Of a stretch of 40,965 nucleotides of DNA, positions 1 to 40,965 are shown one piece after another. The notes beneath the pieces are model-generated. The model saw only the letters and a list, made by a program, of their open reading frames with translations. It was not told where the DNA came from and made no database searches. Position 1 is the stretch's first letter; each line of letters begins with the position of its first letter. The stretch comes from a virus. The stretch lies in the IMG/VR virus record IMGVR_UViG_3300010885_041357, positions 1-40,965 of that record, one strand, 5' to 3'. The position numbers and the translations under genes were made by a program.

Positions 1-1
1 C

Positions 2-2446
2 TATGGTGGTGGCGGCGGCGGATCGGGCAATGGCGGAACGCCGGGGTCTGGCGGCGCAGGTGGTGGCGGCGCAGGCACTGTTACAGGTGGAGCAACTGGT
101 GGCTCAGGGACTGTTAATACAGGTGGCGGCGGGGGTGGAGGTGCTGGCACCGTGAGTCGCGGAACTGGCGGCGCTGGTGGTTCGGGTATAGTAATTATTC
201 GTTATGCAGATACCTACGCAGCAGCACAAACAACAACCGGATCACCAACTTATACTGTCTCAGGTGGATATAGAATTTATAAATTCACTAGTAGTGGATC
301 TATTACTTGGGCAGACACAAATCAAAATAGTACAAGCCCAGCAACTGGTGCATTGATAGTTGCAGGTGGTGTGGGAATTGTCAAAGATGTGTTTATTGGT
401 GGATCTATTTACAGCAACGGTACCTTATCAATAACAGGCAATACCGTTGCTGCTCAGGTAAATGCTACAGCAATAAACGTTGGTGCAAATGTTAACCTAT
501 CGACATCCCAGTTAAGTGTAGGTAACAGTACAGTTAACGCTGTTGTTACTCAAACAGGAACAACGTGGTCCAACTCAACAGCAACAATGGTTGCTAATAC
601 CACTGGTATGCGAGTTGGTAATACAACCGTCAATACTTCAATTACAGCTACAGCAATTACATCTCCTGCTACTCTTGCAATTGGTAATACAACGGTAACT
701 GGTTTTGCTAATATCTCTTCTACGCTTCAAGTTACAGGCAGCGCTACTTTTACAGACGTAACAATCTCAGGCAACCTAACAACATCGGGTACAACAACTT
801 ATATCAATACGACCAACTTAAATGTTGGCGACAACATTGTTACGTTGAATGCTGATTTGACTGGTGCAACAGCTCCGACAGAAAACGCTGGCATTGAGAT
901 CAATAGAGGTTCATCAGCTAACGTAGCGTTACGTTGGAATGAATCGTTAGGTACTTGGCAAACGACAAGCAATGGTGCAACATATGCAACAATTGCAACA
1001 AATAATGATGTAACAACAGCATACACAAATGCTACATCTTTTGCCGCTAACGCTACTAATATTAGTAGTGGAACACTAAGCACTGCTAGATTACCAGCAA
1101 CAGCAAATATATCAACAGCAATCAATGTTGGCGCAAATGTTAATTTATCGACGACCTCAATTGGCGTTGGTAACAGCACTGTTAATACATCAATTACATC
1201 AACAACAGTTGGTGGCAATGCTACGTTTACTATTGGTAACACAACAATCAATGGTACACTAACAACAACTGGAAATACCGTTGCTGCTCAGGTAAATGCA
1301 ACGTCGTTAAATGTTTCAGGTGTAACAGCTGTTGGTAATACAACAGTTACTGGATTTGTAAACGCAAGCTCATATGGTACGTTTGGTGGTATTGTTAATG
1401 CAACATCTTTTAACTCTACCGGAACTGCTACATCAACGTTTGCTAATAACGTTACAATTACAGGAACAGCAAATGTTAGCGCGGGTGTAAATGTTGGTGC
1501 GAATGTTGTTTTATCTACAACACAAATAAGCGTAGGCAATTCAACACAAAACACAACAATATCAAGCAATAATATTGCCCTTAATGGTACGTTAACAGCA
1601 AACGCAAGTAATGGTTCAGCCGGTCAAGTGTTAACCTCAAGCGGTACGGGTAGTGTATATTGGTCTAATGTTAGTGGCGGAGGTGGTTCCGGTACTACCA
1701 TTGTTGCAAACACAACTGATACACAGACGTTTTATTTCCCAATGTCGAACGCGACAAGCGGTTCATGGTCAAATGCAGTAGTTGATTCAACAGATTTATT
1801 TTACGTGCCATTGACAGGTCTTTTGACTGTTCCGTCTGCAAATTTAACATCATCGTTAAATGTTGTTGGTGCTGCAACGGTAAACGGAGCTTTTGTTGTT
1901 AATAACACAACAGCAGTAGGGAACAGTACGGTTACTGGTTTTATTAATGCTAGCTCCTATGGAAGATTTGGTGGTGTTGTTAATGCAACATCTTTTAATT
2001 CAACAGGTAATGTTACATCAACGTTTGCTAGCAATGTAGCAGTAACGGGGACTGTTTCAGCTAATGGTATTACTGTTGTTGGTAAGGTTACTGCAAATGC
2101 TGCTACAGGAACAGCGGGTCAAGTATTAACATCGGGTGGATCATCCGGTAATGTTTATTGGTCAACTGTTAGTGCAGGCGGTGGGGGTGGAGGTACGTAT
2201 TCAGGCCCAGGAATAACAAGCTCAGCAACAGCACCAGCAACACCTGCAGAAGGTGATTTTTGGTACATAACAGATTTAAAAATATTATCTGTATATACAC
2301 TGGAAGCCGGGCAATATTTTTGGCTAGATATAACAGGAAGAACAATTGCTGGAACAGTGGAAAATCCATTCCTAATTAATGATATAATGTTCCCGACAAT
2401 TTTCCAAGGTGTATCATCACTTCTACTAATGGCAGCTTACAATTAA
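2..2446 (+). CDS. Glycine-rich, repeat-built tail fiber / adhesin protein (5' partial)
   Basis: The reading frame is open to the left edge, so the true start lies outside the window. A GTG at 152 would also give an ORF, but the in-frame codons before it (2-151) already encode a continuous Gly-rich stretch, so it is not the real start. The Gly-rich part ends in GGSGIVIIRY, a motif common in phage fiber and adhesin tips. The rest is low-complexity Asn/Thr/Ser/Val beta repeats (GNTTVTGF, VGANVNLST, GQVLTS). A segment at about 770-1000 (TTYINTTNLNVGDNI, then NAGIEINRG) is of a type found in marine myovirus fibers. A roughly 137 bp unit at 1331-1467 recurs at 1916-2052. It is followed closely by other virion-surface genes, which fits a distal fiber or baseplate appendage. 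The exact receptor role is unknown. Confidence 0.75.
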   Translation, partial: YGGGGGGSGNGGTPGSGGAGGGGAGTVTGGATGGSGTVNTGGGGGGGAGTVSRGTGGAGGSGIVIIRYADTYAAAQTTTGSPTYTVSGGYRIYKFTSSGSITWADTNQNSTSPATGALIVAGGVGIVKDVFIGGSIYSNGTLSITGNTVAAQVNATAINVGANVNLSTSQLSVGNSTVNAVVTQTGTTWSNSTATMVANTTGMRVGNTTVNTSITATAITSPATLAIGNTTVTGFANISSTLQVTGSATFTDVTISGNLTTSGTTTYINTTNLNVGDNIVTLNADLTGATAPTENAGIEINRGSSANVALRWNESLGTWQTTSNGATYATIATNNDVTTAYTNATSFAANATNISSGTLSTARLPATANISTAINVGANVNLSTTSIGVGNSTVNTSITSTTVGGNATFTIGNTTINGTLTTTGNTVAAQVNATSLNVSGVTAVGNTTVTGFVNASSYGTFGGIVNATSFNSTGTATSTFANNVTITGTANVSAGVNVGANVVLSTTQISVGNSTQNTTISSNNIALNGTLTANASNGSAGQVLTSSGTGSVYWSNVSGGGGSGTTIVANTTDTQTFYFPMSNATSGSWSNAVVDSTDLFYVPLTGLLTVPSANLTSSLNVVGAATVNGAFVVNNTTAVGNSTVTGFINASSYGRFGGVVNATSFNSTGNVTSTFASNVAVTGTVSANGITVVGKVTANAATGTAGQVLTSGGSSGNVYWSTVSAGGGGGGTYSGPGITSSATAPATPAEGDFWYITDLKILSVYTLEAGQYFWLDITGRTIAGTVENPFLINDIMFPTIFQGVSSLLLMAAYN
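1331..1467 (+). repeat. Internal direct repeat in fiber gene, copy 1
   Basis: This stretch encodes VGNTTVTGFVNASSYGTFGG followed by VNATSFNSTGTATSTF. It matches 1916-2052 in frame, with scattered mostly silent differences. It looks like a duplicated structural unit of the fiber shaft. Confidence 0.7.
1916..2052 (+). repeat. Internal direct repeat in fiber gene, copy 2
   Basis: This is the second copy of the unit at 1331-1467. It encodes VGNSTVTGFINASSYGRFGG followed by VNATSFNSTGNVTSTF. The many third-position changes show an old duplication rather than an assembly artefact. Confidence 0.7.
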
Positions 2447-2461
2447 CAAAAAGGAATAAAT

Positions 2462-2788
2462 ATGGCTACAGCTTACAAGGTATTGGGGCAACAAAACCCA
2501 GCCGCAAACACACAAACAACAATGTATACGGTGCCGGCCGCTACCCAGTGCATATCGTCAACAATTGCTATTTGTAATCAAGGTATATCTACAACATACC
2601 GTATTGCAGTATCTGTTGCCGGAGCGGCGGCAAATAGTAGACAATACATTGCATATGATGCTCCGGTTGGAGGTAGAGATACAATATTTTTAACAGTTGG
2701 TATGACATTGGGTGCAGCAGATGTTGTAAGAGTAACTGCTAATACAGCCAATGTTAGTTTTAGTTTATTTGGATCAGAAATTACATAA
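2462..2788 (+). CDS. Small virion-associated protein of the fiber cluster, function unknown
   Basis: This is a 108-residue protein with no motif I can assign. It starts MATAYKVLGQQNPAANTQTT and continues with alternating hydrophobic and polar stretches that suggest a small all-beta domain. There is no signal peptide or membrane segment. The start follows AAAGGAATAAAT by the right distance and lies 15 bases after the stop of the upstream fiber gene. It ends two bases before the next start. Its place between two surface-protein genes suggests a virion decoration or fiber accessory protein. That role is inferred from context only. Its composition resembles the small protein at 20158-20436 in the prohead region. 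Confidence 0.6.
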   Translation: MATAYKVLGQQNPAANTQTTMYTVPAATQCISSTIAICNQGISTTYRIAVSVAGAAANSRQYIAYDAPVGGRDTIFLTVGMTLGAADVVRVTANTANVSFSLFGSEIT

Positions 2789-2790
2789 CC

Positions 2791-5004
2791 ATGTCAATAA
2801 AAACTTTAAAACCCTCTTTACGAAACAGTCAAGAAACTTATCAGTTAGAAAAACTTCGTGCAGATTCACTGCGCGATGAAAACGCGCCTGTTTCTGGCCT
2901 TGCTGCATGGACGCGCCCTGCAGATTGGGTAGCATTGCCTGCTGTTACAAATGCTGATGAAAAGTTTGTTGGTATATGGGCAGTAGCACCAAATCAGTCA
3001 CTATGTGCTGTTTATTGTGAGACTGATTCGGGCACATATACTGTTAATTGGGGTGATGGGACAGCAAATACGGTAAGCAGTAGTGGTGTTACGTCATACC
3101 ATATATTTGATTATGCGGCCGCTGCGCTTAGCGCAACAACATCGACGCGAGGATATAAGCAATCAATTATCACTGTAACACCAACTACTAGCCATATAAC
3201 GAGGATAGATCTATCCCGTAGGCACAATGCTTCAAACGCGCAAAGATATTCATCAATGTATTTGGATATATCAATGTCCTTACCATATTGTACGTACATA
3301 TCACTTGGCCAAGATGAATCAACATGGCACCAGCATTTAGAACAAATAAAAATTTACAAATACTCAGATGATTGGGAAGATCTTGGTTATTTGTTTAGGC
3401 ATTGTCGCGTATTAGCTTCTATTCCAGTTTTTTATACTGGTACTGCCGCAAAGTATGCAGATTATATGTTTAACGCTTGTCACGGTCTTCGTTCGGTACC
3501 AACAATAATGCAACCGTTTTTTAACCAGGTACAATCATGTGTTGGCCTGTTTCAAAGTTGTTTTGGTTTAGTAACAGTTGAATTATCTCTTCCAATAGTT
3601 TATGCAGCGCAGAACATATTTTATGATTGTCAGGCTCTTAAAAGAGCAGTTATATTAGATATAGGATCTAATAATACCACAAATACAAATGATGGTAGTT
3701 GGCCAGGCACCACCGATTGTTCTGGTTGGTTTGGCGGTGATACCGTTCATGCATTAACACACGTAGAAATATATAAAACGTCAAGAGTAAGAAATTTTAA
3801 CAGTACCTTTTCGCAATGTAGATCATTGGAAACTGTGTATATTGATCCAAACACCACAAGCTTGGTTAGTGTTGATAATATGTTCTCATCATGTAACCAT
3901 TTAAAACATATTCCATTTTTTAATACCAAGAATGTTATTTATTGGAATAATTTTGCCGCCGGCTGCTACCAACTTGAATATGTGCCACCATATGATTTTT
4001 CTGGTCCGGACACTTGGCCAGCAGGAGATGGCTCAACATCACAAAACTTTGCATCTGCATTTGATAGTTGTTATGTTTTAAAACAGCTGCCGGTTATGAA
4101 CATGGGAAGACCATATGATACATCATATATGTGTTCTTCTTCTTATGGCTTAGAAAAAGTTCCTGAAATGACAAATTTATCTAACACTGTGAATGCATAC
4201 TGGATGTTTTACGGATGTCAAGAAATAAAAAACACCGGATCATTGGTGTTTCCAAAAATGACTAGTGCGAGTTATATGTTTGCCGATTGTAGAAAATTAA
4301 TTAACGTTGATTTAACTATTTCTAATACATGCACAAGTTTTAGCACTACGTTTCAGGGTTGCCATTCACTTCAAAATGTTACAATTAGCGGTAACACAGC
4401 GGGTATAACAACAACCGACAGTATGTTTTCATATTGCTACGCCATGCAAACTGCACCGTTTTTTGATACAAGCAGAGTTACCAATATGGATACCATGTTT
4501 TATCAATGTCACTCACTCGTAAATATACCGGTGTACAATACAGGAAACAATACTAATTTTAACAGTATGATGAGAAGTTGTCATGCCCTTGAATACCCAC
4601 CAGCACTCAATACTAGTAAAGGAACATTGTTTCAATACACGTTCAATGATAGTGAAACCATAAAAATTATACCTAATTACAATACATCAAATGGTACCAA
4701 TTTTGATAATTTTGCTTCCGGTTGTGTTGCATTAAAAAGTGCACCAACAATGAATGTGTATAGTGGAACATATCTTCGCAGTATGTTTGGTAGTTGTTAT
4801 AGTATGCAAATAGCTAATACAATATACGGTATAAGATATACAACTGATTTTGATCGTAACCATCTTAGCAACACCGCGCTTAATGATTTATATACAGCTC
4901 TCCCCAATGTCGTTTCAAAGACAATATATGTTACCTATAACTGGGGAACTGTTTCTGATAATACTACAATCGCTACATCCAAAGGATGGACTGTTAGTGG
5001 GTAA
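2791..5004 (+). CDS. BspA-like leucine-rich-repeat surface protein (DUF285-type repeats)
   Basis: This is a 737-residue protein. The N-terminal part contains YTVNWGDGT, reminiscent of PKD-like surface domains. From about residue 200 there are some 18 repeats of roughly 22-25 residues with the pattern MFxxCxxLxxIP, for example MFNACHGLRSVP, MFSSCNHLKHIP and MFYQCHSLVNIP. This is the hallmark of BspA/DUF285 leucine-rich repeats. The C-terminus (LNDLYTALPNV, then IATSKGWTV) is the usual cap of such proteins. BspA-type repeats are known from bacterial and protist surface adhesins. In this fiber cluster the protein is most likely a host-binding appendage. The start ATG at 2791 follows the previous stop by two bases. 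No membrane segment is seen, so it is probably carried on the virion. Confidence 0.8.
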   Translation: MSIKTLKPSLRNSQETYQLEKLRADSLRDENAPVSGLAAWTRPADWVALPAVTNADEKFVGIWAVAPNQSLCAVYCETDSGTYTVNWGDGTANTVSSSGVTSYHIFDYAAAALSATTSTRGYKQSIITVTPTTSHITRIDLSRRHNASNAQRYSSMYLDISMSLPYCTYISLGQDESTWHQHLEQIKIYKYSDDWEDLGYLFRHCRVLASIPVFYTGTAAKYADYMFNACHGLRSVPTIMQPFFNQVQSCVGLFQSCFGLVTVELSLPIVYAAQNIFYDCQALKRAVILDIGSNNTTNTNDGSWPGTTDCSGWFGGDTVHALTHVEIYKTSRVRNFNSTFSQCRSLETVYIDPNTTSLVSVDNMFSSCNHLKHIPFFNTKNVIYWNNFAAGCYQLEYVPPYDFSGPDTWPAGDGSTSQNFASAFDSCYVLKQLPVMNMGRPYDTSYMCSSSYGLEKVPEMTNLSNTVNAYWMFYGCQEIKNTGSLVFPKMTSASYMFADCRKLINVDLTISNTCTSFSTTFQGCHSLQNVTISGNTAGITTTDSMFSYCYAMQTAPFFDTSRVTNMDTMFYQCHSLVNIPVYNTGNNTNFNSMMRSCHALEYPPALNTSKGTLFQYTFNDSETIKIIPNYNTSNGTNFDNFASGCVALKSAPTMNVYSGTYLRSMFGSCYSMQIANTIYGIRYTTDFDRNHLSNTALNDLYTALPNVVSKTIYVTYNWGTVSDNTTIATSKGWTVSG

Positions 5005-5027
5005 TATACAAAAAGGAAATACTTTTT

Positions 5028-5366
5028 ATGGCAACAAGTAATAATATTAGTTTGACAGCACCTCTAGGTACAATGGGCGATGAGGGGTATTGGTTTAAAG
5101 TTTGGCCTACGCCGCCAATTGATCCTGTTTCAAACACAGCTAATGATATGAGTGGTTTTTGCAGAGTAGATGCTGATTTATTCTTTTGGCGCGCACCTAA
5201 TTTTGTATATGCACCTAGCTACACTCTTCTTAGAGCTGAAAAAGACACATATACATATCCTACAGATGGCGGATGGTATTGGTATGATAATGAAGCAGAT
5301 GGTATAAAATTCTTTGCATCTATGACAGCAACCGCTCGTAAAAATTATTTAAAAACTGTGATATAA
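5028..5366 (+). CDS. Small aromatic-rich virion-cluster protein, function unknown
   Basis: This 112-residue protein is unusually rich in Trp, Tyr and Phe (YWFKVWPTPP, GGWYWYDNEADG). It has no recognisable catalytic motif, signal peptide or membrane segment. The start follows AAAAAGGAAATACTTTTT, an acceptable ribosome binding site. The gene ends four bases before the giant LamG fiber gene, so the two are probably co-translated. It could be a fiber attachment, hinge or chaperone protein. The sequence does not decide between these. Confidence 0.55.
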   Translation: MATSNNISLTAPLGTMGDEGYWFKVWPTPPIDPVSNTANDMSGFCRVDADLFFWRAPNFVYAPSYTLLRAEKDTYTYPTDGGWYWYDNEADGIKFFASMTATARKNYLKTVI

Positions 5367-5370
5367 AAAT

Positions 5371-8300
5371 ATGGCTCTTCCTTCATCACCAACTGATGGA
5401 CAAACATACGTTGATCCTGTTACGTTTGTAACGTATGTTTATTCAAGTGCTAGAACCCTCTGGCAAAGACAGGCTGCACCAGTTAGCAGCACTACAAATT
5501 TAAATGTTTATGGTACTCTTGACGTTACTACAAATTTGACTGTAGGGGGTAAATTAGAAGTTAATTCAGTAAATGCGGTATCTGTTAAAGCAGTAACACT
5601 AACTACTCCTAGTATAAACGCCAGTGGAAGTACGGGTACATCTGGTCAATTTTTAACATCTGATGGTATTAACTCAACTTGGTCGACTCTTGGTGGAGGC
5701 ACGGGCACATCGGGTCAGTATTTAACATCAGATGGATCAAACTCTTACTGGTCAACGCCAGGCCAAATTTTAACATCAAACAATCTAAGCTCGGATACAT
5801 TTTTTTTCCCGATGTCTAATTCTGCGACTGGAGCTTGGACAAACAACGTTGTATCGCCAAACATATCATATGCTCCGTCATCAATAAATCCCAACCTTTC
5901 ATATGTTGTAACATTTAGTGGCAACAATGTCATTGCTAATACGCAAACATTTGTAACAACTAATACATCCATTGCAAACAGCGCTGTCAATTTGAGTGGA
6001 TCGGGAGATTTTACTATTGAGTGTTGGTTTAAAGCCACGGCCAATCCCTTTGGCAACACATATATTGAACACCTTAATGGTACAATTATTCAGAACGGTG
6101 CGCATGACTATTCAGGATATACAAGCCCCACCTACACTATTAATATACAAAGCGGAAATCTTAATTTTGCAATAGGCAACAATTACGACACCCGCAGCTA
6201 CACTACTCCAAACAATATAACAAAAAATGTATGGTACCATGTAGCCATGGTTCGCTCGGGTAATGGGCTATTATGTTTTCTTAATGGCCAACTTCAAGCA
6301 ACTGTAGATTGTGCGGGTTTTTCTCTTGCTGCTACTCAAGACTTTACTATAGGTGCTAGGGGATTGCGTTGGGTTTATGGCGCACATGATTTCTTTACCG
6401 GCCAGATAAAGGATATGAGAATTGTTAAAGGACTTGCTGTATATACCAGCAGCTTTACGCCCCCTACAAGACCTTTGACTGCAACGCAAGCAGCAAATAC
6501 AAATGGTATTCCGAGTGCAGCAATTACGGGGTCACAAACTAGTTTATTAACATTACAGAATTCCACACTAATTGATAATTCGACTTTTGGATACATTATT
6601 TCTTCACAAGCAGGCACTGGCGGTACTTCAAACAATCAAGTTACTTGTTCACAGACAGCAGCAGAAGTATTTGGATCCAAAGGAGCAATAGCATATACAA
6701 ACACCAGTTTGACCTTAGCGGGTGATGCTACAATAGCAGCAAATATATCAAGTAACAATTTGATACTTACAGGGAACACATATTACTCATCAACAAATAG
6801 TGGATTGGTAGCAGGAACAAACAACCCCGCATATGCTGTTAGTTTTAATGGTTCTAATAATTATTTATACGTACCTTCATCCAATGGAACTGGTAATACC
6901 AATCCATTTGATTTAGCTAATGGCGCTGGCAACTGGACTGCGGAGTGTTGGTTCTATGCAAACAATATGACTACAAGAGGACCAATACTTAACAAAGGAT
7001 GGTATGAAGGTAGTACTAATCCCTCTTATGGATTATTTGTTGTTGAAAATGCAAATACTGTTCGTTTTGGCATTGGTGATGGTGGAGCAGGGGGTACTTA
7101 TTATGATGCACCAATTTCTGCTAATACGTGGTACCACGCAGCGCTGGTAAGAAACGCAAATGCAGGTCTTTGTTTCCTCAATGGCAATTTAGTAAGTACA
7201 CTCAATTTAAGCAGTTTTTCAATGGGAGACGGTGGCCAACCACTTACTATAGGTACACAATCAACGGGCACAAAAAATAATTATTTTGGTGGCTATATTT
7301 CTAATGTAAGGATTGCTAAAGGCGTTGCGATATACAAATCAGCATTTACACCAAACACCTATCCACTACCTGTAGTCCAGAAAGCAAATACTGCTGCCAA
7401 TACAAACTCTGTTGGACTTGCATGGTTTGCAACATACCCATATAATGCAAACACAACACAGGATGGCGCAAGAGGTGCATATTTAAATATCAAAGCAACT
7501 TTGCCCAGCAGTAATGATTTTGCTTTTGAAACAGGCGATTGGACGGTTGAGGGATGGTATCAACAAACAAACTATACTACTTACCAACAGCGATTGTGGA
7601 CATCTTCCCCCGGTGGTTCAGTTAATGATGAAAGTAGTGGCCTTAGTTTTGAAAACGGCGTATTACAATATGACAATCCTTATTCAACCGTATCGGTTAA
7701 CAGTTTTTCATTTGCTGCAAATACATGGTATCACGTTGCTACTGTAAGACAATCAGGCGTTACAAAAATCTATGTCAACGGAACAGTAGTTGCAAGCGCT
7801 AATGACACTTATAATCAGAGCGCAAACAGTATGCTTTTTGTTGGTGGCAGGAACACCGGTTATGGCGGCGGTTGGGGAGAATCATGGATAGGAAAAATAT
7901 CCAACTTTAGAGTAGTTAAAGGTGTTGCGGTATATACAGGCAACTTTACTGTACCTTATACAAATATACTTACTGCGACACAATCAGCTAGCGGTAATGT
8001 TGCTGCTATTTCAGGAACACAAACAAAAGCATTATTGTATCAAAGTAATACAAAAACCCAAGACTATTCATCATACGCAAAGACGGCGTCTGTATCTAGC
8101 CAGATCACTATGGATGGGGAGGTAGCAACAAATATATTTCCCGCTTGGTCAGGCGATAAGACAGTTCTACTATCGTTTCAAAATAACACGATATACGATA
8201 GATCTACTCTTAATAATGTTATTCTCAATATGGGGACAACACCAGCACCAACCTTTTCAATAACAGGAGCACCTTTTACTACAACTGTTGCTGGTACATT

Positions 8301-10455
8301 CTTGTATACAGGTAACACATGGTTAACAACAAGTATAACAGCAAATACGTTTACTGGGACATTTAGTAGTGTAGCAAATACAGGTTACGTTGGTAATTTT
8401 TCCGGTGATCAACGATTAGATATATCATCAAACACAGTGTTTAACTTTGGTGCTTCAAGCGACTTCACCATTGAATGCTGGGCCTATTGGCCAACAGCAA
8501 AAGGAGGAAACGAAACACTCTTTGATTTTTCTGGTGATTATAGACTGATTCTTGGTGTGCAACCTAGTGGTTTCCGCTTTTACCGTAATGGAAATGAATA
8601 TGGAGCTAATTACTCTTTCTCTGTTAATACGTGGTATCACATGGCTTGGGTTAGAAGATCTTCAAATTTTTATTTGTATATTAATGGCGTATCGGTAATG
8701 ACCCCTTTTGCTGATACATCTGATTGGTCTTTTAATGCGCTTAGTATTGGTAGGAATTATGATGATTATGAAGCATGGACAGGAAAAATATCTAATGCTA
8801 GAGTTGTTAAAGGCGTTGCTGTTTACACGGGCGACTTTAATAAACCAACGGGCCTTTTAACAGCCAGTGCATCAGCTAACCCATTTGGTGGTAGCAATAC
8901 TGTTGCTATTACAGGTGCTGCTACAAGTTTATTAACATTACAAAACAGTACAATAATTGATAATTCGTCTTATAATTTAACAATTACAAACACCCTTTGG
9001 AGCACAGTTGTAACAACATCTCTTAATACTTCATTGCCGTTTAGCGATCAAGGTAATATTACATATTCGACAGGTAAATGGAACATGGGTTCAATTAATG
9101 TAGGATCAATTAGTGTTACCACCATTTATGCTAATACGTATAATGGTGCGTTTAATGGTGCGCTTGCAGGTGGTGGAGCAAATACGGGCTATGTTGGTAG
9201 TTTCAATGGTAGTAGTCAATATCTCACTACTTCTGCTAGTACAGCCTTAACGCCTACTGACGGAACAACTCCAATGACTATTGAGGCTTGGATATATCCG
9301 CAAACTTATACCAATGCATTTATTGTTGGCAGTACCTATACAGGTGGAACAATTCCTTATTATTTACATCTTGGGTCTTCGGTAGGAGGATCTTCTGGTG
9401 GTGTAGGAAATGTAGTATTTAGTACTTATGACGGTGGATGGTCTGGATGTGTCACGACATCAGCAGTACCTCTTAATGCTTGGACCCATGTGGCGGCTGT
9501 ATTTGACGGCACTAACATGCGTATATATATTAACGGTGTTCAGGCAGCAACAGCGGTACAATCTTTAGGTACCGGCGGAACAAATCAAGTATACGTTGGT
9601 AGACGTTGGGATTATGGTGAATTATTTACTGGGTATATTTCTAATGTAAGGATAGTAAAAGGATTAGCAGTATATACAGGAAACTTTACAGTACCAACAG
9701 GACCACTACAAGTAACTCAATTAGCAAATCCATTTGGTGGTAACAATACTGTTGCTATTACAGGTACCGCTACTAGTTTATTAACATTACAAAATAGTAC
9801 AATAATTGATAATTCGTCTTATAATTTAACAATTACAAATAATGGAACAGTAACAACATCTTTAAATACTTCATTGGCGTTCAGTGATCAAAGTAGTATT
9901 ACATATGATGGTAAATGGCGCACGGGTTCAATTGGTGCCAATGGTTCAATCAGTGCTGCTACAGTTAGTGCACCTTTAATTAATGCTAATACATTTACTG
10001 TAAGTAATAAAAAGGCTGTTAATGGACCTGTATTTAGTGCATATGCAAATAGCACAACACAAACCTTATCATCAGGTAGTCAGCAAAAAGTTCTTTTTCA
10101 AGTAGAAGAATTTGATACAGATAATAATTATGCTAACTCTACCTTTACACCTACGACCGAAGGTTATTATCAATTAAATGCGGAAGTTCGTATTAGTGGA
10201 AATACAGGTACCGGCGAATCAATGATTACCTTGTGGAAAAACGGTAGTGAATATAAACGTGGTTGGAATGCAAGTGGTGTATCGTGGGCAACTAATTTCT
10301 ATGCTATGACGGTTAGCACGTTAGTGTATGCTAATGGAATCGATGATTATTTCGAAGTATATGTACAACAAACAAGTGGTGGCAACCGTAACATTACAGC
10401 TGCTAATGCGCCTACTATTACATGGTTCAATGGCGCTATGGTCAGAGGCGCATAA
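5371..10455 (+). CDS. Giant tail fiber with five LamG-like domains and a C1q-like tip
   Basis: This is a 1694-residue protein. The N-terminus (MALPSSPTDGQTYVDPVTF) is a common phage fiber opening. It is followed by GQFLTSDG-type repeats shared with the fiber gene at 2-2446. Five concanavalin-A/LamG-like domains follow, at about 5910-6480, 6835-7370, 7475-7960, 8390-8860 and 9190-9700. Each has the FTIECWFY-type strand, a NTWYHVAMVR strand, an LxxNG turn, and the end motif NxRIVKGxAVYT. The C-terminus, about 10020-10455 (FQVEEFDTDNN, then FTPTTEGYYQLNAEV), resembles a C1q/TNF-like trimeric head. LamG domains often bind glycans, so this is a good candidate receptor-binding fiber. It is the last gene before the neck operon and its late promoter. 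Confidence 0.85.
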   Translation: MALPSSPTDGQTYVDPVTFVTYVYSSARTLWQRQAAPVSSTTNLNVYGTLDVTTNLTVGGKLEVNSVNAVSVKAVTLTTPSINASGSTGTSGQFLTSDGINSTWSTLGGGTGTSGQYLTSDGSNSYWSTPGQILTSNNLSSDTFFFPMSNSATGAWTNNVVSPNISYAPSSINPNLSYVVTFSGNNVIANTQTFVTTNTSIANSAVNLSGSGDFTIECWFKATANPFGNTYIEHLNGTIIQNGAHDYSGYTSPTYTINIQSGNLNFAIGNNYDTRSYTTPNNITKNVWYHVAMVRSGNGLLCFLNGQLQATVDCAGFSLAATQDFTIGARGLRWVYGAHDFFTGQIKDMRIVKGLAVYTSSFTPPTRPLTATQAANTNGIPSAAITGSQTSLLTLQNSTLIDNSTFGYIISSQAGTGGTSNNQVTCSQTAAEVFGSKGAIAYTNTSLTLAGDATIAANISSNNLILTGNTYYSSTNSGLVAGTNNPAYAVSFNGSNNYLYVPSSNGTGNTNPFDLANGAGNWTAECWFYANNMTTRGPILNKGWYEGSTNPSYGLFVVENANTVRFGIGDGGAGGTYYDAPISANTWYHAALVRNANAGLCFLNGNLVSTLNLSSFSMGDGGQPLTIGTQSTGTKNNYFGGYISNVRIAKGVAIYKSAFTPNTYPLPVVQKANTAANTNSVGLAWFATYPYNANTTQDGARGAYLNIKATLPSSNDFAFETGDWTVEGWYQQTNYTTYQQRLWTSSPGGSVNDESSGLSFENGVLQYDNPYSTVSVNSFSFAANTWYHVATVRQSGVTKIYVNGTVVASANDTYNQSANSMLFVGGRNTGYGGGWGESWIGKISNFRVVKGVAVYTGNFTVPYTNILTATQSASGNVAAISGTQTKALLYQSNTKTQDYSSYAKTASVSSQITMDGEVATNIFPAWSGDKTVLLSFQNNTIYDRSTLNNVILNMGTTPAPTFSITGAPFTTTVAGTFLYTGNTWLTTSITANTFTGTFSSVANTGYVGNFSGDQRLDISSNTVFNFGASSDFTIECWAYWPTAKGGNETLFDFSGDYRLILGVQPSGFRFYRNGNEYGANYSFSVNTWYHMAWVRRSSNFYLYINGVSVMTPFADTSDWSFNALSIGRNYDDYEAWTGKISNARVVKGVAVYTGDFNKPTGLLTASASANPFGGSNTVAITGAATSLLTLQNSTIIDNSSYNLTITNTLWSTVVTTSLNTSLPFSDQGNITYSTGKWNMGSINVGSISVTTIYANTYNGAFNGALAGGGANTGYVGSFNGSSQYLTTSASTALTPTDGTTPMTIEAWIYPQTYTNAFIVGSTYTGGTIPYYLHLGSSVGGSSGGVGNVVFSTYDGGWSGCVTTSAVPLNAWTHVAAVFDGTNMRIYINGVQAATAVQSLGTGGTNQVYVGRRWDYGELFTGYISNVRIVKGLAVYTGNFTVPTGPLQVTQLANPFGGNNTVAITGTATSLLTLQNSTIIDNSSYNLTITNNGTVTTSLNTSLAFSDQSSITYDGKWRTGSIGANGSISAATVSAPLINANTFTVSNKKAVNGPVFSAYANSTTQTLSSGSQQKVLFQVEEFDTDNNYANSTFTPTTEGYYQLNAEVRISGNTGTGESMITLWKNGSEYKRGWNASGVSWATNFYAMTVSTLVYANGIDDYFEVYVQQTSGGNRNITAANAPTITWFNGAMVRGA
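8881..9079 (+). repeat. Direct repeat in LamG fiber linker, copy 1
   Basis: This is the linker between LamG domains 4 and 5 (encodes TSLLTLQNSTIIDNSSYNL). It is almost identical at the DNA level to 9730-9917 for the first 110 bases, then similar with small indels. Confidence 0.75.
9730..9917 (+). repeat. Direct repeat in LamG fiber linker, copy 2
   Basis: This copy follows LamG domain 5 and repeats 8881-9079 with only a handful of mismatches in its first 110 bases. That is much closer than the LamG domains are to one another, which suggests a recent duplication or gene conversion. Confidence 0.75.
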
Positions 10456-10462
10456 GCATCTT

Positions 10463-10470
10463 TATAAATA
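10463..10470 (+). promoter_or_regulatory. T4-type late promoter upstream of gene 13
   Basis: This is an exact TATAAATA, the T4 late-promoter -10 element recognised by gp55. It lies in the short gap between the LamG fiber and gene 13, followed by AAAAGGAG and the start codon at 10490. The presence of gp55 in the window supports it. Confidence 0.75.
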
Positions 10471-10489
10471 CTGCTAAAAGGAGCACACT

Positions 10490-11233
10490 ATGGCTGTACC
10501 AGCATCAAGAGCAGATTTTAAAGAATATTGCCTACGTAAGTTGGGTAAACCTGTCATAGAAATTAACGTCGATGATGACCAGGTTGAAGACCGTATTGAT
10601 GAGTCTTTAAAATATTATTGGGATTACCATTTTGATGGTACCGATAAGATTTATTACAAACACCAAATTACTGACGCTGATAAGTCCAATCGTTACATCA
10701 CATTGCCAGATAACATTATAGGTACAGTTCGTGTATTTCCAATTGGTGATCCATCAATTCGTTCCGATGATATGTTTAACATCCGTTATCAAATTGCGCT
10801 TAACGATCTGTATACATTGACAGCATACTCAATGGTTCCATACTATATGGCCATGCAACATCTTGGTTTAATTTCGGAGATGCTTGTTGGTCAACAGCCA
10901 ATCCGCTACAATAGACATATGAACCGTCTATATGTTGATACAAAATGGGAAAATTATAATGCAGGTGAGTTTCTTCTTGTTGAAGCATATCAAGTTATTG
11001 ATCCTAATACATTTACAGATGCATGGGGTGATCGCTGGCTTGCTAACTACTGCACAGCAAAGATTAAATACCAATGGGGTTCAAATTTAACCAAGTTTAC
11101 AGGGATGCAGCTTCCAGGCGGTGTGCAGTTCAATGGTCAAAAGATTTTTGATGATGCGGCTGCTGAAATTGCAAAGATGGAAGAGGAAATGATAAACAGT
11201 TACAGCTTGCCGGTCGCTGACATGATAGGCTAA
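10490..11233 (+). CDS. 13: Neck protein, T4 gp13-like head completion protein
   Basis: This is a 247-residue protein of the T4 gp13 family. Gp13 joins gp14 in the neck that seals the packaged head and receives the tail. Family-like features include the N-terminal FKEYCLRKLGKPVIEINVDD, the segment DRIDESLKYYWDYHFDGT, and QVIDPNTFTDAWGDRWLANY near residue 170. Length is close to that of T4 gp13. The start is set by AAAAGGAG eight bases upstream. A TATAAATA late promoter lies 20 bases before the start, so this gene heads the neck-terminase operon. It is followed after two bases by gp14. Confidence 0.9.
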   Translation: MAVPASRADFKEYCLRKLGKPVIEINVDDDQVEDRIDESLKYYWDYHFDGTDKIYYKHQITDADKSNRYITLPDNIIGTVRVFPIGDPSIRSDDMFNIRYQIALNDLYTLTAYSMVPYYMAMQHLGLISEMLVGQQPIRYNRHMNRLYVDTKWENYNAGEFLLVEAYQVIDPNTFTDAWGDRWLANYCTAKIKYQWGSNLTKFTGMQLPGGVQFNGQKIFDDAAAEIAKMEEEMINSYSLPVADMIG

Positions 11234-11235
11234 TT

Positions 11236-11964
11236 GTGGCAACAAATTTCTACTTTAATAATTTTCAAAACAGCGGTGAGCAAACGCTGATTGAAGATCT
11301 AATTATAGAATCTATTCGGATCTATGGTTTGGATATGTATTTTATTCCTCGTAATCCAAACGCTATTGATAAAATTTACGGTGAGGATCCTACCCGTTAC
11401 TATACACATGCAGTTCCTGTTGAAATGTATGTTAAGAACATAGAAGGTTTTGCAGGTGAGGGCGATTTCCTTTCTAAATTTAACATACAAATTAGAGATC
11501 AAGTTACGTTTAGTATTGCTCGAAGAGTGTTTGAGCAAGAAGTAGGTAATTATGAAACAAGAGTAAGACCGCTTGAGGGTGATTTAATTTATTTACCATT
11601 AAACAAAAAATTGTTTGAACTTAAATTTGTTGAGCACGAAGCTATTTTTTACCAGCTTGGTGCTTTGCAAATGTATGATTTGAAGTGTGAGTTGTTTGAA
11701 TATAATAACGAATACATTGCAACAGGCATCGATGATATTGACGCGCTGATGTTAAACTATAGTTTGAATGAAGAAGTTTCTGCTGGTATTAAGACAGAAG
11801 GCGGTTTGTATATACTAGATGAAGATGGATATAACTTACTACAAGAAAGCTGGGATATTAACATAAACGATCCTTTGGCTGAAAACGATGAAATAGAAGC
11901 CGAAGCTAGTGGTTATATTGATTTTTCTGAACGTGACCCTTTCAGTGAAGGAGCTTCGTACTAA
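11236..11964 (+). CDS. 14: Neck protein, T4 gp14-like
   Basis: This is a 242-residue protein of the T4 gp14 neck family, which forms the head-to-tail joining ring with gp13. Recognisable segments are the start MATNFYFNNFQNSGEQTLIE, YGLDMYFIPR, and the beta-rich middle with EGDLIYLPLNKKLFELKFVE. It uses a GTG start two bases after the gp13 stop. The next ATG is far inside the conserved region, so GTG is the better choice. Its stop overlaps the gp15 start (TAATG), so translation of the two is likely coupled. The C-terminal 60 residues are acidic. Confidence 0.88.
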   Translation: MATNFYFNNFQNSGEQTLIEDLIIESIRIYGLDMYFIPRNPNAIDKIYGEDPTRYYTHAVPVEMYVKNIEGFAGEGDFLSKFNIQIRDQVTFSIARRVFEQEVGNYETRVRPLEGDLIYLPLNKKLFELKFVEHEAIFYQLGALQMYDLKCELFEYNNEYIATGIDDIDALMLNYSLNEEVSAGIKTEGGLYILDEDGYNLLQESWDININDPLAENDEIEAEASGYIDFSERDPFSEGASY

Positions 11965-12764
11965 TGTTTGGCCATTCCTTCTATCACGGATCAATAAGAC
12001 GCTATGTTGTTTTGTTTGGTACATTGTTTAACGACATTATCATTAATCGTCCTGATCCCACGCACAACGAGATTCATACAGTCAAGGTTCCTGTAACATA
12101 CGGACCAAAGGAAAAGGTGTTGGCTCGTCTAACACAGGATCCAAACTTAAATCGTAAGACATCTGTACAGCTTCCAATCATTTCTTTTGAAATGACAGAC
12201 TTTACATATGATGGTAGCCGTAAATTAAACACTATTGGTAAGCGTTATAAAAAAGATGACACCGATCCAAATAAAATTTACTATCAGTATAACCCTGTAC
12301 CATACAACATAAATTTTTCGCTTTCTATTCTTGTTAAGAACACAGACGATGGTACACGTATTGTAGAACAAATACTTCCTTTCTTTACACCCGAGTGGAC
12401 AGCTACGGTCGCATTGATACCAGATATGGATATCACAATGGATATTCCTATTATCCTTAATGATGTAAAATTAAACGACAACTACGAGAGCGATTTTGAA
12501 ACTCGTAGAGTGCTTGAATGGAACATGACGTTTACTCTAAAAGGGTATTTGTATGGACCCGTACATAGAGCCGGTATTATTAAGTTTGCTGATAGCTCCA
12601 TTTATAATTCTTTAACAAGCAATTCTTCTTTAGTAAACACAACAACACAGCCTGGTTTGTTGGCAAATGGTTCGCCAACAACAATTCTTGCCAACTCCAT
12701 ACCAGCTAGTATGATTTACCCCGATGATGACTTTGGATACATAATAGCAACAGAAGAACCTTAA
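11964..12764 (+). CDS. 15: Tail sheath stabilizer and completion protein, T4 gp15-like
   Basis: This is a 266-residue member of the gp15 family, which caps the tail tube and sheath and provides the docking face for the neck. Typical segments are FGHSFYHGSIRRYVVLFGTL at the N-terminus, LPIISFEMTDFTYDGSRKLN, YQYNPVPYNINFSLSI, and EWNMTFTLKGYLYGPV near residue 200. It starts within TAATG, one base overlapping the gp14 stop. The last 60 residues are Ser/Thr/Asn-rich and less conserved. Gene order 13-14-15-16-17 is as in T4. Confidence 0.9.
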   Translation: MFGHSFYHGSIRRYVVLFGTLFNDIIINRPDPTHNEIHTVKVPVTYGPKEKVLARLTQDPNLNRKTSVQLPIISFEMTDFTYDGSRKLNTIGKRYKKDDTDPNKIYYQYNPVPYNINFSLSILVKNTDDGTRIVEQILPFFTPEWTATVALIPDMDITMDIPIILNDVKLNDNYESDFETRRVLEWNMTFTLKGYLYGPVHRAGIIKFADSSIYNSLTSNSSLVNTTTQPGLLANGSPTTILANSIPASMIYPDDDFGYIIATEEP

Positions 12765-12766
12765 TT

Positions 12767-13156
12767 ATGAATAATGATTCAATTGCTGATACATTAGGCT
12801 TAACGCCTATAAACAATATACCAATGCCGGTCGTTAGCACATATGGTGATAAACAAGTGGATGATGATTTTGAATATGCTCGTGGTAATATGATATCTGC
12901 TATTGAAAAAGGACAAGAAGCTTTGTCGGGCGTACTTGAAGTTGCAGGAATGTCACAACATCCACGGGCATATGAGGTAGCAGCTACTCTTGTTAAAACA
13001 TTAGCTGATGCCAATAAAGATTTGCTTGAATTGCAAAAACGTAAAAAAGATTTGACAGGTGTTGGTCCAAACCCAACTACTGTAAACAACAACTTGTTTG
13101 TTGGGAGTACAGCAGAGTTACAACAACTTATAAAGAAGCAGAATGAGTCGCGTTAA
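12767..13156 (+). CDS. 16: Small terminase subunit, T4 gp16-like
   Basis: This is a 129-residue protein in the position and size range of T4-like small terminases. Small terminase recognises phage DNA and regulates the gp17 motor. It has an acidic N-terminus, a central helical segment (DDFEYARGNMISAIEKGQEA), and a helical pair (HPRAYEVAATLVKTLADANK) that resembles the oligomerisation coiled coil of gp16. The C-terminus (VFGSTAEL-like: FVGSTAELQQLIKK) is conserved in the family. It overlaps the large terminase start by 14 bases, consistent with coupled translation. Confidence 0.85.
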   Translation: MNNDSIADTLGLTPINNIPMPVVSTYGDKQVDDDFEYARGNMISAIEKGQEALSGVLEVAGMSQHPRAYEVAATLVKTLADANKDLLELQKRKKDLTGVGPNPTTVNNNLFVGSTAELQQLIKKQNESR

Positions 13157-14822
13157 TGAATCATATCTTGGTAACCAAAATCTAAAAAGATCGAATGTAA
13201 AACATTCATGGACACCCAATGAGGTTAATGAATGGTTAAAGTGTTCACAGGATCCCGAGTACTTTATTGAAAAGTATATCAAAATTGTTAACGTTGACCG
13301 CGGTCTTGTTAATTTCAATCTTTACGATTACCAAAAAGATATTGTAAAACTCTCTGTCAATGAGCGCTTTGTTATATGCAAAATGCCGCGTCAGTGCGGA
13401 AAGACAACAACGCTGGTTGGTATTATATTGTGGTATATTTTGTTTCATCAAAACTATCAAGTTGCAATTCTCGCTCATAAACTACAACAAGCTCGTGAGA
13501 TTCTTTCACGTATTCAACTTGCATACGAACATCTACCAAAATGGATTCAGCAAGGCATCGTCGAATGGAACAAAGGTAACATTGAATTAGAAAATGGATC
13601 AAAGATTTTAGCATCTGCTACTTCTTCAAGCGCAATTCGTGGTGGATCTTTTAACCTTGTTTATCTGGATGAGTTTGCGTTCGTTGAAAACAACATGCAG
13701 GAATCATTCTTTGCTTCTGTATATCCTACAATTTCTTCTGGTCAAACAACAAAGGTATTAATCACATCAACACCAAACGGTCTTAATATGTTTTATAAGA
13801 TATGGACTGATAGCGAAGAAGGTAAGAATGATTACAAACGAATAGATGTTCATTGGAGCGAAGTGCCTGGCCGTGATGAGGTATGGAAAAAGGAAACGAT
13901 TCGAAACACAAGCGAAGATCAGTTCCGTGTAGAATTTGAATGTGAATTTATTGGTTCGGCTCATACTTTAATTAGTGCAACAAAGCTAAGAACACTAAGA
14001 TCAATACCACCAGAAGCAAGTAATCCCGATACACGAATCTTTAAGCAGCCAGCAGAAGGAAGACAGTATGTTACAGTTGTAGACACTGCTAGAGGCGTTC
14101 AGGGAGACTATTCAGCATTTGTTATCTTTGATGTTTCAGAGCTTCCATATAGAGTGGTTGCATCTTACCGAAACAATATGATATCGCCGTTGCTGTATCC
14201 AAATATTGTTTACCAATTGAGCAAACATTACAACAGAGCATATATCCTTGTTGAGACAAACGACATTGGTGAGCAGATTGCAAACATCCTCCACCACGAT
14301 CTTGAATACGAGAATGTTCTGACAACGGTAAACAACGGTAGAAGCGGTCAGGTTATATCACCGGGGTTTGGCCAAGCAACAAGAATGGGTGTTAAGACAT
14401 CCAAACAAGTTAAGCGGATTGGTTGTATGGGTTTGAAAACTCAAGTGGAGAGCGACAAATTAATAATTAATGATGAGCGCATATTATACGAACTATTCCG
14501 TTTTGTAAATATAGGTGACAGTTACGAAGCAGAAGAAGGCCATGATGACATGGTCATGTGTTGCGTTCTTTTTGCATGGGCAATGGAACAATCATATATG
14601 AAGGAGCTGACGAGTGTAGATTTACGTCAGCGTTTAGAACAAGAAAATGAAGATGCTTTAGATGAAAACATGCTTCCCTTTGGAATAATTAACAGAGGGG
14701 AGGCCGCACACACTACAGTGCTAGCGGCTAAACGTGGGGACGACTCGTGGTTATTTGTTGGTGATCAGGAGTTTGACGAATCTATGTTGGAAAAAAATGG
14801 GTCCTATGGTTGGACGCATTGA
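13143..14822 (+). CDS. 17: Large terminase subunit, T4 gp17-like packaging ATPase and nuclease
   Basis: This is a 559-residue packaging motor and headful nuclease. The Walker A loop is MPRQCGKTT (residues 81-89), and Walker B with the catalytic acid is LVYLDEFAF (172-180). The coupling motif TSTPNG follows at 208-213. The RNase-H-fold nuclease carries acidic residues in VVDTARGVQGDYSAF (D314), LVETND (E371, D374) and GHDDMVM (D468, D469). All the residues expected for activity are present. Length is slightly below T4 gp17 (about 610). The ATG at 13143 lies inside the end of gene 16. The next gene is separated by a late promoter. Confidence 0.95.
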   Translation: MSRVNESYLGNQNLKRSNVKHSWTPNEVNEWLKCSQDPEYFIEKYIKIVNVDRGLVNFNLYDYQKDIVKLSVNERFVICKMPRQCGKTTTLVGIILWYILFHQNYQVAILAHKLQQAREILSRIQLAYEHLPKWIQQGIVEWNKGNIELENGSKILASATSSSAIRGGSFNLVYLDEFAFVENNMQESFFASVYPTISSGQTTKVLITSTPNGLNMFYKIWTDSEEGKNDYKRIDVHWSEVPGRDEVWKKETIRNTSEDQFRVEFECEFIGSAHTLISATKLRTLRSIPPEASNPDTRIFKQPAEGRQYVTVVDTARGVQGDYSAFVIFDVSELPYRVVASYRNNMISPLLYPNIVYQLSKHYNRAYILVETNDIGEQIANILHHDLEYENVLTTVNNGRSGQVISPGFGQATRMGVKTSKQVKRIGCMGLKTQVESDKLIINDERILYELFRFVNIGDSYEAEEGHDDMVMCCVLFAWAMEQSYMKELTSVDLRQRLEQENEDALDENMLPFGIINRGEAAHTTVLAAKRGDDSWLFVGDQEFDESMLEKNGSYGWTH

Positions 14823-14833
14823 AACCGTAGAAT

Positions 14834-14841
14834 TATAAATA
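14834..14841 (+). promoter_or_regulatory. T4-type late promoter upstream of gene 18
   Basis: This is an exact TATAAATA in the 73-base gap between genes 17 and 18. It is about 55 bases before the gp18 start codon, which has its own AGAGGGGAGA ribosome binding site. Confidence 0.8.
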
Positions 14842-14895
14842 CTATCAAACAAACTTCGTTTTCTACACAAATAAAACCTCAGAGGGGAGATAAGC

Positions 14896-16995
14896 ATGCC
14901 ATTCCAAGTTAGTCCTGGCGTAAATGTATCTGAAATTGATCTGACAACCGTAGTTCCCGCTGTATCAACAACCGAAGGTGCCTTGGCTGGCGTGTTCCGT
15001 TGGGGTCCAGTTAACACACGTGTTCTTATTGATTCTGAAGCATACTTAGCCGCAAGATTCGGTAAACCAACCAATCACAATCCAGAAACATTTTTTACTG
15101 CTGCAAACTTTTTGTCTTATGGCAATAAGCTATACGTAGCTCGTGCAGCAAATACCACATCGACCAACACAAGCATACTGGTTCGTAATGCTCTCGCTAA
15201 TACAGCCACAGTATCTAATTTTGCTAGCGATGGTGCGGACGCTGCTTTGTATGTTGTAAAAAACGAAGATGATTACAACAACAGATTATCTACCATCCAA
15301 GCTGGCGACAGTGATATTGTATACATTGCAAAATGTCCTGGCGCAATGGGTAATTCGTTAAAGATTTCCGTTTGTGATTCGAGCGCTGCTTTTAGTTCTG
15401 CAGCAAACGTTGATAATGGCGGTGGATCTTTAAGCTCCAATGCTTCCTTAGCAAACGTTGCAATAGCAATTGGTTCGTCCAACGTTGTTATTTCTGTTGC
15501 TGTAGGTAACGGTACAATTTCTAATGCTGTATCATATGCAACAACATTGGCTGCAACTGTTATAGCGGGTGATTATGTACAAGCAGGTAACTCAACAATT
15601 GGTTTGCAATATTTGAAAGTTGCTTCTGTTGGTGCTATAACAAACACGGCTACTGTTGCATCATTCACTGTTACAACAACAGATACCTACGGTCTTGCAG
15701 TAAATTATAGCACCAATGCATTAACACGTAAGTGGGAATTCTGGAACGCTGTTGATACAGCTCCTGGTGTTTCAAAATACCAAAACAGCTTTGGTAATTC
15801 ATCAGCTACTGATGAACTACACGTTGTTGTATCAGATGTTAACGGATTGTTCACAGGTGTTCCTGGTACGGTGCTTGAAGTTCTATCGCATTTGTCACGT
15901 GCAACCGATGCTAAGACAGAAGATGGAGCAACAAACTACTACAAGACTGTTATCAATAATGGTTCCGAATACCTTTGGTGGGTAAGAGATCGTAGCGGTG
16001 CTGCTTCTGGGCTTGCATCTGCTTTGATTAACCCAACAACAACCGCTCCAATGACGCTGACATTCCAAGGCGGTACAGACGGTCTTGATGAGAACAACAA
16101 TGCATTGGGTACAACCTTAGCTGCATACGATTTGTTTGCATCTGCCGAAGATGTTGATGTATCATTAGTTCTTCAAGGTGTTGCGCGTGGTGGTTCTGTT
16201 GGTGAACAAAAAGCTAATTATCTAATCGATAATATTGCCGAAAGACGTAAAGACTGTGTTGTGTTCTGCTCACCAGCAAAATCCACTGTTGTAAACAATG
16301 CCGGCAATGAAACAACAGATATGATCACATTCCGTAATGCATTGCGTAGTACATCTTACGCTGTTATGGATTCTGGTTACAAATACCAATATGACAAGTA
16401 TAACGACATATACCGTTACATTCCTATGAATGGTGATATTGCTGGTCTGTGTGTGCGTACTGATGATACACGTGATTCGTGGTTCTCTCCTGCTGGTTTT
16501 AACCGTGGTCAGATTAAGAACATTGTTAAGCTAGCATTTAATCCACGTCAAGCAGATCGCGATCAACTATACAAAGCAAACATTAATCCTGTGGTTACAT
16601 TCCCTGGTCAAGGTACAGTGCTGTATGGTGATAAGACATTACTTGCTAAACCAAGTGCGTTTGACCGTATCAACGTTCGCCGTCTATTCATTGTTCTTGA
16701 AAAAGCAATTGCTACTGCTACGAAATTTACTCTGTTTGAATTCAACGATGACTTCACACGTGCTCAATTCCGTAACCTCGTTGAACCGTTCCTACGCGAC
16801 GTTCAAGGTCGTCGTGGTATCTACGACTTTAAAGTGGTTTGCGACACAACTAACAATACCGGCGAAGTAATTGACGGTAACAGATTTGTTGGTGATATTT
16901 ACATTAAGCCAGCTAAGAGCATTAACTTCATTCAATTGAACTTTGTTGCTGTTAGAACGGGTGTCGAGTTCTCCGAAGTAGTCGGTAAATTTTAA
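14896..16995 (+). CDS. 18: Contractile tail sheath protein, T4 gp18-like
   Basis: This is a 699-residue subunit of the contractile tail sheath. The N-terminus, PFQVSPGVNVSEIDLTTVVP, is the typical gp18 start that links sheath subunits. The C-terminal domain has the conserved sheath segments NRGQIKNIVKLAFNPRQADR, INPVVTFPGQGTVLYGDKTL, and INVRRLFIVLEKAIATATKF. The variable middle (about residues 100-330) is Ala/Ser/Val-rich and probably forms the exposed protrusion domains. It is a little longer than T4 gp18 (659). A strong ribosome binding site and late promoter precede it, as expected for a very abundant virion protein. Confidence 0.95.
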   Translation: MPFQVSPGVNVSEIDLTTVVPAVSTTEGALAGVFRWGPVNTRVLIDSEAYLAARFGKPTNHNPETFFTAANFLSYGNKLYVARAANTTSTNTSILVRNALANTATVSNFASDGADAALYVVKNEDDYNNRLSTIQAGDSDIVYIAKCPGAMGNSLKISVCDSSAAFSSAANVDNGGGSLSSNASLANVAIAIGSSNVVISVAVGNGTISNAVSYATTLAATVIAGDYVQAGNSTIGLQYLKVASVGAITNTATVASFTVTTTDTYGLAVNYSTNALTRKWEFWNAVDTAPGVSKYQNSFGNSSATDELHVVVSDVNGLFTGVPGTVLEVLSHLSRATDAKTEDGATNYYKTVINNGSEYLWWVRDRSGAASGLASALINPTTTAPMTLTFQGGTDGLDENNNALGTTLAAYDLFASAEDVDVSLVLQGVARGGSVGEQKANYLIDNIAERRKDCVVFCSPAKSTVVNNAGNETTDMITFRNALRSTSYAVMDSGYKYQYDKYNDIYRYIPMNGDIAGLCVRTDDTRDSWFSPAGFNRGQIKNIVKLAFNPRQADRDQLYKANINPVVTFPGQGTVLYGDKTLLAKPSAFDRINVRRLFIVLEKAIATATKFTLFEFNDDFTRAQFRNLVEPFLRDVQGRRGIYDFKVVCDTTNNTGEVIDGNRFVGDIYIKPAKSINFIQLNFVAVRTGVEFSEVVGKF

Positions 16996-16996
16996 G

Positions 16997-17004
16997 AATA
17001 AATA
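16997..17004 (+). promoter_or_regulatory. Possible weak late promoter upstream of gene 19
   Basis: AATAAATA differs from the late consensus TATAAATA only at the first base. It lies directly after the gene 18 stop and 20 bases before the gene 19 start, with AAGGAG between. It is suggestive only. Confidence 0.35.
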
Positions 17005-17023
17005 GAATAAAGGAGAACAAAAC

Positions 17024-17575
17024 ATGGCGTTTAATGTAAATGATATTAGAAGTCAATTAACACTAGGAGGGGCTCGTGGGTCCCTTTTCCAAGTGACTTT
17101 TACTAATCCAGCTAACTCGGTTGCTGATATCAAGATACCGTTTTTGTGTAGATCAAGTCAGATTCCTGAGTCTACGCTAGGTACAATAGAAGTACCATAT
17201 TTTGGCCGCAAAATAAAACTGGCGGGTGACCGCACGTTTGGTGATTGGTCTGTGACGGTTATTAACGACGAAGACTTTCTGATTCGCAATGCGATGGAAG
17301 AATGGTCAAGTAAGATTAACCACAATCAAACTAACTTGCGTTCGTTTGGCACTGCAGCTCCCCTACTATATAAGTCAACGGCTGAAGTAACTCAGTTTTC
17401 TAAAACTGGTGTACCAATCCGTACATATAGATTTAACGGAATTTTCCCAACGACTGTTGCTAGTATTGACCTTAACTGGGGTGATACTGATGCGATTGAG
17501 GAATTCCAAGTGACCTTCCAATACGATTGGTGGGACGTGAGTGGGGGTATCACCGGTCAAGGTGGAACCCAGTAA
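17024..17575 (+). CDS. 19: Tail tube protein, T4 gp19-like
   Basis: This is a 183-residue protein of the gp19 family, which forms the inner tail tube through which DNA passes. Segments matching the family are IPFLCRSSQIPESTLGTIEV, PYFGRKIKLAGDRTFGDWSV and NDEDFLIRNAMEEWSSKINH. The C-terminal FQVTFQYDWWDV is the usual end strand. Length is close to T4 gp19 (163). It has a strong AAGGAG ribosome binding site and follows the sheath gene by 28 bases. A hairpin follows its stop codon. Confidence 0.95.
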   Translation: MAFNVNDIRSQLTLGGARGSLFQVTFTNPANSVADIKIPFLCRSSQIPESTLGTIEVPYFGRKIKLAGDRTFGDWSVTVINDEDFLIRNAMEEWSSKINHNQTNLRSFGTAAPLLYKSTAEVTQFSKTGVPIRTYRFNGIFPTTVASIDLNWGDTDAIEEFQVTFQYDWWDVSGGITGQGGTQ

Positions 17576-17578
17576 CAA

Positions 17579-17606
17579 AAGAATGGGCGCCTAGGCGCTC
17601 TTCTTT
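17579..17606 (+). terminator. Hairpin after gene 19, possible terminator or mRNA stabiliser
   Basis: AAGAAT-GGGCGCC-TA-GGCGCTC-TTCTT forms a strong stem (AAGAA/TTCTT plus a GC-rich arm with one bulged T) just after the gene 19 stop. The T run after it is short (TTCTTT), so termination may be partial. It could instead protect the 3' end of tail mRNA. Confidence 0.6.
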
Positions 17607-17618
17607 AACGGAAATATT

Positions 17619-19241
17619 ATGGCAAATCTTTTTGGTTTCGAGATTCGTAGAGTTACGGATCCTGTAGAAGTTCAAGAAAAACAACCAGCATTCGCACCAG
17701 AAATTAAAGATGATGGTGCGGTAGTTGTTGCAGCAGGTGGAGCATACGGTACATACATTGATCTACAAGGTGCAGCACGTACAGAAGCTGAGCTTGTAAC
17801 AAAGTATCGTGAAATGGCAATGCATCCAGAGGTTGAAAGAGCTGTGGATGATATTCTCAACGAGGCAATCATTGTTGAGGAAAAAGAAAAGATTGTTCAG
17901 ATTAATCTGGACGATACAAAGCTTTCAACAAATATTAAAAAGAAAATTACAGAAGAATTTGAAAATGTTCTTTCTCTGTTAGATTTTAATAAATCAGCAT
18001 TTGATATTTTTAGACGTTGGTATGTTGATGGTAGAATGTACTACCATGTTATTATAGACATCACACAGCCTGGTGATGGTATCAAAGAAATGCGATACAT
18101 TGATCCACGTAAGCTCCGTAAAATACGTGAAGTGAAACGTAAGCGCGATAGTAAGTCACAAGTTACACAGACACAAACTGTACAAGAGTATTTTATCTAT
18201 AATGAAAAAGGCTTTCAAAATAAAGCCGGTGAAGTAGGTACTGCAACTGCTGTGCAAGGTTTAAAGATTTCTTCTGATAGTATTGTACATATTACATCTG
18301 GTGTTCTTGACCCAATGAACTCTGTTGTTCTTAGTCATTTGCACAAAGCAATTAAACCACTCAATCAATTACGAGCGTTAGAAGATGCAACGGTTATCTA
18401 CCGTATCTCTCGTGCTCCCGAGCGCCGTATATTTTACATCGATGTAGGTAATTTGCCAAAGATGAAGGCAGAGCAGTATCTGCGCGATATGATGACACGT
18501 CATAAAAATAAAGTTGTATATGATGCCTCGACAGGTGAAATACGCGACGATAGAAAATTTATGACAATGTTGGAAGATTACTGGTTGCCACGTAGAGATG
18601 GTTCACGTGGTACAGAAATTACAACGCTGCCGGCTGGACAAAACTTAGGTAAGTTGGAAGATGTTGAATATTTCCAAAAGAAACTTTACGAATCCTTAAA
18701 TGTTCCTGTAACACGTTTAGAGCAAGATGGATCATTTATCTTTGGACAGGGTCAAGAAATCTCACGTGATGAAATAAAGTTTACCAAGTTTATTGATCGT
18801 GTACGTATGCGTTTCAATCACTTGTTTCTTGATTCATTAAGAAGACAATTAATTCTTAAAAATATTATTACAGATGATGATTGGAACCTATTTGAAACTT
18901 ATATTAAGTTTGATTATACAAAAGACAATTACTTTGAGCAGCAAAAGCAATCTTCTGTAATGACAGACAGGGTCAATTTAGTGACTCAGATGCAGCCTCT
19001 TATTGGTAAATATTATTCAAACGAATGGGTACGTAAACATATCCTTCAACAATCGGATGAAGAGATTGAAGAAATGGATGAGCAAAATATGGCCGAGCAA
19101 GAAAATCCTTTGTACCAGTCAGCGGCAGATGAGAATGGTAACCCAGTAGCAGGTGGAAACGCACCTCCCGGAACTACTGCCTCACAAGGTCCTGGCGGCG
19201 CAGGTTTTGGTGGTACAGCCCCGACAGAACAAGCTAACTAA
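17619..19241 (+). CDS. 20: Portal vertex protein, T4 gp20-like
   Basis: This is a 540-residue dodecameric portal at the vertex where DNA enters and the tail attaches. Conserved gp20 segments include TKYREMAMHPEVERAVDDIL, the ALEDATVIYRISRAPERRIF stretch, VGNLPKMKAEQYLRDMMTRH, and DYWLPRRDGSRGTEITTLPA followed by GQNLGKLEDVEYF. The last 70 residues are Gln/Glu/Gly/Pro-rich and likely disordered. T4 gp20 is 524 residues. The ATG follows AACGGAAATATT, a modest ribosome binding site. The prohead core gene follows after 16 bases. Confidence 0.95.
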   Translation: MANLFGFEIRRVTDPVEVQEKQPAFAPEIKDDGAVVVAAGGAYGTYIDLQGAARTEAELVTKYREMAMHPEVERAVDDILNEAIIVEEKEKIVQINLDDTKLSTNIKKKITEEFENVLSLLDFNKSAFDIFRRWYVDGRMYYHVIIDITQPGDGIKEMRYIDPRKLRKIREVKRKRDSKSQVTQTQTVQEYFIYNEKGFQNKAGEVGTATAVQGLKISSDSIVHITSGVLDPMNSVVLSHLHKAIKPLNQLRALEDATVIYRISRAPERRIFYIDVGNLPKMKAEQYLRDMMTRHKNKVVYDASTGEIRDDRKFMTMLEDYWLPRRDGSRGTEITTLPAGQNLGKLEDVEYFQKKLYESLNVPVTRLEQDGSFIFGQGQEISRDEIKFTKFIDRVRMRFNHLFLDSLRRQLILKNIITDDDWNLFETYIKFDYTKDNYFEQQKQSSVMTDRVNLVTQMQPLIGKYYSNEWVRKHILQQSDEEIEEMDEQNMAEQENPLYQSAADENGNPVAGGNAPPGTTASQGPGGAGFGGTAPTEQAN

Positions 19242-19257
19242 ATAGATGGAGAAAATT

Positions 19258-19491
19258 ATGAGTGATAAAGAATTTACAATTGACGATATGGTTGTTGCAG
19301 CACACAACGATAGTCCTAGCGACTTCCAATCTGCATATGCTACGGTTATGCTAGATAAAATTGCTGATGCCATTGAAGCTAAAAAAATAGAACTTGCAAA
19401 GACTTATTTTAATTACGAAGACGCTGAGGAAACCTCGGCTGAACAAGAGGAAGAACCACATGAAGACACTGAAGAAGCTGCTGGAGTTTAA
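19258..19491 (+). CDS. 67: Prohead core protein, gp67-like by position and composition
   Basis: This is a 77-residue protein starting MSDKEFTIDDM. An upstream in-frame ATG at 19246 exists, but the GGAGA that fits as ribosome binding site lies between the two, so 19258 is the better start. The first 45 residues look helical and the C-terminus is highly acidic (EETSAEQEEEPHEDTEE). T4 gp67 is 80 residues, acidic at its C-terminus, and lies directly after gene 20, so position, size and charge all match. Gp67 helps form the scaffolding core that is later degraded by gp21. The next gene begins inside its 3' end. Confidence 0.7.
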   Translation: MSDKEFTIDDMVVAAHNDSPSDFQSAYATVMLDKIADAIEAKKIELAKTYFNYEDAEETSAEQEEEPHEDTEEAAGV

Positions 19492-20158
19492 AAAGCCATC
19501 TCCAACCGTTCCTTACGAAAAGGATTCGGAAACATCGCTTACACCAAAAGCGCCAGATGAGAAGCGCTTCAAAGATAAACATGTTGTTAATGTAAAGCAA
19601 GATATTGCTGGTAACAAAGACGATGTGTATAAAGCATCAAATGTAAAAGTGTATGACCGTTCTTCAAGTAATCATGGATACGATCAAGATAATGATGAGA
19701 AGGTATATGAGTCAAGAACTCTTTCCGCTATTCTTTCAAGAGATATTCATGAAAGCGAATCATCGGCCGCGGCATATGATAAACACACTGCTGCAGCCAA
19801 CAAAATGATGGATGACATTAGCAAAGCTATTGTTCAACATGGTAAGCATGTTAGAACAAAGAGTGATTATGGTAGTGGTGAGCCACAATGGCACCATGCC
19901 GACCACATGAAGGGTGTTCATCGCACATTGCAAGACATTCACCAAAGTCTTCTACAGACAAACGATTACACAGCACCTCCAAAGCCCATGAAAATGAAAG
20001 AAGGCTATGAGTTGTTTGATGTGTTTGCAGAAGATATACAACAAGACGTTCAAACAGTTTTTGAATCGCTTAGTGAAGAAAATCAACAGATAATGATTGA
20101 GATGATTGAAACAGGTGAGTACGATGCCGTTGTAGAAATTGTTAGGGAGATTATTTAA
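19460..20158 (+). CDS. Putative prohead core or head-assembly protein (gene 68 position)
   Basis: This is a 232-residue protein starting MKTLKKLLEFKKPSPTVPYE. The start at 19460 follows GAGGAAG and overlaps the gp67-like gene by 32 bases. A longer version from 19394 would overlap far more. The N-terminal 100 residues are highly charged (Lys/Asp/Ser), the middle has helical His/Lys-rich segments, and the C-terminus is acidic and helical (LSEENQQIMIEMIETGEYDA). It occupies the place of T4 gene 68, a minor prohead core protein of 141 residues, but clear sequence similarity is not visible to me. A core or scaffold role is inferred from position. Confidence 0.6.
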   Translation: MKTLKKLLEFKKPSPTVPYEKDSETSLTPKAPDEKRFKDKHVVNVKQDIAGNKDDVYKASNVKVYDRSSSNHGYDQDNDEKVYESRTLSAILSRDIHESESSAAAYDKHTAAANKMMDDISKAIVQHGKHVRTKSDYGSGEPQWHHADHMKGVHRTLQDIHQSLLQTNDYTAPPKPMKMKEGYELFDVFAEDIQQDVQTVFESLSEENQQIMIEMIETGEYDAVVEIVREII

Positions 20159-20436
20159 TGGCTGCTATAATTAAACCAATTGGCAATACATCAAGTTGTA
20201 ATACTACAACTTTTAGTTCTTATGGTAATAGTGCTTTAGTAAGGTTATCGCACGCAGCAGCAATAACAACTTTAGCTGTAATTACATGCAAGGACTCAAC
20301 TAACACAACCGTTTTGTGGACAATGTCTATTGTAGGTGGAGAAAGTTGTATTGTAGAAAAAGGTAGAACAGATATTTTAACGTCAAACCATTCAGGTGTT
20401 TCTTTGGCAGCGGAGCCAGTAGCATATAAGAACTAA
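20158..20436 (+). CDS. Small protein inserted in the prohead gene cluster, function unknown
   Basis: This 92-residue protein starts within TAATG of the preceding stop. It begins MAAIIKPIGNTSSCNTTTFS and looks like a compact beta domain (ALVRLSHAAAITTLAVITCK, VLWTMSIVGGESCIVEKG). There is no signal peptide and no clear membrane helix. T4 has no gene at this place between 68 and 21. The composition suggests a virion protein, perhaps a head decoration or internal protein, but that is only inference from context. Confidence 0.6.
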   Translation: MAAIIKPIGNTSSCNTTTFSSYGNSALVRLSHAAAITTLAVITCKDSTNTTVLWTMSIVGGESCIVEKGRTDILTSNHSGVSLAAEPVAYKN

Positions 20437-20445
20437 GGAAAAGCC

Positions 20446-21105
20446 ATGAAATTAATTACCGAATTAAATGAAGAAGTAAAATACCTTGTAGAAGAAAAAG
20501 AAGGTAAAAAGAATTACTTCATCGAAGGTATTATCATGCAAGGTGATATTGTCAACCGCAATGGTCGCATGTATCCAAGCAATGTCCTTGAAAAAGAGGT
20601 TAATCGTTATAACGAACAATATGTTACCAAGGGCCGTGCATATGGTGAACTAGGACATCCAGCTGGTCCAACATTGAATCTTGAGCGTGCATCTCATATG
20701 TTTAAAAGCCTTCGCCGTGAAGGTAATGATTTTGTTGGCCGTGCAAAGATTATGGATACACCAATGGGTAACATTGTTAAAAGTCTGATCTCTGAAGGTG
20801 CTTCTCTTGGTATCTCTTCTCGTGGTATGGGAAGCATTAAAGAAAATAAACGTGGCATCATGGAAGTACAAGACGACTTCCATCTCGCAACAGCTGGTGA
20901 TATTGTTGCTGATCCTTCTGCACCAGACGCTTTTGTGCGTGGTATCATGGAAGGTGTTGAATGGATATGGGATAATGGTCTTCTTAAAGCTCAAAAGATT
21001 GAAGAGTATAAAGAAGAAATTAATCGTGGCGCGCGCCAAGGAATATCCGAACAAACTGCAATTAAAGTATTTAATCAGTTTTTCAGAGATCTATCGAAAA
21101 GATAA
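20446..21105 (+). CDS. 21: Prohead core protease, T4 gp21-like
   Basis: This is a 219-residue serine protease that degrades the scaffold core and trims capsid proteins during head maturation. The catalytic His lies in YGELGHPAGPTLNLE (H71) and the nucleophile Ser in GASLGISSRGMGS (S124 or S125). The downstream acidic segment is DFHLATAGDIVADPSAPDAF. N-terminal YFIEGIIMQGDIVNRNGRMY is the usual family opening. Length is close to T4 gp21 (212). The ATG follows TAAGGAAAAGCC. Its substrates gp22 and gp23 are encoded immediately downstream under their own late promoters. Confidence 0.95.
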   Translation: MKLITELNEEVKYLVEEKEGKKNYFIEGIIMQGDIVNRNGRMYPSNVLEKEVNRYNEQYVTKGRAYGELGHPAGPTLNLERASHMFKSLRREGNDFVGRAKIMDTPMGNIVKSLISEGASLGISSRGMGSIKENKRGIMEVQDDFHLATAGDIVADPSAPDAFVRGIMEGVEWIWDNGLLKAQKIEEYKEEINRGARQGISEQTAIKVFNQFFRDLSKR

Positions 21106-21108
21106 TTT

Positions 21109-21116
21109 TATAAATA
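21109..21116 (+). promoter_or_regulatory. T4-type late promoter upstream of gene 22
   Basis: This is an exact TATAAATA four bases after the gene 21 stop. It lies 29 bases before the gene 22 start, with AAAAGGAG in between. Confidence 0.8.
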
Positions 21117-21144
21117 ATACATAAAAGTCAAAAGGAGCCTTTAA

Positions 21145-22140
21145 ATGACCGTAAAAAGTAAACAACTGGATGAAAAGATCCAAACCGGCGGCGGCGCTAC
21201 TGGTGTTGCACATAACGTTGACCCTGTAGCAAAGAATGCTACACTCCCAGCTTCTCACTTGGGTAATGGTGAATCGATGAACAAACTCGATCACAATACA
21301 CCTGGTCAGGGCGAAGAAGAAACCAGCACAGAGAACAATGTTAAGACAACAGGTGACTCTGCTGGAAGCAATAAAGCTTCTGTTGGCATGAAGTCAAGCG
21401 CTGCTTCTTCAATGAAAGAAGATGTTGCTGCTATGTTGAATGGCGAAGATCTTTCTGAAGACTTCAAAGAAAAAGCTACTATAATTTTTGAAGCAGCTGT
21501 TACAGCTCGTATCAATGAAATAGCAGAAGATCTTGAAGAGCAATACAATACAGCTCTTGCTGAGGAAGTTGCAACTATTTCTGAAGAACTTAGTGGCAAA
21601 ATTAACCAATACATGGATTATGTTGTTGAGCAATGGATGGAAGAAAACCAAGTTGCAATCGAACATTCTCTGAAAAACGAAATTACAGAAAACTTCATCT
21701 CTAAGTTGAAGGGTCTGTTTGAAGAAAGCCACATCTCGATTCCTGAAGAACAGTTCGATGTGGTTGAAGCACTTCAAAGCGAAGTGAGTGAAGTTCAGGA
21801 ACGTCTTGATAGAGTCATGGAAGAAAATATGTCTCTTAAAGATGAACTAAGCGAATCTACTCGCATAAAAATTCTTGCTAGCGTTACCGAAGGTCTCGCT
21901 GATACACAAGCGGAAAAGCTAGTTGCTCTTGCTGAAGGTGTTGAGTTTGACTCTGCCGAACAGTATCGCAAAAAGCTAGAAATTGTCAAGGAAAATTATT
22001 TCCCTGCGGAAAAGACTTCTGGAAAGCAAAACCTTCTCGAAGAAATCGACGAAGACAATGCAGAGAAGCCAAGAGCAGTTGTTAATGATAGCCCAGTGTC
22101 TTTCTATGCACAAGCTATTTCCAGAACCGCTAAAAAATAA
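21145..22140 (+). CDS. 22: Prohead scaffolding core protein, T4 gp22-like
   Basis: This is a 331-residue main scaffold protein around which the capsid shell assembles before gp21 destroys it. It is highly charged and helical, with long coiled-coil-like stretches (residues about 115-255, for example FEAAVTARINEIAEDLEEQY and VEQWMEENQVAIEHSLKNEI). The C-terminal part contains the family segments ILASVTEGLADTQAEKLVAL and FDSAEQYRKKLEIVKENYFP. The N-terminal 80 residues are low complexity (Gly/Ser/Thr/Asn). T4 gp22 is 269 residues, so this version has a longer N-terminus. It has a strong ribosome binding site and its own late promoter. Confidence 0.93.
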   Translation: MTVKSKQLDEKIQTGGGATGVAHNVDPVAKNATLPASHLGNGESMNKLDHNTPGQGEEETSTENNVKTTGDSAGSNKASVGMKSSAASSMKEDVAAMLNGEDLSEDFKEKATIIFEAAVTARINEIAEDLEEQYNTALAEEVATISEELSGKINQYMDYVVEQWMEENQVAIEHSLKNEITENFISKLKGLFEESHISIPEEQFDVVEALQSEVSEVQERLDRVMEENMSLKDELSESTRIKILASVTEGLADTQAEKLVALAEGVEFDSAEQYRKKLEIVKENYFPAEKTSGKQNLLEEIDEDNAEKPRAVVNDSPVSFYAQAISRTAKK

Positions 22141-22144
22141 CTCT

Positions 22145-22152
22145 TATAAATA
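22145..22152 (+). promoter_or_regulatory. T4-type late promoter upstream of gene 23
   Basis: This is an exact TATAAATA five bases after the gene 22 stop and about 42 bases before the major capsid start. It drives the most abundant virion protein. Confidence 0.82.
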
Positions 22153-22193
22153 AATCATTACCAACTAACTAAACCAAGAAGGGGATAGAGAAA

Positions 22194-23549
22194 ATGTACC
22201 TTAACGAAGAAATTCAAACAAAATGGGCTCCAGTGTTAAATCACGAAGACCTAAGTCCTATCAAAGATACGCACAAGCGTAGCGTTATCGCTACTCTGTT
22301 GGAAAACACAGAGCGCGAATTGATGACAGCAAGCAGCCAAGCTTACGGTAGCCAAAGCCTGATGGAATCTCCAGTTCCTATCAATGCTGGTGTTTCCGGT
22401 GGCGCTGGTAACATTGCAACTTTCGATCCAGTTCTAATCAGCTTGGTTCGTCGTGCAATGCCTAACCTGATTGCATATGACATCTGCGGCGTACAACCAA
22501 TGACTGGCCCAACAGGCTTGATCTTTGCAATGCGTTCACAGTATGGCAATACAACATCTGCAAACGTTGCTGAAACCTTCTACAACGAAGTTAACACAGC
22601 ATTTGGTACAGTTGTTACTGGTAACTCGTCTGTTGCTGGTCAAGGTCAAGTTGGTACCATTCCTGGTACAACTGGTCAAACCATTAACTTGGCTTCTACC
22701 AACACATACAACTATGCACAAGCAATGTCGACAGCACAGGCTGAAGCATTGGGTACTACGAGCAACACAGCATTCCCACAAATGGGTTTCACAATTGAGA
22801 AAGTTACTGTAACTGCTCAATCACGTGCTCTGAAAGCTGAATACACAATGGAACTGGCACAGGACTTGAAAGCAATCCATGGTCTGGATGCTGAAACAGA
22901 ACTGTCCAACATTCTGACTGGTGAGATTCTTGCTGAGATCAACCGTGAAGTTGTTCGTACAATTAACGTAACAGCAGCTCAAGGTTGCTCTACAGGTACT
23001 ACAACCGCTGGCGTGTTTGACTTAGACGTTGACGCAAACGGTCGTTGGTCTGTTGAGAAATTCAAGGGTCTAATGTTCCAAATCGAACGTGAAGCTAACC
23101 AAATTGCAAAAGACACACGTCGTGGTAAAGGTAACATCATCATCTGTTCTTCAGACGTAGCGTCTGCATTGCAAATGGCTGGTGTTCTTGACTACACTCC
23201 TGCTCTGAATAGCAACAACCTGCAAGTTGACGATACAGGTAACACTTTTGCTGGTGTTCTGAATGGTCGTATGAAGGTTTATATCGATCCGTACACCACA
23301 GGCAACTACATGGTTGTTGGTTACAAAGGTTCGAGCGCATTTGACGCTGGTCTGTTCTACTGCCCATACGTTCCTCTGCAAATGGTTCGTGCTGTTGATC
23401 AAGACAGCTTCGCACCAAAGATCGGCTTCAAAACCCGTTACGGCATGGTAGCAAATCCGTTTGCTCAAGGTCTGACACGTGGTGCTGGTGCTCTGGTTAA
23501 AGATAGCAACGTGTACTACCGTCGTACTATCGTTAGCAACCTGCTGTAA
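22194..23549 (+). CDS. 23: Major capsid protein, T4 gp23-like
   Basis: This is a 451-residue HK97-fold precursor of the capsid hexamer subunit. Conserved segments include PVLISLVRRAMPNLIAYDIC, GVQPMTGPTGLIFAMRSQYG, ALKAEYTMELAQDLKAIHGL, AELSNILTGEI-type helix with LAEINREVVRTIN, and the C-terminal FAPKIGFKTRYGMVANPFAQ. The N-terminal propeptide probably ends at E58 in SLMES, which matches the gp21 preference for cleavage after a Glu preceded two residues earlier by Leu or Ile. Codons look cleaner and more GC-ending than in its neighbours, as expected for high expression. It is preceded by GAAGGGGAT and followed by a strong terminator. Confidence 0.97.
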   Translation: MYLNEEIQTKWAPVLNHEDLSPIKDTHKRSVIATLLENTERELMTASSQAYGSQSLMESPVPINAGVSGGAGNIATFDPVLISLVRRAMPNLIAYDICGVQPMTGPTGLIFAMRSQYGNTTSANVAETFYNEVNTAFGTVVTGNSSVAGQGQVGTIPGTTGQTINLASTNTYNYAQAMSTAQAEALGTTSNTAFPQMGFTIEKVTVTAQSRALKAEYTMELAQDLKAIHGLDAETELSNILTGEILAEINREVVRTINVTAAQGCSTGTTTAGVFDLDVDANGRWSVEKFKGLMFQIEREANQIAKDTRRGKGNIIICSSDVASALQMAGVLDYTPALNSNNLQVDDTGNTFAGVLNGRMKVYIDPYTTGNYMVVGYKGSSAFDAGLFYCPYVPLQMVRAVDQDSFAPKIGFKTRYGMVANPFAQGLTRGAGALVKDSNVYYRRTIVSNLL

Positions 23550-23573
23550 TAATAATAATAAGACAGTGGCTTT

Positions 23574-23600
23574 AAAAGGGGACTTCGGTCCCCTTTTTTT
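23574..23600 (+). terminator. Rho-independent terminator after gene 23
   Basis: The stem AAAAGGGGAC / GTCCCCTTTT closes a TTCG tetraloop, and the run of seven T completes a textbook intrinsic terminator. It isolates the capsid transcript from downstream genes. Confidence 0.93.
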
Positions 23601-23603
23601 ATG

Positions 23604-23611
23604 GATAAATA
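23604..23611 (+). promoter_or_regulatory. Variant late promoter after the gene 23 terminator
   Basis: GATAAATA is one base off the late consensus. It lies directly after the terminator and 17 bases before the next start codon, with AAAGGAG between. A new promoter is expected here because the terminator ends the upstream transcript. Confidence 0.5.
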
Positions 23612-23627
23612 GTCCAAAGGAGTTATT

Positions 23628-24152
23628 ATGAGCGTACTAGACAATCAGCCGTTAGATCAAAGTTTCTTATCACCTCTTGGGTTTAAACTTCAAATTAAGA
23701 AGACACCTCATGTGAATTACTTTATTCAAAAAGTAACTGTTCCCGGGGTAACGCTTGGTACAGCTGATATTGACAGTCCGTTCACAAAAATTCCTTTTCC
23801 AGGAACAAAGCTAACTTTTGGTAATCTCCAAGTTACTTTTAAAGTTGATGAGAACATGAAGAACTACCTTGAAATATATTCGTGGTTAAGAGATGTTGGT
23901 TTTCCTGATAACTTTGCACAATATAGCAACATTGCTGGTCAATCTATTACTTCTGGTGCTGGTGTTTATTCGGATATTAATTTAATTGTTCTTTCAAGCG
24001 CTATGAACCCAAACATTGAATTTACGTTCTTTGATTGTTTCCCTGTTGACCTTTCTGCTCTAGAGTTTGATAGTACGTCTGCTGACGTTGACTATTTAAC
24101 TGCTACTGTTACTTTTGCTAATAGAAGATTTGATGTAAAAGCATTGGTGTAA
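23628..24152 (+). CDS. Tail-tube-fold virion protein (second gp19-like / tube cap or initiator)
   Basis: This 174-residue protein looks like a tail-tube-fold protein. Segments such as LSPLGFKLQIKKTPHVNYFI, VTVPGVTLGTADIDSPFTKI, PFPGTKLTFGNLQVTFKVDE and YLEIYSWLRDVGFPDN follow the strand order of gp19-type tube proteins. It is clearly different in sequence from gp19 at 17024-17575. In aquatic T4-like phages a tail gene lies between 23 and uvsY, sometimes annotated as gp3. My reading favours a tube-fold paralog (tube initiator, terminator or baseplate part) over T4 gp3. It has an AAAGGAG ribosome binding site and a probable late promoter. Confidence 0.65.
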   Translation: MSVLDNQPLDQSFLSPLGFKLQIKKTPHVNYFIQKVTVPGVTLGTADIDSPFTKIPFPGTKLTFGNLQVTFKVDENMKNYLEIYSWLRDVGFPDNFAQYSNIAGQSITSGAGVYSDINLIVLSSAMNPNIEFTFFDCFPVDLSALEFDSTSADVDYLTATVTFANRRFDVKALV

Positions 24153-24167
24153 CCTACAACCTATATT

Positions 24168-24602
24168 ATGAAACTTGAAGACATTTGGGACCTCTGGGAA
24201 GCAGACGGTCATATGGACATGACAGAGCTAAGCGCTGAAAGTCTAAAGATACCTCTACTACACCACAAGTACTATAGGCTGTATATACAAGAGGGGCTCA
24301 CGTTTAGGAAGTATGAGCAAGAATACAAGACTCTATACAAATTAAAGCATCAATACTACACGGGTGTGCTTGATAAAGCTACGCTCGAAGAGCGTGGTTG
24401 GGTACCCAATCCATTAAAGATTCTTAGACAGGATATGCCAGTATATATGGAAAGCGATCCTGATATCCAGCTAATTCAAGCAAAGATAGATATACAAAAG
24501 CAGAAAGTATCCTTCCTGGAGTCTGCTATTAAAACTATTGTCAATCGTGGTTTCTTAATAAAGAATGTAATTGATTGGGAAAGATTCAAGAGTGGTGCAT
24601 GA
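24168..24602 (+). CDS. uvsY: UvsY recombination mediator
   Basis: This 144-residue protein matches T4 UvsY (137 residues) in length and key segments. It starts MKLEDIWDLWEADGHMDMTE, has SLKIPLLHHKYYRLYIQEGL and YKLKHQYYTGVLD in the middle, and ends with IKTIVNRGFLIKNVIDWERF. T4 UvsY ends in the equivalent AIKSRGFAIKHIQDMRAF. UvsY loads the UvsX recombinase onto gp32-covered single-stranded DNA in recombination-dependent replication and repair. Its stop overlaps the original start of uvsW (ATGA at 24599), so the two are coupled. uvsX is not in the window. Confidence 0.9.
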   Translation: MKLEDIWDLWEADGHMDMTELSAESLKIPLLHHKYYRLYIQEGLTFRKYEQEYKTLYKLKHQYYTGVLDKATLEERGWVPNPLKILRQDMPVYMESDPDIQLIQAKIDIQKQKVSFLESAIKTIVNRGFLIKNVIDWERFKSGA

Positions 24603-24738
24603 CAGAGATAATCCGTGTAACAAAGTTTAACGACGTACATATTAAGTTACATTGCGATAGTGGTGTAGCACAAGAAATAGGCGAGTATTTCACATTAATG
24701 TTCCGGGCGCTAAGTTTTCACCCGCATACAAAAACAAA
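24599..24738 (+). pseudogene. uvsW: Out-of-frame N-terminal part of UvsW
   Basis: An ATG overlapping the uvsY stop begins MTEIIRVTKFNDVHIKLHCD and reads on to GEYFT. Then the frame goes wrong. One frame over, the DNA reads NVPGAKFSPAYKNKMWDGKI, the usual UvsW N-terminal domain, which joins directly to the helicase frame at 24739. One extra T in ACATTAATG (about 24695-24697), giving ACATTTAATG, restores a single gene of about 488 codons. T4 UvsW starts similarly and is about 500 residues. So this is the true N-terminus, separated by a one-base loss. Confidence 0.8.
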
Positions 24739-26064
24739 ATGTGGGATGGAAAAATTCGTTTGTTTCATTTGATGCGTCAAACTTTGTACATGGGATTGCT
24801 GGATAGTGTACACAAATTTGCAAAGGAAAGAGGTTATGAGATTGAGTATGATAATCCAAACAACTTTGCAGAAACAGAATTCTCTGTAACTGAAGCTGAG
24901 ACATTTATAAAGTCACTTAACTTACCACACCAGATACGTGACTATCAATTAGAAGCTTTTATACATGCGGTAAGAAAAAGAAGAACGTTGCTTTTATCAC
25001 CAACAGCATCTGGTAAGTCATTAATCATTTTTTTACTATCGGCTTTGTTTGTCAAGAAAAAAGTTCTTATTGTTGTTCCAACTTTAGGACTTGTTCACCA
25101 AATGGCATCGGACTTTGTAAGTTATGGATGTCCCGACAACCTAATACATAAAATATATGCTGGTCAAGATAAAGATACCAATGCAAACATTGTTGTAACA
25201 ATATGGCAGAGTGTCTATGAGCTGCCTAAAAAATGGTTTGACCAATTTGGTGTTGTTATTGGTGATGAGGCCCATCAATTTAAAGCTAAGAGTCTTGTTG
25301 ATATTATGGAAAAGTTGGTTAACTGTAAGTATCGATTTGGCTTTACAGGCACACTGGATGGTACGCTAACTAACAAGCTTGTTTTGGAAGGTTTGTTTGG
25401 CGCTGTTAAACAAGTAACAACAACTGCTAAGTTAATGGAAAACAAGACAGTAGCGGATCTAAAGATTAAAGCACTGGTGCTTAGTTATGACGATGATATG
25501 AGATCGTTCTTTGCTAAAGCAAAACCTAAATATCAAGACGAGATTACATATATAACAACCAATAATGCTCGTAATAAATTCTTAGTAAATCTTGTAAGTT
25601 CATTAAAAAACAATACATTACTGTTGTTTAATTTTGTTGATCATGGTAAAATGCTTGAGAAGTATATAAAAGAGCAAAATCCTGATAAGGATGTGTTTCT
25701 TGTATATGGATTAGTTGAGGGTGAAGAGCGTGAAGCAGTAAGAAAGTATGTTGAGGATCATAACGGCGTTATTGTTATTGCTTCATATAAAACATTCTCA
25801 ACAGGGGTCAACATACAGAATCTGCATAATGTTGTGTTTGGTTCGCCTAGCAAATCTCGAATAAGAGTGCTACAATCAATAGGTAGGGGTTTAAGAACAA
25901 ACGAACACAAACTAGATGCTGTGCTTTACGATGTGGCTGACGATTTATCGTGGAAGTCTTTTAAGAATCATACAATCGGACATTTTGCAGAGCGTATACA
26001 AATGTACAATCAAGAAAAGTTTGATTATAAAATTTACACAATTAAGTTAAAGGGATCAACATGA
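24739..26064 (+). CDS. uvsW: UvsW superfamily 2 helicase (N-terminus lost to a frameshift)
   Basis: This 441-residue frame begins MWDGKIRLFHLM, which is internal to normal UvsW. The real gene starts at 24599 in another frame. Helicase motifs are intact: Walker A SPTASGKSL (residues 87-95), DEAH box VIGDEAHQF (176-179), motif III FGFTGTLDG, and motif VI QSIGRGLRT near residue 390. UvsW unwinds R-loops and branched DNA and drives branch migration. In T4 it also shifts replication from origin-dependent to recombination-dependent mode. There is no ribosome binding site before the ATG at 24739, which supports the frameshift reading. Its stop overlaps the next start (ATGA). Confidence 0.9.
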   Translation: MWDGKIRLFHLMRQTLYMGLLDSVHKFAKERGYEIEYDNPNNFAETEFSVTEAETFIKSLNLPHQIRDYQLEAFIHAVRKRRTLLLSPTASGKSLIIFLLSALFVKKKVLIVVPTLGLVHQMASDFVSYGCPDNLIHKIYAGQDKDTNANIVVTIWQSVYELPKKWFDQFGVVIGDEAHQFKAKSLVDIMEKLVNCKYRFGFTGTLDGTLTNKLVLEGLFGAVKQVTTTAKLMENKTVADLKIKALVLSYDDDMRSFFAKAKPKYQDEITYITTNNARNKFLVNLVSSLKNNTLLLFNFVDHGKMLEKYIKEQNPDKDVFLVYGLVEGEEREAVRKYVEDHNGVIVIASYKTFSTGVNIQNLHNVVFGSPSKSRIRVLQSIGRGLRTNEHKLDAVLYDVADDLSWKSFKNHTIGHFAERIQMYNQEKFDYKIYTIKLKGST

Positions 26065-26444
26065 CAAGCATTCTAAAACTTAGTAATGGGTTAGAAGTTG
26101 TAGGGACAATAGAGGTAGAAAATGATTACAACGTGGTAGTTAATAAACCACTACAGATTAATTATAGATATTTTCAAGGCTCTATACCTTCTGTATCATT
26201 TGTTAGGTATATTATGTTTGCTCGATCTGATGTAGTTGGTTTTTGTACACGAGATATTATGAGCATTGTAGATGCGAGAGAATCTTTTGCTGCATATTAT
26301 GCAAATGTTGTTGATCAATATTATGGGGATCTTGAAAAGGTGATAGACAAAGAACTAGACAACATTACTGTATCTCCTTCAGAAAAAGGATTCCATGAAA
26401 GCATACTTGAATCAATGTCGGTGGAAGGTGCAACGGTAAACTAA
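26061..26444 (+). CDS. Conserved small protein between uvsW and gene 55, possible Sm-like fold
   Basis: This 127-residue protein starts in the ATGA overlap with uvsW. The N-terminus (LKLSNGLEVVGTIEVENDYN, then VVVNKPLQI) has the strand pattern of Sm/LSm-like small beta barrels. This is followed by PSVSFVRYIMFARSDVVGF, and then a helical segment with FAAYYANVVDQYYGDLEKVI. A gene of this kind sits at this place in many aquatic T4-like phages, usually annotated as hypothetical. An RNA- or nucleic-acid-binding role is possible but not proven by sequence. No membrane segment is seen. Confidence 0.6.
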   Translation: MTSILKLSNGLEVVGTIEVENDYNVVVNKPLQINYRYFQGSIPSVSFVRYIMFARSDVVGFCTRDIMSIVDARESFAAYYANVVDQYYGDLEKVIDKELDNITVSPSEKGFHESILESMSVEGATVN

Positions 26445-26445
26445 T

Positions 26446-27000
26446 ATGGCAACTCATTATGTAGACAACAAACATCTGTTTGCTGTAATTGTAGAATACA
26501 AAGCATTGGTAGCAGAAGCAAAAGCTAATGATAAACCAAAACCAATAATTCCTAACTATGTTGGTGAATGTATTCTTTTAATAGCAAAACGATTATCAAC
26601 AAAACCAAACTTTGTTAATTATTCTTACCGCGATGAAATGATTAGTGACGGGATAGAAAATTGCATTAGTTATTTTGATAATTTTGATCCTGATAAATCA
26701 AACAATCCTTTTGCATATTTTACACAGATTATATACTTTGCCTTTTTACGTAGGATACAGAAAGAAAAGAAGCAGACATACATTAAACATAAGACAGCAG
26801 AGAACAGTATGTTGTTTAATGAGTTAGTTGAGCAGGGTGAGGATGGTGAAATGATTTTTAACCCTCAAGACTTCGATGCTGAAAATGTTTCTGATTTTGT
26901 AAAAGCGTTTGAGATTAACATAGACAAAAAGAAAGTCAAACGTAAAAAGGGACTTGATAATTTTATTGAGGAAGATGTCATACAACAGGATATTTTATGA
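26446..27000 (+). CDS. 55: Late transcription sigma factor, T4 gp55-like
   Basis: This 184-residue protein has the same length as T4 gp55 (185). The sigma-70 region 2-like core is at residues 59-108 (YSYRDEMISDGIENCISYFD, then NNPFAYFTQIIYFAFLRRIQ). This binds the host RNA polymerase clamp helices and melts the TATAAATA late promoter. Several copies of that promoter precede the virion genes in this window. The C-terminal end (DNFIEEDVIQQDIL) is hydrophobic and acidic, consistent with the sliding-clamp-binding tail of gp55. It ends in an ATGA overlap with the next gene. It follows the small upstream gene with no gap. Confidence 0.92.
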   Translation: MATHYVDNKHLFAVIVEYKALVAEAKANDKPKPIIPNYVGECILLIAKRLSTKPNFVNYSYRDEMISDGIENCISYFDNFDPDKSNNPFAYFTQIIYFAFLRRIQKEKKQTYIKHKTAENSMLFNELVEQGEDGEMIFNPQDFDAENVSDFVKAFEINIDKKKVKRKKGLDNFIEEDVIQQDIL

Positions 27001-27479
27001 ACCATAAAGAAGAATTTAACAAACAAATTGATATGTCACATTCATATCAGCACAATGTTTATGTCAAAACAATGACTTTTAAACAAAGTGGTCTAACATA
27101 CTGTGGTCATCATCACACATATGATCATGTCACACTTGTTGCATCGGGTAAAGTCCGGGTGAAATTTGAGGCCGTTCTTGAAGGTGATTTGCCTGAAGAA
27201 GAAATGGAATATATAGGATCTTCAATGTTTGTTACAAGAAGTTATCGCAAACATGAAATCACTGCTTTAGAAGATAATACTGTTGTTTGTTGCATACATG
27301 CAATCCGTAATGTAGAAGGAGAAATTATTGTGTACGATGTACCATCGCACATTGACGATGCAAAAGAAAAACTTGCCCTTATGGCATATGACATGACGCC
27401 AGAAGAAAAATTAAAAAGTATTCTTAGAGCAGAAGAAGAAGGAACCCTTCAACCAGGAAACGCTGATCTTTTAATATGA
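26997..27479 (+). CDS. Cupin-like protein, function unknown
   Basis: This 160-residue protein contains CGHHHTYDHVTLVASGKVRV at about residues 36-55. It resembles cupin motif 1, with histidines that could bind a metal (H38-H40, H44). A second conserved-looking part is MFVTRSYRKHEITALEDNTV, which fits cupin motif 2 with one His. Cupins include dioxygenases, isomerases and sensors, and nothing here points to one reaction. The gene starts in an ATGA overlap with gene 55 and lies before gp47. The last 30 residues are charged and helical. Confidence 0.65.
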   Translation: MNHKEEFNKQIDMSHSYQHNVYVKTMTFKQSGLTYCGHHHTYDHVTLVASGKVRVKFEAVLEGDLPEEEMEYIGSSMFVTRSYRKHEITALEDNTVVCCIHAIRNVEGEIIVYDVPSHIDDAKEKLALMAYDMTPEEKLKSILRAEEEGTLQPGNADLLI

Positions 27480-27510
27480 AAAGACTAGTTAATTACATTG
27501 AGGAACACAA

Positions 27511-28566
27511 ATGCTAGTGGCTCTTTTAGGCGACACACATATAGGTGCAAGAAACGATAGCCCTTCTTTCCATAAGTTTTTTGCTAAGTTTTATGATAAT
27601 GTATTCTTTCCATATCTTGAAGCAAACAATATTACTGGTGTAATTCAATTGGGTGATGTGTTTGATAGACGTAAATATATTAATTTCAATTCGTTACACC
27701 AAGGTCGTAAATATTTGTTTGAGCCATTAAACAAATACCACACATGGATGTTGGTAGGTAATCACGATACGTATTATAAAAATATGAATGATGTTAATTC
27801 ACCTTGTATGCTGCTCAAAGAATATAAAAACATCAGCCCAATAAAAAGCGTGTATGAGACATCAATCGGGGGTGTTCCTTTCCTGCTTATGCCGTGGATA
27901 TGTGATGAAAATTATGAAGAATCAATGAAAGCTCTTCAACAAACAAATGCAACACACATTGTCGGTCATTTTGAGATTGATGGATTCGAAATGTACAAAG
28001 GAGCTGTACATGAAGGTGGCTTAACAAAAGACACTTTTAACAACTTTGAATCTGTATGGTCTGGCCACTTTCATCATCAATCAAAGTTAGGTAATATTCA
28101 CTATCTCGGTACTCCATATGAGATGACATGGTCTGATTATGGTGATGAAAAAGGATTTCATGTATTTGATACAGACACAAGGGAGCTAACGTTTGTTCCT
28201 AATCCATATAAAATGTTTCACAAACTCCATTACGACGATACCGACAAACAAATAAGCGAGGTTGTCAATATAGATTTTAATGTGTATAGTGAGACGTTTG
28301 TTAAGTTAATTGTCCGTAATAAAACTAATCCTTATTGTTTTGATATGTTTGTAGACAAGTTAGAAAAAGCTGGCGTATATAATGTACAAGTTGTTGATGA
28401 TCACTTCCACATGGACATGGAAAACGATGATGATATTATTAGCGAAGCAGAGGATACGCTAACAATTCTTAGCAAGTATGTAAATCAGTTAGATGATAGT
28501 GTCGACAAACAACCTCTTGATATACTAATGAGAGAACTCTATCAAGAAGCACTAAGTGTGGAGTAA
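27511..28566 (+). CDS. 47: Recombination nuclease subunit, T4 gp47 / Mre11-like
   Basis: This 351-residue Mre11-type phosphoesterase has all metal-binding motifs. They are LLGDTHIG (D8, H10), QLGDVFDRR (D49), VGNHDTYY (N84, H85), VGHFEIDG and SGHFHHQSKLG. With gp46 it resects double-strand ends and makes 3' tails for UvsX. Length is close to T4 gp47 (339). The ATG follows TTGAGGAACACAA. The stop is followed by the gp46 start after three bases, so the two subunits are made together. Confidence 0.95.
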   Translation: MLVALLGDTHIGARNDSPSFHKFFAKFYDNVFFPYLEANNITGVIQLGDVFDRRKYINFNSLHQGRKYLFEPLNKYHTWMLVGNHDTYYKNMNDVNSPCMLLKEYKNISPIKSVYETSIGGVPFLLMPWICDENYEESMKALQQTNATHIVGHFEIDGFEMYKGAVHEGGLTKDTFNNFESVWSGHFHHQSKLGNIHYLGTPYEMTWSDYGDEKGFHVFDTDTRELTFVPNPYKMFHKLHYDDTDKQISEVVNIDFNVYSETFVKLIVRNKTNPYCFDMFVDKLEKAGVYNVQVVDDHFHMDMENDDDIISEAEDTLTILSKYVNQLDDSVDKQPLDILMRELYQEALSVE

Positions 28567-28569
28567 TGT

Positions 28570-30285
28570 TTGATATTTTTTAAAACGCTAAGGTATAAAA
28601 ACCTTCTTAGCACAGGTAACGTTTTTACTGAAATAAAATTACATTCCCATAACACAACATTAATTGTTGGAGAAAATGGAGCAGGTAAGTCAACCATCCT
28701 TGATGCGCTTTCGTTTGGTTTGTTTGGCAAACCTTTTAGAAAGGTTAACAAAGGACAGCTAATCAACTCAATTAACAACAAAGCGTTAATGGTTGAGGTT
28801 GAGTTTACTGTCGGTAATAAAAATTATCTTATACAGCGTGGCGCAAAGCCAAACGTGTTTAATGTGTACCAAGATGGTATATTGATTAACAATGACGCAA
28901 GCGCTGGTGACTATCAAGAGATGCTTGATAAGCACATTTTAAAGATTAACCACAAAACATTCTCACAAATTGTAGTACTAGGTAGTGCTTCTTTTGTTCC
29001 GTTCATGCAAATGACGGCTGCTAATCGTAGAGAAGTAATTGAAGATCTTTTAGATATTCAAATCTTTACCGTAATGAACACATTGCTTAAAGATAAGATT
29101 GCTTTAAACAAAAGCACAATTACAGATGTTGATTATGTAATGCAGGGGATTGCAGAAAAGATTGATTTAGAAAAGAAGCACTTACAGGTATTACAATCAA
29201 GTAATAATGAACAGATAGCAGCTAAGCGTTTAAAGATTGCTGAGTATGAAGGTAGTATACAAGAAGCAGATAATGAAATATTAGCATATATGGAACAGCA
29301 TACTATTTACCAAGATTTAGATGCTATTCAATCTTTACAGCTTAAAAAGCAGACAAAGTTAAACACGTTATATCACCAACTATGTACAAAGTCACATGAT
29401 ATCGATAAAGACATTTTGTTCTTTTCAACACATGATGATTGCCCAGTATGTCAACAAGGAATAGATCATGTGTTCAAAGACAGTACGGTTGAAGAAAAGA
29501 AAAATAAAAAACAAGAATTAACACTAGCAATAGAAGAGCTAGATTCAAAAATTGCTGGTATTTCAACAGCACTTCGAAATGTTGAAACATTAATTATGGA
29601 AAGAGCTGTTTGGACAGCAAACATTAATGACAGACAAAGAGATATAGTCTTTTGGCAAAGATTGATTGGTGAGATGCAGACGGATATTGACCAATTGGAG
29701 AGCACGCCTCATATTGAAAATAATACAAACAGACTGGCCGATCTAAGATTACAACTCAAAGAAAAGATTGTACAGCGCGAGGTTCTAGGTAAGCAAAAAG
29801 CTACTTTGGAGATGGCTGCTGTCCTGTTAAAGGATAGTGGAATAAAAACTAAAATTATTCGCCAATACATCCCTGTAATCAACAAATTGATTAATAAGTA
29901 TCTAGCATCAATGGACTTCTTTGTCAACTTTGAGCTTGATGAGAATTTTGAAGAGAAAATTAAATCAAGGTTTCGTGATGAGTTTAGTTACGCGTCTTTT
30001 TCCGAAGGTGAAAAATCAAGACTAGATTTAGCGTTGTTGTTTACATGGAGATCAATTTCAAGATTACGCAACAGCACTAGCACTAACTTGCTTATTCTTG
30101 ATGAGGTGTTTGATGGTTCGTTAGATGCTCAAGGTAACGAAGAGCTTTTAAAGATACTTGATACATTAACAGATGGTAATAATGTGTTTGTTATATCACA
30201 TAAGACAGATGCATATCTTGATAAATTTAACCGAGTGTTAAAGTTTCAGAAGATTGGTAATTTTAGTACAATGAGTGAATTATGA
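28570..30285 (+). CDS. 46: Recombination ATPase subunit, T4 gp46 / Rad50-like
   Basis: This 571-residue SMC-like ATPase pairs with gp47. Walker A is GENGAGKST (residues 34-42), the zinc hook is CPVC (291-294) between coiled coils, and the ABC signature is SFSEGEKSR (about 476-484). Walker B is LLILDEVFDG (D511, E512) and the D-loop region is SLDAQG. T4 gp46 shares LFGKPFR and QIVVLG. A TTG start is used, because the nearby ATG at 28566 leads to a stop after five codons. The gene overlaps the deformylase start by four bases. Confidence 0.95.
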   Translation: MIFFKTLRYKNLLSTGNVFTEIKLHSHNTTLIVGENGAGKSTILDALSFGLFGKPFRKVNKGQLINSINNKALMVEVEFTVGNKNYLIQRGAKPNVFNVYQDGILINNDASAGDYQEMLDKHILKINHKTFSQIVVLGSASFVPFMQMTAANRREVIEDLLDIQIFTVMNTLLKDKIALNKSTITDVDYVMQGIAEKIDLEKKHLQVLQSSNNEQIAAKRLKIAEYEGSIQEADNEILAYMEQHTIYQDLDAIQSLQLKKQTKLNTLYHQLCTKSHDIDKDILFFSTHDDCPVCQQGIDHVFKDSTVEEKKNKKQELTLAIEELDSKIAGISTALRNVETLIMERAVWTANINDRQRDIVFWQRLIGEMQTDIDQLESTPHIENNTNRLADLRLQLKEKIVQREVLGKQKATLEMAAVLLKDSGIKTKIIRQYIPVINKLINKYLASMDFFVNFELDENFEEKIKSRFRDEFSYASFSEGEKSRLDLALLFTWRSISRLRNSTSTNLLILDEVFDGSLDAQGNEELLKILDTLTDGNNVFVISHKTDAYLDKFNRVLKFQKIGNFSTMSEL

Positions 30286-30794
30286 TTCTTGAACACATTA
30301 AAAGTGATGACCCTATTCTTAAACAAAAAATAGAATTGTTTGATTTTGGTAATCCACCAATGGATCCGATAGAGTTATCTGTCAACCTATATGAGACATT
30401 GATGTCTTCAAATTATGTTGGGTTATCAGCACCACAAGTTGGTTTACCATATAGGGCATTTGCTCTTCGTTCACAGCCGGGAATCGTATGTTTTAATCCA
30501 CGTATTGTCGATGTTTCTGAAGAGATGGTATTATTAGACGAAGTATGTCTATCTTTTCCTGCACTTACACTTCCGATTAAGCGTCCAAAGAAAATAAAAG
30601 TTAGGTATGCTGAACCAAACAGCATTATTAAAACAGCAACGTTTGATGGAATGACGGCTCGTTATTTTTTACACGAGCTTGACCATTTAGATGGAGTGGT
30701 GTATACTGATAAAGCAAACAAGTTTCATTTGGATAGAGCTTTACGTAAACAGACACAAACTTTAAGACAAGCAAAGGCAAATAATTTATTATGA
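30282..30794 (+). CDS. def: Phage peptide deformylase
   Basis: This 170-residue enzyme would remove the N-formyl group from new proteins. All three family motifs are visible. They are GLSAPQVG (residues 47-54), EVCLSFP with the metal-binding Cys89, and HELDHLDG with H131, E132 and H135. The second motif has Val where most enzymes have Gly (EGCLS), a common phage variant. Phage deformylases are frequent in aquatic myoviruses, where they are thought to support production of proteins during infection. Its start overlaps the gp46 stop, and its own stop overlaps the next start. Confidence 0.92.
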   Translation: MILEHIKSDDPILKQKIELFDFGNPPMDPIELSVNLYETLMSSNYVGLSAPQVGLPYRAFALRSQPGIVCFNPRIVDVSEEMVLLDEVCLSFPALTLPIKRPKKIKVRYAEPNSIIKTATFDGMTARYFLHELDHLDGVVYTDKANKFHLDRALRKQTQTLRQAKANNLL

Positions 30795-31555
30795 GTATAG
30801 TTATATTTGGTAAAGGTAAGGTTGGTATGGCAACAGACCTTACATTAAAAACAGAAGCTGATTTTTATGATCCACAAAAAGGATATGTTATTGAAGATTT
30901 TAGCAAATACAATATTGCTTTTATATGTGTAAGCTCGCTTGTGCATGGTCCTTACGATCATGTATCTATTGAAGATTGTTTAGAAAAGCTTCATAAATCT
31001 AATTTTACTGGTATTGTTGCTATTCGTTGTACTTTGCATCCTTCGTTTATAAAACATTGGGAATACCTTTATGCTAATCTAAAAATTGTTCACTTTCCTG
31101 AGTTTATGAAACAGGGTGATGAGGAGTATTTGGATCAACCATGGATTGTTGTTCTTGGTGGTAAACGCGAACATACAGAACGTCTTGGCAGCTGGTTAAT
31201 ACAGCACAAGTATGGTACAAAAGACCAATTACATTATTGTACATTAGTTGAGAGTGCTTTAATTAAGTTACATCAGAACGCTGGTCTTGCATTAAAGGTT
31301 ACGTATGCAAACATGATGTATAGAGCATGTAAAGAGTATGGTGCTGACTTTGAGACTGTTCGCTTAGGAGCAACAGCAGATGCAAGAGTTGGCCCCGCAC
31401 ATACACAAGTACCAGGTGAGCACGGGTTTGGTTTTGGTGGACATTGTCTTCCAAAAGATGTAAGATGTCTCAATGCAACATTTCCTCAACATGGTTTTTG
31501 GAATGCGCTAATTGAAACAAATGACCATATGAGAGCGTATAATGATTACAAGTAA
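30791..31555 (+). CDS. Short UDP-sugar 6-dehydrogenase-like protein
   Basis: This 254-residue protein resembles UDP-glucose/GDP-mannose dehydrogenases. The NAD-binding loop is reduced to IVIFGKGKVGMATD. The central helix VESALIKLHQNAGLALKVTY holds the family Lys159 and Asn163. The active-site Cys219 lies in FGGHCLPKD, the classic GxCxPKD motif. Normal enzymes have about 400 residues. This one has a shorter Rossmann domain and ends soon after the cysteine motif, so the C-terminal UDP-binding domain is missing. It may act on another substrate or have a changed role. It overlaps queE by 14 bases and the deformylase by four. Confidence 0.75.
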   Translation: MSIVIFGKGKVGMATDLTLKTEADFYDPQKGYVIEDFSKYNIAFICVSSLVHGPYDHVSIEDCLEKLHKSNFTGIVAIRCTLHPSFIKHWEYLYANLKIVHFPEFMKQGDEEYLDQPWIVVLGGKREHTERLGSWLIQHKYGTKDQLHYCTLVESALIKLHQNAGLALKVTYANMMYRACKEYGADFETVRLGATADARVGPAHTQVPGEHGFGFGGHCLPKDVRCLNATFPQHGFWNALIETNDHMRAYNDYK

Positions 31556-32459
31556 ACCAATAGCGTATAGTGAGATATTTCATTCGATTCAGGGTGAGGG
31601 TCACTATACGGGCCGGCCAACAGCTTGGCTAAGATTTTTTCTGTTTAACCTTCAGTGTGATGGCTTCGGCCAGAAGGATCCCACAGATCCATCTACCTAT
31701 ATACTTCCCTATCAACAGATAGATATCTCAAGCATTAAAAAGCTAGAAGATCTTCCTGTGTGGAAGTATGGTTGTGATTCATCTTATTCGTGGTCTGCAA
31801 AGTTTAAACACTTGCAACATAAACATACTGCTGCTGATATTTGCAACCGTATTCGTCAGTCAATGTATCATCCTTCTAATCCAGAAGGAAAGTTTAATAA
31901 GATTAACGGTACAATGCAGCATATGTGCTTTACTGGTGGTGAGCCAATGATGAAGCATGCACAACACGCATCAATTGCTATTATTGATCACTTTGCAACA
32001 GAAGGCGACTTTCCGTTGTTTATGACATGGGAAACAAATGGTACTCAACCATTGACGTCGGAATTTTCTTTATACTTTGGCGAAGCATATCCAGGAGAGG
32101 TATTCTTCTCTGTATCGCCAAAGTTACATACAACATCGGGTGAGAAAGCAGAAGATGCTATCTGTCCCGATATAGTGAAGAGTTATCAGAACCTCTCACC
32201 GCATGGACAGCTAAAGTTTGTGGTCAGTGGTAAACAAGAGTCTTGGGACGAGCTCGAAACAACAATCGAGAAGTTTAGGGAAGCAGGCGTGACATATCCG
32301 GTCTGGATCATGGGTGTTGGTGCAACACTTGAGGCTCAGAAGGGAACCGAAGCAGGTTACATCGGAGAGGCTAAAATTGCTGAAGAAGCATTTAAGCGTG
32401 GTTACAACTATTCCTCAAGAGTGCATGTTCACATCTGGGGAAACACAATGGGAACATAA
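31542..32459 (+). CDS. queE: 7-carboxy-7-deazaguanine synthase, QueE-like radical SAM protein
   Basis: This 305-residue protein would convert 6-carboxytetrahydropterin to 7-carboxy-7-deazaguanine. The opening EIFHSIQGEGHYTGRPTAWL is typical QueE, and CFTGGEPMM (GGEP 132-135) is the SAM-binding motif. Of the three cluster cysteines, Cys39 (NLQC) and Cys78 (GCDSSYSW, after a phage-type insertion) are present. The first is replaced by Phe35 in FFLFNLQCDGF, where CNLxC is expected. A single TGT-to-TTT change explains it. Unless this is a sequencing error, activity would be impaired. It starts inside the previous gene and ends three bases before queD, so the pathway genes are coupled. Confidence 0.85.
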   Translation: MITSKPIAYSEIFHSIQGEGHYTGRPTAWLRFFLFNLQCDGFGQKDPTDPSTYILPYQQIDISSIKKLEDLPVWKYGCDSSYSWSAKFKHLQHKHTAADICNRIRQSMYHPSNPEGKFNKINGTMQHMCFTGGEPMMKHAQHASIAIIDHFATEGDFPLFMTWETNGTQPLTSEFSLYFGEAYPGEVFFSVSPKLHTTSGEKAEDAICPDIVKSYQNLSPHGQLKFVVSGKQESWDELETTIEKFREAGVTYPVWIMGVGATLEAQKGTEAGYIGEAKIAEEAFKRGYNYSSRVHVHIWGNTMGT

Positions 32460-32462
32460 TAT

Positions 32463-32993
32463 ATGTGGGATACAACATCTTTTGGTAATAGACCAATTCA
32501 ATACAAATATACAAGCACGAAAGAGTATCACGATGCCTTTCCGTGTGCATATCGTCAATGGAGAGCAGATAGTCATTGTAACCTAATTCATGGTTACAGT
32601 TTCTCAATGCGGTTCTTCTTTGGAACCAATAATTTAGATGCACGTAATTGGTGTGCGGATTATGGTGGTCTAAAAGAACTAAAAAAGATTTTAGAAGATC
32701 AATTTGACCATACGTTGCTAGTAGCTGAGGATGATCCTGAGCTCGAAATGTACAAAGAACTCCAAGCACGCAACCTTGCTAAGCTAACAATCCTTCCTAA
32801 GCTGGGATGTGAGGGTCTTGCTGATCAACTATACAAGTTTGTTAATGGTGTGTACATTCCTGACTACTGGGGTCAAGGAGAAGCTGATCGTTTGTGGTGT
32901 TACCGTGTAGAGGTACGTGAAACACAAGCAAATATGGCCTTCCGTGAAGGTCACCGTGAATGGAAAGAAGATCTATTTGAAGATGTTCGTTAA
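32463..32993 (+). CDS. queD: 6-carboxytetrahydropterin synthase, QueD-like
   Basis: This 176-residue PTPS-family enzyme would make 6-carboxytetrahydropterin from the FolE product. The zinc region reads SHCNLIHGYSFSMRFFF, where Tyr replaces the second His of the usual HGH. The Cys of the CxxxHG motif is present. Further family features are WCADYGGLKELKKILEDQFD followed by HTLLV, and GCEGLADQLYKFVN in place of the TxENLA helix, and VRETQANMA at the end. The HGY form may be a phage subfamily trait. It lies between queE and a small gene, followed by folE. Its stop overlaps the next start (TAATG). Confidence 0.88.
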   Translation: MWDTTSFGNRPIQYKYTSTKEYHDAFPCAYRQWRADSHCNLIHGYSFSMRFFFGTNNLDARNWCADYGGLKELKKILEDQFDHTLLVAEDDPELEMYKELQARNLAKLTILPKLGCEGLADQLYKFVNGVYIPDYWGQGEADRLWCYRVEVRETQANMAFREGHREWKEDLFEDVR

Positions 32994-33214
32994 TGGCTAC
33001 AACAGGTTTTAAAATGTTTGCTTGGGCACCTGATGGCATTTATGACCATCAGGAAAATCAAGTACGTTACGTTGTAAAAGATGGTTGTGTAAAAGGCCAA
33101 ACTATTCTTTCAAAAAACTGGGTTGACATTGGACCACCAGATCATGTACAATCTGAATTAAAGCAACCATGGGGTACGTTTCCTGACGTGCCTCCTAAAC
33201 CACCAAAGAAGTAG
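32993..33214 (+). CDS. Small protein in the 7-deazaguanine operon, function unknown
   Basis: This 73-residue protein begins in the TAATG overlap with queD. It is aromatic and polar (FKMFAWAPDGIYDHQENQVR), with a Pro/Lys-rich end (FPDVPPKPPKK). No known motif, signal or membrane segment is seen. Being translationally tied to queD and eight bases before folE, it may belong to the modification pathway. That is only a positional inference. Confidence 0.6.
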   Translation: MATTGFKMFAWAPDGIYDHQENQVRYVVKDGCVKGQTILSKNWVDIGPPDHVQSELKQPWGTFPDVPPKPPKK

Positions 33215-33221
33215 GAGTTAT

Positions 33222-33896
33222 ATGGAAAAGACAGACGCAGCACTGGGTGCTAAGGTACACGAACATTTAGTTCATTTTGGGCTTGAGACACCAATGAACT
33301 ATAAGCAGGTTCAGGTAAAGGATGATAAAAAAATTAAAGTAATTGCAAAGCATTTTACTGCAATTATGGAGGAGCTTGGTCTTGACTTGACAGATGACTC
33401 TTTGATAGATACACCTAACCGTGTTGCAAAGATGTATGTACGTGAAATCTTTACAGGATTAAATTATGACAACTTTCCGAAATGTACCCGTATTGAGAAC
33501 AAGATGGGACAGAATAACAGCTTCGTTCTTGAACGCAATGTTAATGTGCAGTCTAATTGTGAGCATCATTTCGTTGTCATTGATGGTAAAGCAACCGTTG
33601 CATACATTCCGAAAAAGACCATTCTTGGTTTATCAAAGCTAAACAGAATTGTTCAGTTTTTCTCTAAGCGTCCACAGGTACAAGAGCGTTTGACAGAGCA
33701 GATTGCTGAGACTATTTCCTACATTACAGAATCTCCTGATGTAGCTGTTTACATTGAAGGTGTTCATTACTGCGTGAAATCACGTGGTATTCAGGACGTA
33801 ACGTCATCGACCATGACGTTAGCAACGCGCGGCGCTTTTGCTGAAAGCAACTCAGAATTACGTCGTGAATTTTTAAACTCTGCAAGGATGAGATAA
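33222..33896 (+). CDS. folE: GTP cyclohydrolase I, FolE-like
   Basis: This 224-residue enzyme catalyses the first step, GTP to 7,8-dihydroneopterin triphosphate. Zinc ligands are Cys113 and His116 in SNCEHHF and Cys184 in HYCVKSRG. The conserved core VAYIPKKTILGLSKLNRIVQ and RPQVQERLTEQIAETI is intact. Length matches bacterial FolE. The ATG follows TAGGAGTTAT. With queD and queE nearby, the product most likely feeds 7-deazaguanine synthesis rather than folate. The stop overlaps the next gene's start (TAATG). Confidence 0.95.
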   Translation: MEKTDAALGAKVHEHLVHFGLETPMNYKQVQVKDDKKIKVIAKHFTAIMEELGLDLTDDSLIDTPNRVAKMYVREIFTGLNYDNFPKCTRIENKMGQNNSFVLERNVNVQSNCEHHFVVIDGKATVAYIPKKTILGLSKLNRIVQFFSKRPQVQERLTEQIAETISYITESPDVAVYIEGVHYCVKSRGIQDVTSSTMTLATRGAFAESNSELRREFLNSARMR

Positions 33897-34258
33897 TGGC
33901 AAAAGTTTATCTCTGCCAGTTTACAGATAAGCAAACTGGCAAGTTCTTTTTTAAATTTGGACATACGTCTAAAGATGATGTGCTCGATCGATTTGATGTT
34001 AAATATGATCCTCGTTATGGAGATTTTGACATTAAAGCTATTTGTAGTATTCGTGGTGACATTAAATGGTGTCAACAAATCGAAGAAATATTTAAAGCAT
34101 TATATCCAAAAAATATTTGGTTGGAAGAATATCTTGGTGATGAAAGAACGTGGGATGCGTTGTCTGGTATTACCGAGATTGTCCATTTAACAGAACAAGA
34201 GTATAATAAGGTCCGCGTTGCATTTTATAAAGTGAGAGATATACAATATGGAAAATAA
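33896..34258 (+). CDS. Putative GIY-YIG-fold small protein (T5orf172/Mug113-like)
   Basis: This 120-residue protein has KVYLCQFTDKQTGKFFFKFG followed by HTSKDDVLDRF. The pairing of a YxxxF-type strand with a KxGHT strand and a downstream Arg is the pattern of short GIY-YIG-like domains such as T5orf172/Mug113. A Glu in QQIEEIFKALYP could be the metal ligand. Typical GIY and YIG triplets are not exact, so a nuclease role is uncertain. It starts in TAATG after folE and overlaps the next gene by 11 bases, inside the DNA-modification block. Confidence 0.5.
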   Translation: MAKVYLCQFTDKQTGKFFFKFGHTSKDDVLDRFDVKYDPRYGDFDIKAICSIRGDIKWCQQIEEIFKALYPKNIWLEEYLGDERTWDALSGITEIVHLTEQEYNKVRVAFYKVRDIQYGK

Positions 34259-34628
34259 AAGTTTTATATGGGTGACGTTTCAGAAAGAAGGTATACACAA
34301 GTATCCACAAGCTGCTACTGATCCAAAGCTAGCAACGGGTGATTGGCTTGATGTTAGTTTCTTAGGTACACCTCATCGCCATATCTTTCACTTCCGTGTT
34401 GAGATGGAAGTATTCCATGATGATCGTGATGTTGAATTTATTCAAGCAAAACGTATTATGGAACGTTGGTTTAGCGATGGTACACTAGCACTAGATTACA
34501 AGTCATGTGAAATGATTGCAAAGGATCTTTATGCAAAGTGTATTAGCACGTGGCCAGATCGGGACTATGTAATTGAAGTCTCAGAAGACGGTGAGAATGG
34601 TTGCCGTATGTATTTTAACAAGGTTTAA
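34248..34628 (+). CDS. Second PTPS/QueD-fold protein next to dpdA
   Basis: This 126-residue protein looks like a divergent tunnelling-fold (PTPS/QueD) enzyme. It has HRHIFHFRVEMEVFHDD, in which HxH followed by alternating strand residues matches the HGH zinc motif of QueD. Then come VEFIQAKRIMERWF (like the DFxxLK helix), YKSCEMIAKDLYAKC (like the TxExLA helix), and VIEVSEDGENGCRMYF (like the final VxVxET strand). The reading is by motif order, not overall identity. It overlaps the previous gene and ends two bases before dpdA. A pterin or 7-deazaguanine tailoring role is plausible. A merely structural relative is also possible. Confidence 0.5.
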   Translation: MENKSFIWVTFQKEGIHKYPQAATDPKLATGDWLDVSFLGTPHRHIFHFRVEMEVFHDDRDVEFIQAKRIMERWFSDGTLALDYKSCEMIAKDLYAKCISTWPDRDYVIEVSEDGENGCRMYFNKV

Positions 34629-34630
34629 TA

Positions 34631-35476
34631 ATGATTAATTTTTGTCATATCAGTCCATCAGCTTATCTTCCTAAGTATACAAAAGATAACGGTGCTCATT
34701 TGATTCTTGCTCACCTTGTTGAAGAAGATCCCACATACAGGGACTTCTATGCAAGAATGTCAAATCGTGAATATAAGATTATGGACAATAGTGCGTTTGA
34801 GATGTTTAAACTTGGTCTACCAATGTATGAGCCAGGTAAACTAATTGAGATGGGCAACGCCTGTCAAACAGACTGTATTGTTCTTTCTGACTATCCCAAG
34901 CAGCCTTCATATGTAACTGTCAATGCAGCAAAGAAACTGATTCCTGAATTTAAAGCGAATGGATTTGATACATTCTTTGTTCCTCAAAGTGAACTAGGTG
35001 ACATGCATGATCTGGTCAATGCTATTGAGTGGGCATTGCACAATCCAGATATTAATTTGATTGGTCTTTCCATTCTGTCTACACCAATTGCTTGTGGTGT
35101 TGATGAAACAACTTTTGAGGGTGGTAAACGTAGTGATGCATATAAGATGCAACGTTACCTTTCGCGTCTTGCAGTATTTCGTGAATTGGAAAAACGTAAC
35201 TTGCTTACTAGCTTAGCAAAGAAGCGGTTCCATTGTCTTGGTATGGTTGATGGTCCAAAAGAGATTGACTTGTTACGTGAATATCACGAGTTTATTTTTA
35301 CATGGGATTCAAGTGCTGCTGTTTGGGCTGGTATCAACGGTATTCGTTTTGATAATTCGCCAACAGGGCTAATGAATGGTAAATTTGAAAAAGAAGTTGA
35401 CTTTCACCACAAAGAAGAGCATAATACATTAGCCGTTTACGACAACATTAATTATATCAATTCTCTTTGTGGATAA
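34631..35476 (+). CDS. dpdA: DpdA-like DNA 7-deazaguanine transglycosylase
   Basis: This 281-residue protein resembles the TGT-like DpdA family, which swaps guanine in DNA for a 7-deazaguanine base. Matching features of the TIM-barrel enzyme are a conserved Asp in IMDNSAFEMFKLG (D52) and NLIGLSILSTP. The late HCLGMVDGPKEIDLLREY is followed by FTWDSSAAVWAG (D226 as candidate nucleophile). It is shorter than tRNA TGT (about 370), as in phage DpdA versions, and lacks the C-terminal CxCxxC zinc site of tRNA TGT. The neighbouring folE, queD and queE supply the base precursor, which strongly supports the call. Confidence 0.75.
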   Translation: MINFCHISPSAYLPKYTKDNGAHLILAHLVEEDPTYRDFYARMSNREYKIMDNSAFEMFKLGLPMYEPGKLIEMGNACQTDCIVLSDYPKQPSYVTVNAAKKLIPEFKANGFDTFFVPQSELGDMHDLVNAIEWALHNPDINLIGLSILSTPIACGVDETTFEGGKRSDAYKMQRYLSRLAVFRELEKRNLLTSLAKKRFHCLGMVDGPKEIDLLREYHEFIFTWDSSAAVWAGINGIRFDNSPTGLMNGKFEKEVDFHHKEEHNTLAVYDNINYINSLCG

Positions 35477-35477
35477 A

Positions 35478-36065
35478 ATGAAACTGAAGGTTATAGCATT
35501 GACTGGACCCAAGGGATCCGGTAAGGATACTGTTGGACAATTAATCAAGCAGTATTTTATTGCACCTGGTTGGAGTGCTCATACAATTGCTTTTGCCGAT
35601 CCAATTAAGACAGTGGTTAGGGATTTGTTTGTATTTGAGACAATGCAAGAGTATGATGATTTCAAGAGAACTACTTGTAATTTCAGTTTACCTAAAACAA
35701 TAACAAGAGACATGCAGCTTTACCAAGTCGAAGGTAGACATCTTGTTCGTGAGATTGGTATGCTAATGCGTAAATATGATGACAAGCAATTTACCAAGTA
35801 TGTTGTTGATGAAATTGAATATCGTCCCGACGATGTTTGGGTTGTAACGGATTTACGTTTTGATAATGAGTGGTTAGTGCTTAAACAGTTAGGTGCTAAG
35901 GTAATTAACATTAAGCGACCTAATTATGAATTTGATGGACATATTACAGAGCGTGGGTTTAATGAGAGCCTTGTTGACTATCAACTGCTAAATGATGGAG
36001 ACTTGGCGTATCTTAAAACAAGAGTTAATAGTATTATGGATAGTATTATGAAGGAGTGGGTATGA
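35478..36065 (+). CDS. Deoxynucleoside monophosphate kinase, T4 gp1-like
   Basis: This 195-residue protein starts MKLKVIALTGPKGSGKDTVG. The P-loop is GPKGSGKDT at residues 10-18. Downstream, IAFADPIKTVVRDLF and VVTDLRFDNEWLVLKQLGAK are typical of phage dNMP kinases, and INIKRPNYEFDGHITERGFN carries Arg and Glu residues near the substrate. A GTG at 35469 gives three extra residues, but the ATG at 35478, one base after the dpdA stop, fits the family start better. The enzyme would turn host-derived dNMPs to dNDPs for phage DNA synthesis. It overlaps the next gene by ATGA. Confidence 0.85.
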   Translation: MKLKVIALTGPKGSGKDTVGQLIKQYFIAPGWSAHTIAFADPIKTVVRDLFVFETMQEYDDFKRTTCNFSLPKTITRDMQLYQVEGRHLVREIGMLMRKYDDKQFTKYVVDEIEYRPDDVWVVTDLRFDNEWLVLKQLGAKVINIKRPNYEFDGHITERGFNESLVDYQLLNDGDLAYLKTRVNSIMDSIMKEWV

Positions 36066-36682
36066 AGCATATTATGGGGCCTGAAAGTAGATCAACGCTA
36101 TCTAATGTTCAGGAAGGTGATGTTCAACCTAATGCTGTTGATCTTAGACTAGGCAAAGTCTTTAAAATGTCACAATCAACATTTATAATTGATGAGAAAC
36201 AAAAGGTACATCGGGGTTCGTATGAGATGAAAGCCGATCCTCTTGGCTATTACAATCTACCAGAAGGCCATTACGAAGTAGTGATGGAAAATATGATTGT
36301 AGTAGGTGATAATGAAGCTGGATGGGTTATTACAAGGTCTACATTAAACCGTAACGGCGTGTTCCTTACATCGGGGCTCTATGACTCTGGTTATGACGGT
36401 GTAATGGCGGGTGTAATGCATGTTACGTGTGGCCCTATGCGTATTCAAAAGGGTACCCGTATTGGTCAATACCTTTGCTTTAATGCAGAAGCATTGCACA
36501 AGTATGAAGGTAGCTATGGTCGTGGTAAACAACACGATATCAAATACCAAACCGAAGCATACAATGCACAGCAAGATCTAAAGGCTCTTGGCATTGATGT
36601 TGATCCAGCACTTGAAGTAGAAAAACCACCAGAACCCATTAAACGTAAACCAGGCCGTCCATTTGGGACAACAAAGAAATAA
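36062..36682 (+). CDS. dUTPase/dCTP deaminase-family nucleotide hydrolase with AT-hook-like tail
   Basis: This 206-residue protein has the superfamily motifs in order. They are NAVDLRLG (residues 24-31), ITRSTLNRNGVF (90-101), GLYDSGYDGVMAGVMHV (105-121) and MRIQKGTRIGQYLCF (126-140). These support the trimeric beta barrel that binds dUTP or dCTP. I cannot decide from sequence between deaminase and pyrophosphatase. The last 15 residues end in KRKPGRPFGTTKK, which resembles an AT-hook DNA-binding motif and is unusual for the family. AAGGAG sets the start at 36062. A GTG six bases upstream lies within that site. Confidence 0.78.
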   Translation: MKHIMGPESRSTLSNVQEGDVQPNAVDLRLGKVFKMSQSTFIIDEKQKVHRGSYEMKADPLGYYNLPEGHYEVVMENMIVVGDNEAGWVITRSTLNRNGVFLTSGLYDSGYDGVMAGVMHVTCGPMRIQKGTRIGQYLCFNAEALHKYEGSYGRGKQHDIKYQTEAYNAQQDLKALGIDVDPALEVEKPPEPIKRKPGRPFGTTKK

Positions 36683-36705
36683 ACCAACCTTAAAGAAAGA
36701 ACTAT

Positions 36706-37227
36706 ATGTCATTTGAAATTAAAGTACCTATTGGCGAATTGCAGAAAAAGAAACTATTTGTAGCAACACCAATGTATGGTGGTGCTTGTGCAGGTATGTA
36801 CACGCGTTCTATTGCTGATTTAGCCGCTATTTGTGCTAAGTATGAGATCCCTCTTCAGCTCTATTACTTGTTTAATGAGTCGTTGATTACTCGTGCACGT
36901 AACTATTGCGTAGATGAGTTTTTACGTAGCGATGCAACACACTTGATGTTTATCGATAGCGATATTGGTTTTAACCCACAAGACGTTATTGCATTACTTG
37001 CTCTGCAAACTGATGAGAGTGAATATGACATTATCGGTGGTCCATATCCTAAGAAATGCATTAGCTGGGAAAAGATCAAGATTGCTGTTGACAAAGGCTT
37101 TCTGATGAGGATCCTAACAACCTTGAGAAGTTTGTTGGCGACTATGTGTTTAACCCTAAAGGTGGCGCAAAAGAGATCCCAATCAACCAACCAGTTGAGG
37201 TTATGGAGCTTGGTACTGGCTTTATGA
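36706..37227 (+). CDS. Glycosyltransferase-like protein, N-terminal part (frameshifted)
   Basis: The true sequence runs from MSFEIKVPIGELQKKKLFVA to about residue 132 (IKIAVDKGF). It is a GT-A-like domain with TPMYGGACAGMYTRS, NESLITRARNYCVDEF and a DxD motif in THLMFIDSDIGF. After base 37101 this frame turns to LMRILTTLRSLL, which is not family-like. The neighbouring frame reads ADEDPNNLEKFVGDYVFN, which continues the protein. One missing base (likely G in GGCTTT-CTGATG) separates the two parts. The intact product would be about 285 residues, ending at 37562. The sugar and acceptor are unknown. In this block the target could be DNA, a virion protein or a host structure. Confidence 0.8.
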   Translation: MSFEIKVPIGELQKKKLFVATPMYGGACAGMYTRSIADLAAICAKYEIPLQLYYLFNESLITRARNYCVDEFLRSDATHLMFIDSDIGFNPQDVIALLALQTDESEYDIIGGPYPKKCISWEKIKIAVDKGFLMRILTTLRSLLATMCLTLKVAQKRSQSTNQLRLWSLVLAL

Positions 37228-37562
37228 TGATTCGTCGCAAGACGTTTGATGTGTACAAAGAAGCATATCCTCACCTTTCTTACAAACCAGATCATGTGCG
37301 TACTGCAGCGTTTGATGGTTCGCGTGAGATCCATGCATACTTTGACTGTATCATTGATCCAGTAAGCAAACGTTATTTGTCTGAAGACTATATGTTCTGC
37401 TACAACACAGAAAAAGCTGGTATGAAGGTTTGGCTGTGCCCATGGATGAGTATGCAACACGTTGGTAGCTACAACTTTGGTGGTAGTCTTGCTGACTTGG
37501 CTGCAATTGGTGCACCAGCAACAGCTGATGCAGGTATGCTTCAAAAAGGTAAAAAGAAATGA
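37146..37562 (+). CDS. Glycosyltransferase-like protein, C-terminal part (frameshifted)
   Basis: The ATG-started frame gives 138 residues, but coding in this frame actually runs back to about 37102. It starts inside the gene at MFNPKGGAKEIPINQPVEVM and includes ELGTGFMMIRRKTFDVYKEA, YFDCIIDPVSKRYLSEDYMF (an acidic motif common in GT-A enzymes), and MKVWLCPWMSMQHVGSYNFG. There is no ribosome binding site before 37146. It completes the enzyme begun at 36706. The end overlaps the sliding clamp gene by ATGA, so a frame loss here might also affect clamp translation. Confidence 0.8.
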   Translation: MFNPKGGAKEIPINQPVEVMELGTGFMMIRRKTFDVYKEAYPHLSYKPDHVRTAAFDGSREIHAYFDCIIDPVSKRYLSEDYMFCYNTEKAGMKVWLCPWMSMQHVGSYNFGGSLADLAAIGAPATADAGMLQKGKKK

Positions 37563-38221
37563 AATTAGAAACACGCACGATGCAGATTTTGAAAAACTTT
37601 GCATTGATTAATCCATCGATGCTGTTTCGTGAGGGTAATGTGCAGTCTTCAATAGCTGCACAGAAAACCATTCTTGCGAGAACTACATTGAAGGAATCTT
37701 TTCCTCAAGAGTTTGCTATCTTTGACCTATCTCGTTTCATTGGAATGCTTTCTCTGTTTACAGAACCTGAGCTTGAATTCAGCGACACAAGAGTAATGGT
37801 AAGTCAGGGTAGGCAAAAAGTGGAATATACTTTTGCTGATCCTGAGCTTGTTGTTGCGGCGCCAGCAAAGACACCTAATGTTGTAGATCCTGAAGTTGAA
37901 TTTACATTAACAGCAGAGTGCCTGCAATCGACTATGCGTGCCTATGGTGCTTTGCAGTCTACACACATTATTGTGCAAGGTAATGGTGAAACAATTACTG
38001 TGGGAGTAGGCAAACCAACAGATCCAACAAGCGATACATTTAAGATCGAAGTTGGTCAAACACAACATATGTTTAAATTTGCTTTTAAGGCTGAGCACGT
38101 TAAGATCTTGCAAGGTGAATACCAAGTACAAATTTCATCAAAATGGATTTCACATTTTAAAGGAGTTGATGTAGAATATTGGATTATGGCTGATACCAAC
38201 CATTCTAACTTTGGTGCTTAA
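37559..38221 (+). CDS. 45: DNA polymerase sliding clamp, T4 gp45-like
   Basis: This 220-residue protein is close in length to T4 gp45 (228). Gp45-like features are the start MKLETRTMQILKNFALINPS, LARTTLKESFPQEFAIFDLS, and FIGMLSLFTEPELEFSD. The C-terminal segment (FKFAFKAEHVKILQGEYQVQ and IMADTN) is also typical. The trimeric clamp tethers the replicase and, in T4, is also the mobile activator of late transcription by gp55. It starts in ATGA overlap with the glycosyltransferase and is followed by gene 44, the classic 45-44-62-regA order. Confidence 0.93.
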   Translation: MKLETRTMQILKNFALINPSMLFREGNVQSSIAAQKTILARTTLKESFPQEFAIFDLSRFIGMLSLFTEPELEFSDTRVMVSQGRQKVEYTFADPELVVAAPAKTPNVVDPEVEFTLTAECLQSTMRAYGALQSTHIIVQGNGETITVGVGKPTDPTSDTFKIEVGQTQHMFKFAFKAEHVKILQGEYQVQISSKWISHFKGVDVEYWIMADTNHSNFGA

Positions 38222-38226
38222 TATAA

Positions 38227-39165
38227 ATGAGAGAAGACTTCCTCTGGGTGGAGAAATACCGCCCACACACTATAGCTGACACTGTACTCCCACCCAACCT
38301 TCAAGCAACGTTCCAACAATTTGTCAATGACCAGAGTATTCCTAATTTGTTGCTTACTGGCCGCGCTGGTGTTGGTAAAACCACTGTGGCTCGTGCTATG
38401 CTCGATCAGTTGGGTGCTGATTACATTGTTATTAACGGCAGTATGCATGGTAATATCGATACTTTACGTACTGATATCCTTAACTTTGCTTCCACTGTTA
38501 GTTTTACTGGTGGTCGTAAGTATGTTATTTTAGATGAGGCTGATTACCTAAATCCCAATAGCACTCAGCCAGCTCTTCGTAACTTTATGGAAGAGTATAG
38601 TAGGAACTGTGGTTTCATTCTTACATGCAACTTTAAAAATAAGCTGATAGATCCTTTGATCTCTCGTTGTAGTGTTATTGAATTTTCTATTCCAAAAGAA
38701 GATAAGCCAAAGCTAGCAATGCGCTTTTACAAGCGTGTGATTGAGATCTTAAAGAAGGAAAACGTTGAAGCCGAACCCAAGGCTGTTGCTGGTGTTATTG
38801 AGAAGCACTTTCCTGATTGGAGACGTGTACTTAATGAGCTGCAACGATATTCAGCGACAGGAAAGATTGATGTAGGCATTCTTACCAATCTGCAAGAAGA
38901 TTCGTTTAAGCAATTGGTCGGCTTCTTAAAGAACAAAGAGTTTTCTAATGTCCGTAAATGGGTTGGTGAAAACTCCGATGTTGATACCACTACATTCTTT
39001 CGTAAGTTCTATGATCAAGCAAGCGACTTAATGGATTCACCTTCCATTGCTCAGCTTGTTCTAATCCTTGCAAAGTATCAATATCAATCAGCATTTGTTG
39101 CTGACCATGAGATCAACATAGCTGCATGTATGACGGAGGTAATGGTGGAGTGTACGTTCAAATGA
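38227..39165 (+). CDS. 44: Clamp loader large subunit, T4 gp44-like AAA+ ATPase
   Basis: This 312-residue AAA+ ATPase opens and loads the gp45 clamp. Walker A is GRAGVGKTT (45-53), Walker B is VILDEADYLN (100-109), and the sensor/arginine-finger motif is LISRCSVIEF (SRC 146-148). The N-terminal WVEKYRPHTIADTVLP is the standard clamp-loader opening. T4 gp44 is 319 residues. Its stop overlaps the next gene (ATGA at 39162). No clear Shine-Dalgarno is seen, so translation may be coupled to gene 45 five bases upstream. Confidence 0.95.
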   Translation: MREDFLWVEKYRPHTIADTVLPPNLQATFQQFVNDQSIPNLLLTGRAGVGKTTVARAMLDQLGADYIVINGSMHGNIDTLRTDILNFASTVSFTGGRKYVILDEADYLNPNSTQPALRNFMEEYSRNCGFILTCNFKNKLIDPLISRCSVIEFSIPKEDKPKLAMRFYKRVIEILKKENVEAEPKAVAGVIEKHFPDWRRVLNELQRYSATGKIDVGILTNLQEDSFKQLVGFLKNKEFSNVRKWVGENSDVDTTTFFRKFYDQASDLMDSPSIAQLVLILAKYQYQSAFVADHEINIAACMTEVMVECTFK

Positions 39166-39359
39166 AGAAGCTTACCAGAGAAGAAGTAAAACAGCGAATG
39201 ATGGAGCTTATGGAACCGATTGATAAGCAGATCTTAATGTGTGATAACGATGAAGATTTGCTTATGATAGCATGTGTCATGTTACAACGGACACAAACCA
39301 TATACACAGCAATTCTTGGTGAAAATGGTGCTCGTTTAATGTTTGAGGATCTGTTTTGA
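39162..39359 (+). CDS. Small helical protein between genes 44 and 62, function unknown
   Basis: This 65-residue protein starts at the ATGA overlap with gene 44 (MKKLTREEVKQRMMELMEPI). A start at 39126 would run inside gene 44 without need. It is all-helical by pattern (DLLMIACVMLQRTQTIYTAI). It ends overlapping the TTG start of gene 62. T4 has no gene at this place, but small ORFs are often found here in aquatic T4-like phages. It may be a replisome accessory, by position only. Confidence 0.6.
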   Translation: MKKLTREEVKQRMMELMEPIDKQILMCDNDEDLLMIACVMLQRTQTIYTAILGENGARLMFEDLF

Positions 39360-39787
39360 GTCCATTTGATTTTGTTAACAGCATAACAACCAACAAAAAA
39401 CCCTTAATGTCAGGTACGGAGAATGATGAGCTTGCTGAGAGCTCATATGTACCGTTTGTTGTTAATAAGGCTCTTTCTTACTTTCCTGATACAATCCTTC
39501 ATGCCAATGAAATGAACCGGTATGCCGGCGCTGATAACAAGCTACAATTCTCTTATCTTCTAAATAGTACTCGACCCGCAAAAAGGTTTGCAAAATGGGT
39601 GAAGCGTGAGAATCTAGAAGATGTAGAATTGGTGAAACAATTTTATAATTATAATACAGAGAAAGCAGTACAAGTACTTTCTATTCTCACGTCAGACAAT
39701 TTGCACTACATAAAACAAAAATTAGAACGTGGTGGAAACAATGACAACTCTAGAATCCCTGGTAGAGGTGAAGCTAAAGACAGATGA
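39356..39787 (+). CDS. 62: Clamp loader small subunit, T4 gp62-like
   Basis: This 143-residue protein is shorter than T4 gp62 (187). Shared segments are VNKALSYFPDTILHANEMNR, LQFSYLLNSTRPAKRFAKWV, and QVLSILTSDNLHYIKQKLER. It forms the loader with gp44. The start is TTG at 39356 (MSPFDFVNSITTNKKPL), overlapping the previous stop. No better ATG lies before the conserved part. The last 15 residues run into the overlap with regA and are probably not conserved. Confidence 0.85.
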   Translation: MSPFDFVNSITTNKKPLMSGTENDELAESSYVPFVVNKALSYFPDTILHANEMNRYAGADNKLQFSYLLNSTRPAKRFAKWVKRENLEDVELVKQFYNYNTEKAVQVLSILTSDNLHYIKQKLERGGNNDNSRIPGRGEAKDR

Positions 39788-40136
39788 AGATTTTTTGAAA
39801 GTTCGTGAAACACTTTCAAGGATAGGTGTTGCTTCAAAAAAAGAAAGGATACTATATCAATCCTGCCATATCCTTCATAAACAAGGATTGTACTATATTG
39901 TACATTTTAAAGAATTGTTTGGTTTAGATGGAAAGCCATCTAACTTTTCTGAAGAAGATGTTGCCCGCCGTAACACAATTGCTAACCTAATTGCCGAATG
40001 GGGTTTAGTAATACTTGTTGATACAAATAAGACCAAAGAGCCCATTGCGGCAATGTCTCAGATTAAAATCATACCATTTAAAGAAAAGAATGAATGGGAA
40101 TTGATTACCAAATATAGCATTGGTAGGAAGTCATAA
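39741..40136 (+). CDS. regA: RegA translational repressor
   Basis: This 131-residue protein matches T4 RegA (122 residues) closely. Examples are EDFLKVRETLSRIGVASKKE, LYQSCHILHKQGLYYIVHFK, RRNTIANLIAEWGLVILVD, and the end WELITKYSIGRK. RegA binds ribosome binding sites of early mRNAs, including clamp genes in T4, and blocks translation late in infection. The start at 39741 (MTTLESLVEVKLKTDEDFLK) is chosen over 39729 because it follows GGTGGAAACA and fits the family length. It overlaps the end of gene 62 by 47 bases. Confidence 0.93.
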   Translation: MTTLESLVEVKLKTDEDFLKVRETLSRIGVASKKERILYQSCHILHKQGLYYIVHFKELFGLDGKPSNFSEEDVARRNTIANLIAEWGLVILVDTNKTKEPIAAMSQIKIIPFKEKNEWELITKYSIGRKS

Positions 40137-40256
40137 ATGCACTTCAACATCATTGTAACTTTTAATGATGTTCTGTTTTTATTGGCCTGTATCCCTCTTG
40201 TAGCAATATTCTGGGTAATGTTTAAAGATTGGGTAAAAGATAGACATAGACATTAA
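40137..40256 (+). CDS. Tiny single-pass membrane protein
   Basis: The 39-residue ORF reads MHFNIIVTFNDVLFLLACIP followed by LVAIFWVMFKDWVKDRHRH. The ATG is directly after the regA stop with no gap, so translation may be coupled. Residues about 8-30 form one hydrophobic helix followed by a basic tail, the pattern of a small inner-membrane protein with the C-terminus in the cytoplasm. The stop overlaps by four bases the convergent minus-strand gene. A function such as lysis or superinfection control is possible but unsupported. Confidence 0.5.
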   Translation: MHFNIIVTFNDVLFLLACIPLVAIFWVMFKDWVKDRHRH

Positions 40257-40792
40257 CCGCCCGATGTCACAGCCTTTGCTAATTCTTCTTTCTGCTTTTG
40301 TTCTCTTTCATTTTGTTGCTGTCTAAGTACTTTCTGCCTTGCTAATACCTTTGCTTCATATGCTTTTTGCTCTTCAGCCATACTATAAAACTGTACGCCT
40401 ATCATAATAAATGCAGATATAACAATTCCAAATGCTAGTGTATACAATGTCATCATGAAATACTTAGCCATTTTTTCTTTATGTGCTTGTTTGGCTTTTG
40501 CTATTGCTTCCTCGCCTTCGCGCTTTTCTTTCATTAGCCTTGTACGTTCAGCAATCATATCTTGCCATATTTGAGGCTTACCCAATTGCCAGTATATCAT
40601 GTCCTTCAAAGCTCTTTCATCTTCACGCAGTTGATTACTGTGCATAGCAAACTCAAGCGCTTGGCGACTAAGCTGAGCGTCAGTTTTTCCAATAGATTCG
40701 TGTTTGGCCTTAATACTAGCCATATGAACTTGATCAGCAGACTCAAAAAAATGTCCCACTTGCCCAATAATGCTGTTAACATCTTTACCCAT
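40253..40792 (-). CDS. Membrane-anchored coiled-coil protein, function unknown (frameshifted N-terminus)
   Basis: This 179-residue frame has one hydrophobic helix at about 112-133 (MMTLYTLAFGIVISAFIMIG). Helical charged regions lie on both sides, and the last 40 residues are Gln/Glu/Lys-rich (KVLRQQQNEREQKQKEELAK). It is on the minus strand, so the transcription unit changes here. No ribosome binding site precedes the ATG at 40792. A better start, with its codon overlapping an upstream stop, lies at 40866 in another frame. I therefore read the real gene as 40866-40253 with one missing base. I do not recognise a family. Confidence 0.65.
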   Translation of the reverse strand: MGKDVNSIIGQVGHFFESADQVHMASIKAKHESIGKTDAQLSRQALEFAMHSNQLREDERALKDMIYWQLGKPQIWQDMIAERTRLMKEKREGEEAIAKAKQAHKEKMAKYFMMTLYTLAFGIVISAFIMIGVQFYSMAEEQKAYEAKVLARQKVLRQQQNEREQKQKEELAKAVTSGG

Positions 40793-40866
40793 AGCAATTC
40801 TTGCTTAATGCCACTAATTGCTGACTGTGCTGCTGAAAAAGCAAGACTTATAGTAATTGGACCCAT
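40793..40866 (-). pseudogene. Out-of-frame N-terminal part of the minus-strand membrane protein
   Basis: An ATG at 40866 overlaps the upstream stop (TAATG) and follows GAGAAAAAAT. It reads MGPITISLAFSAAQSAISGI then KQELL, after which the frame shifts. The next frame continues MGKDVNSIIGQVGHFF without a ribosome binding site. One missing base near 40793 would join the two into a single protein of about 204 residues. This is an inference from start signals and composition. I have no homolog aligned. Confidence 0.55.
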
Positions 40867-40965
40867 TATTTTTTCTCAGGCCAGTAAAGAACAAATGTCC
40901 AACGACATACTTTACCATTCTCAACAAACTCGTTTGCACCGTACGTTTTTCTACCGTCCTCACAA
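40866..40965 (-). CDS. C-terminal end of a hypothetical protein (partial)
   Basis: On the minus strand the right edge of the window encodes the last 33 residues of a protein, with CEDGRKTYGANEFV and RWTFVLYWPEKK before the stop. The TAA overlaps the start of the next minus-strand gene (TAATG). It is too short to assign. The start lies outside the window. Confidence 0.5.
   Translation of the reverse strand, partial: CEDGRKTYGANEFVENGKVCRWTFVLYWPEKK

Follow-up and report, generated by a model that had tools for sequence, protein, structure and literature searches.

A putative 7-deazaguanine DNA-modification module lacking queC in a freshwater T4-like virus of bacteria

Organization and conservation of the locus

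The window, that is, the whole stretch of DNA analyzed here, is an entire IMG/VR entry of 40,965 bases, and the record is a fragment of a phage genome. It carries the T4-like markers tail sheath, portal, major head protein, helicase and sliding clamp, and therefore covers only a fraction of the genome of its source, a freshwater T4-like virus of bacteria. According to a six-frame ORF list, the module genes all lie on the plus strand and either overlap their neighbors or are separated from them by at most 8 nt. The features of the region are the following:

30791..31555, plus strand, short nucleotide-sugar (UDP-glucose) dehydrogenase-like protein, optional (PF00984, E=2e-19; phrog_9148, E=3e-34)
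31542..32459, plus strand, QueE-like 7-carboxy-7-deazaguanine (CDG) synthase, radical SAM (phrog_2076, E=1e-47)
31644..31646, plus strand, codon TTT for Phe35, at the first radical-SAM cysteine position of QueE (alignment; same codon in contig L007)
32463..32993, plus strand, QueD-like 6-carboxytetrahydropterin synthase (PTPS PF01242, E=1e-13; phrog_2389, E=6e-36)
32993..33214, plus strand, small protein, partly conserved (38 loci; no Pfam match)
33222..33896, plus strand, FolE, GTP cyclohydrolase I (NF006824, E=2e-90, above its cut-off; TIGR00063, E=7e-67)
33896..34258, plus strand, small protein, variably present (29 loci; no Pfam match)
34248..34628, plus strand, p34248, T-fold protein of 126 aa that retains zinc and purine-anchor residues, proposed CDG-processing enzyme (phrog_17812, E=4e-31; AlphaFold)
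34631..35476, plus strand, short protein of 281 aa with the fold of tRNA-guanine transglycosylases (TGT), proposed DNA guanine transglycosylase (DpdA) (AlphaFold and PDB fold search)
35469..36065, plus strand, deoxynucleoside monophosphate kinase, conserved neighbor (PF21448, E=4e-18; phrog_139)
36056..36682, plus strand, dCTP deaminase/dUTPase-like protein, conserved neighbor (PF22769, E=4e-13)

A total of 216 relatives of the TGT-like protein occur in IMG/VR, and 80 loci were fetched for comparison. Among them the order gp47, gp46, deformylase, queE, queD, folE, p34248, TGT-like, kinase and dCTP deaminase recurs in dozens of divergent phage contigs, down to about 50% protein identity. When presence was counted in the 30 loci whose upstream sequence reaches 9 kb or more, queE was found in 28, queD in 26, folE in 29 and p34248 in all 30. 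The module genes are under purifying selection, with dN/dS values of 0.03 to 0.10 where synonymous change was unsaturated; these values and the recurrence of the gene order are far beyond chance. One locus (L010) has its folE swapped for a distant homologue.

A preliminary description of this DNA had named four genes that might tailor the base. The one at 34248 is universally linked to the module, while the dehydrogenase-like gene at 30791 occurs in a minority of loci (18) and those at 32993 and 33896, whose products matched no family, are each present in only part of them. Campylobacter phage CP220 encodes a homologue of the 30791 product, CPT_0019 (29% identity, E=1e-17), two genes downstream of its QueE.

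QueE, QueD and FolE

The same description had queE, queD and folE forming a tight operon; its coordinates and reading frames were exact, and PHROG, Pfam and NCBIfam profiles confirm the three assignments. It missed the phenylalanine at a cluster cysteine of QueE. Phe35 was found only in the window and in L007, a near-identical contig from a separate assembly with the same codon, whereas 52 other sequences covering the site have cysteine. The window QueE is left without the full set of three cluster cysteines of radical SAM QueE enzymes, and yet it is otherwise under strong purifying selection, so that Phe35 either arose recently or is an assembly error common to both contigs. The substitution would be expected to abolish activity and the phage's own QueE may be dead, a point that counts against the pathway proposed below; should the substitution be genuine, the host must supply CDG. 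T4-like QueEs of this group, like that of phage nt-1, also have an insertion of about 30 to 40 residues, placed after the second cysteine and before the third.

The window QueD carries the motif CxxxHGY instead of CxxxHGH, as do all of its full-length relatives (27 of 27) and the enzymes of phages phiST, MA9V-3, ACP17, X1, Phosso and BUCT-ZZ01. It lacks one or two zinc ligands, which also counts against the proposed pathway.

A short protein with a TGT fold

The 281-aa protein matched no Pfam or NCBIfam model and no TGT/DpdA sequence profile; its single PHROG match was weak and to an unnamed family (phrog_19058, E=3e-4). A sequence-profile search of the PDB found nothing, and profile comparisons with single sequences of E. 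coli TGT or KVP40 DpdA2 were not significant, although the E. coli alignment paired MDNSAFEMF and IVLSDYP with TDSGGFQVF and IVMIFDECTP. The Pfam TGT model PF01702 gave zero matches in 16 complete or long records; since these include KVP40 and nt-1, the model carries no information on phage enzymes of this kind. The AlphaFold model, in contrast, built from 36 sequences with a pLDDT of 93, retrieved tRNA-guanine transglycosylases from the PDB: they make up the 50 top-ranking matches listed, with E values as low as 7e-8, a probability of 1.0 and a TM of about 0.5. Its viral fold matches include a phiST protein (E=3e-16) and several proteins annotated as queuine tRNA-ribosyltransferases. Membership in the TGT superfamily is thus seen at the level of the fold.

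Homologues were identified in phiST, MA9V-3 and CP220. D52 and D226 show no variation across 13 sequences including these three, and D87 and Q119 are kept in at least 90%; judged by motif, these residues may be equated with the general-acid, recognition and nucleophile positions of bacterial TGTs. The family profile matches one CP220 protein, CPT_0056 (E=3e-9), in which the motifs are conserved, and this relates the protein to the short CP220-type TGTs, presumably the group named DpdA3 in a 2023 paper. It shows no sequence relation to the DpdA2 of KVP40 and nt-1 and does not group with that subfamily. The preliminary description had called the protein TGT/DpdA-like and had staked this on a match to a TGT/DpdA profile; no such match was obtained, but the TGT fold and the CP220 and phiST homologues overrule this result and uphold the assignment.

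The genes might instead raise queuosine precursors for host tRNA, with the TGT-like enzyme acting on tRNA and not on DNA, as was proposed for phages that have pathway genes but no DpdA (PMC6884629). We regard this as very improbable, given that the short TGT-fold partner is related to a protein of CP220, which is among the Campylobacter phages with modified DNA. In addition, CDG is not known to serve TGT as a substrate for tRNA.

The QueD-fold protein p34248

The AlphaFold model of p34248 (pLDDT 94) found E. coli QueD as its best PDB matches (TM 0.70). Five residues are invariant: H17, H43, H45, E88 and E113. By motif, the three histidines correspond to the zinc histidines of E. coli QueD and E113 to the pterin-anchoring glutamate. 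Leu occupies the position of the catalytic Cys27 and there is no Asp-His segment, so that p34248, without catalytic Cys or Asp-His, falls outside QueD (CTPS); it is QueD-like in its modeled fold and is not classed as QueD. We rejected p34248 as a plain QueD replacement because a PTPS scores above the cut-off in 16 of 17 records; in the remaining one, phage D479, a tandem QueD of the KVP40 type narrowly misses it. A use of p34248 in Amycolatopsis as a marker of antibiotic clusters was also rejected for the one locus tested (L166), which is a prophage, as terminase, portal and prohead protease genes come next.

p34248 is the most conserved protein of the module, often showing 80 to 90% identity where the TGT-like protein shows 55 to 70%. 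Its gene adjoins folE, queD or queE in Cellulophaga phage phiST, Chryseobacterium phage MA9V-3, Acidovorax phage ACP17, Xanthomonas phage X1 and Synechococcus phage BUCT-ZZ01, and lies near folE or queE in Pseudomonas phage PA5oct and Sinorhizobium phage Phosso. A different protein, phrog_10773 (annotated as queuine tRNA-ribosyltransferase in X1), is encoded nearby in ACP17, X1 and BUCT-ZZ01, and glycosyltransferase-like genes adjoin in ACP17, X1 and PA5oct. Being found beside differing transglycosylases, p34248 travels with the base-making genes and not with one transglycosylase.

The losses in the two QueD-fold proteins are complementary: the HGY-type QueD keeps Cys and Asp-His and has lost zinc ligands that p34248 retains, while p34248 keeps all three histidines and has neither Cys nor Asp-His. 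This, together with the QueDs of KVP40 and nt-1, which are tandem fusions of two T-folds, would fit p34248 as a subunit of the CPH4 synthase that gives a metal site to the zinc-poor QueD, CDG itself being inserted. Such a split enzyme seems improbable, however, as Bakedbeans, Ahp1 and D479 have p34248 alongside a zinc-intact or tandem QueD and PA5oct carries both QueD types. More speculatively, and with a low probability, p34248 and the zinc-poor HGY-type QueD could be the two parts of one T-fold enzyme by which CDG is diverted from preQ0, giving an undescribed unsubstituted or hypermodified 7-deazaguanine in this freshwater T4-like clade and in several large glycosyltransferase-adding phages.

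Distribution of QueC

As the preliminary description had noted, no queC is present in the 40,965-base window; since the window is a fragment, this alone does not speak for the whole phage. QueC or Gat-QueC characterizes the dPreQ0/dADG/dG+ subtype. The QueC profile matched none of the 80 loci; it also found nothing in G013, a near-identical contig with about 20 kb of sequence outside the window. No QueC above the cut-off was found in two long contigs (202 kb and 223 kb) or in nine complete phages with p34248 (Ahp1, RHph_I1_18, Bakedbeans, phiST, PA5oct, ACP17, Phosso, BUCT-ZZ01 and MA9V-3). True QueC, with scores of 156 to 183 bits, was found in CP220 (156), KVP40 and nt-1, and p34248 is missing from all three. 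Within our sample, p34248 and QueC are mutually exclusive.

Two kinds of match count against a pathway without QueC: X1 has a QueC match below the cut-off, and divergent QueC-like PP-loop proteins occur in the relatives G001, G020 and G022 and in phage D479, those of G020 and G022 with intact SGG(L/V)DS and C-terminal CxxC motifs. A queC or divergent PP-loop gene elsewhere in the genome could then make preQ0 or couple CDG to another group. We consider this improbable in view of the nine complete phages and the two contigs of more than 200 kb; besides, KVP40 has a divergent copy in addition to its true QueC.

The phage CDG could also be converted to preQ0 by a host QueC, the TGT-like enzyme inserting dPreQ0 and p34248 being merely accessory. 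The QueC profile matched 14 of 14 control genomes (12 above the cut-off), so hosts often have QueC, and Hutinet et al. (2019) grouped the queC-less phage Bipper with dPreQ0/dADG (PMC6884629). Even so, this explanation appears unlikely because p34248 and queC exclude each other and because a host could then supply CDG too, so that three phage genes would have been kept and only the fourth dropped, repeatedly and in unrelated lineages. Of the three options in the preliminary description (host QueC, queC elsewhere, or insertion of CDG or a derivative), the last is favored since complete relatives lack queC.

Proposed pathway

We propose, with a probability of roughly 60%, that the locus is a phage DNA-modification module in which FolE, QueD and QueE make CDG, p34248 processes it and the short TGT inserts the product. 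FolE, QueD and QueE would convert GTP to CDG, with the QueE step in the window phage possibly depending on the host as one cluster cysteine is missing. The base would not be carried on to preQ0 because there is no QueC; p34248 would take over at CDG, most likely stripping the carboxylate to give 7-deazaguanine. The TGT-fold enzyme would then exchange guanine in phage DNA for this product, and the modified base would shield the DNA from host nucleases. There is a precedent in tubercidin synthesis, where CDG is used without QueC and a UbiD decarboxylase has been proposed (PMC6112128). This makes chemistry downstream of CDG plausible, though the enzyme differs: the UbiD-type decarboxylase is unrelated to p34248, which counts against our proposal.

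The presence of p34248 and absence of QueC provide a clear sequence marker for phages predicted to carry a 7-deazaguanine other than preQ0, and this marker ties uncultivated T4-like phages to cultured ones that can be measured directly. As for p34248 itself, the loss of the catalytic residues predicts that this QueD-fold enzyme carries out a reaction other than that of QueD.

Comparison with known systems

We class the module with the known phage 7-deazaguanine modifications, as a new member of a queC-less subtype. Campylobacter phages with pathway genes, in which no DpdA was recognized in a 2019 survey, are reported to have DNA highly modified with dADG (PMC6884629). CP220 resembles the window in its homologous short TGT-fold protein CPT_0056, its QueE, the nucleotide-sugar-dehydrogenase-like protein near QueE and a P-loop protein after the TGT-like gene; it differs in having a true QueC, no p34248 and genes scattered over the genome. 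Vibrio phages KVP40 and nt-1, the latter with DNA containing mainly dPreQ0 (PMC6884629), are T4-like as well, with FolE, QueD and a QueE that has the insertion before the last cysteine. Unlike the window, they have a 459-residue DpdA2 without detectable similarity to our protein, true QueC, QueF and tandem QueD, and no p34248. Cellulophaga phage phiST, like the window, has QueD, QueE, FolE, a p34248 homologue and a TGT-like protein in one block with no QueC, but it belongs to another phage lineage, its MazG-like and P-loop genes are interleaved and its TGT-like protein is only 22% identical.

Two modified bases of phage DNA, 7-deazaguanine and CDG, were reportedly described by Cui et al. in 2023, along with DpdL, put forward as a decarboxylase of CDG, and the DpdA3 subfamily; our literature search for DpdL or DpdA3 returned nothing relevant. 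p34248 would be a natural candidate for DpdL and the 34631 protein for DpdA3, and the module is probably a member of the DpdL/DpdA3 system.

Enzymes of the 7-deazaguanine module

The QueD of the window carries a CxxxHGY motif in place of CxxxHGH, and two sites in the module enzymes were considered:

32463-32993, QueD of the HGY type, zinc ligands missing
31644-31646, Phe codon at the radical-SAM cluster cysteine of QueE

Within our sample, HGY-type QueD was found exclusively alongside p34248, the QueD-fold protein of the module, which retains the zinc ligands that this QueD has lost. The residue losses of the two proteins are complementary. The Phe in QueE is common to the window and contig IMGVR_UViG_3300009151_000163; all 52 other sequences covering the site have Cys. 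The folE gene has been replaced in place in some loci, as in L010, where the gene at 8691 is a distant homologue (31% identity) in an unchanged position. Divergent QueC-like PP-loop proteins were identified in two contigs related to the window phage, G020 and G022, the former with two neighbouring copies.

Distribution of p34248 and sugar-related genes

In Amycolatopsis and Streptomyces loci (L166, L167 and L169) p34248 is accompanied by queD and folE, and in Amycolatopsis by queE as well. Terminase, portal and prohead protease genes follow in L166, which lies inside a prophage. A 3-kb contig binned as Heimdallarchaeota, carrying p34248 alongside the TGT-like gene, is probably viral.

Glycosyltransferase-like genes adjoin p34248 in the unrelated large phages PA5oct, ACP17 and X1, which hints at a glycosylated 7-deazaguanine in them; phrog_10773 is also beside p34248 in ACP17 and X1. 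The window has two sugar-related genes in or near the module:

36706-37562, glycosyltransferase-like gene, broken into two overlapping ORFs
30791-31555, nucleotide-sugar-dehydrogenase-like protein, adjoining QueE

The former is split by a small length difference and is unbroken in two near-identical records. Campylobacter phage CP220, like the window, has a nucleotide-sugar-dehydrogenase-like protein near QueE.

Follow-up and report, generated by a model that had tools for sequence, protein, structure and literature searches.

7-Deaza bases that replace guanine shield phage DNA from restriction enzymes. In 2023, Cui et al. reportedly detected dDG as well as dCDG in the DNA of phages; they are also reported to have put forward DpdL as a predicted decarboxylase of 7-carboxy-7-deazaguanine (CDG). 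In QueD of E. coli, an enzyme of the tunnelling fold (T-fold), we take the zinc ligands to be His16, His31 and His33, the catalytic residues to be Cys27 and the Asp70-His71 pair, and the residue that anchors the ring to be Glu110. QueF and QueF-like enzymes, also of the T-fold, act on C7 of 7-deazaguanine and have a nitrile substrate, a catalytic cysteine and an NADPH motif. PMC13329287 describes QueC as a zinc-binding Rossmann-type enzyme that forms the nitrile through two ATP-dependent steps, and a phage missing only QueC could, according to Hutinet et al. (2019; PMC6884629), carry a CDG modification. In tubercidin biosynthesis, loss of this carboxylate from a compound derived from CDG is proposed to be the work of TubF, a UbiD-family protein (PMC6112128).

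The protein that we describe here shares features with several of these systems. Like QueD (PF01242), it has the T-fold, three zinc-type histidines and a ring-anchoring glutamate, and is found in the same type of operon; unlike QueD, it has a leucine in place of the catalytic cysteine (54/54 family members), has no Asp-His pair, and carries the new invariant residues R60, C87 and D114. It occupies the same pathway position as QueC (PF06508), after QueE, and alternates with it on the ACP17/nt-1 class of DpdA, but its fold and presumably its chemistry are different. The T-fold is also common to it and QueF-like (5jyx, VIA-align Z 10.4), whereas neither the catalytic cysteine nor the NADPH motif of QueF was noticed in an informal look at the sequence, in which C87 is invariant. 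TubF differs from it in that it is a UbiD-family protein, probably uses prenylated FMN as its cofactor and is proposed to act after ribosylation (PMC6112128).

The gene, its neighbours and its distribution

The window, that is, the whole stretch of viral DNA that was analysed, is a record of 40,965 bases and possibly a fragment. It encodes FolE, QueD, QueE and DpdA, in the following gene order.

31542..32459, plus strand: QueE-like radical SAM protein (phrog_2076, E 1.2e-47)
32463..32993, plus strand: QueD/PTPS homologue (PF01242, E 1.2e-13; phrog_2389)
32993..33214, plus strand: 73-aa ORF of unknown function, with homologues in 10/118 loci
33222..33896, plus strand: FolE, GTP cyclohydrolase I (PF01227, E 5.7e-58)
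33896..34258, plus strand: 120-aa ORF of unknown function, no family match, overlapping the start of the next gene by 11 bases
34248..34628, plus strand: 126-aa T-fold protein (phrog_17812), an ORF with an ATG start; candidate 7-deazaguanine base tailoring enzyme
34631..35476, plus strand: DpdA-type transglycosylase, small class (AlphaFold2 pLDDT 92.9; TGT fold)
35469..36065, plus strand: deoxynucleoside monophosphate kinase (phrog_139, E 4.6e-39), the downstream neighbour

The original prediction had placed the T-fold gene directly before dpdA, and this is what we found: the ATG at 34631 begins 2 nt past its stop codon, and the product of the downstream ORF models with the TGT fold. All 50 PDB matches listed for that model are tRNA-guanine transglycosylases (best E 4.4e-8).

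The 126-residue protein is the product of a real, conserved gene. It matched the PHROGs profile phrog_17812 over residues 3-120 (E 3.7e-31), whereas phrog_2389, the QueD profile, gave a mere trace (E 0.28). Relatives with 33-60% identity were found by tblastn in 26/50,697 phage records, Cellulophaga phages among them; 162 IMG/VR stretches encode a relative, and a search with the family profile raised the number to at least 578. In GTDB contigs there were 21 loci, 2 of which, both from Amycolatopsis, resemble prophage when the neighbouring ORFs are judged by eye. The family is thus common in viral contigs, yet no Pfam or NCBIfam model naming it was found in our searches. The motifs that had been read from the sequence earlier are present (HRH at residues 43-45, SCE at 86-88 and VSED at 111-114), and a chance motif match was ruled out by the predicted fold, the profile comparison and the conservation.

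Two of the neighbouring proteins have unusual residues of their own. Residue 35 of the window QueE (31644-31646) is phenylalanine, at a position where the near relatives listed have the first cluster cysteine. The same Phe35 occurs in locus L002, possibly from the same virus, and it could mean that this QueE is inactive or changed in function, or that a base was misread. The window QueD retains Cys27, Asp70, His71 and Glu110 and has tyrosine at the zinc-ligand columns 16 and 33. This Tyr variant is common among the phage QueDs compared (Y16 in 36/58, Y33 in 50/58). The idea that loss of these zinc ligands is tied to the T-fold protein was not upheld, since phi3:1, a QueC phage without the T-fold gene, shows the same variant, and since the canonical HGH QueD is present in some loci with the T-fold gene.

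Predicted fold and pocket residues

The AlphaFold2 model of the protein, made with 54 aligned sequences, had a pLDDT of 96.4 and a pTM of 0.87. Its strands span residues 5-17, 43-55, 107-113 and 117-123 and its helices residues 64-74 and 87-101, which gives the bbaabb order of the tunnelling-fold superfamily. Foldseek returned 19 PDB matches at E values up to 0.001, all of them QueD or PTPS, with E. coli QueD (4ntk) as the best (E 5.8e-6, TM 0.70). QueD and PTPS also headed the VIA-align ranking (2dj6, Z 13.1; 4ntk_A, Z 12.5 and 2.3 Å over 111 residues), above DHNA (near 11), QueF-like (5jyx, Z 10.4) and uricase (Z 10.0). The PTPS/QueD fold that had been proposed from the sequence was therefore recovered by structure prediction and fold search. 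The claim that the sequence is far from that of the QueD at 32463 also proved right (BLASTP E 0.32, not significant).

Kinship to QueD is visible when profiles are compared, as hhalign linked the two families with a probability of 95.5-95.9 and E values of 1e-8 to 3e-9. The Pfam model PF01242 gave no match to the window protein up to E 1 and was matched weakly by 5/54 family members (best E 0.0023). A copper amine oxidase assignment was rejected: that Pfam model covered residues 27-67 only of the window protein, at an E value (0.051) that did not pass the cut-off, and it also fell short of the cut-off in the 13/54 family members in which it appeared (best E 0.014). Matches to IucA (E 0.26) and MS2 coat (E 1.7) in a PDB profile search were taken as chance.

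Residue conservation was assessed in two alignments, A2 with 54 rows and A1 with 15 rows including distant phages, and QueD residues were mapped onto the protein through the global hhalign alignment. The positions of interest are the following.

34296..34298, plus strand: His17, aligned with the QueD zinc ligand His16 (54/54; hhalign mapping)
34362..34364, plus strand: Leu39, on the QueD catalytic Cys27 (Leu in 54/54; Cys in 58/58 QueDs)
34374..34382, plus strand: His43-Arg44-His45, aligned with QueD His31 and His33 (H43 and H45 in 54/54 and 15/15)
34503..34511, plus strand: Ser86-Cys87-Glu88, where helix 2 begins (54/54)
34584..34589, plus strand: Glu113-Asp114, Glu113 being aligned with QueD Glu110 (Glu113 in 54/54; hhalign mapping)

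Eleven residues (H17, L39, H43, H45, R60, E63, F64, S86, C87, E88 and E113) are identical in 54/54 rows of A2 and 15/15 rows of A1, while R44 is kept in 54/54 and 13/15, respectively. By alignment, then, the three zinc-type histidines of QueD/PTPS are all kept in 54/54 members, and H17, H43 and H45 would be expected to bind zinc. Since this triad and the glutamate are kept, the pocket is predicted to accommodate a metal and a guanine-like ring. The catalytic residues of QueD fared differently. Cys27, Asp70, His71, Glu86 and Glu110 are present in 58/58 QueDs compared, whereas the stretch of the T-fold protein that hhalign aligned with Asp70-His71 holds no Asp-His. Three invariant polar residues are new relative to QueD, namely R60, C87 and D114 (each 54/54 in A2; in A1, 15/15 for R60 and C87 and 14/15 for D114). 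With an invariant leucine in place of Cys27 and no Asp-His pair, the protein is unlikely to run QueD chemistry. The original prediction that one of the two PTPS-fold proteins has a different reaction is accordingly likely, judging from an active site so unlike that of QueD.

Pathway genes, DpdA classes and glycosyltransferases

We searched 34 records bearing the T-fold gene, other than the window, as wholes for pathway genes. These were 22 IMG/VR contigs, possibly fragments, and 12 named phages, which represent 11 lineages because phi13:1 duplicates phiST. FolE and QueE were each found in 34/34, and a canonical QueD in 30/34, none being found in D479, G005, G007 and G018. The QueC search gave matches over the cut-off in 4/34. 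Two of these (G006 and G020) were rejected as QueC, being NAD synthase (PF02540, E 6e-50 and 3e-49), as was a sub-threshold match in X1. The other two (D479 and G002) are QueC-like singletons (PF06508, E 6e-8 and 1e-10), located away from the deazaguanine genes and with an altered P-loop (SGIDS and SSGLES instead of SGGxDS); as they score about as strongly as the control phage Ps15 (1.5e-8), the exclusion of QueC is unproven for those two. A clear copy of QueC was thus present in 0/34 records, 32 being without QueC and 2 ambiguous. The QueC of phage CAjan matches 331 phage records, and the best 60 of the 331 include none of the 26 phage records with the T-fold gene. In two contigs bearing the T-fold gene, an NAD synthase gene lies right after QueE (L257:1429-2181 and L258:1414-2181).

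Nine phages served as QueC controls: CAjan, 9g, nt-1, pf16, Ps15, Vibrio 2.275.O, phi3:1, CP220 and PhiXhv-15. They were chosen for carrying QueC or being so named, except for pf16 (chosen for its DpdA), PhiXhv-15 (for its GT4-type glycosyltransferase) and Ps15 (taken from the DpdA list and annotated with QueC). QueC was found in 9/9 of them and the T-fold protein in 0/9, with a profile that found it in 5/5 phages known to encode it. The original prediction had named the company of dpdA and the lack of queC as a check; in the 34 records the T-fold gene does go together with genes of the 7-deazaguanine pathway, and none has an unambiguous QueC. Within one DpdA class (ACP17/nt-1), the T-fold protein is found in ACP17, ZZ01 and X1, and QueC in nt-1, pf16 and Ps15. 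Because the two alternate on one class of DpdA, the T-fold protein probably works on the substrate of QueC, which is CDG, the product of QueE.

Relatives of the window DpdA occur in 4 phage records, and the T-fold protein in 4/4 of these; all 12 named phages with the T-fold protein carry one of four DpdA types. A DpdA-centred search of IMG/VR found the T-fold gene in the loci of 76 of the best 80 of 216 relatives, the other four (L195, L209, L247 and L248) having fewer than 500 bases upstream. Neighbours were counted from a set of 181 loci. Of these, 176 have the T-fold ORF; dereplication at 95% identity left 118, and the tree has 114 rows. ORFs were called with a simple longest-ORF caller up to 10 kb per side and many loci end at contig ends, so that the counts are lower bounds: FolE 81, QueE 65, QueD 50, DpdA 105 and any of these 113 of the 118 loci. 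The DpdA genes comprise 56 of the PA5oct type, 31 of the small class (including 3 of the phiST type) and 18 of the ACP17 type. The ACP17 DpdA is 35.7% identical to that of nt-1 across 59% of the protein; PMC6884629 names the nt-1 DpdA DpdA2, and the protein that we matched is presumably that one.

In the tree of the 114 T-fold proteins, which rests on few columns and leaves 52/111 inner branches open, the window protein falls inside a supported set of 33 (SH-aLRT 99), whose DpdA partners are 19 of the small class and 14 of the ACP17 class. One of its nearest relatives (L005; 88% identical) is accompanied by an ACP17-type DpdA, two GT4s and GalE. As T-fold proteins of one tight clade are common to different DpdA classes, they would act on a common base rather than with one DpdA, and as similar proteins work alongside different DpdAs, whether or not GT4 is there, what they make would most likely be a free base upstream of both.

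A GT4 gene (Glycos_transf_1) was found in 67/118 loci (for example L084:6855-7913, L082:6963-7991 and L005:10400-12600). By DpdA partner, it accompanies 45/56 of the PA5oct type and 14/18 of the ACP17 type (together 59/74) and 0/31 of the small class; it is also present in 8/13 loci where no DpdA lies within reach. In 32/118 loci there is a GalE-like epimerase (PF01370, E 3.6e-52). GT4 homologues occur in 19 phage records, of which 15 have the T-fold protein; the 4/19 without it are Xanthomonas and Erwinia phages, at 23.8% identity.

Candidate reaction, rival explanations and a possible sugar

We consider it somewhat probable that the T-fold protein is a stand-alone enzyme in the place of QueC and decarboxylates CDG to 7-deazaguanine (DG) for DpdA; decarboxylation to 7-deazaguanine is our best guess for the reaction. 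FolE, QueD and QueE would make CDG, whose guanine edge would dock on E113, as on E110 of QueD, with its 7-carboxylate placed at a metal held by H17, H43 and H45, together with R60. C87, E63 or E88 might then provide the acid that helps to protonate C7 as CO2 departs. The product would be DG, with the 7-carboxylate removed, and DpdA would exchange guanine in DNA for DG, or for leftover CDG. To our knowledge, there is no decarboxylase with a T-fold. A point against this explanation is the window QueE, with phenylalanine at one cluster cysteine. In addition, bare 7-deazaguanine offers no C7 hydroxyl or amine to GT4, so that the product might differ, or the sugar might be attached elsewhere.

A first rival explanation is that the protein tailors C7 of CDG otherwise, for example with a hydroxyl-bearing group, so that DpdA would insert the base and the neighbouring GT4 would glycosylate it in some lineages. 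The frequency of GT4 beside the T-fold gene with PA5-type (45/56) and ACP17-type DpdA (14/18), the epimerase in 32/118 loci and the T-fold protein in 15/19 phage records with GT4 all speak for such a reaction, but 0/31 loci of the window's own DpdA class have GT4 and, in an incidental look, no reduction cofactor motif was noticed; we regard it as rather unlikely. It is improbable, in our estimation, that the protein has no catalytic role and, as a partner that binds zinc or the base, either delivers CDG to DpdA or keeps the complex together. Such a role would fit the loss of the catalytic Cys and Asp-His of QueD and the DpdA gene nearby in 105/118 loci; however, closely related proteins go with more than one DpdA class (in the clade of 33, 19 partners are of the small class and 14 of the ACP17 class), and R60, C87 and D114, polar residues that are both new and invariant (54/54, A2), suggest chemistry.

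The protein might also be another QueD, a 6-carboxytetrahydropterin synthase that has diverged, or form one subunit of such an enzyme. This is suggested by the nearest fold, which is that of QueD, and by the histidines found at the two zinc-ligand columns where most phage QueDs examined here have tyrosine. We nevertheless hold it to be very improbable, given that the catalytic Cys, Asp and His are missing, that a canonical QueD stands alongside in 30/34 records, and that phi3:1, which has QueC and gave no T-fold protein with the profile, likewise carries the Tyr-type QueD. Still less probable is action earlier than QueE, on a pterin intermediate that the protein would divert or protect. The PTPS fold binds pterins, and FolE and QueE are present in 34/34 records, but the gene tally shows the protein in place of QueC, not of QueD.

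Decarboxylation of CDG, which we continue to favour, may not be a new idea. Judging by the description of DpdL, it is quite likely that the family is DpdL of Cui et al. 2023: DpdL reportedly has the same proposed reaction and sits in phage operons of a like type that lack QueC, and Cellulophaga phages are among those with relatives of the present protein. The original prediction of an undescribed enzyme was therefore probably overstated. Our literature search located no paper on DpdL, dDG or the family, which we do not take to mean that none exists. Whatever its name, the family would mark a branch off the known preQ0 route after QueE.

Near-identical T-fold proteins go with different DpdA classes, and in two of these classes GT4, often with the epimerase, lies nearby, which suggests that some of these phages have a sugar-bearing 7-deazaguanine. 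We propose tentatively, as a possibility that we hold doubtful, that the base made by the T-fold protein is inserted by several DpdA classes and that, in the two larger classes, GT4 fed by the GalE-like epimerase adds a sugar, which would give an undescribed glycosylated 7-deazaguanine. If this link is true, some phages with the T-fold protein would have a sugar-bearing 7-deazaguanine, and if the T-fold step is decarboxylation, the sugar could be on C7 itself, as a C-glycoside.

Several arrangements near GT4 or the T-fold gene are recorded here as observations. In the Xanthomonas phage PhiXhv-15 (L268:3735-6969), the GT4 homologue adjoins a Gat-QueC-like protein (QueC domain) and a PIG-L-type deacetylase, a set that could possibly place an amino-sugar on an archaeosine-type base. 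In the Magnetospirillum contigs L171-L174, GT4, the T-fold protein, a PA5oct-type DpdA and a QueD-like match lie close together in bacterial contigs. A family of ~160-175 aa (cluster 8; L082:5210-5695) occurs near the T-fold gene in 35/118 loci, 32 of them with a PA5oct-type DpdA; its ACP17 member had no Pfam match. Neither the 250 N-terminal aa of a fusion in Bakedbeans nor the whole protein of MA9V-3 gave a Pfam match; the N-terminal part of the latter looks HNH-like, by eye only. A C-terminal MazG domain is fused to the T-fold protein in L179:9968-10864, and a separate MazG gene overlaps the T-fold gene in phiST (L083:7424-8011). Finally, BFVD holds an alcohol-dehydrogenase-like protein and an AAA protein, each of which contains a domain like that of the T-fold protein.
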